Below are positions 1 to 41,036 of a stretch of DNA of 41,036 bases, in pieces. The translations under genes were made by a program, and so were the position numbers. Position 1 is the stretch's first letter. Each line of letters begins with the position of its first letter. The notes below the pieces were generated by a model, which was not told where the DNA came from, did no database searches, and saw nothing but the letters and a program-made list of their open reading frames with translations. The stretch is from assembly GCA_027065045.1 (NCBI GenBank), contig JAMOOX010000081.1:1-41036 (forward strand), read 5' to 3'. Origin of the DNA: Campylobacteraceae bacterium (GTDB taxonomy: Bacteria; Campylobacterota; Campylobacteria; Campylobacterales; Sulfurovaceae).

Positions 1-1
1 T

Positions 2-157
2 ATGGGGATTTTGGGAGATAATGAGAGATGTGTAGCTACAACAAATCGTAACTTTGTAGGAAGAATGGGTTCAAGAACATCTGAAATCTATTTGGCTAAT
101 TCTGCTGTGGCAGCGGCTAGTGCAATAGCAGGGAAGTTGGTTGACCCTAGAGATTAA
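2..157 (+). CDS. leuC: 3-isopropylmalate dehydratase large subunit, C-terminal end (partial)
   Basis: This is the last 51 codons of a gene that begins before the window; the reading frame is open from base 2 to the TAA at 155-157. The peptide reads [17 protein letters not shown] and then [19 protein letters not shown], which is the conserved C-terminal block of aconitase-family LeuC proteins, including the substrate-binding arginine region. LeuC is the 4Fe-4S large subunit that isomerises 2-isopropylmalate to 3-isopropylmalate in leucine synthesis. The small subunit gene leuD is not in the window. The following regulator starts 58 bases downstream with its own ribosome binding site. Confidence 0.93.
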
Positions 158-215
158 TTTTATTTAATATCGGTTTAACTTTTTAATAGATAATACTACT
201 ATTAAAGGGGTTGAT

Positions 216-857
216 ATGGTAAATATATTAATGATAGAAGATGATAGCGAGTTTGCAGAGCTTTTAGGTGAGTATTTAGAAGCGTTTGATATGAAAGTTA
301 CAAACTATGAAGATGCTTATTTGGGCTTATCAGCAGGGATTAAAAAGTTTGATATTTTAATTCTTGACTTGACTCTACCAGGAATGGATGGATTAGAGGT
401 TTGTAAAGAGGTTACAGATAAGTATGATATTCCTATTATCATCTCATCTGCTAGGTCTGATTTGAATGATAAGATAACAGCCCTAGAGTTAGGTGCAGAT
501 GACTACCTACCAAAACCCTATGACCCCAAAGAGATGTATGCTAGAATACAATCAATTTTAAGAAGATATGATAATAAAAAAGCTATAAAAGAGGTGAGTG
601 ATTTTGAGATAAAGGGTGATACTATATATTTCAAAGGTAAAGCATTACAACTTACCCCTGCTGAATTTGAGGTGTTTTATCTACTTGTCAAAAATAGAGG
701 TATTGCTCAATCAAGAGAACAAATTATCAACTCATCATCTACAATGAGTGATATAAAAGGTAAAAGTCTAGATGTAATAATATCCAAAATTAGAACAAAG
801 CTTAATGACTCATCTCTTATTCAGGCTATTCGTGGTGTAGGTTATAAATTAGTATGA
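216..857 (+). CDS. OmpR-family response regulator (ArsR/CprR-like)
   Basis: The 213-residue protein has an N-terminal receiver domain (about 1-115) with acidic pocket E8/D9/D10, phospho-acceptor D51 (LILDLTLPGMDGL) and K100 (LPKPYDP), followed by an OmpR-type winged-helix DNA-binding domain (about 125-213, ending RTKL..IRGVGYKLV). The start is supported by AAAGGGG at 204-210, five bases before ATG. A GATAAT at 189-194 could be its -10. It overlaps the downstream kinase by 4 bases, so the two form a pair. The receiver sequence (SSARSD..KI.ALELGADDYLPKPYDPKE) resembles the acid-response regulator ArsR of Helicobacter and CprR of Campylobacter from memory; orthology was not tested, so no symbol is given. 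Confidence 0.92.
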   Translation: MVNILMIEDDSEFAELLGEYLEAFDMKVTNYEDAYLGLSAGIKKFDILILDLTLPGMDGLEVCKEVTDKYDIPIIISSARSDLNDKITALELGADDYLPKPYDPKEMYARIQSILRRYDNKKAIKEVSDFEIKGDTIYFKGKALQLTPAEFEVFYLLVKNRGIAQSREQIINSSSTMSDIKGKSLDVIISKIRTKLNDSSLIQAIRGVGYKLV

Positions 858-2044
858 TTACATTTTATTCTATTAGAAGTAAAATTACTATGATATTTAT
901 AATATCTATTGTGTTGCTAGTGGCTGTGGCATATAATATGTTTAATGCTCATATTCATGCACAAAAAAGAGATATCGTAGCACAAGAGATGGCTTCTATC
1001 CGTTATATATTTGAATACTATTTCAAAACACATAAGTTAGATTTTGCATTTTTAAAATCACAAAATTTTAGATTAATAGAAGATAAAGATGAAAAGGCAA
1101 CTACTCTAAATAGATTGAGTAAAATAGAGAGAGATAGAGGTTTTCAGATACTCAAACATAAACGAAGAAGAATACTATTTTTAAAGTATGATAATAGTAT
1201 ATTTTTGTTAGAGAATATGAATACAATTAAACCACCAAATGATATGCTAGTTATATTTTTATCTCTATTAGGATTTTTACTATTTTTATATATGATGATT
1301 ATCAATAGCCTTAAACCTCTATCTAAACTCAAAAATCAAATTCATACATTTTCGCAAGGAAACCTTGATATTGAGTGTAGAAGTGATAAAAAAGATGAGA
1401 TAGCACAAGTAGCAAATGAGTTTGATAGTGCTGTAAAAAAAATCAAAGAACTAAAACACTCAAGACAACTATTATTAAGGGCTATTATGCACGAACTCAA
1501 AACCCCAATAGGCAAGGGTAGATTAGTAAGTGAGATGATAAAAAATGAGAAGCATAAAATAAGACTTCATAGTATATTTGAGAGATTAAATATGCTTATT
1601 GATGAGTTTGCCAAAATAGAACTTATATCCTCAAAAAATATACAACTCAATTCAAAAGAGTATAGAATGAGTGATATTGTAGATGCAGGGGTAGATATGT
1701 TGATGTTAGAGAGTAGTAAAAATCATATTAAAGTTAATATTATTAATGATTATTTAGTAGTTTCAGATTTTGAACTTCTTGCATTAGCTATCAAAAATCT
1801 ACTTGATAATGCCATTAAATATAGTAAAGATAAGATAGTAATTGTAGATATAGATAATAGACTTATCATCAAAAATATAGGGGATGAATTAAGTGATGAT
1901 TTTCAAGAGTATTTTATACCTTTTAGAACCAAAAGCCATGGTTTGGGCTTAGGGCTTTATATTATTAAAAATATACTTGATATTCACAAATTAGAGTTTG
2001 AGTATAGATATAGAGGTGAGATTAATGAGTTTATTATCTCCTAA
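854..2044 (+). CDS. Membrane sensor histidine kinase (ArsS-like), partner of the upstream regulator
   Basis: The 396-residue kinase has a first membrane helix at about 10-29, a periplasmic sensor loop of roughly 100 residues, a second helix at about 131-150, a HAMP-like linker, and a DHp domain with the phospho-accepting H213 in MHELKTPIG. The ATPase domain shows an N-box (NLLDNAIKYSK, about 315-325) and a G2 loop (GLGLGLYI, 363-370). The G1 box is weak (IIKNIGDEL, with Asn where DxGxG starts), as in the short ArsS-type kinases. It overlaps the regulator by 4 bases (ATGA), and its 3' end overlaps convergent ruvX by 11 bases. The stimulus cannot be read from the sequence; ArsS orthologues sense acid. 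Confidence 0.9.
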   Translation: MITFYSIRSKITMIFIISIVLLVAVAYNMFNAHIHAQKRDIVAQEMASIRYIFEYYFKTHKLDFAFLKSQNFRLIEDKDEKATTLNRLSKIERDRGFQILKHKRRRILFLKYDNSIFLLENMNTIKPPNDMLVIFLSLLGFLLFLYMMIINSLKPLSKLKNQIHTFSQGNLDIECRSDKKDEIAQVANEFDSAVKKIKELKHSRQLLLRAIMHELKTPIGKGRLVSEMIKNEKHKIRLHSIFERLNMLIDEFAKIELISSKNIQLNSKEYRMSDIVDAGVDMLMLESSKNHIKVNIINDYLVVSDFELLALAIKNLLDNAIKYSKDKIVIVDIDNRLIIKNIGDELSDDFQEYFIPFRTKSHGLGLGLYIIKNILDIHKLEFEYRYRGEINEFIIS

Positions 2045-2429
2045 CTCTCTCTAAATATCTCTCTAATATAATTTTAGCAGAGATGGAGTCTAATCTTCCA
2101 TCTCTTTTGTGTTTAATTTCACCTTTTGTCATCTCTGATGCTTCAAAGCTAGTTCCTTGTTCATCTTGATATATTACCTCTATATTGGTATCTACCAAAG
2201 ATATAAAATGTTTTATTCGTCTCTCCATCTCATCGCTACTACTACCATCTTTGGGTAACCCTACTATTACTCTATCAATCTCCCACTCATTTATAAACTC
2301 TCTTACTTCTCTTGATGCTTGATTACGATTTTTTCTAATAATCGCAGGTTGTGGCATAACAATAGAGCCATTTGGACTAATTGCTACTCCAATTCTTTTG
2401 AGTCCTATATCTAAACTTGCTATTTTCAT
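2034..2429 (-). CDS. ruvX: RuvX/YqgF-family putative pre-16S rRNA nuclease / Holliday junction resolvase
   Basis: The 131-residue protein has the usual YqgF length and an RNase H-like fold. Visible motifs are SLDIGLKRIGVA at the N terminus (first catalytic Asp, D7), VGLPKDGSSS in the middle, the block YQDEQGTSFEA carrying the conserved acidic residue, and a C-terminal DSISAKIILERYL. The family is essential in many bacteria and is linked to 5' maturation of 16S rRNA. The SD sequence AAAGGAG (minus strand, about 2434-2440) lies five bases before ATG. The gene is convergent with the kinase and diverges from the nuclease pseudogene; its upstream 60 bases are repeated at 3283-3342. Confidence 0.92.
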   Translation of the reverse strand: MKIASLDIGLKRIGVAISPNGSIVMPQPAIIRKNRNQASREVREFINEWEIDRVIVGLPKDGSSSDEMERRIKHFISLVDTNIEVIYQDEQGTSFEASEMTKGEIKHKRDGRLDSISAKIILERYLERVRR

Positions 2430-2432
2430 AAC

Positions 2433-2492
2433 ACTCCTTTAATTACCAATAAACAGAAATTGTGTTACAATTATACACGATTTATACTAAGG
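2433..2492. repeat. ~60 bp direct repeat, copy 1 (ruvX upstream region)
   Basis: This segment matches 3283-3342 at about 51 of 60 positions, including the identical runs AAACAGAAATTGTG and TACAATTATACAC. Copy 1 holds the ruvX ribosome binding site (on the minus strand) at one end and the leader and likely promoter of the nuclease pseudogene at the other. The two copies bracket the pseudogene exactly, so the insertion or duplication that brought in the nuclease gene probably generated them. Confidence 0.8.
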
Positions 2493-2500
2493 ATTAAAAG

Positions 2501-3278
2501 ATGAAATTTGCAAACCCAACAAATGACTTAGCATTTAAAAAGATATTTTAATATCATTTTTAAATAGTGTCCTTGGATTTAAAGATAATAAAACAATTGT
2601 GGATATAACTCTATTAAATCCATATCAAGTCCCAAAGATAGAAGAGCTAAAAGAGACAACACTAGATATACAAGTAACTAACCAAAATAGTGAAAAATTT
2701 ATTGTAGAGATGCAAAAAAAAGATTTAGGAAATTTTGCAAAAAGAAGCTTATATTATACCTCAAAAGCTTATGTTGAACAACTTGATAAAGGACATAACT
2801 ACTCAAAGCTCAAAAAAGTATATTTTATAGGAATATTAAACTTTGATATGTTTGAAAATCAAAACTTTATATCAAGACATCTAATAATTAACCAAGAGAC
2901 TACAAAACAAGATATTGATGATTTTGAATTTACATTTATAGAGTTGAGTAAATTTAATAAAAAGTTAAATGAACTTGATACAACTTTGGATAAATGGATA
3001 TATTTTATAAAAAATGCCTCCAATTTTGATATGATACCAGCAGAGTACAAAGATATAGAAGAGTTTAAAAATGCTTTTGATATAGCTACTCAAACGAAAT
3101 GGAACAAAGATGAGATGAGACTTTATGACTATATGGGTTTAAGAGCTTATGATGAGATTAATGCATTAGAGACTGCTACTAGAAAAGGAATTGAAAAGGG
3201 AGAAAATAAAAAAGCAATAGAGATTGCCAAAAAACGGGTTTATCAATTGAAGATATAGATAAACTTAGAATGAATTAA
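2501..3278 (+). pseudogene. Rpn/PDDEXK_2-family nuclease (putative transposase), broken by two frameshifts
   Basis: An ATG at 2501 opens the family's N terminus (MKFANPTNDLAFKKIF), but the frame hits TAA at 2549-2551. The next frame resumes at about 2545 with ILISFLNSVLGFKDNK, so the usual linker of about 8 codons is missing and the frame has shifted. The body to about 3230 has the nuclease core TLDIQVTNQ..KFIVEMQKKD (D and ExQ positions), KWIYFIKNA and KGIEKGENKKAIEIAK. Near 3230 a second lesion shifts the frame: the expected tail TGLSIEDIDKLRMN is found in another frame and ends at TAA 3276-3278. Intact relatives are about 290 residues and promote RecA-independent recombination. The longest surviving open frame (2599-3258) lacks both ends and is probably not functional. 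Confidence 0.85.
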
Positions 3279-3282
3279 ATCT

Positions 3283-3342
3283 CCTCCTTTAATCGCTATT
3301 AAACAGAAATTGTGCTACAATTATACACAATTTATATTAAGG
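3283..3342. repeat. ~60 bp direct repeat, copy 2
   Basis: This is the second copy of the segment at 2433-2492, lying just after the pseudogene's original stop and just before the orphan gene at 3355. It keeps an SD-like CTCCTTT on its left edge, which reads AAAGGAG on the minus strand where there is now no gene. That suggests it derives from the ruvX upstream region. On the plus strand its TACAATTATACAC stretch may act as the -10 region of the orphan gene. Confidence 0.8.
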
Positions 3343-3354
3343 GCATTATGATTA

Positions 3355-3813
3355 ATGATAATAGAAACTAAGTTTAAGAAAGTTTTTTTAGAGATAGAGA
3401 GTTTGGAGAAAAAGATAAAAAATCAGGATTATAGAAGTTTTTTTAAATCTAATAAGTATAATATTGAATCGTTAATATCTAATATTAATTATAAAAATAT
3501 ATATAACTTTACAAGAGTAATTGGAGATAATATTTCTACTCTTTCTAGTAAAGGGCAGTTAAGTATGGAAGATGAAAAAGCTTATCGCCAAGAGAGAAGT
3601 AGAATAGATTATGAACTTCACCGTATTCATTTGATTATGGAAGAGGATAAAAGATTTTGGAAAAATAGTAGTGAGATATTTGATGAATTTCAAGAGAAGA
3701 TTATGAATAACCTACCATTTAATCCAAAATATACAATGTGGAAAGTAATTAAACGATTTTTCTCAAAATTATTTGGTAAGAAACCTATTTATTTAAAAGT
3801 AAAAAAAGGATAG
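3355..3813 (+). CDS. Hypothetical protein, 152 aa, not recognised
   Basis: The protein has no family that I recognise. It is charged and mostly helical by composition, without a signal peptide or membrane helix. Residues about 1-30 and 75-115 look like coiled or helical stretches ([33 protein letters not shown]), and the tail is strongly basic and aromatic ([16 protein letters not shown]), like a membrane- or nucleic-acid-binding amphipathic helix. AAGGG at 3339-3343 precedes the ATG by 11 bases; an ATG at 3348 is closed after seven codons, so 3355 is the only usable start. It lies 2 bases before nfo and directly after the second repeat copy, so it may belong to the same mobile patch as the nuclease pseudogene or to the nfo operon. 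Confidence 0.6.
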
Positions 3814-3815
3814 AT

Positions 3816-4703
3816 ATGAAATTTGTTGGAGCTCATGTGAGTAGTAGTGGAGGAGTATTTAATGCACCTTTAAATGCCAAAGAGATTGGGGCAAAAGCAT
3901 TTGCATTATTTACCAAAAATCAAAGACAGTGGAAATCAAAAGAGTTAGATAGCAAAACTATTGATAAGTTTAATCAAAATTTAGAAGATAGTGGGATTTT
4001 GGCTAAACATATTTTACCTCATGATAGTTATCTTATTAATCTTGGACACCTAGAAGAGGATAAGCTAATTAAATCAAGAGATGCTTTTATTGATGAGATT
4101 GAGAGATGTCATATTCTAGGGCTTGATAGACTCAATTTTCACCCAGGTAGTCATCTTGTAAAAATCTCTAAAAAAGCAGAGGATTACGAAGCTCAAATCA
4201 AACAAGCTGAAGATATATCACTTGATGTGGTAGCTATATCTATGAATTTAGCAATAGAGGCTACAAAAGATTTAGATGTAAAACTTGTAATAGAAAATAC
4301 AGCAGGGCAGGGTAGTAATTTGGGATATAAGTTTGAACATTTAGCCCATATTATAGATAAGATAGAGGATAAAAGTAGAGTAGGGGTATGTCTTGATACT
4401 TGTCATACCTTTACATCAGGATATGATTTACGCACAAGAGAGGCTTATGATAAAACTATGAGTGAGTTTGATAAGTTAGTAGGGTTTGAGTATCTAATGG
4501 GAATGCATATTAATGATTCCAAAGTAAAGCTTGGTTCAAGAGTAGATAGACACCACTCATTAGGAGAGGGTGAGATTGGTTGGGATTTGTTTAGCTTTAT
4601 TATGAATGATGATAGAATGGATGATATTCCATTAATATTAGAGACAATTAATAGTGATATATGGAAGCAAGAGATTGAGGCTTTATATAGGTTGGTAAAA
4701 TAG
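3816..4703 (+). CDS. nfo: Endonuclease IV (deoxyribonuclease IV, AP endonuclease)
   Basis: The 295-residue TIM-barrel enzyme has the usual Nfo length. It carries the zinc-binding motifs in order: [42 protein letters not shown] and the terminal [12 protein letters not shown] and ILETI. Nfo cleaves 5' of abasic sites and of some oxidised bases during base excision repair in the cytoplasm. Its stop TAG is immediately followed by the TTG start of the restriction endonuclease, with no spacer, so translation of the two is probably coupled. Confidence 0.96.
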
Positions 4704-5330
4704 TTGGAAGATATAACTCAAAAAATCAAAGAATTAGCTCAAAAATATTCTGATAATCTAAAATTAAAAATAGACAATAGAATGGAAGAGATGAGAGATG
4801 ATGATAAATCACACTATTTAATCTATCAGGTTTTAGGAATATCAGATGAAGAGGGTAGATTAATAGATTTATATCAAAATAAAGGACGGTTTTTATATAA
4901 ATATGCTGGTTCATTTTTAGAAGATGTTACAAAGTTATGTTTTTTAGAGGCTTTCCCAAATTCAGCAACAACTAAAATACCAAATACTCTAGGGGTTAGA
5001 CCAAAAACTTTTGAAATTGATTGTTTAGAGAGTAATAATGCTATTGAGATAAAATGGAGAGATGCTACAACAGATGGAGACCATATAACAAAAGAGCATA
5101 CTAGAATAGAGGTTATTAAAAAAGCAGGATATAAACCTATAAGAGTAATGTTCTATTATCCAAATAGAATACAAGCCAAAAAAATACAAAAAACTCTAGA
5201 AACTCTATATAGAGGTATTGGAGGAGAGTATTATTATGGTGATAGTGCTTGGAGATATATACAGCAAAGAACTAAAATTAATTTAAAATCTATCTTAGAA
5301 CAAATCGCTAGAGAGAATTTAGGAGTTTAA
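4704..5330 (+). CDS. Type II restriction endonuclease, ApaLI-like
   Basis: The 208-residue protein matches the ApaLI-type endonuclease family in my reading: KSHYLIYQVLGI..EEG and YQNKGRFLYKYAGSFLE near the N terminus, RPKTFEIDCLESNNAIEIKW in the core, and GDHITKEHTRIEVIKKAGYKPIRVMFYYPN afterwards. D106, E115 and K117 form a plausible PD-(D/E)XK catalytic set. ApaLI cuts GTGCAC; the target here is only inferred from the family. The start is TTG directly after the nfo stop; no ATG occurs before codon 27, and starting there would lose a conserved helix. The methyltransferase begins 4 bases after its stop. Confidence is high for a restriction enzyme and moderate for specificity. Confidence 0.85.
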   Translation: MEDITQKIKELAQKYSDNLKLKIDNRMEEMRDDDKSHYLIYQVLGISDEEGRLIDLYQNKGRFLYKYAGSFLEDVTKLCFLEAFPNSATTKIPNTLGVRPKTFEIDCLESNNAIEIKWRDATTDGDHITKEHTRIEVIKKAGYKPIRVMFYYPNRIQAKKIQKTLETLYRGIGGEYYYGDSAWRYIQQRTKINLKSILEQIARENLGV

Positions 5331-5334
5331 ATTG

Positions 5335-6525
5335 ATGGAAAAAGTTTTTTTAGGAGATTGTTTGGATATATTACCAACTATTGAAAATAATAGTATAGAT
5401 TTAATATATTTAGATCCACCATTTTTTACAAATAAAATTCAAAAACTTAAAACTAGAGATGGGAAAAGGGAGTTCTCTTATAGTGATATATGGGATAGTC
5501 ATCAAGAGTATGCTAAGTTTTTATATAATAGATTAATTGAGTTAAAAAGAGTATTAAAAGATGATGGGAGTATATTTGTCCATTGTGATAAAAACTCTAC
5601 TCATATAATAAAAGCTTTATTAGATGATATATTTGGAATAAAGCAGTTTCAATCTGAAATTATTTGGTATTATAAAAGATGGTCAAACTCCAAAAAAGGG
5701 CTATTACCATCTCATCAAACAATATATTTTTACTCTAAAACTAAGAATTTTAAATTTAAAAGATTATATAGTGATTATTCTAAAACAACTAATATTGACC
5801 AGATACTTCAAAAAAGAGTAAAAGATAAAAATGGTAAAACTATATATGCCAAAGATAAAAATGGAAATACAATAAATAGTGATATTAAAAGGGGTGTGCC
5901 ATTAAATGATGTATGGGAGATACCATATCTAAATCCAAAAGCCAAAGAGAGGGTAGGGTATCCAACTCAAAAACCTATACTATTATTAGAGAGAATTATA
6001 GAGATAGCTTCAAATCAAGATGATACTATTCTTGACCCATTTTGTGGAAGTGGGACAACATTAGTAGCAGGAAAATTAAATGATAGAAGAGTTATAGGTA
6101 TAGATATATCTCAAGAGGCAGTAGAATTAACAAAATCAAGATTAGCAAATCCTATTAAAAGTGAATCTAATTTACTAAAGAAAGGTAAAGAGGCTTATGA
6201 GAATGTGAGTAATTTAGTTGAAAAATTACTATATGATATTGATTATATTCCTGTCCAAAGAAATAGTAGTATAGATGCTATATTAAAAGAGAGTTATCAA
6301 AATAGTCCTATATTAATAAAAATTCAAAAAGAGAAAGAGACAATAGAAGAGTCAATTAAAAGATTAGAAAAAGCTGTTATCTCTAAAGGTTCAAAAAAAT
6401 CTTTTTTAATAAGAACAAATGATATAAAGTCTCTATTTGAATATAATAATATAAATAGTAGTATTGAGATTATAAATTCTACAACTTATGGATTAAAAGA
6501 GATTTTAAACAAAGGATTAATATGA
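5335..6525 (+). CDS. Type II DNA methyltransferase (beta class, N6-adenine or N4-cytosine)
   Basis: From ATG 5335 (AGGAG at 5321-5325 gives good spacing; a TTG one codon earlier is less likely) the protein has 396 residues. Catalytic motif IV DPPF is at 27-30 and the SAM-binding motif I DPFCGSGTT is at about 234-242; the order IV then I defines the beta class of amino-methyltransferases. The region between carries a family-typical insertion with a duplicated KDKNG peptide, probably part of target recognition. A C-terminal extension of about 100 residues (ESNLLKKGKEAYE...) follows the catalytic domain. It should protect host DNA from the upstream ApaLI-like nuclease. It overlaps the radical SAM gene by 4 bases (ATGA). 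Confidence 0.92.
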   Translation: MEKVFLGDCLDILPTIENNSIDLIYLDPPFFTNKIQKLKTRDGKREFSYSDIWDSHQEYAKFLYNRLIELKRVLKDDGSIFVHCDKNSTHIIKALLDDIFGIKQFQSEIIWYYKRWSNSKKGLLPSHQTIYFYSKTKNFKFKRLYSDYSKTTNIDQILQKRVKDKNGKTIYAKDKNGNTINSDIKRGVPLNDVWEIPYLNPKAKERVGYPTQKPILLLERIIEIASNQDDTILDPFCGSGTTLVAGKLNDRRVIGIDISQEAVELTKSRLANPIKSESNLLKKGKEAYENVSNLVEKLLYDIDYIPVQRNSSIDAILKESYQNSPILIKIQKEKETIEESIKRLEKAVISKGSKKSFLIRTNDIKSLFEYNNINSSIEIINSTTYGLKEILNKGLI

Positions 6526-7433
6526 AAAATATAATATTTGGCCCAATAAATTCAAGAAGGTTTGGAATATCATTAGGGATTGACCTTAGCCCTAATAAAA
6601 AACAGTGTAATTTTGATTGTTTGTATTGTGAATTAGATGCTAATAGAGTAGTAAAGAGTTTTGATGAGGTTTTAGAAGTAGGTGAGATTATAGAGGCACT
6701 TCAAGCTAGATTAAGTGATAATATAGATTTTATTACTATTACAGCCAATGGAGAACCAACTCTATATCCATATTTAGATACTCTAATAGATGAGATTGAT
6801 AAAATCAAAGGTGATACCAAAACTTTGATACTCTCTAATGCTAGTAAGATTAGTGATATTAATGTAGCTAAGGCATTGAGTAAAATTGATGTAGTTAAAT
6901 TATCATTAGATTGTATTGATAGTAGATGTCTTAAAAAACTTGATAGAGCAGAAAATAGTATAGATGTAGAAGATATAAAGCAAGGAATGCTAAATTTTGC
7001 TCAAATATATAAAAAAGATTTAATTATAGAGATTTTATTTGTAAAAACTATAAATGATAAAGATATAGATAAATATAGTGAATTTTTATTGGAGTTAAAT
7101 CCAAAGAGGGTTGATATTGGTACAATTGATAGACCACCTGCTTATGATGTGAAACCTCTCTCTTATGAAGAGTTGTTAGAACTTTCTCATAAATTTGATG
7201 TAAATTTACCTATTTATATATCATCTCGCAAAAATATTAGTAGCAAACCTACAAATTATACTATTGATGAGATATTAGCAACTTTAGCCAAAAGACCACT
7301 AAGTGATGATGATATAGATATTTTATTTGATAATAACTCTCAAAAAAGATTAAAAAAGCTATTAAAAGAGCAAAAAATAGAAAAAATTAAATTAAATTGC
7401 ATATTTTTTTATAAATTAGCGAAAAAGACTTGA
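6522..7433 (+). CDS. Radical SAM protein (wyosine-synthase-related COG0731-like)
   Basis: The 303-residue protein starts KNIIFGPINSRRFGISLGID and has a 4Fe-4S radical SAM motif CNFDCLYC (C29, C33, C36; CX3CX2C). ITANGEPTLYPYLDTLI is the GGE-like SAM-binding element, and the barrel continues with VVKLSLDCID. A C-terminal region after about residue 240 (DEILATLAKRPLSDDDI) looks like a small winged-helix domain. Related proteins are annotated as radical SAM enzymes of unknown substrate, distantly related to TYW1. It overlaps the methyltransferase start-to-stop by 4 bases. The -35 of the tRNA-Asn promoter overlaps its stop codon. Confidence 0.85.
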   Translation: MKNIIFGPINSRRFGISLGIDLSPNKKQCNFDCLYCELDANRVVKSFDEVLEVGEIIEALQARLSDNIDFITITANGEPTLYPYLDTLIDEIDKIKGDTKTLILSNASKISDINVAKALSKIDVVKLSLDCIDSRCLKKLDRAENSIDVEDIKQGMLNFAQIYKKDLIIEILFVKTINDKDIDKYSEFLLELNPKRVDIGTIDRPPAYDVKPLSYEELLELSHKFDVNLPIYISSRKNISSKPTNYTIDEILATLAKRPLSDDDIDILFDNNSQKRLKKLLKEQKIEKIKLNCIFFYKLAKKT

Positions 7434-7458
7434 CAAGAAAGTTTTTTTCAGCTATAAT
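7430..7458 (+). promoter_or_regulatory. Consensus sigma-70 promoter for tRNA-Asn
   Basis: TTGACA at 7430-7435 and TATAAT at 7453-7458 match both consensus hexamers exactly and are separated by 17 bases. The -35 box overlaps the TGA stop of the radical SAM gene at 7431-7433. Transcription should begin near 7465, about 35 bases before the mature tRNA. A full -35 is unusual in Campylobacterota, where most promoters rely on the -10 and periodic T tracts. Confidence 0.85.
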
Positions 7459-7499
7459 TCTGCCCACTAACAAGTAACAACAACTTGAAGGTCAAACAT

Positions 7500-7574
7500 T
7501 CCGGATTAGCTCAGCGGTAGAGTAGATGACTGTTAATCATTTGGTCGCTGGTTCGAATCCAGCATCCGGAGCCA
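7500..7574 (+). tRNA. tRNA-Asn (anticodon GTT)
   Basis: The acceptor stem is TCCGGAT (7500-7506) paired with ATCCGGA (7564-7570), followed by discriminator G and encoded CCA (7572-7574). The D arm has GCTCAGCGGTAGAG, the anticodon loop CTGTTAA puts GTT at 7532-7534, and the T arm contains GGTTCGAATCC. The gene is complete and monocistronic with a perfect promoter upstream. Confidence 0.97.
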
Positions 7575-7629
7575 CTTCAAAAAATCAAATTCATTTTTAA
7601 ATTTTCACCAATCAACTATTTTAATTTCA

Positions 7630-7684
7630 GTAATATTTTTTATCTATTTTTAAATTAAAAAGAAATTTATATAAAAAATAATAC
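7630..7684. repeat. AT-only inverted repeat in the tRNA-nir intergenic region
   Basis: GTAATATTTTTTAT (7630-7643) pairs with ATAAAAAATAATAC (7671-7684) with one mismatch in 14. The interior contains a smaller palindrome, TTTTTAAATTAAAAA. The element lies between tRNA-Asn and the cytochrome gene. It could end the tRNA transcript or shape the promoter region; with no G+C in the stem a terminator role is uncertain. Confidence 0.45.
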
Positions 7685-7686
7685 TA

Positions 7687-7707
7687 TTGATGTAAATTAA
7701 GTATAAT
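7687..7707 (+). promoter_or_regulatory. -10 element of the cytochrome c/nir operon with adjacent FNR-like half-sites
   Basis: TATAAT at 7702-7707 is the likely -10; the ribosome binding site GGAG (7747-7750) and ATG 7757 follow. Immediately upstream, TTGAT-GTAA-ATTAA (7687-7700) matches an FNR/CRP-family box (TTGAT-N4-ATCAA) with one mismatch. Its position next to the -10 is atypical for activation and would suit repression, so the regulatory reading is tentative. Confidence 0.45.
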
Positions 7708-7756
7708 ATGCCAAAGATATGATAATATTTTTTATTAATAATATTTGGAGTAAATA

Positions 7757-8050
7757 ATGCTAAAATATCTACTTGTAATAGTCTCTTTAATAAGTTTTGG
7801 GAGTGCTAATGATGTTTTTAAAACATATTGTTGGGGCTGTCATCATCAAAGTGCTGTAGCATTTGGTCCATCTTTTACTTATATTGCATCAAAGAGAAAT
7901 GCTGATGAGATAAAAGCTATGATAACCGACCCCAAAAGTGTATCTAAAGTCTTTGGATACAAAAGAAATGCAATGCCACCATTTAAGCTTACACAAGATG
8001 AGCTTAACTCTATCACACAATATATCCTATCATATAAAGGCAAAAATTAA
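7757..8050 (+). CDS. Small periplasmic c-type cytochrome (NirC/NirM-like)
   Basis: The 97-residue precursor has a signal peptide (about 1-17, ending GSA) and one heme-attachment motif CWGCH (C25, C28, H29). A methionine in RNAMPPF is the likely distal heme ligand, followed by the terminal class I cytochrome helix (TQDELNSITQYILSY). It is a mono-heme class I cytochrome c of about 9 kDa when mature. The neighbours nirJ, nirF and SUMT suggest it carries electrons for nitrite reductase or heme d1 maturation, like NirC or NirM; the exact equivalent cannot be decided from sequence. Its last base is the first base of nirJ (TAATG). Confidence 0.88.
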   Translation: MLKYLLVIVSLISFGSANDVFKTYCWGCHHQSAVAFGPSFTYIASKRNADEIKAMITDPKSVSKVFGYKRNAMPPFKLTQDELNSITQYILSYKGKN

Positions 8051-9177
8051 TGTTTAGATTATCTAATTTACTAAGTTCTGTAGTAGAAGAGAAAAAACCA
8101 CGCGTTTTAGATGGCAGTATAGCTATTTGGAACTTTACTAATCGTTGTAATTTATCATGTATGCACTGTTATTCCAAAGCTGATTTGGATTCAAAAGATG
8201 TGCTTTCAACTGAAAAGATTATGGATACTCTCCCTCGTCTTAAAAATAGTGGGGTAAAGTTTATAATATTTTCTGGTGGAGAACCTCTTACTAGAAAAGA
8301 CCTTTTTGATATAGCCCTTAGATGTAAAGAGCTTGGGATTGTTACTTATTTATCTACAAATGGGTTATATGTTACTAAATCTAATGCTCAAAAGATTATA
8401 GATACATTTAATTATGTAGGGGTTAGTATTGATGGGAGCGAAAAAACGCATGACCATTTTAGAGGTCTTAAAGGCTCATTTATAGAGTCTATGAAAGCTG
8501 TAAAATTACTTAATAGTTGTAGTGGTGCTAAGGTTGGGATTAGATTTACTATTACCAAAGAGACTTATGATGATTTGAAATTTATATTTGAGTTAGCAGA
8601 AAAAGAGAATATTCCCAAAATTTATATCTCTCATTTAGTCTATAGTGGTAGAGGGCTTGATAATCTTGAGATGGATTTGAGCAAAACTCAAAGACGAGAG
8701 GCTGTTGAGTTTATCATTGATAAGGCATTTGAGTATTATAATGATGGTAGAGATATTGAGATTGTAACTGGTAATATGGAACAAGATGCTATTTTATTTT
8801 TGGATAGATTTGCCAAAGAGTATCCAGCTCTTAAAGATGAGATGCAAGAGCGATTAGTATCATGGGGAGGAAATAGTGCAGGTAGAAAACTTCTTAATAT
8901 TGACTCTGTTGGGAATGTAAAGCCTGACCCATTTTTCCCAAAAGTTATAGGAAATATATTTGATAATGATTTTGAGGATATTTGGAGAGATAAACCAATT
9001 GAGCTTTTAGAAAAACTAAGAGTACACCCACGAAAGATTAGTGGTAAGTGTGAAGAGTGTGATTATATAGATATATGCAATGGTGGCTCACGAAGTAGGG
9101 CTTATGCGATATATGATGATATGTGGGCAGAAGACCCATCGTGTTATTTGAGTGATTTTGAGATTAAAAGAGGATAA
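8050..9177 (+). CDS. nirJ: Heme d1 biosynthesis radical SAM protein NirJ
   Basis: The 375-residue protein has the radical SAM cluster motif CNLSCMHC (C33, C37, C40) preceded by IAIWNFTNR, the SAM-binding FSGGEPLTRKDLF, and YVGVSIDG. The C-terminal part has the cysteine-rich SPASM-like end (CEECDYIDICNGGSRSRA ... WAEDPSCYL), which in NirJ binds a second Fe-S cluster. The family removes the propionate side chains of didecarboxysiroheme during heme d1 formation for cytochrome cd1 nitrite reductase. Elements such as VTGNMEQDA and LVSWGGNSAGRKLLNIDSVG are diagnostic of NirJ. It is cytoplasmic. NirF starts 3 bases after its stop. Confidence 0.93.
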   Translation: MFRLSNLLSSVVEEKKPRVLDGSIAIWNFTNRCNLSCMHCYSKADLDSKDVLSTEKIMDTLPRLKNSGVKFIIFSGGEPLTRKDLFDIALRCKELGIVTYLSTNGLYVTKSNAQKIIDTFNYVGVSIDGSEKTHDHFRGLKGSFIESMKAVKLLNSCSGAKVGIRFTITKETYDDLKFIFELAEKENIPKIYISHLVYSGRGLDNLEMDLSKTQRREAVEFIIDKAFEYYNDGRDIEIVTGNMEQDAILFLDRFAKEYPALKDEMQERLVSWGGNSAGRKLLNIDSVGNVKPDPFFPKVIGNIFDNDFEDIWRDKPIELLEKLRVHPRKISGKCEECDYIDICNGGSRSRAYAIYDDMWAEDPSCYLSDFEIKRG

Positions 9178-9180
9178 TTA

Positions 9181-10278
9181 ATGAAAAAAATAGTATATAG
9201 TTTGATAATGAGTGGGTTGCTTTTTGGTGGGACACCAAGCGTAGAAGAGAAGATTTTTGTAGTGGAGAGAGAGAGTGAGTCTATTGCTGTAATTAATAAA
9301 GGACTTACTAAGTCTCATATGAAAAATATGCATAATATGAACCATGGTGTTATAAAGTTTGATGGTAAAGATGGATATATCATTAGCCGTGATGGATATG
9401 TGATGAAGTTTGACCCAATTAGCGAAAAAATATTAGCAGAGTATAAGACAAGTAAATCAGCGATTGGATTTGTAATTGGTTCAAACTATGTAGCAGTGGC
9501 TAATTATGATGATAAATCTGTTGATATTCTCTCACGAGACCTTAAGCCAATTGATAAGATTGTAACTGGTTCAAAAAATGTAGGTATTAAAATATATAAA
9601 GATATGTTGATATTTGCACAAATGGATAGTGATAAGGTTACAGTTTTAAAAGATAAAAATTTTGGTAAAGAAGTGCCTAAATTTGAAATTTTCAAAGAGA
9701 TAAAAGTAGGTAAAATGCCTTTTGATGCGATGATAGAAAATGGTACATATATTGTTGGATTTTTCTTATCAAAATCATTTGGTGTAGTTGATTTAGATAG
9801 TATGGAGTATAAAGCTATAAAAGTAACAGCAGAGGGAAATAAACCAGTGCTTAAAGTACCTCATTTTGGTTTTTGGAGTCTAAGTGAAGATAAGACTTTT
9901 ATCCCAGCAGTTGGAGATAATAAGGTTCTTGTTTATGATAAAAAGTTTAATTTTATTAAAAATATAGAGGTTAAAGGACTTCCTGTTTTTACAGCTTTAT
10001 CTCCTAATAAAAAGTATATAGCCGTTACATTTTCAGGTAAAGATTTCCCAACTATTGAGATAATTGATACTACTACTTTAAAAGTATTTAAGCAATTTAC
10101 TTTTAAAGGTAAAGTTTTACATGTAAGATGGTCTAATATAGATAATTATCTTTATGTTTCAGTAAATGATGCTAATCAAGTTAATGTTATTAATACAGAT
10201 GAGTGGTTTTTAGAGAGAGAGATTTTTCAATTAAAAGCACCATCAGGAATATTTATATATAATCAAGGGAAAAAATAG
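9181..10278 (+). CDS. nirF: Heme d1 biosynthesis beta-propeller protein NirF
   Basis: The 365-residue protein begins with a hydrophobic export signal (about 1-18) and then a beta-propeller resembling the d1 domain of NirS. Conserved pieces are HMKNMHNMNHGVIKF, DGYIISRDGYV, KVPHFGFWSL and KAPSGIFIY. NirF is a periplasmic dehydrogenase-like protein thought to act late in heme d1 synthesis, forming the acrylate side chain; His residues in the N-terminal motif (H46, H51, H55) are candidate ligands. No Cys is available for a lipobox. The downstream SUMT gene overlaps its stop by one base (TAGTG), so nirJ-nirF-SUMT are co-transcribed. Confidence 0.92.
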   Translation: MKKIVYSLIMSGLLFGGTPSVEEKIFVVERESESIAVINKGLTKSHMKNMHNMNHGVIKFDGKDGYIISRDGYVMKFDPISEKILAEYKTSKSAIGFVIGSNYVAVANYDDKSVDILSRDLKPIDKIVTGSKNVGIKIYKDMLIFAQMDSDKVTVLKDKNFGKEVPKFEIFKEIKVGKMPFDAMIENGTYIVGFFLSKSFGVVDLDSMEYKAIKVTAEGNKPVLKVPHFGFWSLSEDKTFIPAVGDNKVLVYDKKFNFIKNIEVKGLPVFTALSPNKKYIAVTFSGKDFPTIEIIDTTTLKVFKQFTFKGKVLHVRWSNIDNYLYVSVNDANQVNVINTDEWFLEREIFQLKAPSGIFIYNQGKK

Positions 10279-11012
10279 TGAAAAATGTATATTTAACTGG
10301 GGCAGGGCCTGGAGATGTAGAGCTACTTACATTAAAAGCACATAGAGTAATTTGTGAAGCAGATGTAATTATATATGATAGATTAGCAAATCCAGAGATA
10401 TTAGAGATGTCAAAAGATGGTTGTGAGTTTATATATGTTGGCAAAGAAGATGGCAGACATAGTGTCCCACAAGATGAGATAAATAATATAATATATCAAA
10501 ATTCTCTTAAGCATAATATTGTAGTTAGGCTCAAAGGTGGAGACCCATTTGTATTTGGAAGAGGTGGTGAAGAGGCTCTATATTTATATAGTAAGGGGGT
10601 AGAGTTTGAGGTAATCCCAGGGATAACATCTGCTATATCAGCTCCTGCTTATGCAGGTATTCCTGTAACTCATCGTGGAATTGCTGTGAGTTTTAGAGTA
10701 GTTACTGGTCATGAATCACCAAATAAAAAAGAGTCTCAAATATCATGGGATAATTTTAAAACAGATGATACAATAGTATTTTTGATGGGGTTACATAATC
10801 TATCTAAAATAAGCTCTAAATTAATAGAAATTGGTAAATCAAAAGATTATCCTGTGGCTGTAATATCAAGAGGAACAACAAAAAAACAACAAGTCGTGGT
10901 CGGTACTCTAGAAAATATTGTAGATAAATCTAAAGGTATTCCTACTCCTGCTTTAATAGTTGTTGGACAAGTTGTATCATTAAGAGAGCAGTTGGAGTGG
11001 TTTAGAGGCTAA
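10278..11012 (+). CDS. cobA: Uroporphyrinogen-III C-methyltransferase (SUMT; NirE/CobA type)
   Basis: The 244-residue protein is a single-domain SUMT of normal length, without the CysG dehydrogenase part. Family motifs are YLTGAGPGDVELLTLKA near the N terminus, VIYDRL-like ADVIIYDRL, LKGGDPFVFGRGGEE, and VIPGITSAISAPAYAGIPVTHRG; the C terminus has VISRGTTKKQQ and PALIVVGQVV. It methylates uroporphyrinogen III twice to give precorrin-2, the first committed step to siroheme, cobalamin and heme d1. The start is GTG overlapping the nirF stop. Its place behind nirJ-nirF suggests it serves as NirE, but it could supply the whole cell. A new operon follows after 66 bases. Confidence 0.93.
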   Translation: MKNVYLTGAGPGDVELLTLKAHRVICEADVIIYDRLANPEILEMSKDGCEFIYVGKEDGRHSVPQDEINNIIYQNSLKHNIVVRLKGGDPFVFGRGGEEALYLYSKGVEFEVIPGITSAISAPAYAGIPVTHRGIAVSFRVVTGHESPNKKESQISWDNFKTDDTIVFLMGLHNLSKISSKLIEIGKSKDYPVAVISRGTTKKQQVVVGTLENIVDKSKGIPTPALIVVGQVVSLREQLEWFRG

Positions 11013-11039
11013 TTAATAGAAACCTTATGATTAAAATTA

Positions 11040-11045
11040 TATAAT
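11040..11045 (+). promoter_or_regulatory. -10 element of the kinase-like/FecR/cyclase operon
   Basis: TATAAT at 11040-11045 is followed by AAGGGG at 11068-11073 and ATG at 11079. No good -35 is visible, as is common in Campylobacterota. The downstream five genes have gaps of only 6-19 bases, so this is the likely promoter for the whole operon to 18390. Confidence 0.5.
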
Positions 11046-11078
11046 ATAGCTTATACTTTCTATTATTAAGGGGTTAGA

Positions 11079-13583
11079 ATGAATAGAATACTTATACTAC
11101 TGATGCTTCTCTTATCAGTGGTATCATCAAGCAGTTTAAATAACAATTATATATCTTTGACATCTTATACTAATAAAGATAAAGCTATATTAGATAAAGA
11201 TGTTATAGATGATAGACTTAGTCGTAATTTAATTATTAGTAAGCTTAAAAATAAGTATGATTTTAAGATTACTGTTAATGAGAAAAACGCTCAATTTAAT
11301 GTATCACTTACAGACTTTACAAATAGTTCTATAATTCCAATTGTATATGATTTTCTTAAAGATGACTTTATTGATATATCTATGAAATATAATAGACCAA
11401 AAGAGGTAAAAGCATCTGATAAACTTATAGAGACTTTAGTAATTGGTTTTATACTATTTTTAATGATTTCTCTTGGGGGATATTCAATATCTAGAATATC
11501 TAAAAAGAAAAAAATAATAGAGAATAAATATAAAGTTCTTCATAATGATAAAATTAAACTTGAAAGTGAATTTGATAAAGTATTAAATAACTTAGGTTAT
11601 AAAATAGAGACATCTACTAATAGAATGATTAAAGCTAGAGATGAAATTATTGCAGAACCAATTGAAGAGTTTACAAAAGAGGTAATTGAAGAGAAGTTTC
11701 AATCAATTAAAAAAACAGATACAGTACTTACAGATACAACAAGTCAAATTATAGACTTTTTAAAAGCAAAATCTGGCAAACTAGAACTTAAAAAAGTAAA
11801 ATTTGATATTAATAAATTATTAGGTGCTATTACTACAAGGGCTTCTCAAAAGTATAAATCTAAAAATATAGAGTTGATTTATGATATTGATAAAGATGTC
11901 CCAAGATATATCTTAGGTGATTATGATAGATTAAGTAAAATTATTATAAATATGGTGGATAATGCAATTAAAAATACACAAAAAGGTAAAGTAAAATTAG
12001 TTATTACAACTTTTAAAGAGGAGAGTAGTAATAAGATAGAGTTTAAGGTAATAGATACTGGTATTGGAATTAAAGAGGATAAAATGGATAGTATCTTTAC
12101 CCCTTTCCAAAATGGTAGTTCTGTATTAAATGGAAGTGGAAATGGAAGTATTGGTTTATCTATGTCAAGAGAGTTAGTTAGCATAATGGGAGGTATCTTA
12201 AGTGTACGAAGTAAATATGATAAGGGAAGTACCTTTAGTATAAAAATCCCACTCATAACTGATGAAAGTTCAAAAGATGAGAAATCATATCATTTAGCAT
12301 GTGATAAATTATCAAAAGAGGAGTTATGTAGTAAAAATATTGGTATTATAGATAGTGATAGTGAATCTGCTTGGGCTATTAAAAATGCTTTTGCTCATTT
12401 TATAGATAGTATCACTATTATTCCAGAGTATGGAATTAAAGACCATGATATATTACATAAATGCGATATTATATATATAGATTATAAATTAGTAGATGCT
12501 TTAATGTTAGAGCTTTTCAAACAAATTCAAGCTAATAAAGATTTTAGAGTAGTTGTTACTAGTAATATATTAGAAGAGTATGATGAAGATATTAATAATA
12601 GTACAATTAGTCGTCATATTATGAAGCCATTTAGTCCTGCAAGAATATTAAAGATATTTTCTGATGAGTATAATTCTGTAAGAGTTGTGAGTAATCTTGA
12701 AGAGTTATTATTAATGGAAGAGGAAGAGGATACTATTGAAGATGAAGATATTTATGGACTCAAAAAATATAATGAGCCTATGCCAGAAACTAAAGGTGTA
12801 GATCAAGACTCATTAAGAGAGTTTTTTGGTTCTACTATTTTGATTGTAGAAGATGATAGATTAAATAGAAAAATACTTGAACGAATGTTAGAGAGTACAG
12901 GAATAAAATATGCAGTAGCTAGTAGTAGTGATGAGACCCTAGAACAACTGAAAAAATACTATAATAATTTTGATTTAATTTTGATGAATATAGCAATATC
13001 TAATATGACAGGATATACTTTGGCCAAAATGATAAGATATGATAAAAGCTTTGATAATATACCAATCTTAGCAATGGTTGATAAAAAAGATAAAGCAGTT
13101 GATTTAGCAGAAGCTGGTATAAATGGATATTTAATTAAACCTATTAAAATGGGTACTCTATATACTCTATGTGATAGATTTTTAGAAAAAGTAGATATAG
13201 AAAATAATAATATATTATCTAGGTTATCAAAAAGTGAGCATATATTAGATATTACAAGAGGTATAATGTTAGCTGATAATAATCAACAAAATTATATTAT
13301 GCTTTTAGAAGAGTTTGTAAATGCTTATGGTAGTAGTGGTGAAGATTTTGAAAGTTTAGTTATTAATAGAGAGTATGAAAAAGCAAAATTATTGGCAATA
13401 GATATGAAAGGTCTTACATCTATTATAGCAGCTAATAATATGAATATGCTAATTAGTGAAATAGAAAAAATCAATGTAAGTAAAGAGTATAAAAAACTTG
13501 ATAAATATATTGAGAGATATAGTGAAGAGTTAGATGATTTAGTAACTAATATAGAGATATATATAAGAAGTATAAATAGCTAA
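11079..13583 (+). CDS. Hybrid sensor kinase-like protein with degenerate phosphorelay sites
   Basis: The 834-residue protein has an N-terminal signal/anchor, a periplasmic part to about 115, a membrane helix at about 117-137, a coiled/DHp-like region (about 150-245), a HATPase_c domain (about 280-392), two receiver-like domains (about 420-530 and 585-705) and an HPt-like C terminus (about 715-834). The ATP site looks intact: NMVDNAIKN (291-299), DTGIGI (326-331) and a G2 region (355-365). There is no histidine anywhere between H155 and H405, so the DHp acceptor is absent. Receiver 1 keeps D468 and K516; receiver 2 has N637 where the Asp should be (ILMNIAIS). The HPt motif HxxKG reads IDMKG with I774. 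It probably acts as an ATP-binding scaffold or allosteric regulator rather than a classical kinase. It is the first gene of the FecR-cyclase operon. Confidence 0.88.
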   Translation: MNRILILLMLLLSVVSSSSLNNNYISLTSYTNKDKAILDKDVIDDRLSRNLIISKLKNKYDFKITVNEKNAQFNVSLTDFTNSSIIPIVYDFLKDDFIDISMKYNRPKEVKASDKLIETLVIGFILFLMISLGGYSISRISKKKKIIENKYKVLHNDKIKLESEFDKVLNNLGYKIETSTNRMIKARDEIIAEPIEEFTKEVIEEKFQSIKKTDTVLTDTTSQIIDFLKAKSGKLELKKVKFDINKLLGAITTRASQKYKSKNIELIYDIDKDVPRYILGDYDRLSKIIINMVDNAIKNTQKGKVKLVITTFKEESSNKIEFKVIDTGIGIKEDKMDSIFTPFQNGSSVLNGSGNGSIGLSMSRELVSIMGGILSVRSKYDKGSTFSIKIPLITDESSKDEKSYHLACDKLSKEELCSKNIGIIDSDSESAWAIKNAFAHFIDSITIIPEYGIKDHDILHKCDIIYIDYKLVDALMLELFKQIQANKDFRVVVTSNILEEYDEDINNSTISRHIMKPFSPARILKIFSDEYNSVRVVSNLEELLLMEEEEDTIEDEDIYGLKKYNEPMPETKGVDQDSLREFFGSTILIVEDDRLNRKILERMLESTGIKYAVASSSDETLEQLKKYYNNFDLILMNIAISNMTGYTLAKMIRYDKSFDNIPILAMVDKKDKAVDLAEAGINGYLIKPIKMGTLYTLCDRFLEKVDIENNNILSRLSKSEHILDITRGIMLADNNQQNYIMLLEEFVNAYGSSGEDFESLVINREYEKAKLLAIDMKGLTSIIAANNMNMLISEIEKINVSKEYKKLDKYIERYSEELDDLVTNIEIYIRSINS

Positions 13584-13596
13584 AAAAGGATAATGA

Positions 13597-14271
13597 ATGA
13601 TTAAAATATTTACTTTAATAATTTTGATGAGTGCTATGTTATTTGCTAATATAGGTACTATTATGGCACTTAAAGGTAGTGCTTCTATTCAAAGAAATGG
13701 CAGTGATATTAATGCTAAGGGTGGTATGAGTATATTAAATAGTGATATTATAAAAACATATAATAATAGTAGGATTCAAATAATTTTAAAAGATAATACA
13801 ACTTTAACTATTGGAGCAAACTCATCATTTGAATTTACAAAATTTTATTTTGATGGTACTTCAAATTCATCTTTGCATATGAAAGCAAATAGAGGATTTT
13901 TTAGAACAGTTACTGGAAAAATAGGTAAAATTGCACCAAAAAGGTTTAAACTTAAAACAATATCTGCCATAATAGGTGTAAGAGGTACTGATTTTAGTGG
14001 TGATATTATGGAAAATCGTGAGATAATCCGTTGTTATAGTGGTGCTATTAGCGTAGAGTTGGATAATGGAGGTATCAAAGATATTCTTTCAGGAATGCTT
14101 ATAGAGATAACTGATAAGAGTGTAAATATCAAAAGAAATATGAAAAATATGCCATTTGAAAAGGTTATGTATAAGAGTAAACTTGCACCACAAAGAGTTT
14201 CTGATATAACTCAAAGATTGGTAAAACCAGAAGATATACCTTGTAAACCTTATGAGGTGGAAGAGCAGTAG
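13597..14271 (+). CDS. Exported FecR-domain protein, paralogue 1
   Basis: The 224-residue protein has a signal peptide (about 1-17, MSAMLFA) and a FecR domain covering about 20-150: GTIMALKGSASIQRNG, LNSDIIKT, RIQIILKDNTTLTIGANS, and ISAIIGVRGTDFSG. It is very similar to the protein at 15566 (about two thirds identical by eye), sharing a lone cysteine in IIRCYSGAISVELD. The cytoplasmic anti-sigma helix and transmembrane segment of true FecR are missing, so it is a periplasmic or surface FecR-only protein, not a sigma-factor regulator. Residues 160-224 form a charged tail ending in KPYEVEEQ. It starts 13 bases after the kinase-like gene. Confidence 0.85.
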   Translation: MIKIFTLIILMSAMLFANIGTIMALKGSASIQRNGSDINAKGGMSILNSDIIKTYNNSRIQIILKDNTTLTIGANSSFEFTKFYFDGTSNSSLHMKANRGFFRTVTGKIGKIAPKRFKLKTISAIIGVRGTDFSGDIMENREIIRCYSGAISVELDNGGIKDILSGMLIEITDKSVNIKRNMKNMPFEKVMYKSKLAPQRVSDITQRLVKPEDIPCKPYEVEEQ

Positions 14272-14290
14272 GTAAGTTAAAGGAGTAATT

Positions 14291-15559
14291 ATGAGAGTGT
14301 TTTTTTTATTAGTATGTTTAAATATTTTTGTTATGGCAAGTACAACAAATGCCAAAAAAATGTATGAACATAAGAATTATTTGGGGGCTATTGAAGAGCT
14401 TAAAAAATCTACAAGTGAGTATGGTAATCCTCAACTTCATTTGATTTGGGCAAAGAGTGCAGAGGCTATTGGTAATAATATAGAGGCTATGAGTGCTTAT
14501 GAGAGGGTTTTGATGTTAGAACCATCTAATATTAAGGTAAAAAAAGCATTAGCTAAAGTCTATGTAAAACTTAAAAAGTTTAAATTAGCAAAAGCTATTA
14601 TTAATCAACTCAAAGAGGAAGACCTTGATTTTAAAGAGATTAAAATAATCAATGAAAAAGAGGTAGCTACACACTCTATTAAAGGTTCTGGTTCTTTTGC
14701 TGTTGGTTATGATGATAATATTAATATAAGTGCTGATAAGGATATATTAGATACCTATTATGGTACTACAGTTCACCCTAATGAGACATCAAGTATATTT
14801 TATAGAGCTACTGCAAATATAAAGTTTTTAAAAGAACTTACTTCTAATTGGTATCTCAAAGCATCATTACATGGATATTATAATGTTAATGGAAAAACTA
14901 ATCAATATAATATATTCTTATCTACTACAAGATTTGGAGCAGGGTATTATAAAGAGGGTAGTTATAATGTATATGTACCAGTAAGCTATAGTACACTTCA
15001 TTATCTTACTACTGATTTACTAAAGTTTTATAGTATATCTCCTCAAATTGATATATTTTTATCAAAAGATTTAATCTTAAGTTTAAACTCTAAATTTGAG
15101 AGAAAAAGCTTTTTGAATGCTGTAGATAAAAATAGAGATGAAACAAGCACTGCTATTGGTGCAACTCTTTATTATAAATTTGATAAAAACTTTCTATTTT
15201 TAGATACAGAGTATCAAAAATTTACATCTAATAGAATAGTACCAGATGATTTTGTAGATAGAGAGAGCATAACTGTAGTAGCAGGTGTAAATTATAGATT
15301 TACTGAAGATATTACAGGAAAATTCTCATATAAAGTAATATTTGGTGATTATGATGATGTTATATTTAATCCTGCAGGTACTCCAACAACAGAACTTAGA
15401 GATGATACATTCCATCAAATTAATCTTAAAGTTTCAAAGAGAATTACTAATAATTTAGAGGTTTTTGTAGAAGATGAATATACAAAAAATAGTAGTAACC
15501 ATATTCCAGCTGATTATGACAAAAATGTCTTTATGGTTGGAATTGGTTTGAAGTTTTAG
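14291..15559 (+). CDS. TPR plus outer-membrane beta-barrel protein
   Basis: The 422-residue protein has a signal peptide (about 1-16), three or so TPR-like helix pairs (about 18-115; AKKMYEHKNYLGAIEELKK, AMSAYERVLMLEPSNIKVKKA), a linker, and a C-terminal barrel (about 130-422) of alternating aromatic beta-strands ending in VGIGLKF, with the terminal Phe typical of BAM substrates. The layout resembles Slam-type (DUF560) translocons, TPR followed by a barrel of about 290 residues, but I cannot confirm that family. It sits between two FecR paralogues with 19- and 6-base gaps, so it is probably their outer-membrane partner. Confidence 0.82.
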   Translation: MRVFFLLVCLNIFVMASTTNAKKMYEHKNYLGAIEELKKSTSEYGNPQLHLIWAKSAEAIGNNIEAMSAYERVLMLEPSNIKVKKALAKVYVKLKKFKLAKAIINQLKEEDLDFKEIKIINEKEVATHSIKGSGSFAVGYDDNINISADKDILDTYYGTTVHPNETSSIFYRATANIKFLKELTSNWYLKASLHGYYNVNGKTNQYNIFLSTTRFGAGYYKEGSYNVYVPVSYSTLHYLTTDLLKFYSISPQIDIFLSKDLILSLNSKFERKSFLNAVDKNRDETSTAIGATLYYKFDKNFLFLDTEYQKFTSNRIVPDDFVDRESITVVAGVNYRFTEDITGKFSYKVIFGDYDDVIFNPAGTPTTELRDDTFHQINLKVSKRITNNLEVFVEDEYTKNSSNHIPADYDKNVFMVGIGLKF

Positions 15560-15565
15560 GAGTTT

Positions 15566-16249
15566 ATGATGTTGAAAATATTTAGTTTAATGATATTAAT
15601 GGGTGCATTTTTGTTTGCTAATATAGGTACTATTATGGCGATGAAAGGTAGTGCTTCTATAGATAGGTCAGGTAGGACTTTAAAAGCTAAGAGTGGAATG
15701 AGCATATTAAATGGTGATGAAGTTATCACACGAAATAGTAGTAGAGTACAAGTTATCTTAAAAGATAATACAACTTTAACTATTGGTGCAAATTCATCTT
15801 TTGAGTTTTCTAAATTCTATTTTGATGGTAGCAAAAAATCTAGCGTAAGATTAAAAGCTAAGAGAGGATTTTTTAGAGCAGTTACAGGTAAAATAGCCAA
15901 AATAGCACCAAAAAGATTTAAGGTAAAAACAGTATCTGCAACTATTGGAATTAGAGGAACTGATTTTAGTGGTAATATAATGGATAAAAGAGAGGTTATT
16001 AGATGTTATAGTGGGGCTATTAGTGTGAAGCTAGATAAAGGTGGAGTCAAAAACCTTTTAGCTGGAATGTTAATAGATATAACAGATAAAAATGTTGATA
16101 TTAAAAGTAATTTGAAATCTTTACCATTTGAAAAGGTAATTGATAGTGATGATATTGATGATATTACACCACCAAAAGATATAAATCATCGTTACGAACC
16201 AAGTCATAATAGTGAACCATATTATTATGACCAACCTTATAATTATTAA
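15566..16249 (+). CDS. Exported FecR-domain protein, paralogue 2, with Tyr/Pro-rich tail
   Basis: The 227-residue protein has a signal peptide (LMGAFLFA, about 1-18) and a FecR domain nearly parallel to paralogue 1: GTIMAMKGSASIDRSG, RVQVILKDNTTLTIGANS, VSATIGIRGTDFSG, and VIRCYSGAISVKLD. It differs in its C terminus: after PFEKVI it has an acidic run (DSDDIDDI) and a Tyr/Pro-rich tail ending EPYYYDQPYNY. The start may be ATG 15566 or the second ATG at 15569 (the protein begins MM). The pair flanking the barrel gene looks like a duplication of one ancestral gene followed by divergence of the tails. Confidence 0.85.
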   Translation: MMLKIFSLMILMGAFLFANIGTIMAMKGSASIDRSGRTLKAKSGMSILNGDEVITRNSSRVQVILKDNTTLTIGANSSFEFSKFYFDGSKKSSVRLKAKRGFFRAVTGKIAKIAPKRFKVKTVSATIGIRGTDFSGNIMDKREVIRCYSGAISVKLDKGGVKNLLAGMLIDITDKNVDIKSNLKSLPFEKVIDSDDIDDITPPKDINHRYEPSHNSEPYYYDQPYNY

Positions 16250-16260
16250 ATAGGATAGAT

Positions 16261-18390
16261 ATGCAACGAAGTCTTTTGAAATTTGTTATAGCTTTAATAT
16301 TAGCACTATTACTTTCGTGGGCATATCTATTTATTCCTCAATCATTTCAATCTATTGATAGTAGATTGAGGGATTTTCTATTTGTTATTCGTGGTGAGTT
16401 GCCCAAAAATAACAATGTTGTAATTGTAGATATTGATGAAAAAGCACTTGATAAGTTTGGTCAATGGCCATGGCAGAGAAATATTTTTGCAAATTTATTA
16501 TATAAACTTACAGAGGCAAAAGCAGGAATTATTGGTCTTGATGTTGTTTTTGCTGAACCTGATGGAACTTCCCCACATATATTTGCCAAAAGATTTCCAG
16601 AACTCAAAGATAAATTAGAGAATTATGATGAGTATTTAGCTACATCTTTTTCTAAAACTCCAGTAGTTGGTGGTTATACATTTTTATTTGAAAATGCCAA
16701 AGAGGATAGAACACCCAATATCCCAGCTACATTTATAGAAAAAGGATTGTCTCAAAATGTATCTATTTTGCGACCAAAAGGAATAGCACTAAATATTGAT
16801 ATATTGCAAAATTCACTATATTCTAGTGGGTTTTTTAATAATATTCCAGACCTTGGAGGAATGATAAGACATGTACCTCTAATTATGAAATATAAAGATG
16901 TGATATATCCATCTTTGGCATTAGAGATGATTAGAATATATCAAAGTGAAAATATAGTTGAGATTAATGGTGATGATATTGCTATTGATAATATTAAAAT
17001 AGGTGATTTGAAAATTCCTACTGATAAAGAGGGTAGAATTGTATTAAATCCAAGAGGTCCACAACGACACTTTAAATATATTAGTATAGCCGATATATTC
17101 AATGGTACTTTTAATCCCAAAGATATTGAGGGAAAATTTGTCTTAATTGGAACTTCTGCTATGGGACTAATGGATTTAAGGGCAACTTCATTTGATAATA
17201 GTATGCCAGGGGTTGAAGTCCATGCCACTGTAATTGATAATATTCTAACAGGAGATATTTTACAAAAAAGTGTAGAGGCTAGAGTTTATGATTTGATAAT
17301 TATTTGGTTAATAATATTTATTATGGTTATGTTATTTTCATTAGTATCATCATTACTTATTATTCCACTAGCTTTGATTATAAGTTATATACTATTTAAA
17401 ATATTTTTTATTTCATTATTTACTTATGGTATGGTATTAAATTTACTTTTCCCACTATTATCATTTATATTTGCAATGTTTGTATCTATTATAGTTGATT
17501 ATATTATATCTTCTAAAAGAGAACAAGATGCTAAAAGAATGCTTGGAAAAAAGGTATCTCCTGCTGTGATGGATTATCTTTTAGAGAATTCAAAAGATGA
17601 TTTGATTAAATCAAAAGAGGTAGAGGCTACAATATTTTTTAGTGATATTCGCTCATTTACAACCATTTCAGAAAAGATTGGCTCACCAGATAGATTAATT
17701 ACAATGCTTAATCGTTATATGACACCAATGGTAGATAATATTATTCATCATAAAGGTACTATTGATAAATTTATTGGTGATGCTATTATGGCATATTGGA
17801 ATGCCCCATTAGAGATAAAAAATCATACAGATATGGCATTAAATAGTGCTATAGAACAGATTGAGATGTTAGCATCTATTAATAGTGAGATTACACCTGA
17901 ATATGATGTAAATATTAATATAGGGATAGGTATTCATACAGGATTAGTAACAGCTGGAGATATGGGTGCAAAGGGTCGTTCTGATTATACAATTATTGGT
18001 GATAATGTAAATTTAGCTTCACGATTAGAGGGACTCACCAAGCAGTATGGGGCAAATATATTAATCTCTAAAGCATCTTATGATAGATTAACACAAGAGT
18101 ATAAAATTCGTCCAATAGACCTAGTAGAGGTAAAGGGTAAGAGTAAAGCAGTAGAGATTTATGAAATAATATGTAATAATAAAGATATATCAATTAATGA
18201 GATAGATGAGTATAGTGAGGCTATTAAGTACTATAGAGAGGGTAGAGTAGATGATGCTCTTATAATATTTGATAAACTACAAAACTCTAATCCATCTCTA
18301 TTGTATGAAGTTTATCAAAAAAGATGTAGCTATTTTATAGATAATAGTGATATAGAGTTTAATCCTATATTGAAAATGACTACAAAGTAG
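16261..18390 (+). CDS. CHASE2-domain adenylate cyclase
   Basis: The 709-residue membrane protein has an N-terminal helix (about 8-25), a large periplasmic CHASE2 sensor (about 30-335; VVIVDIDEKALDKFGQWPW, GLDVVFAEP, VLIGTSAMGLMDLRATS, MPGVEVHATVIDNIL), three membrane helices (about 342-415), and a class III cyclase domain (about 453-637). Metal ligands D462 (FFSDIRSF) and D507 (FIGDAIM), the adenine-specifying pair K503 and T577 (DYTIIGD), and N584/R588 (NLASRLE) are all present, so it should make cAMP. A short TPR-like tail follows (AIKYYREGRVDDALIIFDKL). It ends the five-gene operon with the FecR and barrel genes, suggesting periplasmic signals from them reach the CHASE2 domain. Confidence 0.92.
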   Translation: MQRSLLKFVIALILALLLSWAYLFIPQSFQSIDSRLRDFLFVIRGELPKNNNVVIVDIDEKALDKFGQWPWQRNIFANLLYKLTEAKAGIIGLDVVFAEPDGTSPHIFAKRFPELKDKLENYDEYLATSFSKTPVVGGYTFLFENAKEDRTPNIPATFIEKGLSQNVSILRPKGIALNIDILQNSLYSSGFFNNIPDLGGMIRHVPLIMKYKDVIYPSLALEMIRIYQSENIVEINGDDIAIDNIKIGDLKIPTDKEGRIVLNPRGPQRHFKYISIADIFNGTFNPKDIEGKFVLIGTSAMGLMDLRATSFDNSMPGVEVHATVIDNILTGDILQKSVEARVYDLIIIWLIIFIMVMLFSLVSSLLIIPLALIISYILFKIFFISLFTYGMVLNLLFPLLSFIFAMFVSIIVDYIISSKREQDAKRMLGKKVSPAVMDYLLENSKDDLIKSKEVEATIFFSDIRSFTTISEKIGSPDRLITMLNRYMTPMVDNIIHHKGTIDKFIGDAIMAYWNAPLEIKNHTDMALNSAIEQIEMLASINSEITPEYDVNINIGIGIHTGLVTAGDMGAKGRSDYTIIGDNVNLASRLEGLTKQYGANILISKASYDRLTQEYKIRPIDLVEVKGKSKAVEIYEIICNNKDISINEIDEYSEAIKYYREGRVDDALIIFDKLQNSNPSLLYEVYQKRCSYFIDNSDIEFNPILKMTTK

Positions 18391-18470
18391 TTAATGATAT
18401 ATTAACAAGCTAAGATAAAGTCAAAAACTGTGATAATTACAGATATTAATTGAAATAAAGGAACTTTACA

Positions 18471-19274
18471 TTGAAATCTTTTAAGTATTTAGGAGTAGCT
18501 TCTATTTTCTATATTATAATGATTTTTAGTAGTGGGTGTAGTCAAAGAAACTGTTATGGTAAGAACTGTACAATTTCAGCTAATCACCCTACAATGAAGC
18601 CATATAAAATCCGTGGAATTCTATATCGTCCTACTTTTGTAAGAGTGGGTGATAAGATGAAAGGAGTTGCTAGTTGGTATGGACCTGGTTTTCATGCAAA
18701 GCAGACTAGTAATTGTGAAACTTATGATATGTATGCTATGACAGCAGCTCATAAGACTTGGCCTATGAATACTATGGTGAGGGCTACTTGTAGAGATACA
18801 GGCAAAAGTGTAATAGTTAGAATTAATGATAGAGGTCCATTTGTGAGTGGTAGGGTTATTGATTTGAGTTTTAAAGCTGGTAAGAAGTTGGGATTAGATA
18901 AAAAGGGTATCACTAAGATTAAATTAGAGGTCTTAGGATTTAAAGGTAAAGTTAGAAAACCGGTTAAAAAATATGTTACAAAAAGTAAGAATAATAGTTA
19001 TGTAGATAAAGTATTATTAAGTAATTTTGCTGTTCAAGTTGGTTCATTTATGGATTTAAATATGGCAAAAAATTATAAAATACGATATACATCTATCTCA
19101 AGAGATTATAAAATTTCTATAAAAATTGTTCAAGTTGATAGTATTACATATTATAGAGTCTGGATTCAAGGGTTCAAGTCAGAGAATGAGGCAAAAGATT
19201 TTATTAAAAAGAACTCAATTTATGGGGCTATTGTAACAAGGGGAGATAGTGGTGAAAATTGTAAGAGAGACTAA
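18471..19274 (+). CDS. rlpA: RlpA septal lipoprotein (lytic transglycosylase) with SPOR domain
   Basis: The 267-residue protein starts at TTG with AAAGGA eight bases upstream. Its signal peptide ends in a lipobox (FSSGC, C23), so it should be a lipoprotein. The double-psi beta-barrel (about 64-152) has GVASWYGPGFHAKQTS, AAHKTWP (H94) and RINDRGPF (D120), the catalytic pair known from Pseudomonas RlpA. A SPOR domain (about 178-265, FAVQVGSF ... YRVWIQGF) binds denuded septal glycan. The gene heads the conserved envelope run shared with Helicobacter. Its end overlaps hisB by 23 bases. Confidence 0.94.
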   Translation: MKSFKYLGVASIFYIIMIFSSGCSQRNCYGKNCTISANHPTMKPYKIRGILYRPTFVRVGDKMKGVASWYGPGFHAKQTSNCETYDMYAMTAAHKTWPMNTMVRATCRDTGKSVIVRINDRGPFVSGRVIDLSFKAGKKLGLDKKGITKIKLEVLGFKGKVRKPVKKYVTKSKNNSYVDKVLLSNFAVQVGSFMDLNMAKNYKIRYTSISRDYKISIKIVQVDSITYYRVWIQGFKSENEAKDFIKKNSIYGAIVTRGDSGENCKRD

Positions 19275-19821
19275 AGAGACTAATATAGAGGTCTCTATTA
19301 ATTTATATGGTAAGGGAGTCTCTAATATTAATAGTGGTGTTGGATTTTTAGACCATATGTTAGAGGCATTATCAAAACATTCTGGAATTGATATTAATGT
19401 AAGTTGTGATGGTGATACGCATATAGATGACCATCACTCTGTAGAGGATATTGCTATTGTATTGGGTCAAGCTATTAATAAGGCATTATATCCAATAAGC
19501 AATATAGAGAGATATGCAAATGTTAGTATTGTAATGGATGAAGCCTGTGTAAGTTGTGATTTAGATATTTCTAATCGTCCATTTTTAGTTTTTGAACTTC
19601 CAATTGATGGTAAAGTTGGCAATTTTGATTGTGAATTAGTAGAAGAGTTTTTTAGAGCTTTTGTATTTAACGCATCAATTACAACTCACCTTATATATCA
19701 AAGAGGTAAAAATAAACACCATATAATAGAGGCATCATTCAAGGCACTAGCTGTAGCCCTAAGAAGAGCTATTACAATAAATAAAAATCTTGGAATTCCA
19801 AGTACAAAGGGTATAATATGA
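19252..19821 (+). CDS. hisB: Imidazoleglycerol-phosphate dehydratase
   Basis: The protein has 189 residues when started at GTG 19252, which has GGGGAG at 19240-19245 six bases upstream; a GTG one codon earlier is too close. It is the single-domain HisB type. Motifs include GVGFLDHMLEALSKHS, DDHHSVEDIAIVLGQA, the metal-binding HHIIEASFKALAVALRRA and the final STKG. It dehydrates imidazole glycerol phosphate in histidine synthesis. It overlaps rlpA upstream and kdsC downstream by 4 bases. Confidence 0.96.
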   Translation: MKIVRETKETNIEVSINLYGKGVSNINSGVGFLDHMLEALSKHSGIDINVSCDGDTHIDDHHSVEDIAIVLGQAINKALYPISNIERYANVSIVMDEACVSCDLDISNRPFLVFELPIDGKVGNFDCELVEEFFRAFVFNASITTHLIYQRGKNKHHIIEASFKALAVALRRAITINKNLGIPSTKGII

Positions 19822-20315
19822 GTATAAAACTAATAGTTTTAGATGTAGATGGGACTATGACAGATGGTTCAATAACATACTCTTGTAAGGGTGAAGAGAT
19901 AAAATCTTTTAATGTAAAAGATGGATTAGCAATTGTAAGTTGGATAAAACTAGGTAGAGAGGTAGCTATTATTACAGGACGGAAATCTCCTATTGTTGAA
20001 AAAAGAGCAAAAGACCTTAATATTAAACACTGTTATCAAGGGATTAGTAATAAAAGAGATATTTTAGAATCTATTTTAGATGGACTTGAGTTAACTATGG
20101 AGAATGTGGCATCTATTGGAGATGATTTAAATGATTATAATATGCTCAAAGCATCACAAATATCTTTTGTACCAAAAGATGCTAGTAGTTTTGTAGAGAG
20201 TGAAGCAGATGTAATATTGAGTAATCGTGGTGGTGATGGGGCTGTTCGTGAGATGATAGAGTATTTAATAAGAAAAGAGGGATTAGAAGAAGAGTTTGTA
20301 GGTCTTTGGAAATAG
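19818..20315 (+). CDS. kdsC: 3-deoxy-D-manno-octulosonate 8-phosphate phosphatase
   Basis: The 165-residue HAD-superfamily C0-type phosphatase has the nucleophile motif LDVDGTMTDG (D9, D11), the conserved FNVKDGLAI, motif II ITGRKS, and motif III GDDLNDYNML. It releases phosphate from KDO 8-phosphate before CMP activation in lipopolysaccharide core synthesis. The gene overlaps hisB by 4 bases and is followed without a gap by lptC, so LPS sugar synthesis and LPS transport genes are coupled. Confidence 0.94.
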   Translation: MSIKLIVLDVDGTMTDGSITYSCKGEEIKSFNVKDGLAIVSWIKLGREVAIITGRKSPIVEKRAKDLNIKHCYQGISNKRDILESILDGLELTMENVASIGDDLNDYNMLKASQISFVPKDASSFVESEADVILSNRGGDGAVREMIEYLIRKEGLEEEFVGLWK

Positions 20316-20822
20316 ATGAACCCTAAATCTATACTAGGTATGATAGTAATAGTAATAGTTTTGGTCTTATCTATATATCAATTAAAAGATAGTAGCAAAA
20401 TCAATTTAAAACCAAAAATCTTTAAAGAGATTGAGTTTAAAAATTCTAAAATTATAGAGGTTGATGCTACTTCTATTTTAAACACTACTTATAGCACTAT
20501 ATTATATAGAGTCAAAGATAGTGTTACAATGATTGATATGAATTTTTCTAATAGTTCTATTTTACTTTTAAAATCAAAAAAAGCTATTGATAGAGATAAT
20601 AAGATATATTTTTATGATGATGTAGAGTTTCATAGAGATATGGGATTTATCTATTATACTAGTGAAGCTTTGTATCATAGAAAAAGTGAAATATTAAATA
20701 TAGATAAGAGATTTAAAGCAGTTAGAGGTAATGATCTCTTTTTTGGAAGCAAGATGGAGTATGATACAAAGATAGGTGCAATTACTGCTAAAAATACTGA
20801 TTCTATTTTTATATTAAAATGA
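20316..20822 (+). CDS. lptC: LPS export protein LptC
   Basis: The 168-residue protein has one N-terminal membrane anchor (about 5-23) and a periplasmic part with the short beta-strand repeats of the beta-jellyroll OstA-like fold (IYFYDDVEFHRDMGFIYYTSEALYHRKSEIL). It starts directly after the kdsC stop and lies just before lptA. LptC sits on the LptBFG exporter and passes LPS to LptA. Sequence conservation is low in this family, so the call rests on fold-like repeats, length and context. Confidence 0.82.
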   Translation: MNPKSILGMIVIVIVLVLSIYQLKDSSKINLKPKIFKEIEFKNSKIIEVDATSILNTTYSTILYRVKDSVTMIDMNFSNSSILLLKSKKAIDRDNKIYFYDDVEFHRDMGFIYYTSEALYHRKSEILNIDKRFKAVRGNDLFFGSKMEYDTKIGAITAKNTDSIFILK

Positions 20823-20855
20823 TATAATATCAATTAAAAACTAGGCTAATAAACT

Positions 20856-21308
20856 TTGAAATATTTTATACTAATTACAGTGATATTTATAACTTCTCTT
20901 CTTGCTTCAAAAGTAGAGATAACCTCAGATAGTTTTTATACTGATGAGAATGATAATAGAGTATATTTTGTAGATGATGTTAAGGTAAAAAAAGAGAAAG
21001 ATAGATTAAATAGTAAGCTACTTATAGTATATTTCAATGATAATAATGAGACCAAAAGTTATAAAGCTACTGGTGATGTGAAATTTGATATATATAAAAA
21101 TGATATAAACTATAAAGGTAGTGCTAATAGTGTAGAGTATATCGTAAAAGAGAGTAAGTATATTTTTATTGGTGATGCTATTATACATGACCTTACAAAT
21201 AGTAGAGATATATCTGGAGATGAGATTATCCTATATTCTAAAAGTGGCAAAGCTATAATTAAAAGTATATCCAAAAAACCTAGTAAATTTATATTTGAGA
21301 TGGAATAA
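20856..21308 (+). CDS. lptA: LPS transport periplasmic protein LptA
   Basis: The 150-residue protein has a TTG start, a signal peptide (about 1-17, ending LLAS) and an OstA/LptA core: VEITSDSFYTDENDNRVYFVDDVKVKKE, YKATGDVKF, and YKGSANSVEYIVKESKYIFIGDAIIHDL. LptA forms the periplasmic bridge for LPS. A TATAAT at 20823-20828 gives a possible extra promoter inside the run. It is followed 2 bases later by engB. Confidence 0.88.
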   Translation: MKYFILITVIFITSLLASKVEITSDSFYTDENDNRVYFVDDVKVKKEKDRLNSKLLIVYFNDNNETKSYKATGDVKFDIYKNDINYKGSANSVEYIVKESKYIFIGDAIIHDLTNSRDISGDEIILYSKSGKAIIKSISKKPSKFIFEME

Positions 21309-21310
21309 TA

Positions 21311-21916
21311 ATGCAAGAGATTAGATTAATAGAGGCAAATTTTATAAAATCAGCACAGAGTATTAATGACTCCCTAGATGAGTCAATTAGTGAAGTTGTA
21401 TTTTTGGGGCGTTCTAATGTAGGTAAGAGTTCTACAATTAATGGACTTACAAATAGAAAGAATTTAGCAAAAAGTTCTGCCACACCAGGTAAAACACAGC
21501 TTATTAACTTTTTTGATATAAGATATAGAGTAGAGAGTGATTATACTCTTAGATTTGTAGATTTACCTGGATTTGGATATGCTAAAGTATCTAAAACACT
21601 CAAAGAGGTGTGGCAAAAGAACCTTGTAGAGTTTATCCAACAAAGAGTGGCTATTAGAGTCTTTATTCATATTAGAGATGCAAGACATCCCCATGCTATG
21701 ATTGATGAAGATGTAGAGGAGTATATATCAAAGTTTCTAAGAGGAGACCAAAAATATCTTACAATCTTCACAAAATATGATAAGTTAAATCAAAAAGAGA
21801 GAAACAAGCTTAAAAAAGAGTTTCCAAACTCTATTAAAATATCTAATCTCAAAAGAGTAGGGTATGATAAAATACACAAAGAGATATTAACACATATTTT
21901 TGGAGATATAAGTTGA
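21311..21916 (+). CDS. engB: Ribosome biogenesis GTPase EngB (YsxC/YihA)
   Basis: The 201-residue GTPase has G1 GRSNVGKS (33-40), switch region SSATPGKTQLINFF, G3 DLPGFGYAK, G4 TKYDK and the family C terminus. EngB assists late assembly of the large ribosomal subunit. It overlaps the following acetyltransferase by 3 bases (TTGA). Confidence 0.95.
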   Translation: MQEIRLIEANFIKSAQSINDSLDESISEVVFLGRSNVGKSSTINGLTNRKNLAKSSATPGKTQLINFFDIRYRVESDYTLRFVDLPGFGYAKVSKTLKEVWQKNLVEFIQQRVAIRVFIHIRDARHPHAMIDEDVEEYISKFLRGDQKYLTIFTKYDKLNQKERNKLKKEFPNSIKISNLKRVGYDKIHKEILTHIFGDIS

Positions 21917-22371
21917 TACAACTTAGAAAAGCAGGACTTCGTGATATATCATCAATGCAGTCTTTAGTAGTCTCTAAAGTCTCTGATGGCACAATCTTAG
22001 CAAGAAGTGATGATGAGGTAGCTACTAATATTAGAAGTTATATGGTAGCATTAGATGAAGATAAAATCATAGGTTATATGGCACTTCATATTCACTCATC
22101 AAGATTGGGCGAAATTAGAAGTTTGATAGTAGAAGAGAGGTATAGAGGCAAGAGAGTGGGCAAGGCATTGGTAGAATCTGCTATTGATGAGGCTAATAAT
22201 ATAGGATTAGAAGAGGTTTTGGTACTTACTTATTTACCTAAATTTTTTCAAAAATTATCCTTTAAAGAGATAGATAAATCTGATATTCCAGAACATAAAA
22301 TTTGGGCAGATTGTATTAAATGTTTACATTTTCCTATATGTGATGAAATATCATTAGTCTATAAGGTATGA
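21913..22371 (+). CDS. GNAT acetyltransferase, short N-acetylglutamate synthase-like
   Basis: The 152-residue protein (TTG start overlapping the engB stop) has a GNAT fold: LRKAGLRDI at the start, GYMALHIHSSRLGEIRSLIVEERYRGKRVGKALVESAI (acetyl-CoA binding around RGKRVGKAL) and a C-terminal KIWADCIKCLHFPICDE with two paired cysteines. This form resembles the short ArgA-type enzymes that make N-acetylglutamate for arginine synthesis; the substrate is inferred, so no symbol is given. Confidence 0.8.
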   Translation: MIQLRKAGLRDISSMQSLVVSKVSDGTILARSDDEVATNIRSYMVALDEDKIIGYMALHIHSSRLGEIRSLIVEERYRGKRVGKALVESAIDEANNIGLEEVLVLTYLPKFFQKLSFKEIDKSDIPEHKIWADCIKCLHFPICDEISLVYKV

Positions 22372-22381
22372 AAAGTATAAA

Positions 22382-22834
22382 ATGGATAGAGTAGATAGAA
22401 AAAAAAGAAACAGAGCCATTGTCTATTTATGGATATTTATTATATTTTATCCTATGATATTTACTCTATATAACTTCTCTCCTCCTCTACTTGGCATAGC
22501 ATCATATCTATTATTAGATGCTTTTGAGAGGCGAGATAATATGTTTATAGCTTTGGCTATAGTTTATATGTTAAATATTGATATAAATTTTTCTATGCCT
22601 ATGTTTTTGGATATATTAACCACTCTATTTTTATATATAGTTATATATCCCAAGTTATTAGTTATTAATCACTGTAAAATGTGTGTAGCATCTATTATTG
22701 TAATACTATTTAATCTTATATATTTAGAGTTGACACTGTTATATGGGTATATATTTCAAGTAGAGATAGTAGAAATTGATAGTGTTTTATTTGTATATTT
22801 GATATTTGATTTTGTAATGGTGCTTTTTATATGA
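22382..22834 (+). CDS. Small polytopic membrane protein, MreD-like
   Basis: The 150-residue protein has a basic cytoplasmic N terminus (MDRVDRKKRNR) followed by four or five hydrophobic helices. It overlaps mrdA by 4 bases. In many bacteria mreD precedes the gene for PBP2, and size and topology fit, but the sequence itself is too divergent for a firm match. If MreD, it helps the elongasome in the inner membrane. Confidence 0.6.
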   Translation: MDRVDRKKRNRAIVYLWIFIIFYPMIFTLYNFSPPLLGIASYLLLDAFERRDNMFIALAIVYMLNIDINFSMPMFLDILTTLFLYIVIYPKLLVINHCKMCVASIIVILFNLIYLELTLLYGYIFQVEIVEIDSVLFVYLIFDFVMVLFI

Positions 22835-24639
22835 AGTATAAAATAGTTGTTGTAATATTTTCTCTATTATGGGCAGGGTTGATATATAGAGTATATAGTA
22901 TTAGTATTAAATCAAATTTTTATTATGAAAAATTGGCAAAAGATAATATAGAAAAAAAGATGTATATGAAGCCAATTCGTGGAGAGATACTAGATAGAAA
23001 TGGCAAAATATTAGCTCAAAATAAGATAGGATTTTCTATACTAATTGCACCACATCTCAATAGAAAAGGTAAGACTCTATTAGATGATACTATAAATGAA
23101 ATTATATCCTATTTTCCAAAACTTGATAAAAAAGTGATGTTAAAAGTATATAAAAAGAGTTCATCTGCTTATAATCATAAATTTATCAAGGTTGTTGATT
23201 TTATCAAATATGAAAATATGATTAATATCTATCCAATTTTGAGTCTAAATAAAAATATAGATATAGAAGCAGAGACTAGTAGATTTTATCCTTATGGTAA
23301 ATACCTTTCTCATATTACAGGCTATATAGGTCGTTCTAATAAAAAAGAGAATAAAAAAGATAGTATAGTTGATATTGTTGGTAAGATTGGTAAAACTGGA
23401 TTAGAACGAACTTATAATAAAATATTACAGGGTGAATTAGGCTATACAATACATAAAGTAACAGCACGAAATAAAGAAGTAGAGCTTTTAAAAGAGGTTT
23501 ATCCTCAAAGTAATAGAAATATTAGAACAAATATTGATGTAGATTTACAAAAAATGATATATGATAGATTTGGAGATGCTTCAGGGGCAGTAATTGTGAT
23601 GAGAACTAATGGAGAGATTTTATCAGCAGTTTCTGTACCAAGTTTTGACCCTAATATGTTTGTTGGTGGGATTAGCTTTAAAAATTGGAAAATATTGCAA
23701 AATAATTTAGACCACCCTTTTACAAATAAGTTTATTCATGGTACATATCCACCAGGGTCTAGTATCAAAATGGGTATGGCATTAGCCTTTTCCAAATCTA
23801 TGCCACAAGTTTTAGATAATAGTGAAAACTGTTTTGGATATATTAAACTCGGGAAAAGAGGGCATAAGTTTAGATGTTGGAATAAGTATGGACATGGTAA
23901 AACATCACTTAGAAAAGCAATTAGAGAGAGTTGTGATGTATATTTTTATGAAAAAAGCCTTAAAGTTGGTATTAATAATATGGCAAAATATCTTAAATCA
24001 TTTGGTTTAGGGGTAAAGAGTGGAGTTGATTTGCCTTTGGAGTATAAAGGAATAATTCCAGATAAAGATTGGAAAAGAAAACGATTTGGACAATCTTGGT
24101 ATAAAGGTGAGACTGTTATAGCATCTATTGGACAGGGGTATGTACTATCTACCCCTATGCAAATTGCTAGATATACAGCACTTCTAGCATCTTCAAATCT
24201 TGTTACTCCTCAAATTGCTCAAAAGGTAGATAGTGAGAAAGTCCAACCAATTCAAATACCGATAAAATTTAATATAAATCATCTTACTCAAATAAGAAAT
24301 GGTATGTATGATGTATGTAATAGTAAAAAAGGTACAGCATATAAAGCCCTACATAATCTACCATTTTTAATAGCAGGAAAAACAGGTACATCACAAGTTG
24401 TATCAATACCACAACATGAAAAAAATAGAATGAAAGAGAAAGATATGGAGTATTATCGCCGTTCTCATGCGTGGATTACAACCTATGCCCCATTTGATAA
24501 TCCTCAAATTATAGTTACAGCTATTGTAGAACATGGTGGACATGGTGGTAGTACAGCAGGACCAATAGTTGCTGATATTTATAGATGGCTAGATGAACAT
24601 AATTATATAATTAAAAAGGAGAGTAGAGATGTTGAGTAG
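22831..24639 (+). CDS. mrdA: Penicillin-binding protein 2 (elongasome transpeptidase)
   Basis: The 602-residue protein has an N-terminal membrane anchor (about 4-24), a pedestal domain ([15 protein letters not shown] from 50; [19 protein letters not shown]), and a transpeptidase domain with the SxxK motif SSIK (S310, K313), SCD (367-369, the SxN equivalent) and KTG (517-519). It crosslinks lateral peptidoglycan with RodA. The gene overlaps the MreD-like gene by 4 bases and apt by 11 bases. Confidence 0.95.
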
Positions 24640-25162
24640 AAGTGATAGAGAGATAATAGAGAGTTCAATTAGAGATATAAAAGATTTTCCAAAAGAGGGT
24701 ATAATTTTTAAAGATATTACAACTCTTCTTGGGGATAAAAAAGCTTTTAAAATTTTAATGAACCATTTAGAAGATAGATATAAATCTTATAATTTAGATT
24801 ATATTGCAGGAATTGATGCAAGAGGATTTATATTTGGTTCAATCCTTGCAGATAGATTAAATATTGGATTTGTACCTATTAGAAAAAAAGGTAAACTACC
24901 ATTTACAACAGTAGCTCAAAAGTATTCTTTGGAGTATGGTTTTGATGAGGTAGAGATTCATATTGATGCTTTTGAAGAGGGAGATAGAGTGCTATTAATA
25001 GATGATTTAATAGCTACAGGAGGCACAGCAGAAGCAGGTGAGACTTTGATTAATCAAGTTGGTGCTATTTGTGTAGAGAACTGTTTTATATTAGAATTAG
25101 CATTTTTAAATGCTAGAGATAGACTAAAAGCACCAGTATATTCAGTAGTGGAGATTAATTAA
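24629..25162 (+). CDS. apt: Adenine phosphoribosyltransferase
   Basis: The 177-residue protein carries [15 protein letters not shown] near the N terminus, [16 protein letters not shown], and the PRPP-binding loop [14 protein letters not shown]. It salvages adenine to AMP in the cytoplasm. The start overlaps the 3' end of mrdA, making it the last gene, with the DUF1456 gene, of the envelope run. Confidence 0.95.
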
Positions 25163-25164
25163 TA

Positions 25165-25599
25165 ATGCAAAACTCTACCGTGATTACTAAAATAGTAAAT
25201 GCACTATCATTAGAAAAAGATGATATTCAAAAAATATATAAGCTAGAAGATAGAGATATTACTATTAATGATATTGATAAACTATTTAATGAAGCTAGTT
25301 ATGAAGATTTAGGTATCTTTTTAGATGGATTAATAAGCTTTAAAAGAGGCAAATTAGATAACCCAAAAGAGGTATCTAATGTAGAATTAACCAATAATTT
25401 AATACTTAAAAAATTAAGAGTAGCTCTAAATCTCAAAAGTTCAGAACTTATTATAATATTTTCTCTAGCAGATATAGAACTTAAAATGAGTGAAATAAAC
25501 TCTCTTTTTAGAAAAGAGGGAAGTAAAAACTATAGAGTATGTAGTGATGAGCTATTAGAAATATTTTTAGATGGATTAGATGAATTTTATTATAGTTAA
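25165..25599 (+). CDS. DUF1456 (YehS-like) protein
   Basis: The 144-residue protein consists of two tandem copies of a short helical domain. Copy 1 (about 5-57) reads ITKIVNALSLEKDDIQKIY and FLDGLISFKRG; copy 2 (about 73-142) reads LILKKLRVALNLKSSELI and LEIFLDGLDEF. This matches the two-repeat YehS/DUF1456 family, whose function is unknown. It begins 2 bases after the apt stop and is followed by a promoter for the next gene. Confidence 0.85.
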   Translation: MQNSTVITKIVNALSLEKDDIQKIYKLEDRDITINDIDKLFNEASYEDLGIFLDGLISFKRGKLDNPKEVSNVELTNNLILKKLRVALNLKSSELIIIFSLADIELKMSEINSLFRKEGSKNYRVCSDELLEIFLDGLDEFYYS

Positions 25600-25621
25600 G
25601 AAATCATTTAAGTTTAAATAA

Positions 25622-25627
25622 TATAAT
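25622..25627 (+). promoter_or_regulatory. -10 element upstream of the PEB4-like gene
   Basis: TATAAT at 25622-25627 lies 36 bases before the ATG at 25664, and AAGGA at 25653-25657 gives good spacing to the start. This separates the PEB4-like gene from the upstream run. Confidence 0.5.
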
Positions 25628-25663
25628 TTTAACAATTAAATTTAATCAGAATAAGGAATAAGT

Positions 25664-26500
25664 ATGAGAATAATTAAAAGTTCATTATTGATAGCCTCTT
25701 TGGCTCTATCTAGTCTAAGTGCTAGTAATGTGATAGCTACTGTAAATGGAAAGAGTATTACTAAAAGTGATGCAGATATATTTCTAAAAGCATCTTCTTC
25801 TCCAGATACATTTGATAGTGTTCCAAATGAACATAAAAAATTGATTGTAGATAGATTAATAGAGAGAATTCTATTTATTGAAGCTGCCAAAAAAGATGGT
25901 GTAGAGAAAAATCCTCTATACACAGAAAATTTAGAAAAATTAAAAGATGAGTTATTAATTAATTTATGGATGAAAGAACAGATGGCTAATGCTATTGTAA
26001 GTAATAGTGAAGCAAAAGATTTTTTTGATAAAAATAAAGAGAAGTTTTCAAATCCTCCAAAAGCAAAAGCTAGTCATATATTACTCAAGAGTGAAGATGA
26101 AGCAAAAGCTATTATCAAAGAGCTAGAGGTTTTAAAGGGTGATGAATTAAAAGCTAAGTTTATAGAGTTAGCTAAATCTAAATCAATAGGACCATCAGGA
26201 GTTAATGGTGGAGATTTAGGAGAGTTTAGTAGCGAACAGATGGTACCAGAGTTTTCAAAAGCTACATTTGCTCTAAAAGATGGAGAGATAACAAAATCAC
26301 CTGTAAAAACACAATTTGGTTATCATATAATCTATTTAGAGAAACTAACTCCAAAGAGTGATATGGATTTTGATACTGTAAAAGAGAGTATTGTAAATTC
26401 ACTTAAACAGCAACAATTTACTACAAAGCTTACAGAAGTAGCAAACGAACTAAGAAATAAATCTAAGATTACAATTATAGATTTAAACTCTACAAAATAG
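25664..26500 (+). CDS. Periplasmic SurA-like peptidyl-prolyl isomerase (PEB4/Cbf2 type)
   Basis: The 278-residue protein has a signal peptide (about 1-20, SLSAS), an N-terminal chaperone region (NVIATVNGKSITKSDADIFL), a parvulin domain (about 132-228; KASHILLKSEDEAK, GPSGVNGGDLGEF, TQFGYHIIYLEK) and a closing helix. The organisation matches Campylobacter PEB4 and Helicobacter HP0175, periplasmic chaperones for outer-membrane proteins. A related protein lacking the parvulin domain is encoded next to it. Confidence 0.92.
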   Translation: MRIIKSSLLIASLALSSLSASNVIATVNGKSITKSDADIFLKASSSPDTFDSVPNEHKKLIVDRLIERILFIEAAKKDGVEKNPLYTENLEKLKDELLINLWMKEQMANAIVSNSEAKDFFDKNKEKFSNPPKAKASHILLKSEDEAKAIIKELEVLKGDELKAKFIELAKSKSIGPSGVNGGDLGEFSSEQMVPEFSKATFALKDGEITKSPVKTQFGYHIIYLEKLTPKSDMDFDTVKESIVNSLKQQQFTTKLTEVANELRNKSKITIIDLNSTK

Positions 26501-26505
26501 AACTA

Positions 26506-26534
26506 TTAACTAACTATTTACTTTAGTTAGTTAA
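26506..26534. repeat. Perfect 11 bp inverted repeat (hairpin) between the PEB4-like gene and its paralogue
   Basis: TTAACTAACTA (26506-26516) is the exact reverse complement of TAGTTAGTTAA (26524-26534), with a 7-base loop. It starts 6 bases after the upstream stop. There is no clear U run on the plus strand, so it may be a weak terminator, a 3' stabilising hairpin, or a processing site. Confidence 0.6.
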
Positions 26535-26567
26535 AATTTAACAAATTATAAGACAAAAAGGGAACAA

Positions 26568-27059
26568 ATGAAAAAAATTATCACAACTTCAATCGTAGCA
26601 ATAGCATTAGCAACAACAATGGTAAGCGCAAAAGATAAGGTAATTGGTACAGTAGATGGTATTAATATTACAGAAGTAGAGGCTAATAAATTTTTGACAG
26701 CTATTACACCAAAAGGTAAAAAAACTATACTTTTTGCTGACCTTAGTAAAAAAGATAAAGACTCTATCGTTAAAAATCTAGCACCAGGTACTCTTATCAA
26801 AGCAAAAGCTCTTAAAGAGGTTTCAACAGATGAGAAAGAGCAAATCATAGCTAACTACTGGATGCAAAAGAAATTAGCAGACTTTAAAGCTACTGATGCT
26901 GAAGCAAAAAAAATCTATACAAAAAATAAAAAGAGTTATGTAAAAAACAAAAAACAACTAACATTTAAAGATGTAAAAGATTTTATCAAAATGCAAATCA
27001 AACAGAAAAAACTTGTTGATAGCGTAATGAAAAAAGCAAAAGTTGTAATTTCAAAATAA
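26568..27059 (+). CDS. Periplasmic PEB4-like chaperone paralogue without a parvulin domain
   Basis: The 163-residue protein has a strong signal peptide (about 1-21, MVSAK) and then aligns with the two ends of the neighbouring PEB4-like protein: DKVIGTVDGINITEVEANKFL matches its N-terminal strand, IIANYWMQKKLADFKATDAEAKKIY matches LLINLWMKEQMANAIVSNSEAKDFF, and FKDVKDFIKMQIKQKKL matches the final helix. The parvulin catalytic domain between these is absent. It is thus a SurA_N-type holdase fold, very Lys-rich. AAGGGA at 26558-26563 supports the start. Its codon use (many GCA, GTA, AAA) suggests good expression. Confidence 0.75.
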   Translation: MKKIITTSIVAIALATTMVSAKDKVIGTVDGINITEVEANKFLTAITPKGKKTILFADLSKKDKDSIVKNLAPGTLIKAKALKEVSTDEKEQIIANYWMQKKLADFKATDAEAKKIYTKNKKSYVKNKKQLTFKDVKDFIKMQIKQKKLVDSVMKKAKVVISK

Positions 27060-27082
27060 TTTAATTTATCTAAGGAAAATAT

Positions 27083-28156
27083 ATGTCTCTAAAAGTTTTG
27101 GATAGTATAGATGCTGGTGTGGTAACTGGTGATAGTCTCACAAGATTGTTTGTCATTGCAAAAGAGGAGGGTTATGCCCTTCCTGCTGTAAATGTAGTTG
27201 GTACAAACTCTATTAATGGGGTTTTGGAGACTGCAAAAGATGTTAATTCCCCTGTGATTATCCAATTCTCAAATGGTGGTGCTTCATTTTATGGAGGTAA
27301 AGGTATAGATTCTGATACCTCTGCCACTCTTGGTGCAATATCAGGGGCAAAACATATTCATATTATGGCAGAGGCTTATGGTGTGCCTGTGATTATTCAT
27401 ACAGACCATGCGAGTAGAAAATTACTTCCTTGGATAGACTCTCTACTAGAAGCTAGTGAAGCACATTACAAAATTTATGGTAAACCTTTATTCTCTTCTC
27501 ATATGATAGACCTTTCAGAAGAGCCAATAGAAGATAATATCGCTACTTGTAAAAAATATCTTGAAAGAATGTCTAAAATAGATATGACTTTAGAGATAGA
27601 ACTAGGAGTAACAGGTGGAGAAGAGGATGGAATAGATAATAGTGATATTGATAATGCTCTACTCTATACTCAACCATCAGAGGTAGCTTATGCCTATGAA
27701 GAGCTTAGTAAAATTAGCCCAAACTTTACAATAGCAGCATCATTTGGTAATGTCCATGGTGTATATAAACCAGGCAATGTAATGCTTACCCCAAAAATAC
27801 TTGATAACTCTCAAAAGTTTATAGAAGAGAAGTATAATACTCCTAAACAACCTATTAACTTCGTATTTCACGGTGGTTCTGGTTCTGAACTTGCTGATAT
27901 TAGAGAGGCTATTGAGTATGGTGTGATTAAGATGAATATTGATACTGATACTCAATGGGCTTTTTGGGCTGGTACAAAAGAGTATGAGGCTAAATATAGA
28001 GATTATTTACAATCTCAAATTGGTAATCCTGATGGGGAGGATAAACCAAATAAAAAATATTATGACCCAAGAAAATGGCTTAGAGAGGGTGAAATTTCTC
28101 TAAAAAATAGACTTAAACGCTCTTATGAAGATTTAAATGCTATAAATAGAAACTAG
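27083..28156 (+). CDS. fba: Fructose-bisphosphate aldolase, class II
   Basis: The 357-residue enzyme is of normal class IIA length. It shows YALPAVNVVGTNSINGVLE, HIIHTDHAS-type VIIHTDHASRKLLPW (catalytic Asp and zinc His), LEIELGVTGGEEDG, FVFHGGSGS and KMNIDTDTQWAFWAG. It condenses dihydroxyacetone phosphate and glyceraldehyde 3-phosphate and serves glycolysis or gluconeogenesis in the cytoplasm. AAGGAA precedes the ATG. The flavoprotein gene follows after 2 bases. Confidence 0.96.
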   Translation: MSLKVLDSIDAGVVTGDSLTRLFVIAKEEGYALPAVNVVGTNSINGVLETAKDVNSPVIIQFSNGGASFYGGKGIDSDTSATLGAISGAKHIHIMAEAYGVPVIIHTDHASRKLLPWIDSLLEASEAHYKIYGKPLFSSHMIDLSEEPIEDNIATCKKYLERMSKIDMTLEIELGVTGGEEDGIDNSDIDNALLYTQPSEVAYAYEELSKISPNFTIAASFGNVHGVYKPGNVMLTPKILDNSQKFIEEKYNTPKQPINFVFHGGSGSELADIREAIEYGVIKMNIDTDTQWAFWAGTKEYEAKYRDYLQSQIGNPDGEDKPNKKYYDPRKWLREGEISLKNRLKRSYEDLNAINRN

Positions 28157-28158
28157 AT

Positions 28159-29379
28159 TTGCTTTATGATGTTATAGTCATTGGTGGTGGTGGGGCAGGA
28201 ATGATTGCCTCTATCACTGCTAAAACAACCAATCAAAATGTACTACTATTAGATAAACTCCCATCTCTTGGAGTGAAACTCAAAGCTACTGGTGGTGGCA
28301 AATGTAATCTTACAAACAAGCTATCTCAAAATGAATTTATAGATAAATTTGGTAAAAATGGTAGATTTATTAGAGATGCCTTATCTCAATTTAACTCAAA
28401 TGATTTAATCAAATTCCTATTAGATATAGGAGTAGAGACGACATCACTTGATGGATTTAGAGTATTTCCTACAAGTCGTAACTCTCAAACAGTATTAAAT
28501 GCTTTTATCAAAGAGCTTTATAGATTAGAGATAGATATTAAACTCAATCAATTAGTAACTAAAATAGATAAAAAAGATAATATATTTCAAATCACAACCA
28601 ATCAAAATAGTTTCAACTCCAAAAATATAATTATAGCCTCTGGTGGATTAGGATTTAGCTCTCTTGGGGCTGATATTAATGGATATAAACTAATAGAAGA
28701 TATTGGACATAAAATCACTCCTCTATACCCTGCTATGAAACCATTATCCACTATTGAGAGTTGGGTATCTAATTGTAGGGCTGATACAATATCACAAGTA
28801 GAGATTAGAGTTGATATAAAAAAGCATAAAAAACTCAAAGCCAAAGGGGATTTAATATTTACCCAAAATGGAATTAGAGGACCTCTTATATTAGATTTTG
28901 CAAGAGAACTTACCCCATTAATAGCAAAATATGGTAAAGTGCCTATTTTATTAAATTTTATCAAAGGCAAAAATGAAGAGGATATAAGAGTATATCTCAA
29001 AAACTCTCAAAAAGATAAAACTATATTAGAGATAATATCTAATCTTATACCAAAATCAGTAGCAATAGAGATTTTAAAACTATCAAATATTGATATAGAT
29101 ATAAGATACAATCAAATATCAGGATATAATAGAGATATACTAATCAAAAATTTAGTATGGACTCCTCTTACAATTATAGATAATAACTATTTTAAAGATG
29201 CAATGGTTACAAGAGGTGGAGTATCACTCAAAGAGATAAACCCCAAAACTATGGGTAGCAAAAAGATAGATGGAGTATATTTTGCTGGAGAGGTAATAGA
29301 TATAGATGGTCCATGTGGAGGATATAACCTACAATGGGCATTTTCTAGTGGAGTCTTAGCAGGTAGATTATTAAAATAA
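28159..29379 (+). CDS. BaiN/HI0933-family FAD-dependent oxidoreductase
   Basis: The 406-residue flavoprotein starts at TTG and has the dinucleotide-binding motif VIVIGGGGAGMIAS, the family block KLKATGGGKCNLTN, FPTSRNSQTVLNAF, ASGGLGFSSLGADINGY, and the C-terminal FAD contact FAGEVIDIDGPCGGYNLQWAFSSG. This is the HI0933 (YhiN/BaiN) family; its physiological substrate is not known in these bacteria. It probably shares a transcript with fba, and a weak hairpin follows. Confidence 0.92.
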   Translation: MLYDVIVIGGGGAGMIASITAKTTNQNVLLLDKLPSLGVKLKATGGGKCNLTNKLSQNEFIDKFGKNGRFIRDALSQFNSNDLIKFLLDIGVETTSLDGFRVFPTSRNSQTVLNAFIKELYRLEIDIKLNQLVTKIDKKDNIFQITTNQNSFNSKNIIIASGGLGFSSLGADINGYKLIEDIGHKITPLYPAMKPLSTIESWVSNCRADTISQVEIRVDIKKHKKLKAKGDLIFTQNGIRGPLILDFARELTPLIAKYGKVPILLNFIKGKNEEDIRVYLKNSQKDKTILEIISNLIPKSVAIEILKLSNIDIDIRYNQISGYNRDILIKNLVWTPLTIIDNNYFKDAMVTRGGVSLKEINPKTMGSKKIDGVYFAGEVIDIDGPCGGYNLQWAFSSGVLAGRLLK

Positions 29380-29382
29380 TAG

Positions 29383-29396
29383 CTCTTATTTAAGAG
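29383..29396 (+). terminator. Weak hairpin, possible terminator after the flavoprotein gene
   Basis: CTCTT (29383-29387) pairs with AAGAG (29392-29396) around ATTT, followed by TCTTTAT. The stem is short, so this is a weak terminator at best. It lies just after the stop codon and before the rpsB promoter. Confidence 0.35.
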
Positions 29397-29428
29397 TCTT
29401 TATCAACTTCCCTTAAACAAATTTAGAA

Positions 29429-29434
29429 TATAAT
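29429..29434 (+). promoter_or_regulatory. -10 element of rpsB-tsf
   Basis: TATAAT at 29429-29434 precedes rpsB by about 125 bases, which leaves a long untranslated leader with visible secondary structure (29463-29516). AAGGAG at 29548-29553 is the ribosome binding site. Confidence 0.6.
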
Positions 29435-29462
29435 TCCAAACTTATTTTGTAATAAGTAAATA

Positions 29463-29516
29463 CTCAGGTAGTTATTCCTTGAATGGTTGCGATATTTATC
29501 GTTGATGACTGCTGAG
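29463..29516 (+). promoter_or_regulatory. Structured rpsB leader, candidate S2 autoregulatory element
   Basis: In the leader, CTCAG (29463-29467) pairs with CTGAG (29512-29516) and AGTTAT (29470-29475) pairs with ATGACT (29505-29510, one G-U pair), with a GT/G internal loop between the helices. Inside, CGAT (29490-29493) pairs with ATCG (29498-29501). Ribosomal protein leaders often bind their own product; S2 control of rpsB-tsf is known in enterobacteria. Whether this structure binds S2 is inference. Confidence 0.5.
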
Positions 29517-29559
29517 GATTAAACCAAAATTTAAACAAACATATAGCAAGGAGCTAAAC

Positions 29560-30339
29560 ATGGTAACAATGAAAGATTTATTAGAGTGTGGTGTACATTT
29601 CGGTCACCAAACGAGAAGATGGAATCCAAAAATGAAGAAATTTATTTTTGCAGAGAGAAAAAATATCTATATTATTGACTTACAAAAAACATTAAGATAC
29701 TTTAAATATACTTATAATGTAGTAAGAGATGCAGCAGCAGAGGGTAAAAGCGTACTATTTGTTGGTACAAAAAAACAAGCTAGAAATGCTATTAAAGAAC
29801 ATGCTCAAAGATGTGGTATGCCATTTGTAGCTACAAGATGGTTAGGTGGAATGCTTACAAACTACCCAACAATCAAAAAATCAATTAGAAAATTAGAAAT
29901 TATTGAACAGATGGAAGAGAATGGTCAAATTGAACTTCTTACAAAAAAAGAGGCTCTAATTTTACTTAGAAAAAAAGAGAAATTAAACTCTTATTTAGAG
30001 GGTTTTAGAAATATGAAAACTCTTCCTGATATTATGTTTGTAGTTGATACTGTAAAAGAGCATATTGCAGTAAAAGAGGCTAGAAGACTTGGTATGAAAG
30101 TGGTTGCTCCACTAGATACAAACTGTGACCCTGATATTGTAGATTATCCAATCCCTGGAAATGATGATGCTATTCGTTCAATCAACCTATTTTGTAAAGA
30201 GATGGCTGATGCTATTATAGAGGGTAGAACTGCTTCTGAAGAGGTTGTAGAAGAGGAAATCGTTGAAGCATCTCAAGAAGAGATAAAAGAGATTGTTGAA
30301 GAGGCTAAAACTGAAGAGAGTACAGAGGAAGCAAAGTAA
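29560..30339 (+). CDS. rpsB: 30S ribosomal protein S2
   Basis: The 259-residue protein begins [24 protein letters not shown]-like, with the canonical S2 block [16 protein letters not shown], and contains KYIIDLQKT-like [24 protein letters not shown] and RWLGGMLTN. Residues after about 225 form an acidic Glu-rich tail ([11 protein letters not shown]..) common in Campylobacterota. The gene overlaps tsf by one base (TAATG). Confidence 0.98.
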
Positions 30340-31400
30340 TGGCAAATTTTGGTCCAAAAGATATTAAAAAATTAAGAGAGATGACTAGTGCGGGTATGAT
30401 GGATTGTAAAAATGCCCTAAAAGATAGTGATGGAGATATGGACAAAGCAGTTGTATGGCTAAAAGAAAAAGGTCTCGGTGCTGCTGCTAAAAAAGCTTCT
30501 AAAGTAGCTGCTGAGGGTCTTATTGCTGTGAAATTTGATGATAACAAAGCATCTATTGTAGAGATTAACTCTCAAACAGACTTTGTTGCTAAAAATGATA
30601 CTTTTGTCAATGTTACAAAAGAGATAGCAAATCATGCATTTAATAACTCTCTTGTAGATGCTGATGCTATCAATAATTCAGAGATAGATGGAGAAGCATT
30701 TGCTGATTATCTTTCACTTAAAATCTCTAAAATTGGAGAAAACCTTGTAGTTAGAAGAGCAGGTTTTATAGCTGGTGATGATACAACTGCTATAAATGGT
30801 TATCTTCATGCAAATGGTCAAATTGGTGTGATTTTATCTGCTAAATGTGATACTCCAGAAGTAGCAAAAGTAATCGCTGTTGAACTTAAAAATATAGCTA
30901 TGCATATATCTGCTATGAACCCAAAAACTTTGAGTTACAAAGATTTTGATGCAGAGTTTATCGCTAGTGAAACAACAGGTAGAATTGTAAGTATTGAGAA
31001 AGAGAATGAAGAGTTGAAAAGACTTGGAAAGCCTCTTAAAAATGTACCTACATATATCTCTATGGCTCAACTTACTGATGAAGTTTTAGCACAAGCTAAA
31101 GCTGATATTGAAGCAGAGCTTAAAGCAGAGGGTAAACCTGAAAAAATCTTTGATAGAATTGTACCAGGAAAGATGGAAAGATTTATATCAGATAATACAA
31201 CTCTTGACCAAGAGTTAGCTCTACTTGACCAAAAATTTGTAATGGATGATAAAATTACAGTAGCTACTCACATTCAAAATGTAGCAAAAAAAGCTGGTGG
31301 AAATGCTGAAATAAACTCATTTATTAGACTTGAAGTTGGTGAAGGTATTGAAGTAGAAGAGGAAGATTTTGCAGCAGAAGTTGCGGCACAAATGGGATAA
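30339..31400 (+). CDS. tsf: Translation elongation factor Ts
   Basis: The 353-residue protein starts with the UBA-like domain (KKLREMTSAGMMDCKNAL) and has the core EF-Tu contact block VEINSQTDFVAKN and the second half RPLKNVPTY-like GKPLKNVPTYISMAQL. The length is that of the long EF-Ts form with an inserted segment found in this phylum. It exchanges GDP for GTP on EF-Tu. Translation is coupled to rpsB by the overlap. Confidence 0.98.
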   Translation: MANFGPKDIKKLREMTSAGMMDCKNALKDSDGDMDKAVVWLKEKGLGAAAKKASKVAAEGLIAVKFDDNKASIVEINSQTDFVAKNDTFVNVTKEIANHAFNNSLVDADAINNSEIDGEAFADYLSLKISKIGENLVVRRAGFIAGDDTTAINGYLHANGQIGVILSAKCDTPEVAKVIAVELKNIAMHISAMNPKTLSYKDFDAEFIASETTGRIVSIEKENEELKRLGKPLKNVPTYISMAQLTDEVLAQAKADIEAELKAEGKPEKIFDRIVPGKMERFISDNTTLDQELALLDQKFVMDDKITVATHIQNVAKKAGGNAEINSFIRLEVGEGIEVEEEDFAAEVAAQMG

Positions 31401-31407
31401 AATCAAT

Positions 31408-31430
31408 ATGTAGGCTTTTTGCGCCTACAT
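31408..31430 (+). terminator. Hairpin downstream of tsf, probable terminator or attenuator
   Basis: ATGTAGGC (31408-31415) pairs exactly with GCCTACAT (31423-31430) around a 7-base loop TTTTTGC. The tail is TTGATT, so the U run is short. The next gene starts 14 bases after the hairpin, so some read-through may occur. Confidence 0.55.
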
Positions 31431-31444
31431 TTGATTAACTATTT

Positions 31445-32101
31445 ATGTTAATAGAAGCCTTAAATATTGCCCACTCTTTTGATTATGAGTTATATAATAG
31501 TATAGATTTCAATCTAAAAAACAATCAAAGTATTGCTATTTTAGGTAGAAGTGGAAGTGGAAAATCTACACTATTATACAACCTATCATCATTTCTAAAG
31601 CCCTCACATGGGGATATAAAACTTTTAAATCAAGATATTTATAATATAAGTGAGAGTGATTTAATAAAATTACGAAGATATAATATAGGTATGATATTTC
31701 AATCTCACTATCTTTTTAAGGGTATGAATGGGATTAATAATATAGATATTGCTAGGATTTTATCTAATACTCCACAAGACAAAAAACTTTTAGAGAAGCT
31801 AGAGATAGAGAGAGTGGTATCTCAAAAAGTATCTGATTTATCAGGTGGGCAACAACAAAGAGTATCAATAGCAAGAGTACTAAATAAACAACCAAATATT
31901 ATTTTTGCAGATGAACCCACTGGAAACTTAGATAAAACAACAGCAAGACTTGTGATGAAAGTTTTATTAGAGTATATAAGTAGTGGTGAGCGAGGATTAG
32001 TCCTCGTAACTCATGATGAAGAGATTGCTAATATGTGTGATAAAATTTATAGATTAGAAGATAAGAAATTAAATGAGATTAAGATTTCAAAATTTTTATA
32101 G
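31445..32101 (+). CDS. ABC transporter ATP-binding protein, LolD-like
   Basis: The 218-residue ATPase has Walker A GRSGSGKST (34-42), Q loop MIFQSHYLF, signature LSGGQ (132-136), Walker B NIIFADEP with E157, and H loop VTHDEE. It belongs to the LolD/MacB branch of ABC ATPases. No permease gene is adjacent, so its membrane partner is elsewhere. No clear ribosome binding site is seen, and it may rely on tsf read-through. Its 3' end overlaps the following gene by 29 bases. Confidence 0.85.
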   Translation: MLIEALNIAHSFDYELYNSIDFNLKNNQSIAILGRSGSGKSTLLYNLSSFLKPSHGDIKLLNQDIYNISESDLIKLRRYNIGMIFQSHYLFKGMNGINNIDIARILSNTPQDKKLLEKLEIERVVSQKVSDLSGGQQQRVSIARVLNKQPNIIFADEPTGNLDKTTARLVMKVLLEYISSGERGLVLVTHDEEIANMCDKIYRLEDKKLNEIKISKFL

Positions 32102-32960
32102 ATACTATAATAATCTATCAATAGAAGATACAATAGAGTATTTTTCTATCTTTGGTGGAGTAGAAGAGCTGATAGAGATTGATATATCACCTACTCTTAG
32201 CCAAAGTATATCTAATAATATATTAAAAAACTTCTCTCAATATAGTAATATTATAGCCCCATCATATCTAAGCAAAAAACCATACAGAGATGTCTTGATA
32301 GCCATAGCCAAGGGAGATGGAAGAGTATCTAATATACTTAAACGCTCTCATATCTATGACTCTATCACCAAAGATATACTTGATGAATTAATAGAACTAG
32401 AGATACTCAAGGAAGAATACTCAAGAGAAAAACCTATCAAACAACACCCCAAACAGAAACTAAAAAAACATCTAAGAGGCTATCAAATAGAGTCTAAAAT
32501 AAGATTTGTAGAACCATTTTATCGTTTTTGGTTTGGATTTGTAGAGCCATTTAGATTGGAGATTAAAGATAATATTTATGATAACTTTATAGAATATTTT
32601 GAGTTACACCATAATAGATTGATGAGTTTGGTATTTGAACAGCTCTCAAATGAGATTATAAACTATAAATTTGAGACTATATCAAGTGGTAGCTATTGGA
32701 ATAGAGATAGTGAGTTTGATATATTAGCAGTTACTACAAATAAAAAAATAATAATTGGTGAATGTAAATATAAAAATAGAAAAATATGTAAAAATGAATT
32801 AACAAAATTGCAATATAAAACCACTCAAAATGGTATAAATGTAAATTACTATGCACTATTTTCTAAAAATGGATTTTCCAAAGAGCTAATGAAGAGCAGA
32901 GATAAAAATCTACTGCTATATACTCTTGATGATTTTAAAGAGTATTTAATAGAAATATGA
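32073..32960 (+). CDS. Stand-alone DUF234 (PD-(D/E)XK) protein without ATPase domain
   Basis: The 295-residue protein resembles the C-terminal part of archaeal-type COG1672 ATPases: a winged-helix segment (about 70-115; YRDVLIAIAKGDGRVSNILKR), IRFVEPFYRFWFGFVEP in the middle, and a nuclease-like core with D216 (EFDILAV) and the triad E230-C231-K232 (IIGECKYK). The usual N-terminal P-loop ATPase is not present here or in the upstream ABC gene. The start at 32073 gives a 29-base overlap with the ABC gene; a shorter start is possible. Its function is unknown. Confidence 0.75.
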   Translation: MRLRFQNFYRYYNNLSIEDTIEYFSIFGGVEELIEIDISPTLSQSISNNILKNFSQYSNIIAPSYLSKKPYRDVLIAIAKGDGRVSNILKRSHIYDSITKDILDELIELEILKEEYSREKPIKQHPKQKLKKHLRGYQIESKIRFVEPFYRFWFGFVEPFRLEIKDNIYDNFIEYFELHHNRLMSLVFEQLSNEIINYKFETISSGSYWNRDSEFDILAVTTNKKIIIGECKYKNRKICKNELTKLQYKTTQNGINVNYYALFSKNGFSKELMKSRDKNLLLYTLDDFKEYLIEI

Positions 32961-33025
32961 TAAATGGTCTGGTGGTGCTTGGTGTGGGCAAATTGGTATA
33001 TTTGGGGTACAAAAAATAGATAGTA

Positions 33026-33047
33026 TGGTGTAATTACAATTACACCA
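33026..33047. repeat. 22 bp palindrome upstream of polA
   Basis: TGGTGTAATT (33026-33035) and AATTACACCA (33038-33047) are exact inverted repeats separated only by AC. The stem is too short-looped for a good RNA hairpin, so a protein-binding site is more likely. It lies about 23 bases upstream of the presumed -10 of polA. Confidence 0.6.
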
Positions 33048-33067
33048 ATTTAAAATAATCAATAGAA

Positions 33068-33080
33068 TGGTATAATACCA
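33068..33080 (+). promoter_or_regulatory. polA -10 element embedded in a palindrome
   Basis: TATAAT at 33071-33076 is the centre of a 13-base palindrome, TGGTATAATACCA. It shares its TGGT.TAAT half-site with the larger palindrome at 33026-33047. ATG follows at 33110. Two similar palindromes spanning a promoter look like an operator pair, but no regulator is known here. Confidence 0.5.
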
Positions 33081-33109
33081 AACCACAAATACAACACAAG
33101 ATAATAAAT

Positions 33110-35749
33110 ATGAAAAAAACACTTACAATAATAGATACATTTGGCTTCTTTTTTCGCTCATACTATGCTTTGCCACCTCTTAAAAGCTCAAAAGGGTTTC
33201 CTACTGGGCTACTTACAGGATTTATTAAACTTATAGAAAATCTTCAATCAAATAGTAGTAGTGATTATTTGGTATTTGCTTTAGATAGTAAAGGTAAGAC
33301 ATTTAGAAATGAGCTATATAGCGAGTATAAATCTCATCGTCCTACACCACCAGAGGATTTAACCAAACAGTTACCAATAGCTATTGAGTGGATTAGAGAG
33401 ATGGGATTTGCTAATATTGCAAAAGATGGATATGAAGCTGATGATGTGATAGCTACTCTTGCTAAATGGGGAGTAGCACAAGGGCTAAAAGTAGAAGTTA
33501 TATCTCATGATAAAGATTTATATCAACTAATTGATGATGATAAAGTTGTGATGTATGATAGTATCAAAAAGCAACATATTACCACCAAAGAGGCTTATGA
33601 GAAGTTTGGAGTATATCCCAAAGACTTTACCAATTTTCAAGCAATCTTAGGAGATAGTGCTGATAATATTGCAGGGGTTAAAGGTATTGGGATTAAAGGG
33701 GCTTCAAAGCTTATCAATGAGTATCATACTTTAGAAAATATCTATGATAATATTGTAGATGTTAAGCCACCACGAACTCAAAAACTACTTTTAGAATCTA
33801 AAGAGAGTGCATTTTTATCAAGAGAGTTAGTAACTCTAAAAGATGATATATTCAGAGATTTTGATATTAATAGCTTTATATTTGAAGATAAAAATTATCT
33901 TACACCACTATTAGAAGATTTTGAAAAATATGAGATGAAACAAGCTATTAAATTAGCATCAATAGATGATGATATAGAAGAGATACAAAATATAGAGTTT
34001 AAACACTATACAATCAATGATATAGATACTCTAAATAGCATTATAGATAAAATTGATAAAGATAGTATTATAGCCTTTGATACAGAGACCACGGGACTTG
34101 ATACCAAAATAGTCTCTATTGTAGGATTTTCATTTAGTTTTGATGATAATAGTGCATATTATATACCTATTTCTCATAATTATTTGGGAGTAGATACTCA
34201 AATAGAACTCAATGATGGATTAGATGCTATCAAAAGATTATTTGAGTTTAAAATAGTAGGACAAAATCTAAAATTTGATTTATCACTACTATATAATAGA
34301 TATAATTTTGATAATATCACTCCTTATGGGGATACTATGGTAATGGCATGGCTTATTAATAGCTCATCTAAAGTAGGATTAGACTTTTTAAGTCAAAAAT
34401 ATTTTAATTATAAGATGAAACCATTTAAAGAGTTAGTCAAAAAAGGGGAAGACTTTAGTAGTGTAGATATAGAGTTAGCCTCTTTTTATGCGAGTGAAGA
34501 TGCTTTTATTACAAGAAAATTATATTTTAAACTATTAGATATACTCTCACCTACACTTATAGAGGTAGCCCAAAATATAGAGTATCCATTTATTAATATC
34601 TTATCAAATATAGAGAGAAATGGTATCAAAGTAGATATAGGTAAGATGATAGAGTTAGAGAGTAGATTAGAAGAGAGACTCAAAGGACTTACAGATAAAA
34701 TATATCTTCAAGCAGATGAAGAGTTTAATATCAAATCACCCAAACAATTAGGGGTAATTTTATTTGATAAATTGGGGTTAGATGGTGGTAAAAAGCGAAG
34801 CACAAACGAGAAGATACTTAAAAGCTTAGAGGATAACCACCCAATAATCTCTCTAATATTAGAGTATCGTGAGTATCAAAAGATATTATCAACATATATC
34901 AAACCACTTAAACTATTAGCCCAAAAGAGAGAAGATAATAGAATTTTCACAAGCTTTTTACAGGCAGGGACAGCTACAGGACGATTAAGTTCAAAAGACC
35001 CAAACCTACAAAATATCCCCGTAAGAAGTGAGTTAGGAAGAGAGGTAAGAGGAGCTTTTATAGCTAGAGAGGGATATAAATTAGTAGGAATTGACTACTC
35101 ACAAATAGAACTTAGATTACTTGCTCACTTTAGCCAAGATAAGGCACTCTTAGAGGCATTTAATAGTGGATTAGATATTCATCTTGCTACTGCAACTAAA
35201 CTTTTTGGAGAAGCTAAAGCCAAAGAGAAACGCTCATTTGCCAAATCTATAAACTTTGGACTATTATATGGAATGGGAAGTAGAAAACTATCACAAGAGT
35301 TAAATATATCTACCAAAGAGGCAAAAGAGATTATTACAAACTATTTTGAAGCATTTCCAACTGTAAGAGGCTTTTTAGATAGCATAATAGAAAAGTGTAA
35401 AGTAGATGGTTTTGTAGAGACTATTAGCAGTAGAAAACGAATGTTTGATTATGAAAATGCCAATGCTATGGGTAAGGCATCAATAGATAGAGAGTCTGTA
35501 AATACACTATTTCAAGGAAGTGCCTCTGACCTTATTAAATTATCTATGATAGAGATTGATAAGGTTATAGATGAAAATGAGGCATTAATGCTACTACAAA
35601 TTCATGATGAACTTATATTTGAGATAAGAGATGACAAAGTAGAAGAACTAAGTCATAAATTTGCCAAAATTATGGAAAATATTATATTATTAAATGTAAA
35701 ATTAGAGTGTAGTATTACTGTTGGGGATAATTGGGGAGAGTTGAAGTAG
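33110..35749 (+). CDS. polA: DNA polymerase I
   Basis: The 879-residue enzyme has all three domains. The 5'-3' exonuclease (about 1-275) has DTFGFFFRSYYALPP and DSADNIAGVKGIGIKGA. The 3'-5' exonuclease (about 310-480) is intact, with FDTETTGLD, GQNLKFDLSLL and YASEDAFITRKLY. The polymerase (about 490-879) has LVGIDYSQIELRLLAH (motif A), RSFAKSINFGLLYGMG (motif B) and LQIHDELIFE (motif C). It fills gaps and removes RNA primers. The ribosome binding site is weak. Confidence 0.97.
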   Translation: MKKTLTIIDTFGFFFRSYYALPPLKSSKGFPTGLLTGFIKLIENLQSNSSSDYLVFALDSKGKTFRNELYSEYKSHRPTPPEDLTKQLPIAIEWIREMGFANIAKDGYEADDVIATLAKWGVAQGLKVEVISHDKDLYQLIDDDKVVMYDSIKKQHITTKEAYEKFGVYPKDFTNFQAILGDSADNIAGVKGIGIKGASKLINEYHTLENIYDNIVDVKPPRTQKLLLESKESAFLSRELVTLKDDIFRDFDINSFIFEDKNYLTPLLEDFEKYEMKQAIKLASIDDDIEEIQNIEFKHYTINDIDTLNSIIDKIDKDSIIAFDTETTGLDTKIVSIVGFSFSFDDNSAYYIPISHNYLGVDTQIELNDGLDAIKRLFEFKIVGQNLKFDLSLLYNRYNFDNITPYGDTMVMAWLINSSSKVGLDFLSQKYFNYKMKPFKELVKKGEDFSSVDIELASFYASEDAFITRKLYFKLLDILSPTLIEVAQNIEYPFINILSNIERNGIKVDIGKMIELESRLEERLKGLTDKIYLQADEEFNIKSPKQLGVILFDKLGLDGGKKRSTNEKILKSLEDNHPIISLILEYREYQKILSTYIKPLKLLAQKREDNRIFTSFLQAGTATGRLSSKDPNLQNIPVRSELGREVRGAFIAREGYKLVGIDYSQIELRLLAHFSQDKALLEAFNSGLDIHLATATKLFGEAKAKEKRSFAKSINFGLLYGMGSRKLSQELNISTKEAKEIITNYFEAFPTVRGFLDSIIEKCKVDGFVETISSRKRMFDYENANAMGKASIDRESVNTLFQGSASDLIKLSMIEIDKVIDENEALMLLQIHDELIFEIRDDKVEELSHKFAKIMENIILLNVKLECSITVGDNWGELK

Positions 35750-35759
35750 ATTATTATGA

Positions 35760-35765
35760 TATAAT
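35760..35765 (+). promoter_or_regulatory. -10 element upstream of the MsbA-like gene
   Basis: TATAAT at 35760-35765 lies just after the polA stop and 19 bases before the ATG at 35784, which would give a very short leader. The promoter call is tentative. Confidence 0.4.
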
Positions 35766-35783
35766 AAATAAAAAAAGATAAAA

Positions 35784-37427
35784 ATGAAAAATATATTAAA
35801 AGAGTATCTACCATATTTGATAGAGTACAAAAGAAGATTTATATATGCAATATTAGGAATGTTAGCTGTTGCTATTGGTACGGCAGGGACTGCTCATTTA
35901 ATCAAGCCTATCTTAGATGATATATTTATTAATAAAGATAGAGATATGTTATTTATATTGCCATTTATGTTTGTGTTTGTATTTGGACTAAAGGGATTTG
36001 GTAAGTATGTCCAGACATATTATATGGCATATATTGGGCAAGATGTAGTACGCAGAATGAGAGATGATATTGTAACTCATCTTACATATTTGGATATTGA
36101 GTATTTTAAATCTACTCATACAGGAGAGATACTCTCACGAGTTATAAATGATATTACACGAATTCAAAATGTAGTAGCTTATATTATACCAAATCTATTT
36201 CGTGAGATTTTTACTACAGTTATTTTGACACTATATATTATATATCTTAGTCCTAAACTTGCTCTATATTTTTTGGTTTTTATGCCTTTGATTATCTATC
36301 CTGTATCAATACTTGCCAAAAAGATGAGAAAATACTCCAAGCTTTCACAAGAGAGTACTGCTGATATGACGGCACGATTAGGAGAGATATTTAATAATAT
36401 AGAGGTAATCAAATCTAACTCATCACAAGAGTTTGAAGCCAAAAGATTTGCAAAAGATAACTATTTAGTCTTTAGGTTTCTTATCAAACAGATTAAAATC
36501 AATGCACTAACCTCTCCTGTGATGGAGATAGTTGGTGCAGTGGCGATTGGTATGGTGATATATGTCGGTGGTAATGAGGTGATAGATGGAGATATGAGTG
36601 TAGGAAGTTTCTTTGCTTTTGCTACGGCTCTATTTTTGCTTTATGACCCAATTAGAAGATTATCATCACTTCACAATCAATCACAAGATGCAATAATGGC
36701 AAATATCCGTATGAGAGATTTACTCAATAAAAAGCCAACTATTATAGATGGTAGTATAGAACTAATAGATGATATTTCTAAAATAGAATTTATAGATACA
36801 AGAGTAAATTATGGAGATAAAGAGATATTAAAAGGTGTTAATCTAATCATAAATAGAGGAGATTATATAGCATTTGCAGGAGAGAGTGGAGCAGGGAAAA
36901 GCTCTCTTATGAATTTAATTGTAAGATTATATGATAGTTTTGATGGAAAAGTAGAGATAAATGGTATTGATATAAAAGATTATACATTAAAATCACTACA
37001 CAATAAAATAGGACTTGTAACACAAAGGGTATTTATATTTAATGATACAATAGCCTCAAATGTGGCATATAATTATGGAGAGATTGATAGAGTTAGAGTA
37101 GTAGAAGCACTAAAAAGAGCAAATGCTTTGGAGTTTGTAGAGAAGTTAGAGAGAGGGATTGATACACTACTAAGTGAAAGTGGAGAGAACCTATCAGGTG
37201 GGCAAAGACAAAGAATAGCACTAGCAAGAGCAATATATAAAAACCCTCAAATACTACTATTAGATGAAGCTACTTCAGCACTAGATAATAGAAGCGAAGA
37301 GCTAATAAATAAGGCACTATTTAAACTTAAAAAAGATATGATAATAATCTCTATTGCACATAGAGATAGTAGTATAGATAATGCAGATACTCTATATCTA
37401 TTTAGAGATGGTGGGATAGGTGATTAA
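35784..37427 (+). CDS. MsbA-like ABC exporter (fused membrane and ATPase domains)
   Basis: The 547-residue half-transporter has six membrane helices (about 15-300) and an ATPase domain (about 325-547) with Walker A GESGAGKSS, signature LSGGQRQR, Walker B ILLLDEATSA and H loop SIAHRDSS. Length and topology match lipid A flippase MsbA. The C terminus is short (LYLFRDGGIGD), and a decayed copy of the last 30 or so codons lies just downstream at 37465-37554. The probable job is lipid A or other lipid export across the inner membrane. Confidence 0.9.
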   Translation: MKNILKEYLPYLIEYKRRFIYAILGMLAVAIGTAGTAHLIKPILDDIFINKDRDMLFILPFMFVFVFGLKGFGKYVQTYYMAYIGQDVVRRMRDDIVTHLTYLDIEYFKSTHTGEILSRVINDITRIQNVVAYIIPNLFREIFTTVILTLYIIYLSPKLALYFLVFMPLIIYPVSILAKKMRKYSKLSQESTADMTARLGEIFNNIEVIKSNSSQEFEAKRFAKDNYLVFRFLIKQIKINALTSPVMEIVGAVAIGMVIYVGGNEVIDGDMSVGSFFAFATALFLLYDPIRRLSSLHNQSQDAIMANIRMRDLLNKKPTIIDGSIELIDDISKIEFIDTRVNYGDKEILKGVNLIINRGDYIAFAGESGAGKSSLMNLIVRLYDSFDGKVEINGIDIKDYTLKSLHNKIGLVTQRVFIFNDTIASNVAYNYGEIDRVRVVEALKRANALEFVEKLERGIDTLLSESGENLSGGQRQRIALARAIYKNPQILLLDEATSALDNRSEELINKALFKLKKDMIIISIAHRDSSIDNADTLYLFRDGGIGD

Positions 37428-37464
37428 GATGGTAATATTATCAGTATATAACTAAACTAAAAAT

Positions 37465-37554
37465 CCAATAAATAAAGCACTATTTGAGCTTAAAAATGAT
37501 ATGATAGCAGATTTAGTATATTTATTTAAAAATATTAAGATAGATAATAATTAG
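37465..37554 (+). pseudogene. Duplicated remnant of the MsbA-like gene's 3' end
   Basis: Translated in frame, this stretch reads INKALFELKNDMI then ADLVYLFKN, which matches the exporter's own end INKALFKLKKDMI ... ADTLYLFRD. The 13 residues between, including the H-loop histidine (SIAHR), are deleted. At the DNA level AATAAATAA(A/G)GCACTATTT is shared. It has no start codon or upstream coding sequence and is not a gene. It shows that the 3' end of the exporter gene was duplicated in tandem and is now decaying. Confidence 0.8.
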
Positions 37555-37568
37555 TAGGGTTATATGAT

Positions 37569-38042
37569 ATGAAAAAATTAATAATTTTATTTCTAATGAT
37601 ATTTAGTATTTTAAATGCAGATGATACTAAATATCCATTTTGGGGTATTGTTGGATATAGTAGTGATATAGTTGGAGATAGTGCTAATACTATAGCTATT
37701 AGGTATGGACAACAAAACAAAGATTGGAGAACTAGCTTTACACTAGAGACAAAGCAGGGTGATTATCAACTATTTACTATAGGTATTGATAGGACTATAA
37801 TGCACTCTCTTGCTACAACAAAGCTTAGAATTTATGCAGGAGTTCGTGTAGGTGCTATTACTCAAGATGACTTAAATGGAGATACTAATATAGGTTATGG
37901 ATATGGTGGTGCTGTAGGATTGATGTATTATATTAGTGATACACTAGATTTTGATATAGGTTATAGATACCTCAAAGTTACAGACCTTGTGGAAGTAGAT
38001 GATATAAAAGGTGTAAGCATTGGGTTACACTACTTTTTTTAG
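37569..38042 (+). CDS. Small outer-membrane beta-barrel protein
   Basis: The 157-residue protein has a signal peptide (about 1-17, ILNAD) followed by alternating strands with aromatic girdles (IAIRYGQQNKDWRTSFTLET, LRIYAGVRVGAIT, GYGGAVGLMYYI, DFDIGYRYLKV), and ends in GLHYFF with a terminal Phe typical of barrel proteins. The size fits an eight-stranded OmpA/OmpX/YfaZ-like barrel. The specific family and role are not known. It ends 9 bases before msrB. Confidence 0.78.
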   Translation: MKKLIILFLMIFSILNADDTKYPFWGIVGYSSDIVGDSANTIAIRYGQQNKDWRTSFTLETKQGDYQLFTIGIDRTIMHSLATTKLRIYAGVRVGAITQDDLNGDTNIGYGYGGAVGLMYYISDTLDFDIGYRYLKVTDLVEVDDIKGVSIGLHYFF

Positions 38043-38051
38043 GAGAGAATA

Positions 38052-38408
38052 GTGCAGTATAATAGTTTAGATGAAGATGAAAAAAGAGTTATTATAAACA
38101 GAGGTACAGAAGCCCCATTTAGTGGTGAGTATTGTGATAACAAAGAGAGTGGTATTTATACTTGTAAGCAGTGTGATACCCCTTTGTTTGATTCAAAGAG
38201 TAAGTTTAATTCAGGTACAGGATGGCCAAGTTTTGATGATGATATAGATAATAATGTCAAAAGAGTACCTGACGCTGATGGTAGAAGAGTAGAGATAGTT
38301 TGTGCTAATTGTGGTGGGCATTTAGGACATCTGTTTGAGGGAGAGGGATTTAGCGATAAGATGACTCGTCATTGTGTAAATTCTATCTCTCTTAATTTTA
38401 TAAAATAA
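38052..38408 (+). CDS. msrB: Peptide methionine-R-sulfoxide reductase
   Basis: The 118-residue protein begins at GTG with AGGAG six bases upstream. It has the zinc cysteines C38/C41 (CKQC) and C84/C87 (CANC), the motif FNSGTGWPSF, GHLGHLFEGEGF, and the catalytic C108 in RHCVNS. It reduces methionine-R-sulfoxide in proteins. No signal peptide is present, so it is cytoplasmic. It is a stand-alone MsrB, without the MsrA domain fused in some bacteria. Confidence 0.95.
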   Translation: MQYNSLDEDEKRVIINRGTEAPFSGEYCDNKESGIYTCKQCDTPLFDSKSKFNSGTGWPSFDDDIDNNVKRVPDADGRRVEIVCANCGGHLGHLFEGEGFSDKMTRHCVNSISLNFIK

Positions 38409-38418
38409 AGGAATTTTA

Positions 38419-39105
38419 GTGAATTTTAATCAAATTAAATTGATACTTTATGCAGGATATATTACAAATCTTTATGGTTTTAGACTCAAAAACAGGAGTT
38501 TAACCAATGAAGATAGAAAAAAAATCAGAGTAGAGTTTGCTACAAAAATGCTAAATAAGCTTAATATTAATATTATAATAGAGAACCCAAAAAATATTCC
38601 ATCAGATGGAAAATATATGTTAATATCCAATCATAGAAGTGTAATTGACCCTATAATTGTAGAGATTGCACTACAAGATAGTGATATATATGGTGTATGG
38701 GTAGCCAAAAAAGAGCTATATAACTCTATATTTTTTGGTAGTTTTACTAGAAATGCAGGTACAATTTTATTAGATAGAGAATCTAAACAGATGGGTGGAT
38801 TTTTTGCTGATGTAAAAGAGGCAGTAAAAGAGGAGAAATCTATATTTATTTTCCCTGAGGGTACACGAAACAAGAGTGATGAGGTATTAGGTGAGTTTAA
38901 AAATGGTTCTAAAATTATAGCTCTCAAAAATAGATTAAAGATTTTACCAGTCTATATAGATAGCAACGCCTCACAAGTGATGAAAGATGCTACTAAAAAC
39001 AACTCAATCAAAAGAGATATAGTCATCAAAATAGGTGCAATCATAGACCCAAAAGATAAAAGTATGGGGCTAGAAGAGAGATATAGAGAGCAGTTTGGAC
39101 TATAA
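38419..39105 (+). CDS. plsC: 1-acyl-glycerol-3-phosphate acyltransferase (PlsC-like)
   Basis: The 228-residue protein starts at GTG with AAAGGA seven bases upstream. It has the acyltransferase HX4D motif (H72 to D77, NHRSVIDP), the substrate motif FPEGTR (145-150) and a preceding GTILLDRES. PlsC adds the second acyl chain to lysophosphatidic acid at the inner membrane. It overlaps the MerR-like gene by one base (TAATG). Confidence 0.88.
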   Translation: MNFNQIKLILYAGYITNLYGFRLKNRSLTNEDRKKIRVEFATKMLNKLNINIIIENPKNIPSDGKYMLISNHRSVIDPIIVEIALQDSDIYGVWVAKKELYNSIFFGSFTRNAGTILLDRESKQMGGFFADVKEAVKEEKSIFIFPEGTRNKSDEVLGEFKNGSKIIALKNRLKILPVYIDSNASQVMKDATKNNSIKRDIVIKIGAIIDPKDKSMGLEERYREQFGL

Positions 39106-39749
39106 TGTCAATTAAAATGAAAGAACTCACCACTCTTAGTGGAGTTCCAAAAGCTACAATACTATACTATATCAAAGAGGGGCTTTTACCCCCTCCACAA
39201 AAACCCAAACCAAATGTACATCTATACTCCAAGCAATCCATAGAAATATTAGATTTTATATCCTATCTACAAGATAATTTTAGTTGTAGTATCCATGAGA
39301 TAAAAGAGATAATTAGTAGCTATGATTATAATGTAAATAGTAGCTATGAGATGTTACTTGATACAATAGATATAATTATGGGAAGCAAACATCAACAGAC
39401 TTATACATTAAATGAATTTCTAACAAAAATTAACATAACCAAAGATGAACTTCAATCATATATAGATAATGGATTAATATTTCTAAGAGATGGTCTATTT
39501 ACCCAAAAAGAGTTGGATATAGTTAATATGATTTTAAATTTCAAAGATTTTGATATAGATATTAAACTACTTAAACTATATGTCAAACAAGCAAGAGAAT
39601 TGGCATCATTAGAGATAGAAATGGTACAAAATATAATTAAAAAACCAAATAATAGTGAGATTAAGAAGATGTTTAATATACTATTAATATTAAAGCCTTA
39701 TATCTATAATATGACTACTCTTAGAGAGTATCAGAAAAGAAGAAGATGA
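39105..39749 (+). CDS. MerR-family transcriptional regulator with a second MerR-like domain
   Basis: The 214-residue protein has an N-terminal MerR winged helix (about 3-70; MKELTTLSGVPKATILYYIKEGLLPPP, VHLYSKQSIEILDFI) and a second, related segment from about 98 (YTLNEFLTKINITKDELQSYIDNGLI..., FTQKELDIVNMILNF) that resembles another degenerate MerR HTH. There is no metal-binding cysteine loop. Coupling to plsC suggests it senses lipid or membrane state, which is inference. Confidence 0.85.
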   Translation: MSIKMKELTTLSGVPKATILYYIKEGLLPPPQKPKPNVHLYSKQSIEILDFISYLQDNFSCSIHEIKEIISSYDYNVNSSYEMLLDTIDIIMGSKHQQTYTLNEFLTKINITKDELQSYIDNGLIFLRDGLFTQKELDIVNMILNFKDFDIDIKLLKLYVKQARELASLEIEMVQNIIKKPNNSEIKKMFNILLILKPYIYNMTTLREYQKRRR

Positions 39750-40096
39750 ATCTCCTGTGTTTCCATCATCATGATGATTACTATTATTATTTCTTCTTCT
39801 TGGTTTAAACACCCAACTAATAAATAACCAAACATTTCATCTCTTTTACCAATTGCTATAACTTCAACAATTATTTGATTATATACAATTTTATAAACTA
39901 TTCTAATTCGTTTTTTATCAACATACATTTTTCTACAACCTCTTAGGTCATATCCACTTTTATTACCAAGTGGTTGTCCTAATTCTGGTGATGAAGCTAT
40001 TTTTTTGAATTGTTTTATTATAAGTAATTGTTGAGATTTCGCAAAACTTTTTAAATCATCTTTTGCTTCTTCTTTAACTACTATATTATATTTTAT
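39731..40096 (-). pseudogene. RelE/ParE-type toxin remnant (start codon lost, C terminus altered)
   Basis: The minus-strand frame runs from 40096 and encodes a RelE-like toxin: KYNIVVKEEAKDDLKSFAK, ASSPELGQPLGNKSGYDLRG, KMYVDKKRIRIVYKI and VEVIAIGKRDEM. The codon where ATG is expected is ATA (40094-40096), directly after an in-frame stop. One G-to-A change would explain it, since it also turns the overlapping antitoxin codon into AAA. After RDEM the protein continues into about 33 residues unlike the family, so the C terminus is also damaged. An internal ATG at 39928 would give only the second half of the toxin. Confidence 0.75.
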
Positions 40097-40384
40097 CTAA
40101 ATTAATTCCTAATTCTTTAGCTACATCTTCTAATGGTATGGTTTTTGAGTGTTCTCTCTCTTTTACAACATTATAAATCTCAATATGCTCCATTAAATCC
40201 ATAGCTTCTTTCATTCTTTCATTCTTTCATTCTCTTCAATAGGAATAACTACAGCTTCAAGTTTATTATTTTTAGAGATAATAAATCTATTTTTAGTATA
40301 ATTTATCAAATCATTTAATACAATAGAAAATCCTTTTGTAAGTTCATTTACTGATATAATTTCATCTTGTTTGTATGCTACCAT
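40086..40384 (-). pseudogene. Antitoxin remnant (Phd/RelB-like) frameshifted by a third 8 bp repeat unit
   Basis: The minus-strand ATG at 40384 opens VAYKQDEIISVNELTKGFS and INYTKNRFIISKNNKLEAVV, a Phd/YefM- or RelB-like antitoxin, preceded by AAGGTG and a TATAAT. The frame breaks in a run of three 8 bp units (40208-40231). Removing one unit restores a 96-codon frame through AMDLMEHIEIYNVVK and PLEDVAKELGINLDKI to the stop at 40086-40088. The end overlaps the toxin start region, as in intact modules. Confidence 0.78.
40208..40231. repeat. Three tandem copies of CTTTCATT
   Basis: The 8 bp unit CTTTCATT (AATGAAAG on the coding minus strand) occurs three times in a row within the antitoxin gene. 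With two units the gene is in frame; with three it is shifted. This is a classic slipped-strand mispairing site. Confidence 0.9.
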
Positions 40385-40412
40385 TTTTACACCTTTTATC
40401 TTATCTATAAGT

Positions 40413-40418
40413 ATTATA
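40413..40418 (-). promoter_or_regulatory. -10 element of the toxin-antitoxin module
   Basis: ATTATA on the plus strand reads TATAAT on the minus strand, 29 bases before the antitoxin ATG at 40384, with AAGGTG at 40390-40395 as ribosome binding site. The promoter therefore looks intact even though both genes are damaged. Confidence 0.5.
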
Positions 40419-40567
40419 TTATTTTAATCCAAAAATATATTTAACCTAATTTATTTTATTCTCTAAAATTTATAAAAAACACTTGTATTATTAAAAAAAA
40501 TAATGTATAATAAATACATATAAATAGTGTGATTACTATTATATTATTTTAAAGACCATCGGAGTGA

Positions 40568-40639
40568 ATGACTTGTATCATTTTTGGGATGAAAACTCTC
40601 GATAACCGTAAAATTATAGCAGTTTTTGGTCTGCTATAA
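40568..40639 (+). CDS. Possible small ORF of 23 codons or truncated gene start
   Basis: An ATG at 40568 with GGAG at 40561-40564 opens a 23-residue frame (MTCIIFGMKTLDNRK...) ending TAA 40637-40639 inside a hairpin. A TATAAT at 40506-40511 could drive it. The stretch 40555-40615 is noticeably less AT-rich than its surroundings. It may be a small peptide, the remains of a membrane protein gene cut by the neighbouring element, or non-coding. I do not recognise it. Confidence 0.25.
   Translation: MTCIIFGMKTLDNRKIIAVFGLL
40614..40639 (-). terminator. Hairpin at the 3' end of the minus-strand PBECR-like gene
   Basis: TTATAGCAG (40614-40622) pairs exactly with CTGCTATAA (40631-40639) around an 8-base loop. 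On the minus strand the stem is followed by TTTTA and the stop codon of the upstream gene (40634-40636) lies in the stem, so this looks like its intrinsic terminator, although the U run is short. Confidence 0.55.
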
Positions 40640-41036
40640 CTCTATAAATAAAGTTTTTAATTTCAATACTTTTTTTCTACTTATATTTAATTTTACAATT
40701 TTAATTTTTTCTCTATTAATTACTTTTCTAAATACAAGACAAGGTATATTCTTCCCCGTTTGATTATCCCTACTAAAACTTTTTTCAACACTTAAAAACT
40801 TCTCAATATAATAATGAATTTCACAAATATATTTTATATCATCAGGATGTTCTTTATATATATGTCTAATATCATTACTATGAATTTCACAAGAATATTT
40901 TTTGAGGTCTATAAAGTATTTCTTCCATATTTTATCTATAACTTTTTGACTTATCTTAAAAGTAACAGACTCTTGTAATTGATTGTCTTTTATAGAATTT
41001 TCAACCAATTCACAAAGTTTAGATTTTATCTCTTCA
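40634..41036 (-). CDS. C-terminal part of a PBECR-like (phage-associated nuclease/toxin) protein, partial
   Basis: The frame is open to the window edge, so the gene continues beyond it; a TTG at 41008 is just an internal codon. The visible 133 residues contain TFKISQKVIDKIWKKYF, then a histidine-rich stretch IHSNDIRHIYKEHPDD, and end with strands IPCLVFRKVI, KIKIVKLNISRKK and LKLKTLFIEL. This pattern, H-x4-IRHI-x-K-x-H followed by beta strands and a conserved final K-T, resembles the PBECR (barnase/EndoU/colicin E5/RelE-like) domains found at the end of phage head-morphogenesis proteins and polymorphic toxins. The match is by memory of the family pattern. It suggests a prophage or mobile element to the right. 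Confidence 0.5.
   Translation of the reverse strand, partial: EEIKSKLCELVENSIKDNQLQESVTFKISQKVIDKIWKKYFIDLKKYSCEIHSNDIRHIYKEHPDDIKYICEIHYYIEKFLSVEKSFSRDNQTGKNIPCLVFRKVINREKIKIVKLNISRKKVLKLKTLFIEL

Follow-up and report, generated by a model that had tools for sequence, protein, structure and literature searches.

Few inputs are known for the common receptor domain CHASE2. Clusters in which an adenylate cyclase is encoded together with a phosphodiesterase (PDE), FecR and TPR proteins have been described in Campylobacterota as a predicted pathway, and most, though not all, Campylobacterota cyclases lie in such a cluster (PMC9239204, mBio 2022). In S. meliloti, the cyclase CyaK depends on the outer-membrane protein NsrA for its activation; PMC9239204, citing the NsrA paper, refers to a model of a transmembrane cAMP enzyme inhibited by ECF modules. 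An exported FecR protein is also paired with a CHASE2 receptor in the Burkholderia BiofilmReg operon, which encodes a LysM-FecR protein and a CHASE2 histidine kinase (PMC5192318). Proteins of the Slam/DUF560 type (type XI secretion, TXISS) combine N-terminal TPRs with a 14-strand barrel, and a C-terminal eight-stranded barrel of the TbpB_B_D type is characteristic of type XI secretion cargo, with FecR not mentioned (PMC8406197).

We analyzed a 41,036-nucleotide stretch of DNA (hereafter the window), which is contig C81 of a genome of 2.06 Mb in 164 contigs. Five genes on the same strand encode a hybrid pseudokinase (PK), a first FecR protein (FecR1), a TPR-barrel protein, a second FecR protein (FecR2), and a CHASE2 cyclase, with intergenic spacings of 13, 19, 6, and 11 bases (Table 1). 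This agrees with the preliminary description, which listed five genes with gaps of 6-19 bases, and the domains that it named for each of them were recovered by Pfam. The flanking genes encode a CobA-type methylase and RlpA (Pfam). A candidate promoter upstream of the PK gene scored 10/12 against a sigma-70-like consensus, in a region crowded with such matches (90, vs 68 expected). A profile search of the whole genome detected a single CHASE2 gene, and FecR-domain genes number two genome-wide; as all of these lie inside the cluster, a chance grouping is excluded.

Table 1. Features of the cluster in the window
Feature	Position	Strand	Size	Basis
Hybrid pseudokinase (PK)	11079..13583	+	834 aa	ORF call and Pfam
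FecR1, exported FecR-domain protein	13597..14271	+	224 aa	ORF call and Pfam
TPR + outer-membrane barrel protein	14291..15559	+	422 aa	AF2 model, homologues over PF04575 cut-off
FecR2, exported FecR-domain protein	15566..16249	+	227 aa	Pfam, conserved gene order
CHASE2-domain class III adenylate cyclase	16261..18390	+	709 aa	Pfam, residue conservation
Candidate sigma-70-like promoter TAGAAA-17-TATAAT	11017..11045	+		Consensus match only

Conservation of this arrangement was assessed at the CHASE2 cyclase loci of Campylobacterales whose flanks were long enough, 38 in total. FecR was encoded near 25 of them, barrel and FecR together near 17, and a class-II cAMP PDE near 22, and 11 had none of these partners. 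The barrel-FecR-cyclase order was found in genera of family f1 and in family f16. Further cases of the barrel/FecR/cyclase type were present outside the order in Nitrincola and a Desulfobacterium, and genes for FecR, TPR, cyclase, and MBL-fold hydrolase proteins occur together on an Ensifer plasmid. On that plasmid (Ensifer sp. PDNC004, L246), they adjoin NHLP bacteriocin export genes. Distances were correlated for the cyclase-barrel pair (r=0.83, n=37), the FecR-barrel pair (r=0.88, n=35), and the cyclase-PDE pair (r=0.79, n=40), values to which shared species history contributes; the value for cyclase and FecR was undefined.

The five-gene set, which had been proposed as a candidate new system, did not hold up in the search of relatives. 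The full order was not conserved: PK adjoins the cyclase in this genome only, with its homologues sited away from the cyclase in all four genus relatives and near the CHASE2 cyclase at none of the 38 loci, and FecR1 is lineage-specific. In one genus relative (G161), the barrel-FecR-cyclase order is present without PK. As in the published clusters (PMC9239204), the CHASE2 cyclase lies beside FecR- and TPR-domain genes. Those clusters include a PDE, whereas the class-II cAMP PDE of this genome (PDEase_II-GAF-HD) is encoded outside the cluster, on contig C162; the window differs further in having a second FecR copy and PK, and in a TPR protein modelled as a 14-stranded Slam-like barrel. The novelty claimed for the five genes together found no support: the core had already been described for Campylobacterota (PMC9239204), PK is a local addition, and the second FecR copy is lineage-specific. 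We conclude that the signalling operon is real and well conserved, that its type has been described before as a prediction, and that a species-specific variant of it is present here.

The cyclase matched CHASE2 (4e-61) and Guanylate_cyc (9e-25) in Pfam. Residues D462, K503, D507, T577, N584, and R588, which we take to be the catalytic set of class III cyclases, are unchanged in relatives with as little as 46% identity. Judged by this alignment, the catalytic residues of the CHASE2 cyclase are intact, as the preliminary description had stated. A second class III cyclase, a putative adenylate cyclase, is encoded elsewhere in the genome (L249:2101-3891, G000:C56); it has a PDC-like sensor and no CHASE2, which would be at odds with the published statement that all Campylobacterota adenylate cyclases carry CHASE2.

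Both FecR proteins have an N-terminal hydrophobic segment followed by a FecR domain (Pfam E-values of 1.1e-10 and 3.6e-13) and no further transmembrane (TM) segment, in line with their earlier reading as exported, FecR-only proteins. A PDB search with a FecR query gave weak anti-sigma and antifreeze matches and nothing stronger. A classical FecI/FecR/FecA system was considered and rejected. In that system FecR has a cytoplasmic anti-sigma part and an internal TM segment, both missing from the window proteins, and an ECF sigma factor and a TonB receptor adjoin it, neither of which is found next to this cluster. FecR1 and FecR2 share 68% amino acid and 77% DNA identity and are sisters in the tree (85/92), whereas FecR1 of the relatives falls on another branch. 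This indicates that FecR1 is a lineage-specific or converted copy and that this lineage has a cluster remodelled at its 5' end; FecR2 is the copy that occupies the conserved barrel-FecR-cyclase order.

The TPR protein, previously described as an outer-membrane barrel, retains that status as a prediction. Its AF2 model (pLDDT 82.8) has TPR helices at the N-terminus followed by 14 strands, as in Slam proteins. In Pfam, the window protein had a TPR match and a weak barrel match, with BBP2_2 sub-threshold, and did not reach the gathering cut-off of PF04575 (SlipAM, Slam). That cut-off was exceeded by its homologues L043 and L136 (36-37% identity) and by L141, L031, and L181. The link to Slam rests on Pfam and the strand count, because Foldseek with the barrel model returned generic porins at low TM scores.

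These features allow a reading in which the barrel functions as a Slam/type XI translocon that carries the FecR proteins to the cell surface as cargo, with the cyclase either monitoring export, through FecR left in the periplasm, or merely regulated alongside. The model and the homologues above the cut-off are consistent with it, as is TbpB_B_D, the cargo-type C-terminal barrel of TXISS, which Pfam detected in 13 of 34 FecR proteins of sister clusters. We nevertheless consider it unlikely: the window barrel lacks a PF04575 match, its own FecR proteins lack TbpB_B_D, and the substrate exported by some PF04575 relatives, PgaA among them, is polysaccharide (PMC8406197). Linkage to a cyclase is a further difference from Slam systems. 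Two loci from the same family as the window genome also argue against it. In a direct scan of L139 (6626-7732) and L140 (7314-8390), a fusion of FecR to an OmpA-type barrel was found directly upstream of a CHASE2 cyclase that is 48-49% identical to the window cyclase, and no TPR-barrel was found near the cyclase at either locus. Such a natural fusion suggests that anchoring FecR to the outer membrane is at least one task of the barrel.

In an extended version, which seems quite improbable to us, the sensor consists of a Slam-like translocon together with its FecR cargo. FecR export versus periplasmic retention would set the CHASE2 cyclase, so that the state of secretion or of the outer membrane would be read as cAMP, and the phospho-dead hybrid kinase would have been added in this species as a cytoplasmic scaffold. 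If true, such a sensor would be comparable in logic to RcsF surveillance. The Slam-type link does raise the possibility that the signal lies in how FecR is handled at the outer membrane.

The S. meliloti system offers a comparison for a receptor operon. CyaK is SMb20776, and since this species has only three CHASE2 cyclases, we took the pSymB CHASE2 cyclase to be CyaK. The gene overlapping the start of its coding sequence encodes a 1219-aa fusion with a signal peptide, a FecR domain (85-179), TPRs (397-606), and a long C-terminal barrel-like region, and is taken to be the putative NsrA. FecR, TPR, and barrel-like parts thus lie directly upstream of a CHASE2 cyclase, as in the window, although there they form a single protein with a larger C-terminal region and here they are separate genes with a 14-strand barrel. 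In hhalign comparisons with the window proteins, the FecR and TPR parts aligned; the barrel-like C-terminal region did not align with the window barrel. The window cluster looks like a split form of this fusion. In the Burkholderia BiofilmReg operon (PMC5192318), the output is through the histidine kinase and a response regulator and there is no barrel, whereas the window has a cyclase and a barrel.

On balance, we regard it as probable that the cluster is an envelope-to-cAMP receptor operon of the Campylobacterota type. Of the envelope-to-cAMP signalling suggested in the preliminary description, the part involving FecR, the barrel, and the CHASE2 cyclase is plausible and finds good support in the conserved clustering, the fusions, and the NsrA/CyaK precedent, but PK is not part of the conserved set. 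In the receptor operon, the outer-membrane TPR-barrel would hold or handle exported FecR through its periplasmic TPRs. The FecR proteins would touch the periplasmic CHASE2 domain and keep the cyclase off or tune its activity, which fits the published NsrA working model. A cue from outside would alter the barrel-FecR contact and release the cyclase to make cAMP, and the C162 PDE with GAF-HD domains would reset the signal. Beyond the parts, clustering, conservation, and fusions observed here, we infer the FecR-CHASE2 contact, the direction of control, and the cue. The FecR-barrel fusion at the same place upstream of the cyclase, the genome's own PDE and ion channel (see below), and the S. meliloti precedent make this reading plausible. 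Against it stand the 11 loci with no partner gene nearby, the lack of alignment between the window barrel and the barrel-like region in S. meliloti, and the S. meliloti FecR protein SMc02177. SMc02177, encoded near CyaD1, is a Clr/cAMP target and is dispensable for perception of the plant signal. It would also fit FecR and the barrel being outputs of cAMP signalling or envelope housekeeping proteins and not inputs to the cyclase; we think this rather unlikely in view of the tight gene order with the cyclase and the requirement of CyaK for NsrA. A conserved set in which FecR either has a TPR-barrel gene next to it or is joined in one protein to an outer-membrane barrel offers a direct way to test whether FecR and CHASE2 meet across the periplasm. 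The parts that merit attention are the Slam-like barrel and its FecR partners, the FecR-barrel fusion that takes its place, and the family of phospho-dead kinases.

PK was described earlier as a membrane-anchored degenerate phosphorelay protein, and its layout confirmed this. An N-terminal hydrophobic segment and a periplasmic part are followed by a TM segment (~116-134), DHp, HATPase, a degenerate REC1, REC2, and an Hpt-like bundle; Pfam detected HATPase_c and Response_reg. The structure model (pLDDT 77.6) has a two-helix DHp, a HATPase, two receiver folds, and a helical bundle. In place of the phosphorylated residues of a hybrid histidine kinase phosphorelay, PK has Tyr174 at the DHp His site (PDB alignment to RetS), Asn637 at the REC2 Asp site, and Ile774 at the Hpt His site. 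The ATP-site motifs look intact (N box DNAIKNT, DTGIG, GSIGLS), and Asp468 of REC1 is kept. For the Hpt-like tail, a PDB sequence search gave nothing usable and the Pfam Hpt match was weak; its His site was fixed by alignment to canonical Hpt homologues, with His in eight canonical Hpt domains from the same order.

PK belongs to a group of Sulfurovaceae hybrid pseudokinases of ~650-880 aa (the window PK, L076-L100, and L144-L150). Among its 33 aligned members, the DHp His site is Glu in 24, Tyr in 6, Gln in 2, Asp in 1, and His in none, and the Hpt His is missing in all. The loss of both phospho-histidines is therefore an old family trait and not a feature of the cluster. The REC2 site is Asn in PK and three genus relatives and Asp in the other 29; the REC1 site is variable across the family, and the N box is eroded in most members. 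The group may comprise reversed-flow sensors of phosphorylation. The closest folds to the PK model were ShkA and RetS, and DivL also matched. DivL is a known pseudokinase with Tyr in place of His. Unlike these kinases, PK has also lost the Hpt His and the REC2 Asp, and it has a periplasmic part.

The distribution of PK homologues suggests that PK is a recent neighbour of the cluster, a local addition whose link to the pathway is putative. It is quite likely a passenger that landed upstream and has no part in the cyclase pathway, which is compatible with a receptor operon; its best homologues lie elsewhere in the genus relatives, it is absent from the 38 loci, and the cluster has been remodelled at its 5' end. 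A point on the other side is that the 13-base gap to FecR1, together with a plausible ribosome site, makes co-transcription likely. If linked to the pathway, PK would work like DivL, as a scaffold that does not phosphorylate.

A CRP-type cAMP effector, suggested at the outset, was not evident, nor was a Clr-like effector as in S. meliloti. Three proteins with a cNMP-binding domain are encoded in the genome. The cAMP-binding Arg motif was not found in either of its two Crp/Fnr proteins, and the canonical GE...RTA cassette is present solely in an ion channel encoded on contig C4 (L151:1441-2529, G000:C4). This K+ channel is of the cyclic-nucleotide-gated type, with Ion_trans and a TVGYGD filter, and is the best candidate effector in this genome, a lead drawn from its motifs. 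Within the family, it is full-length solely in this genus, and it was rejected as a general output of such clusters.

Two gene groups lie upstream of the cluster in the window. Positions 6522-11012 encode radical SAM, SPASM radical SAM, cytochrome d1-type propeller, and uroporphyrinogen methylase proteins and resemble a heme d1 (nir) biosynthesis cluster. Positions 2599-6525 carry genes for a PDDEXK_2 transposase-family protein, a xylose-isomerase-like TIM barrel protein, and an N6/N4 DNA methylase, with a tRNA gene downstream of them at 7500-7571.
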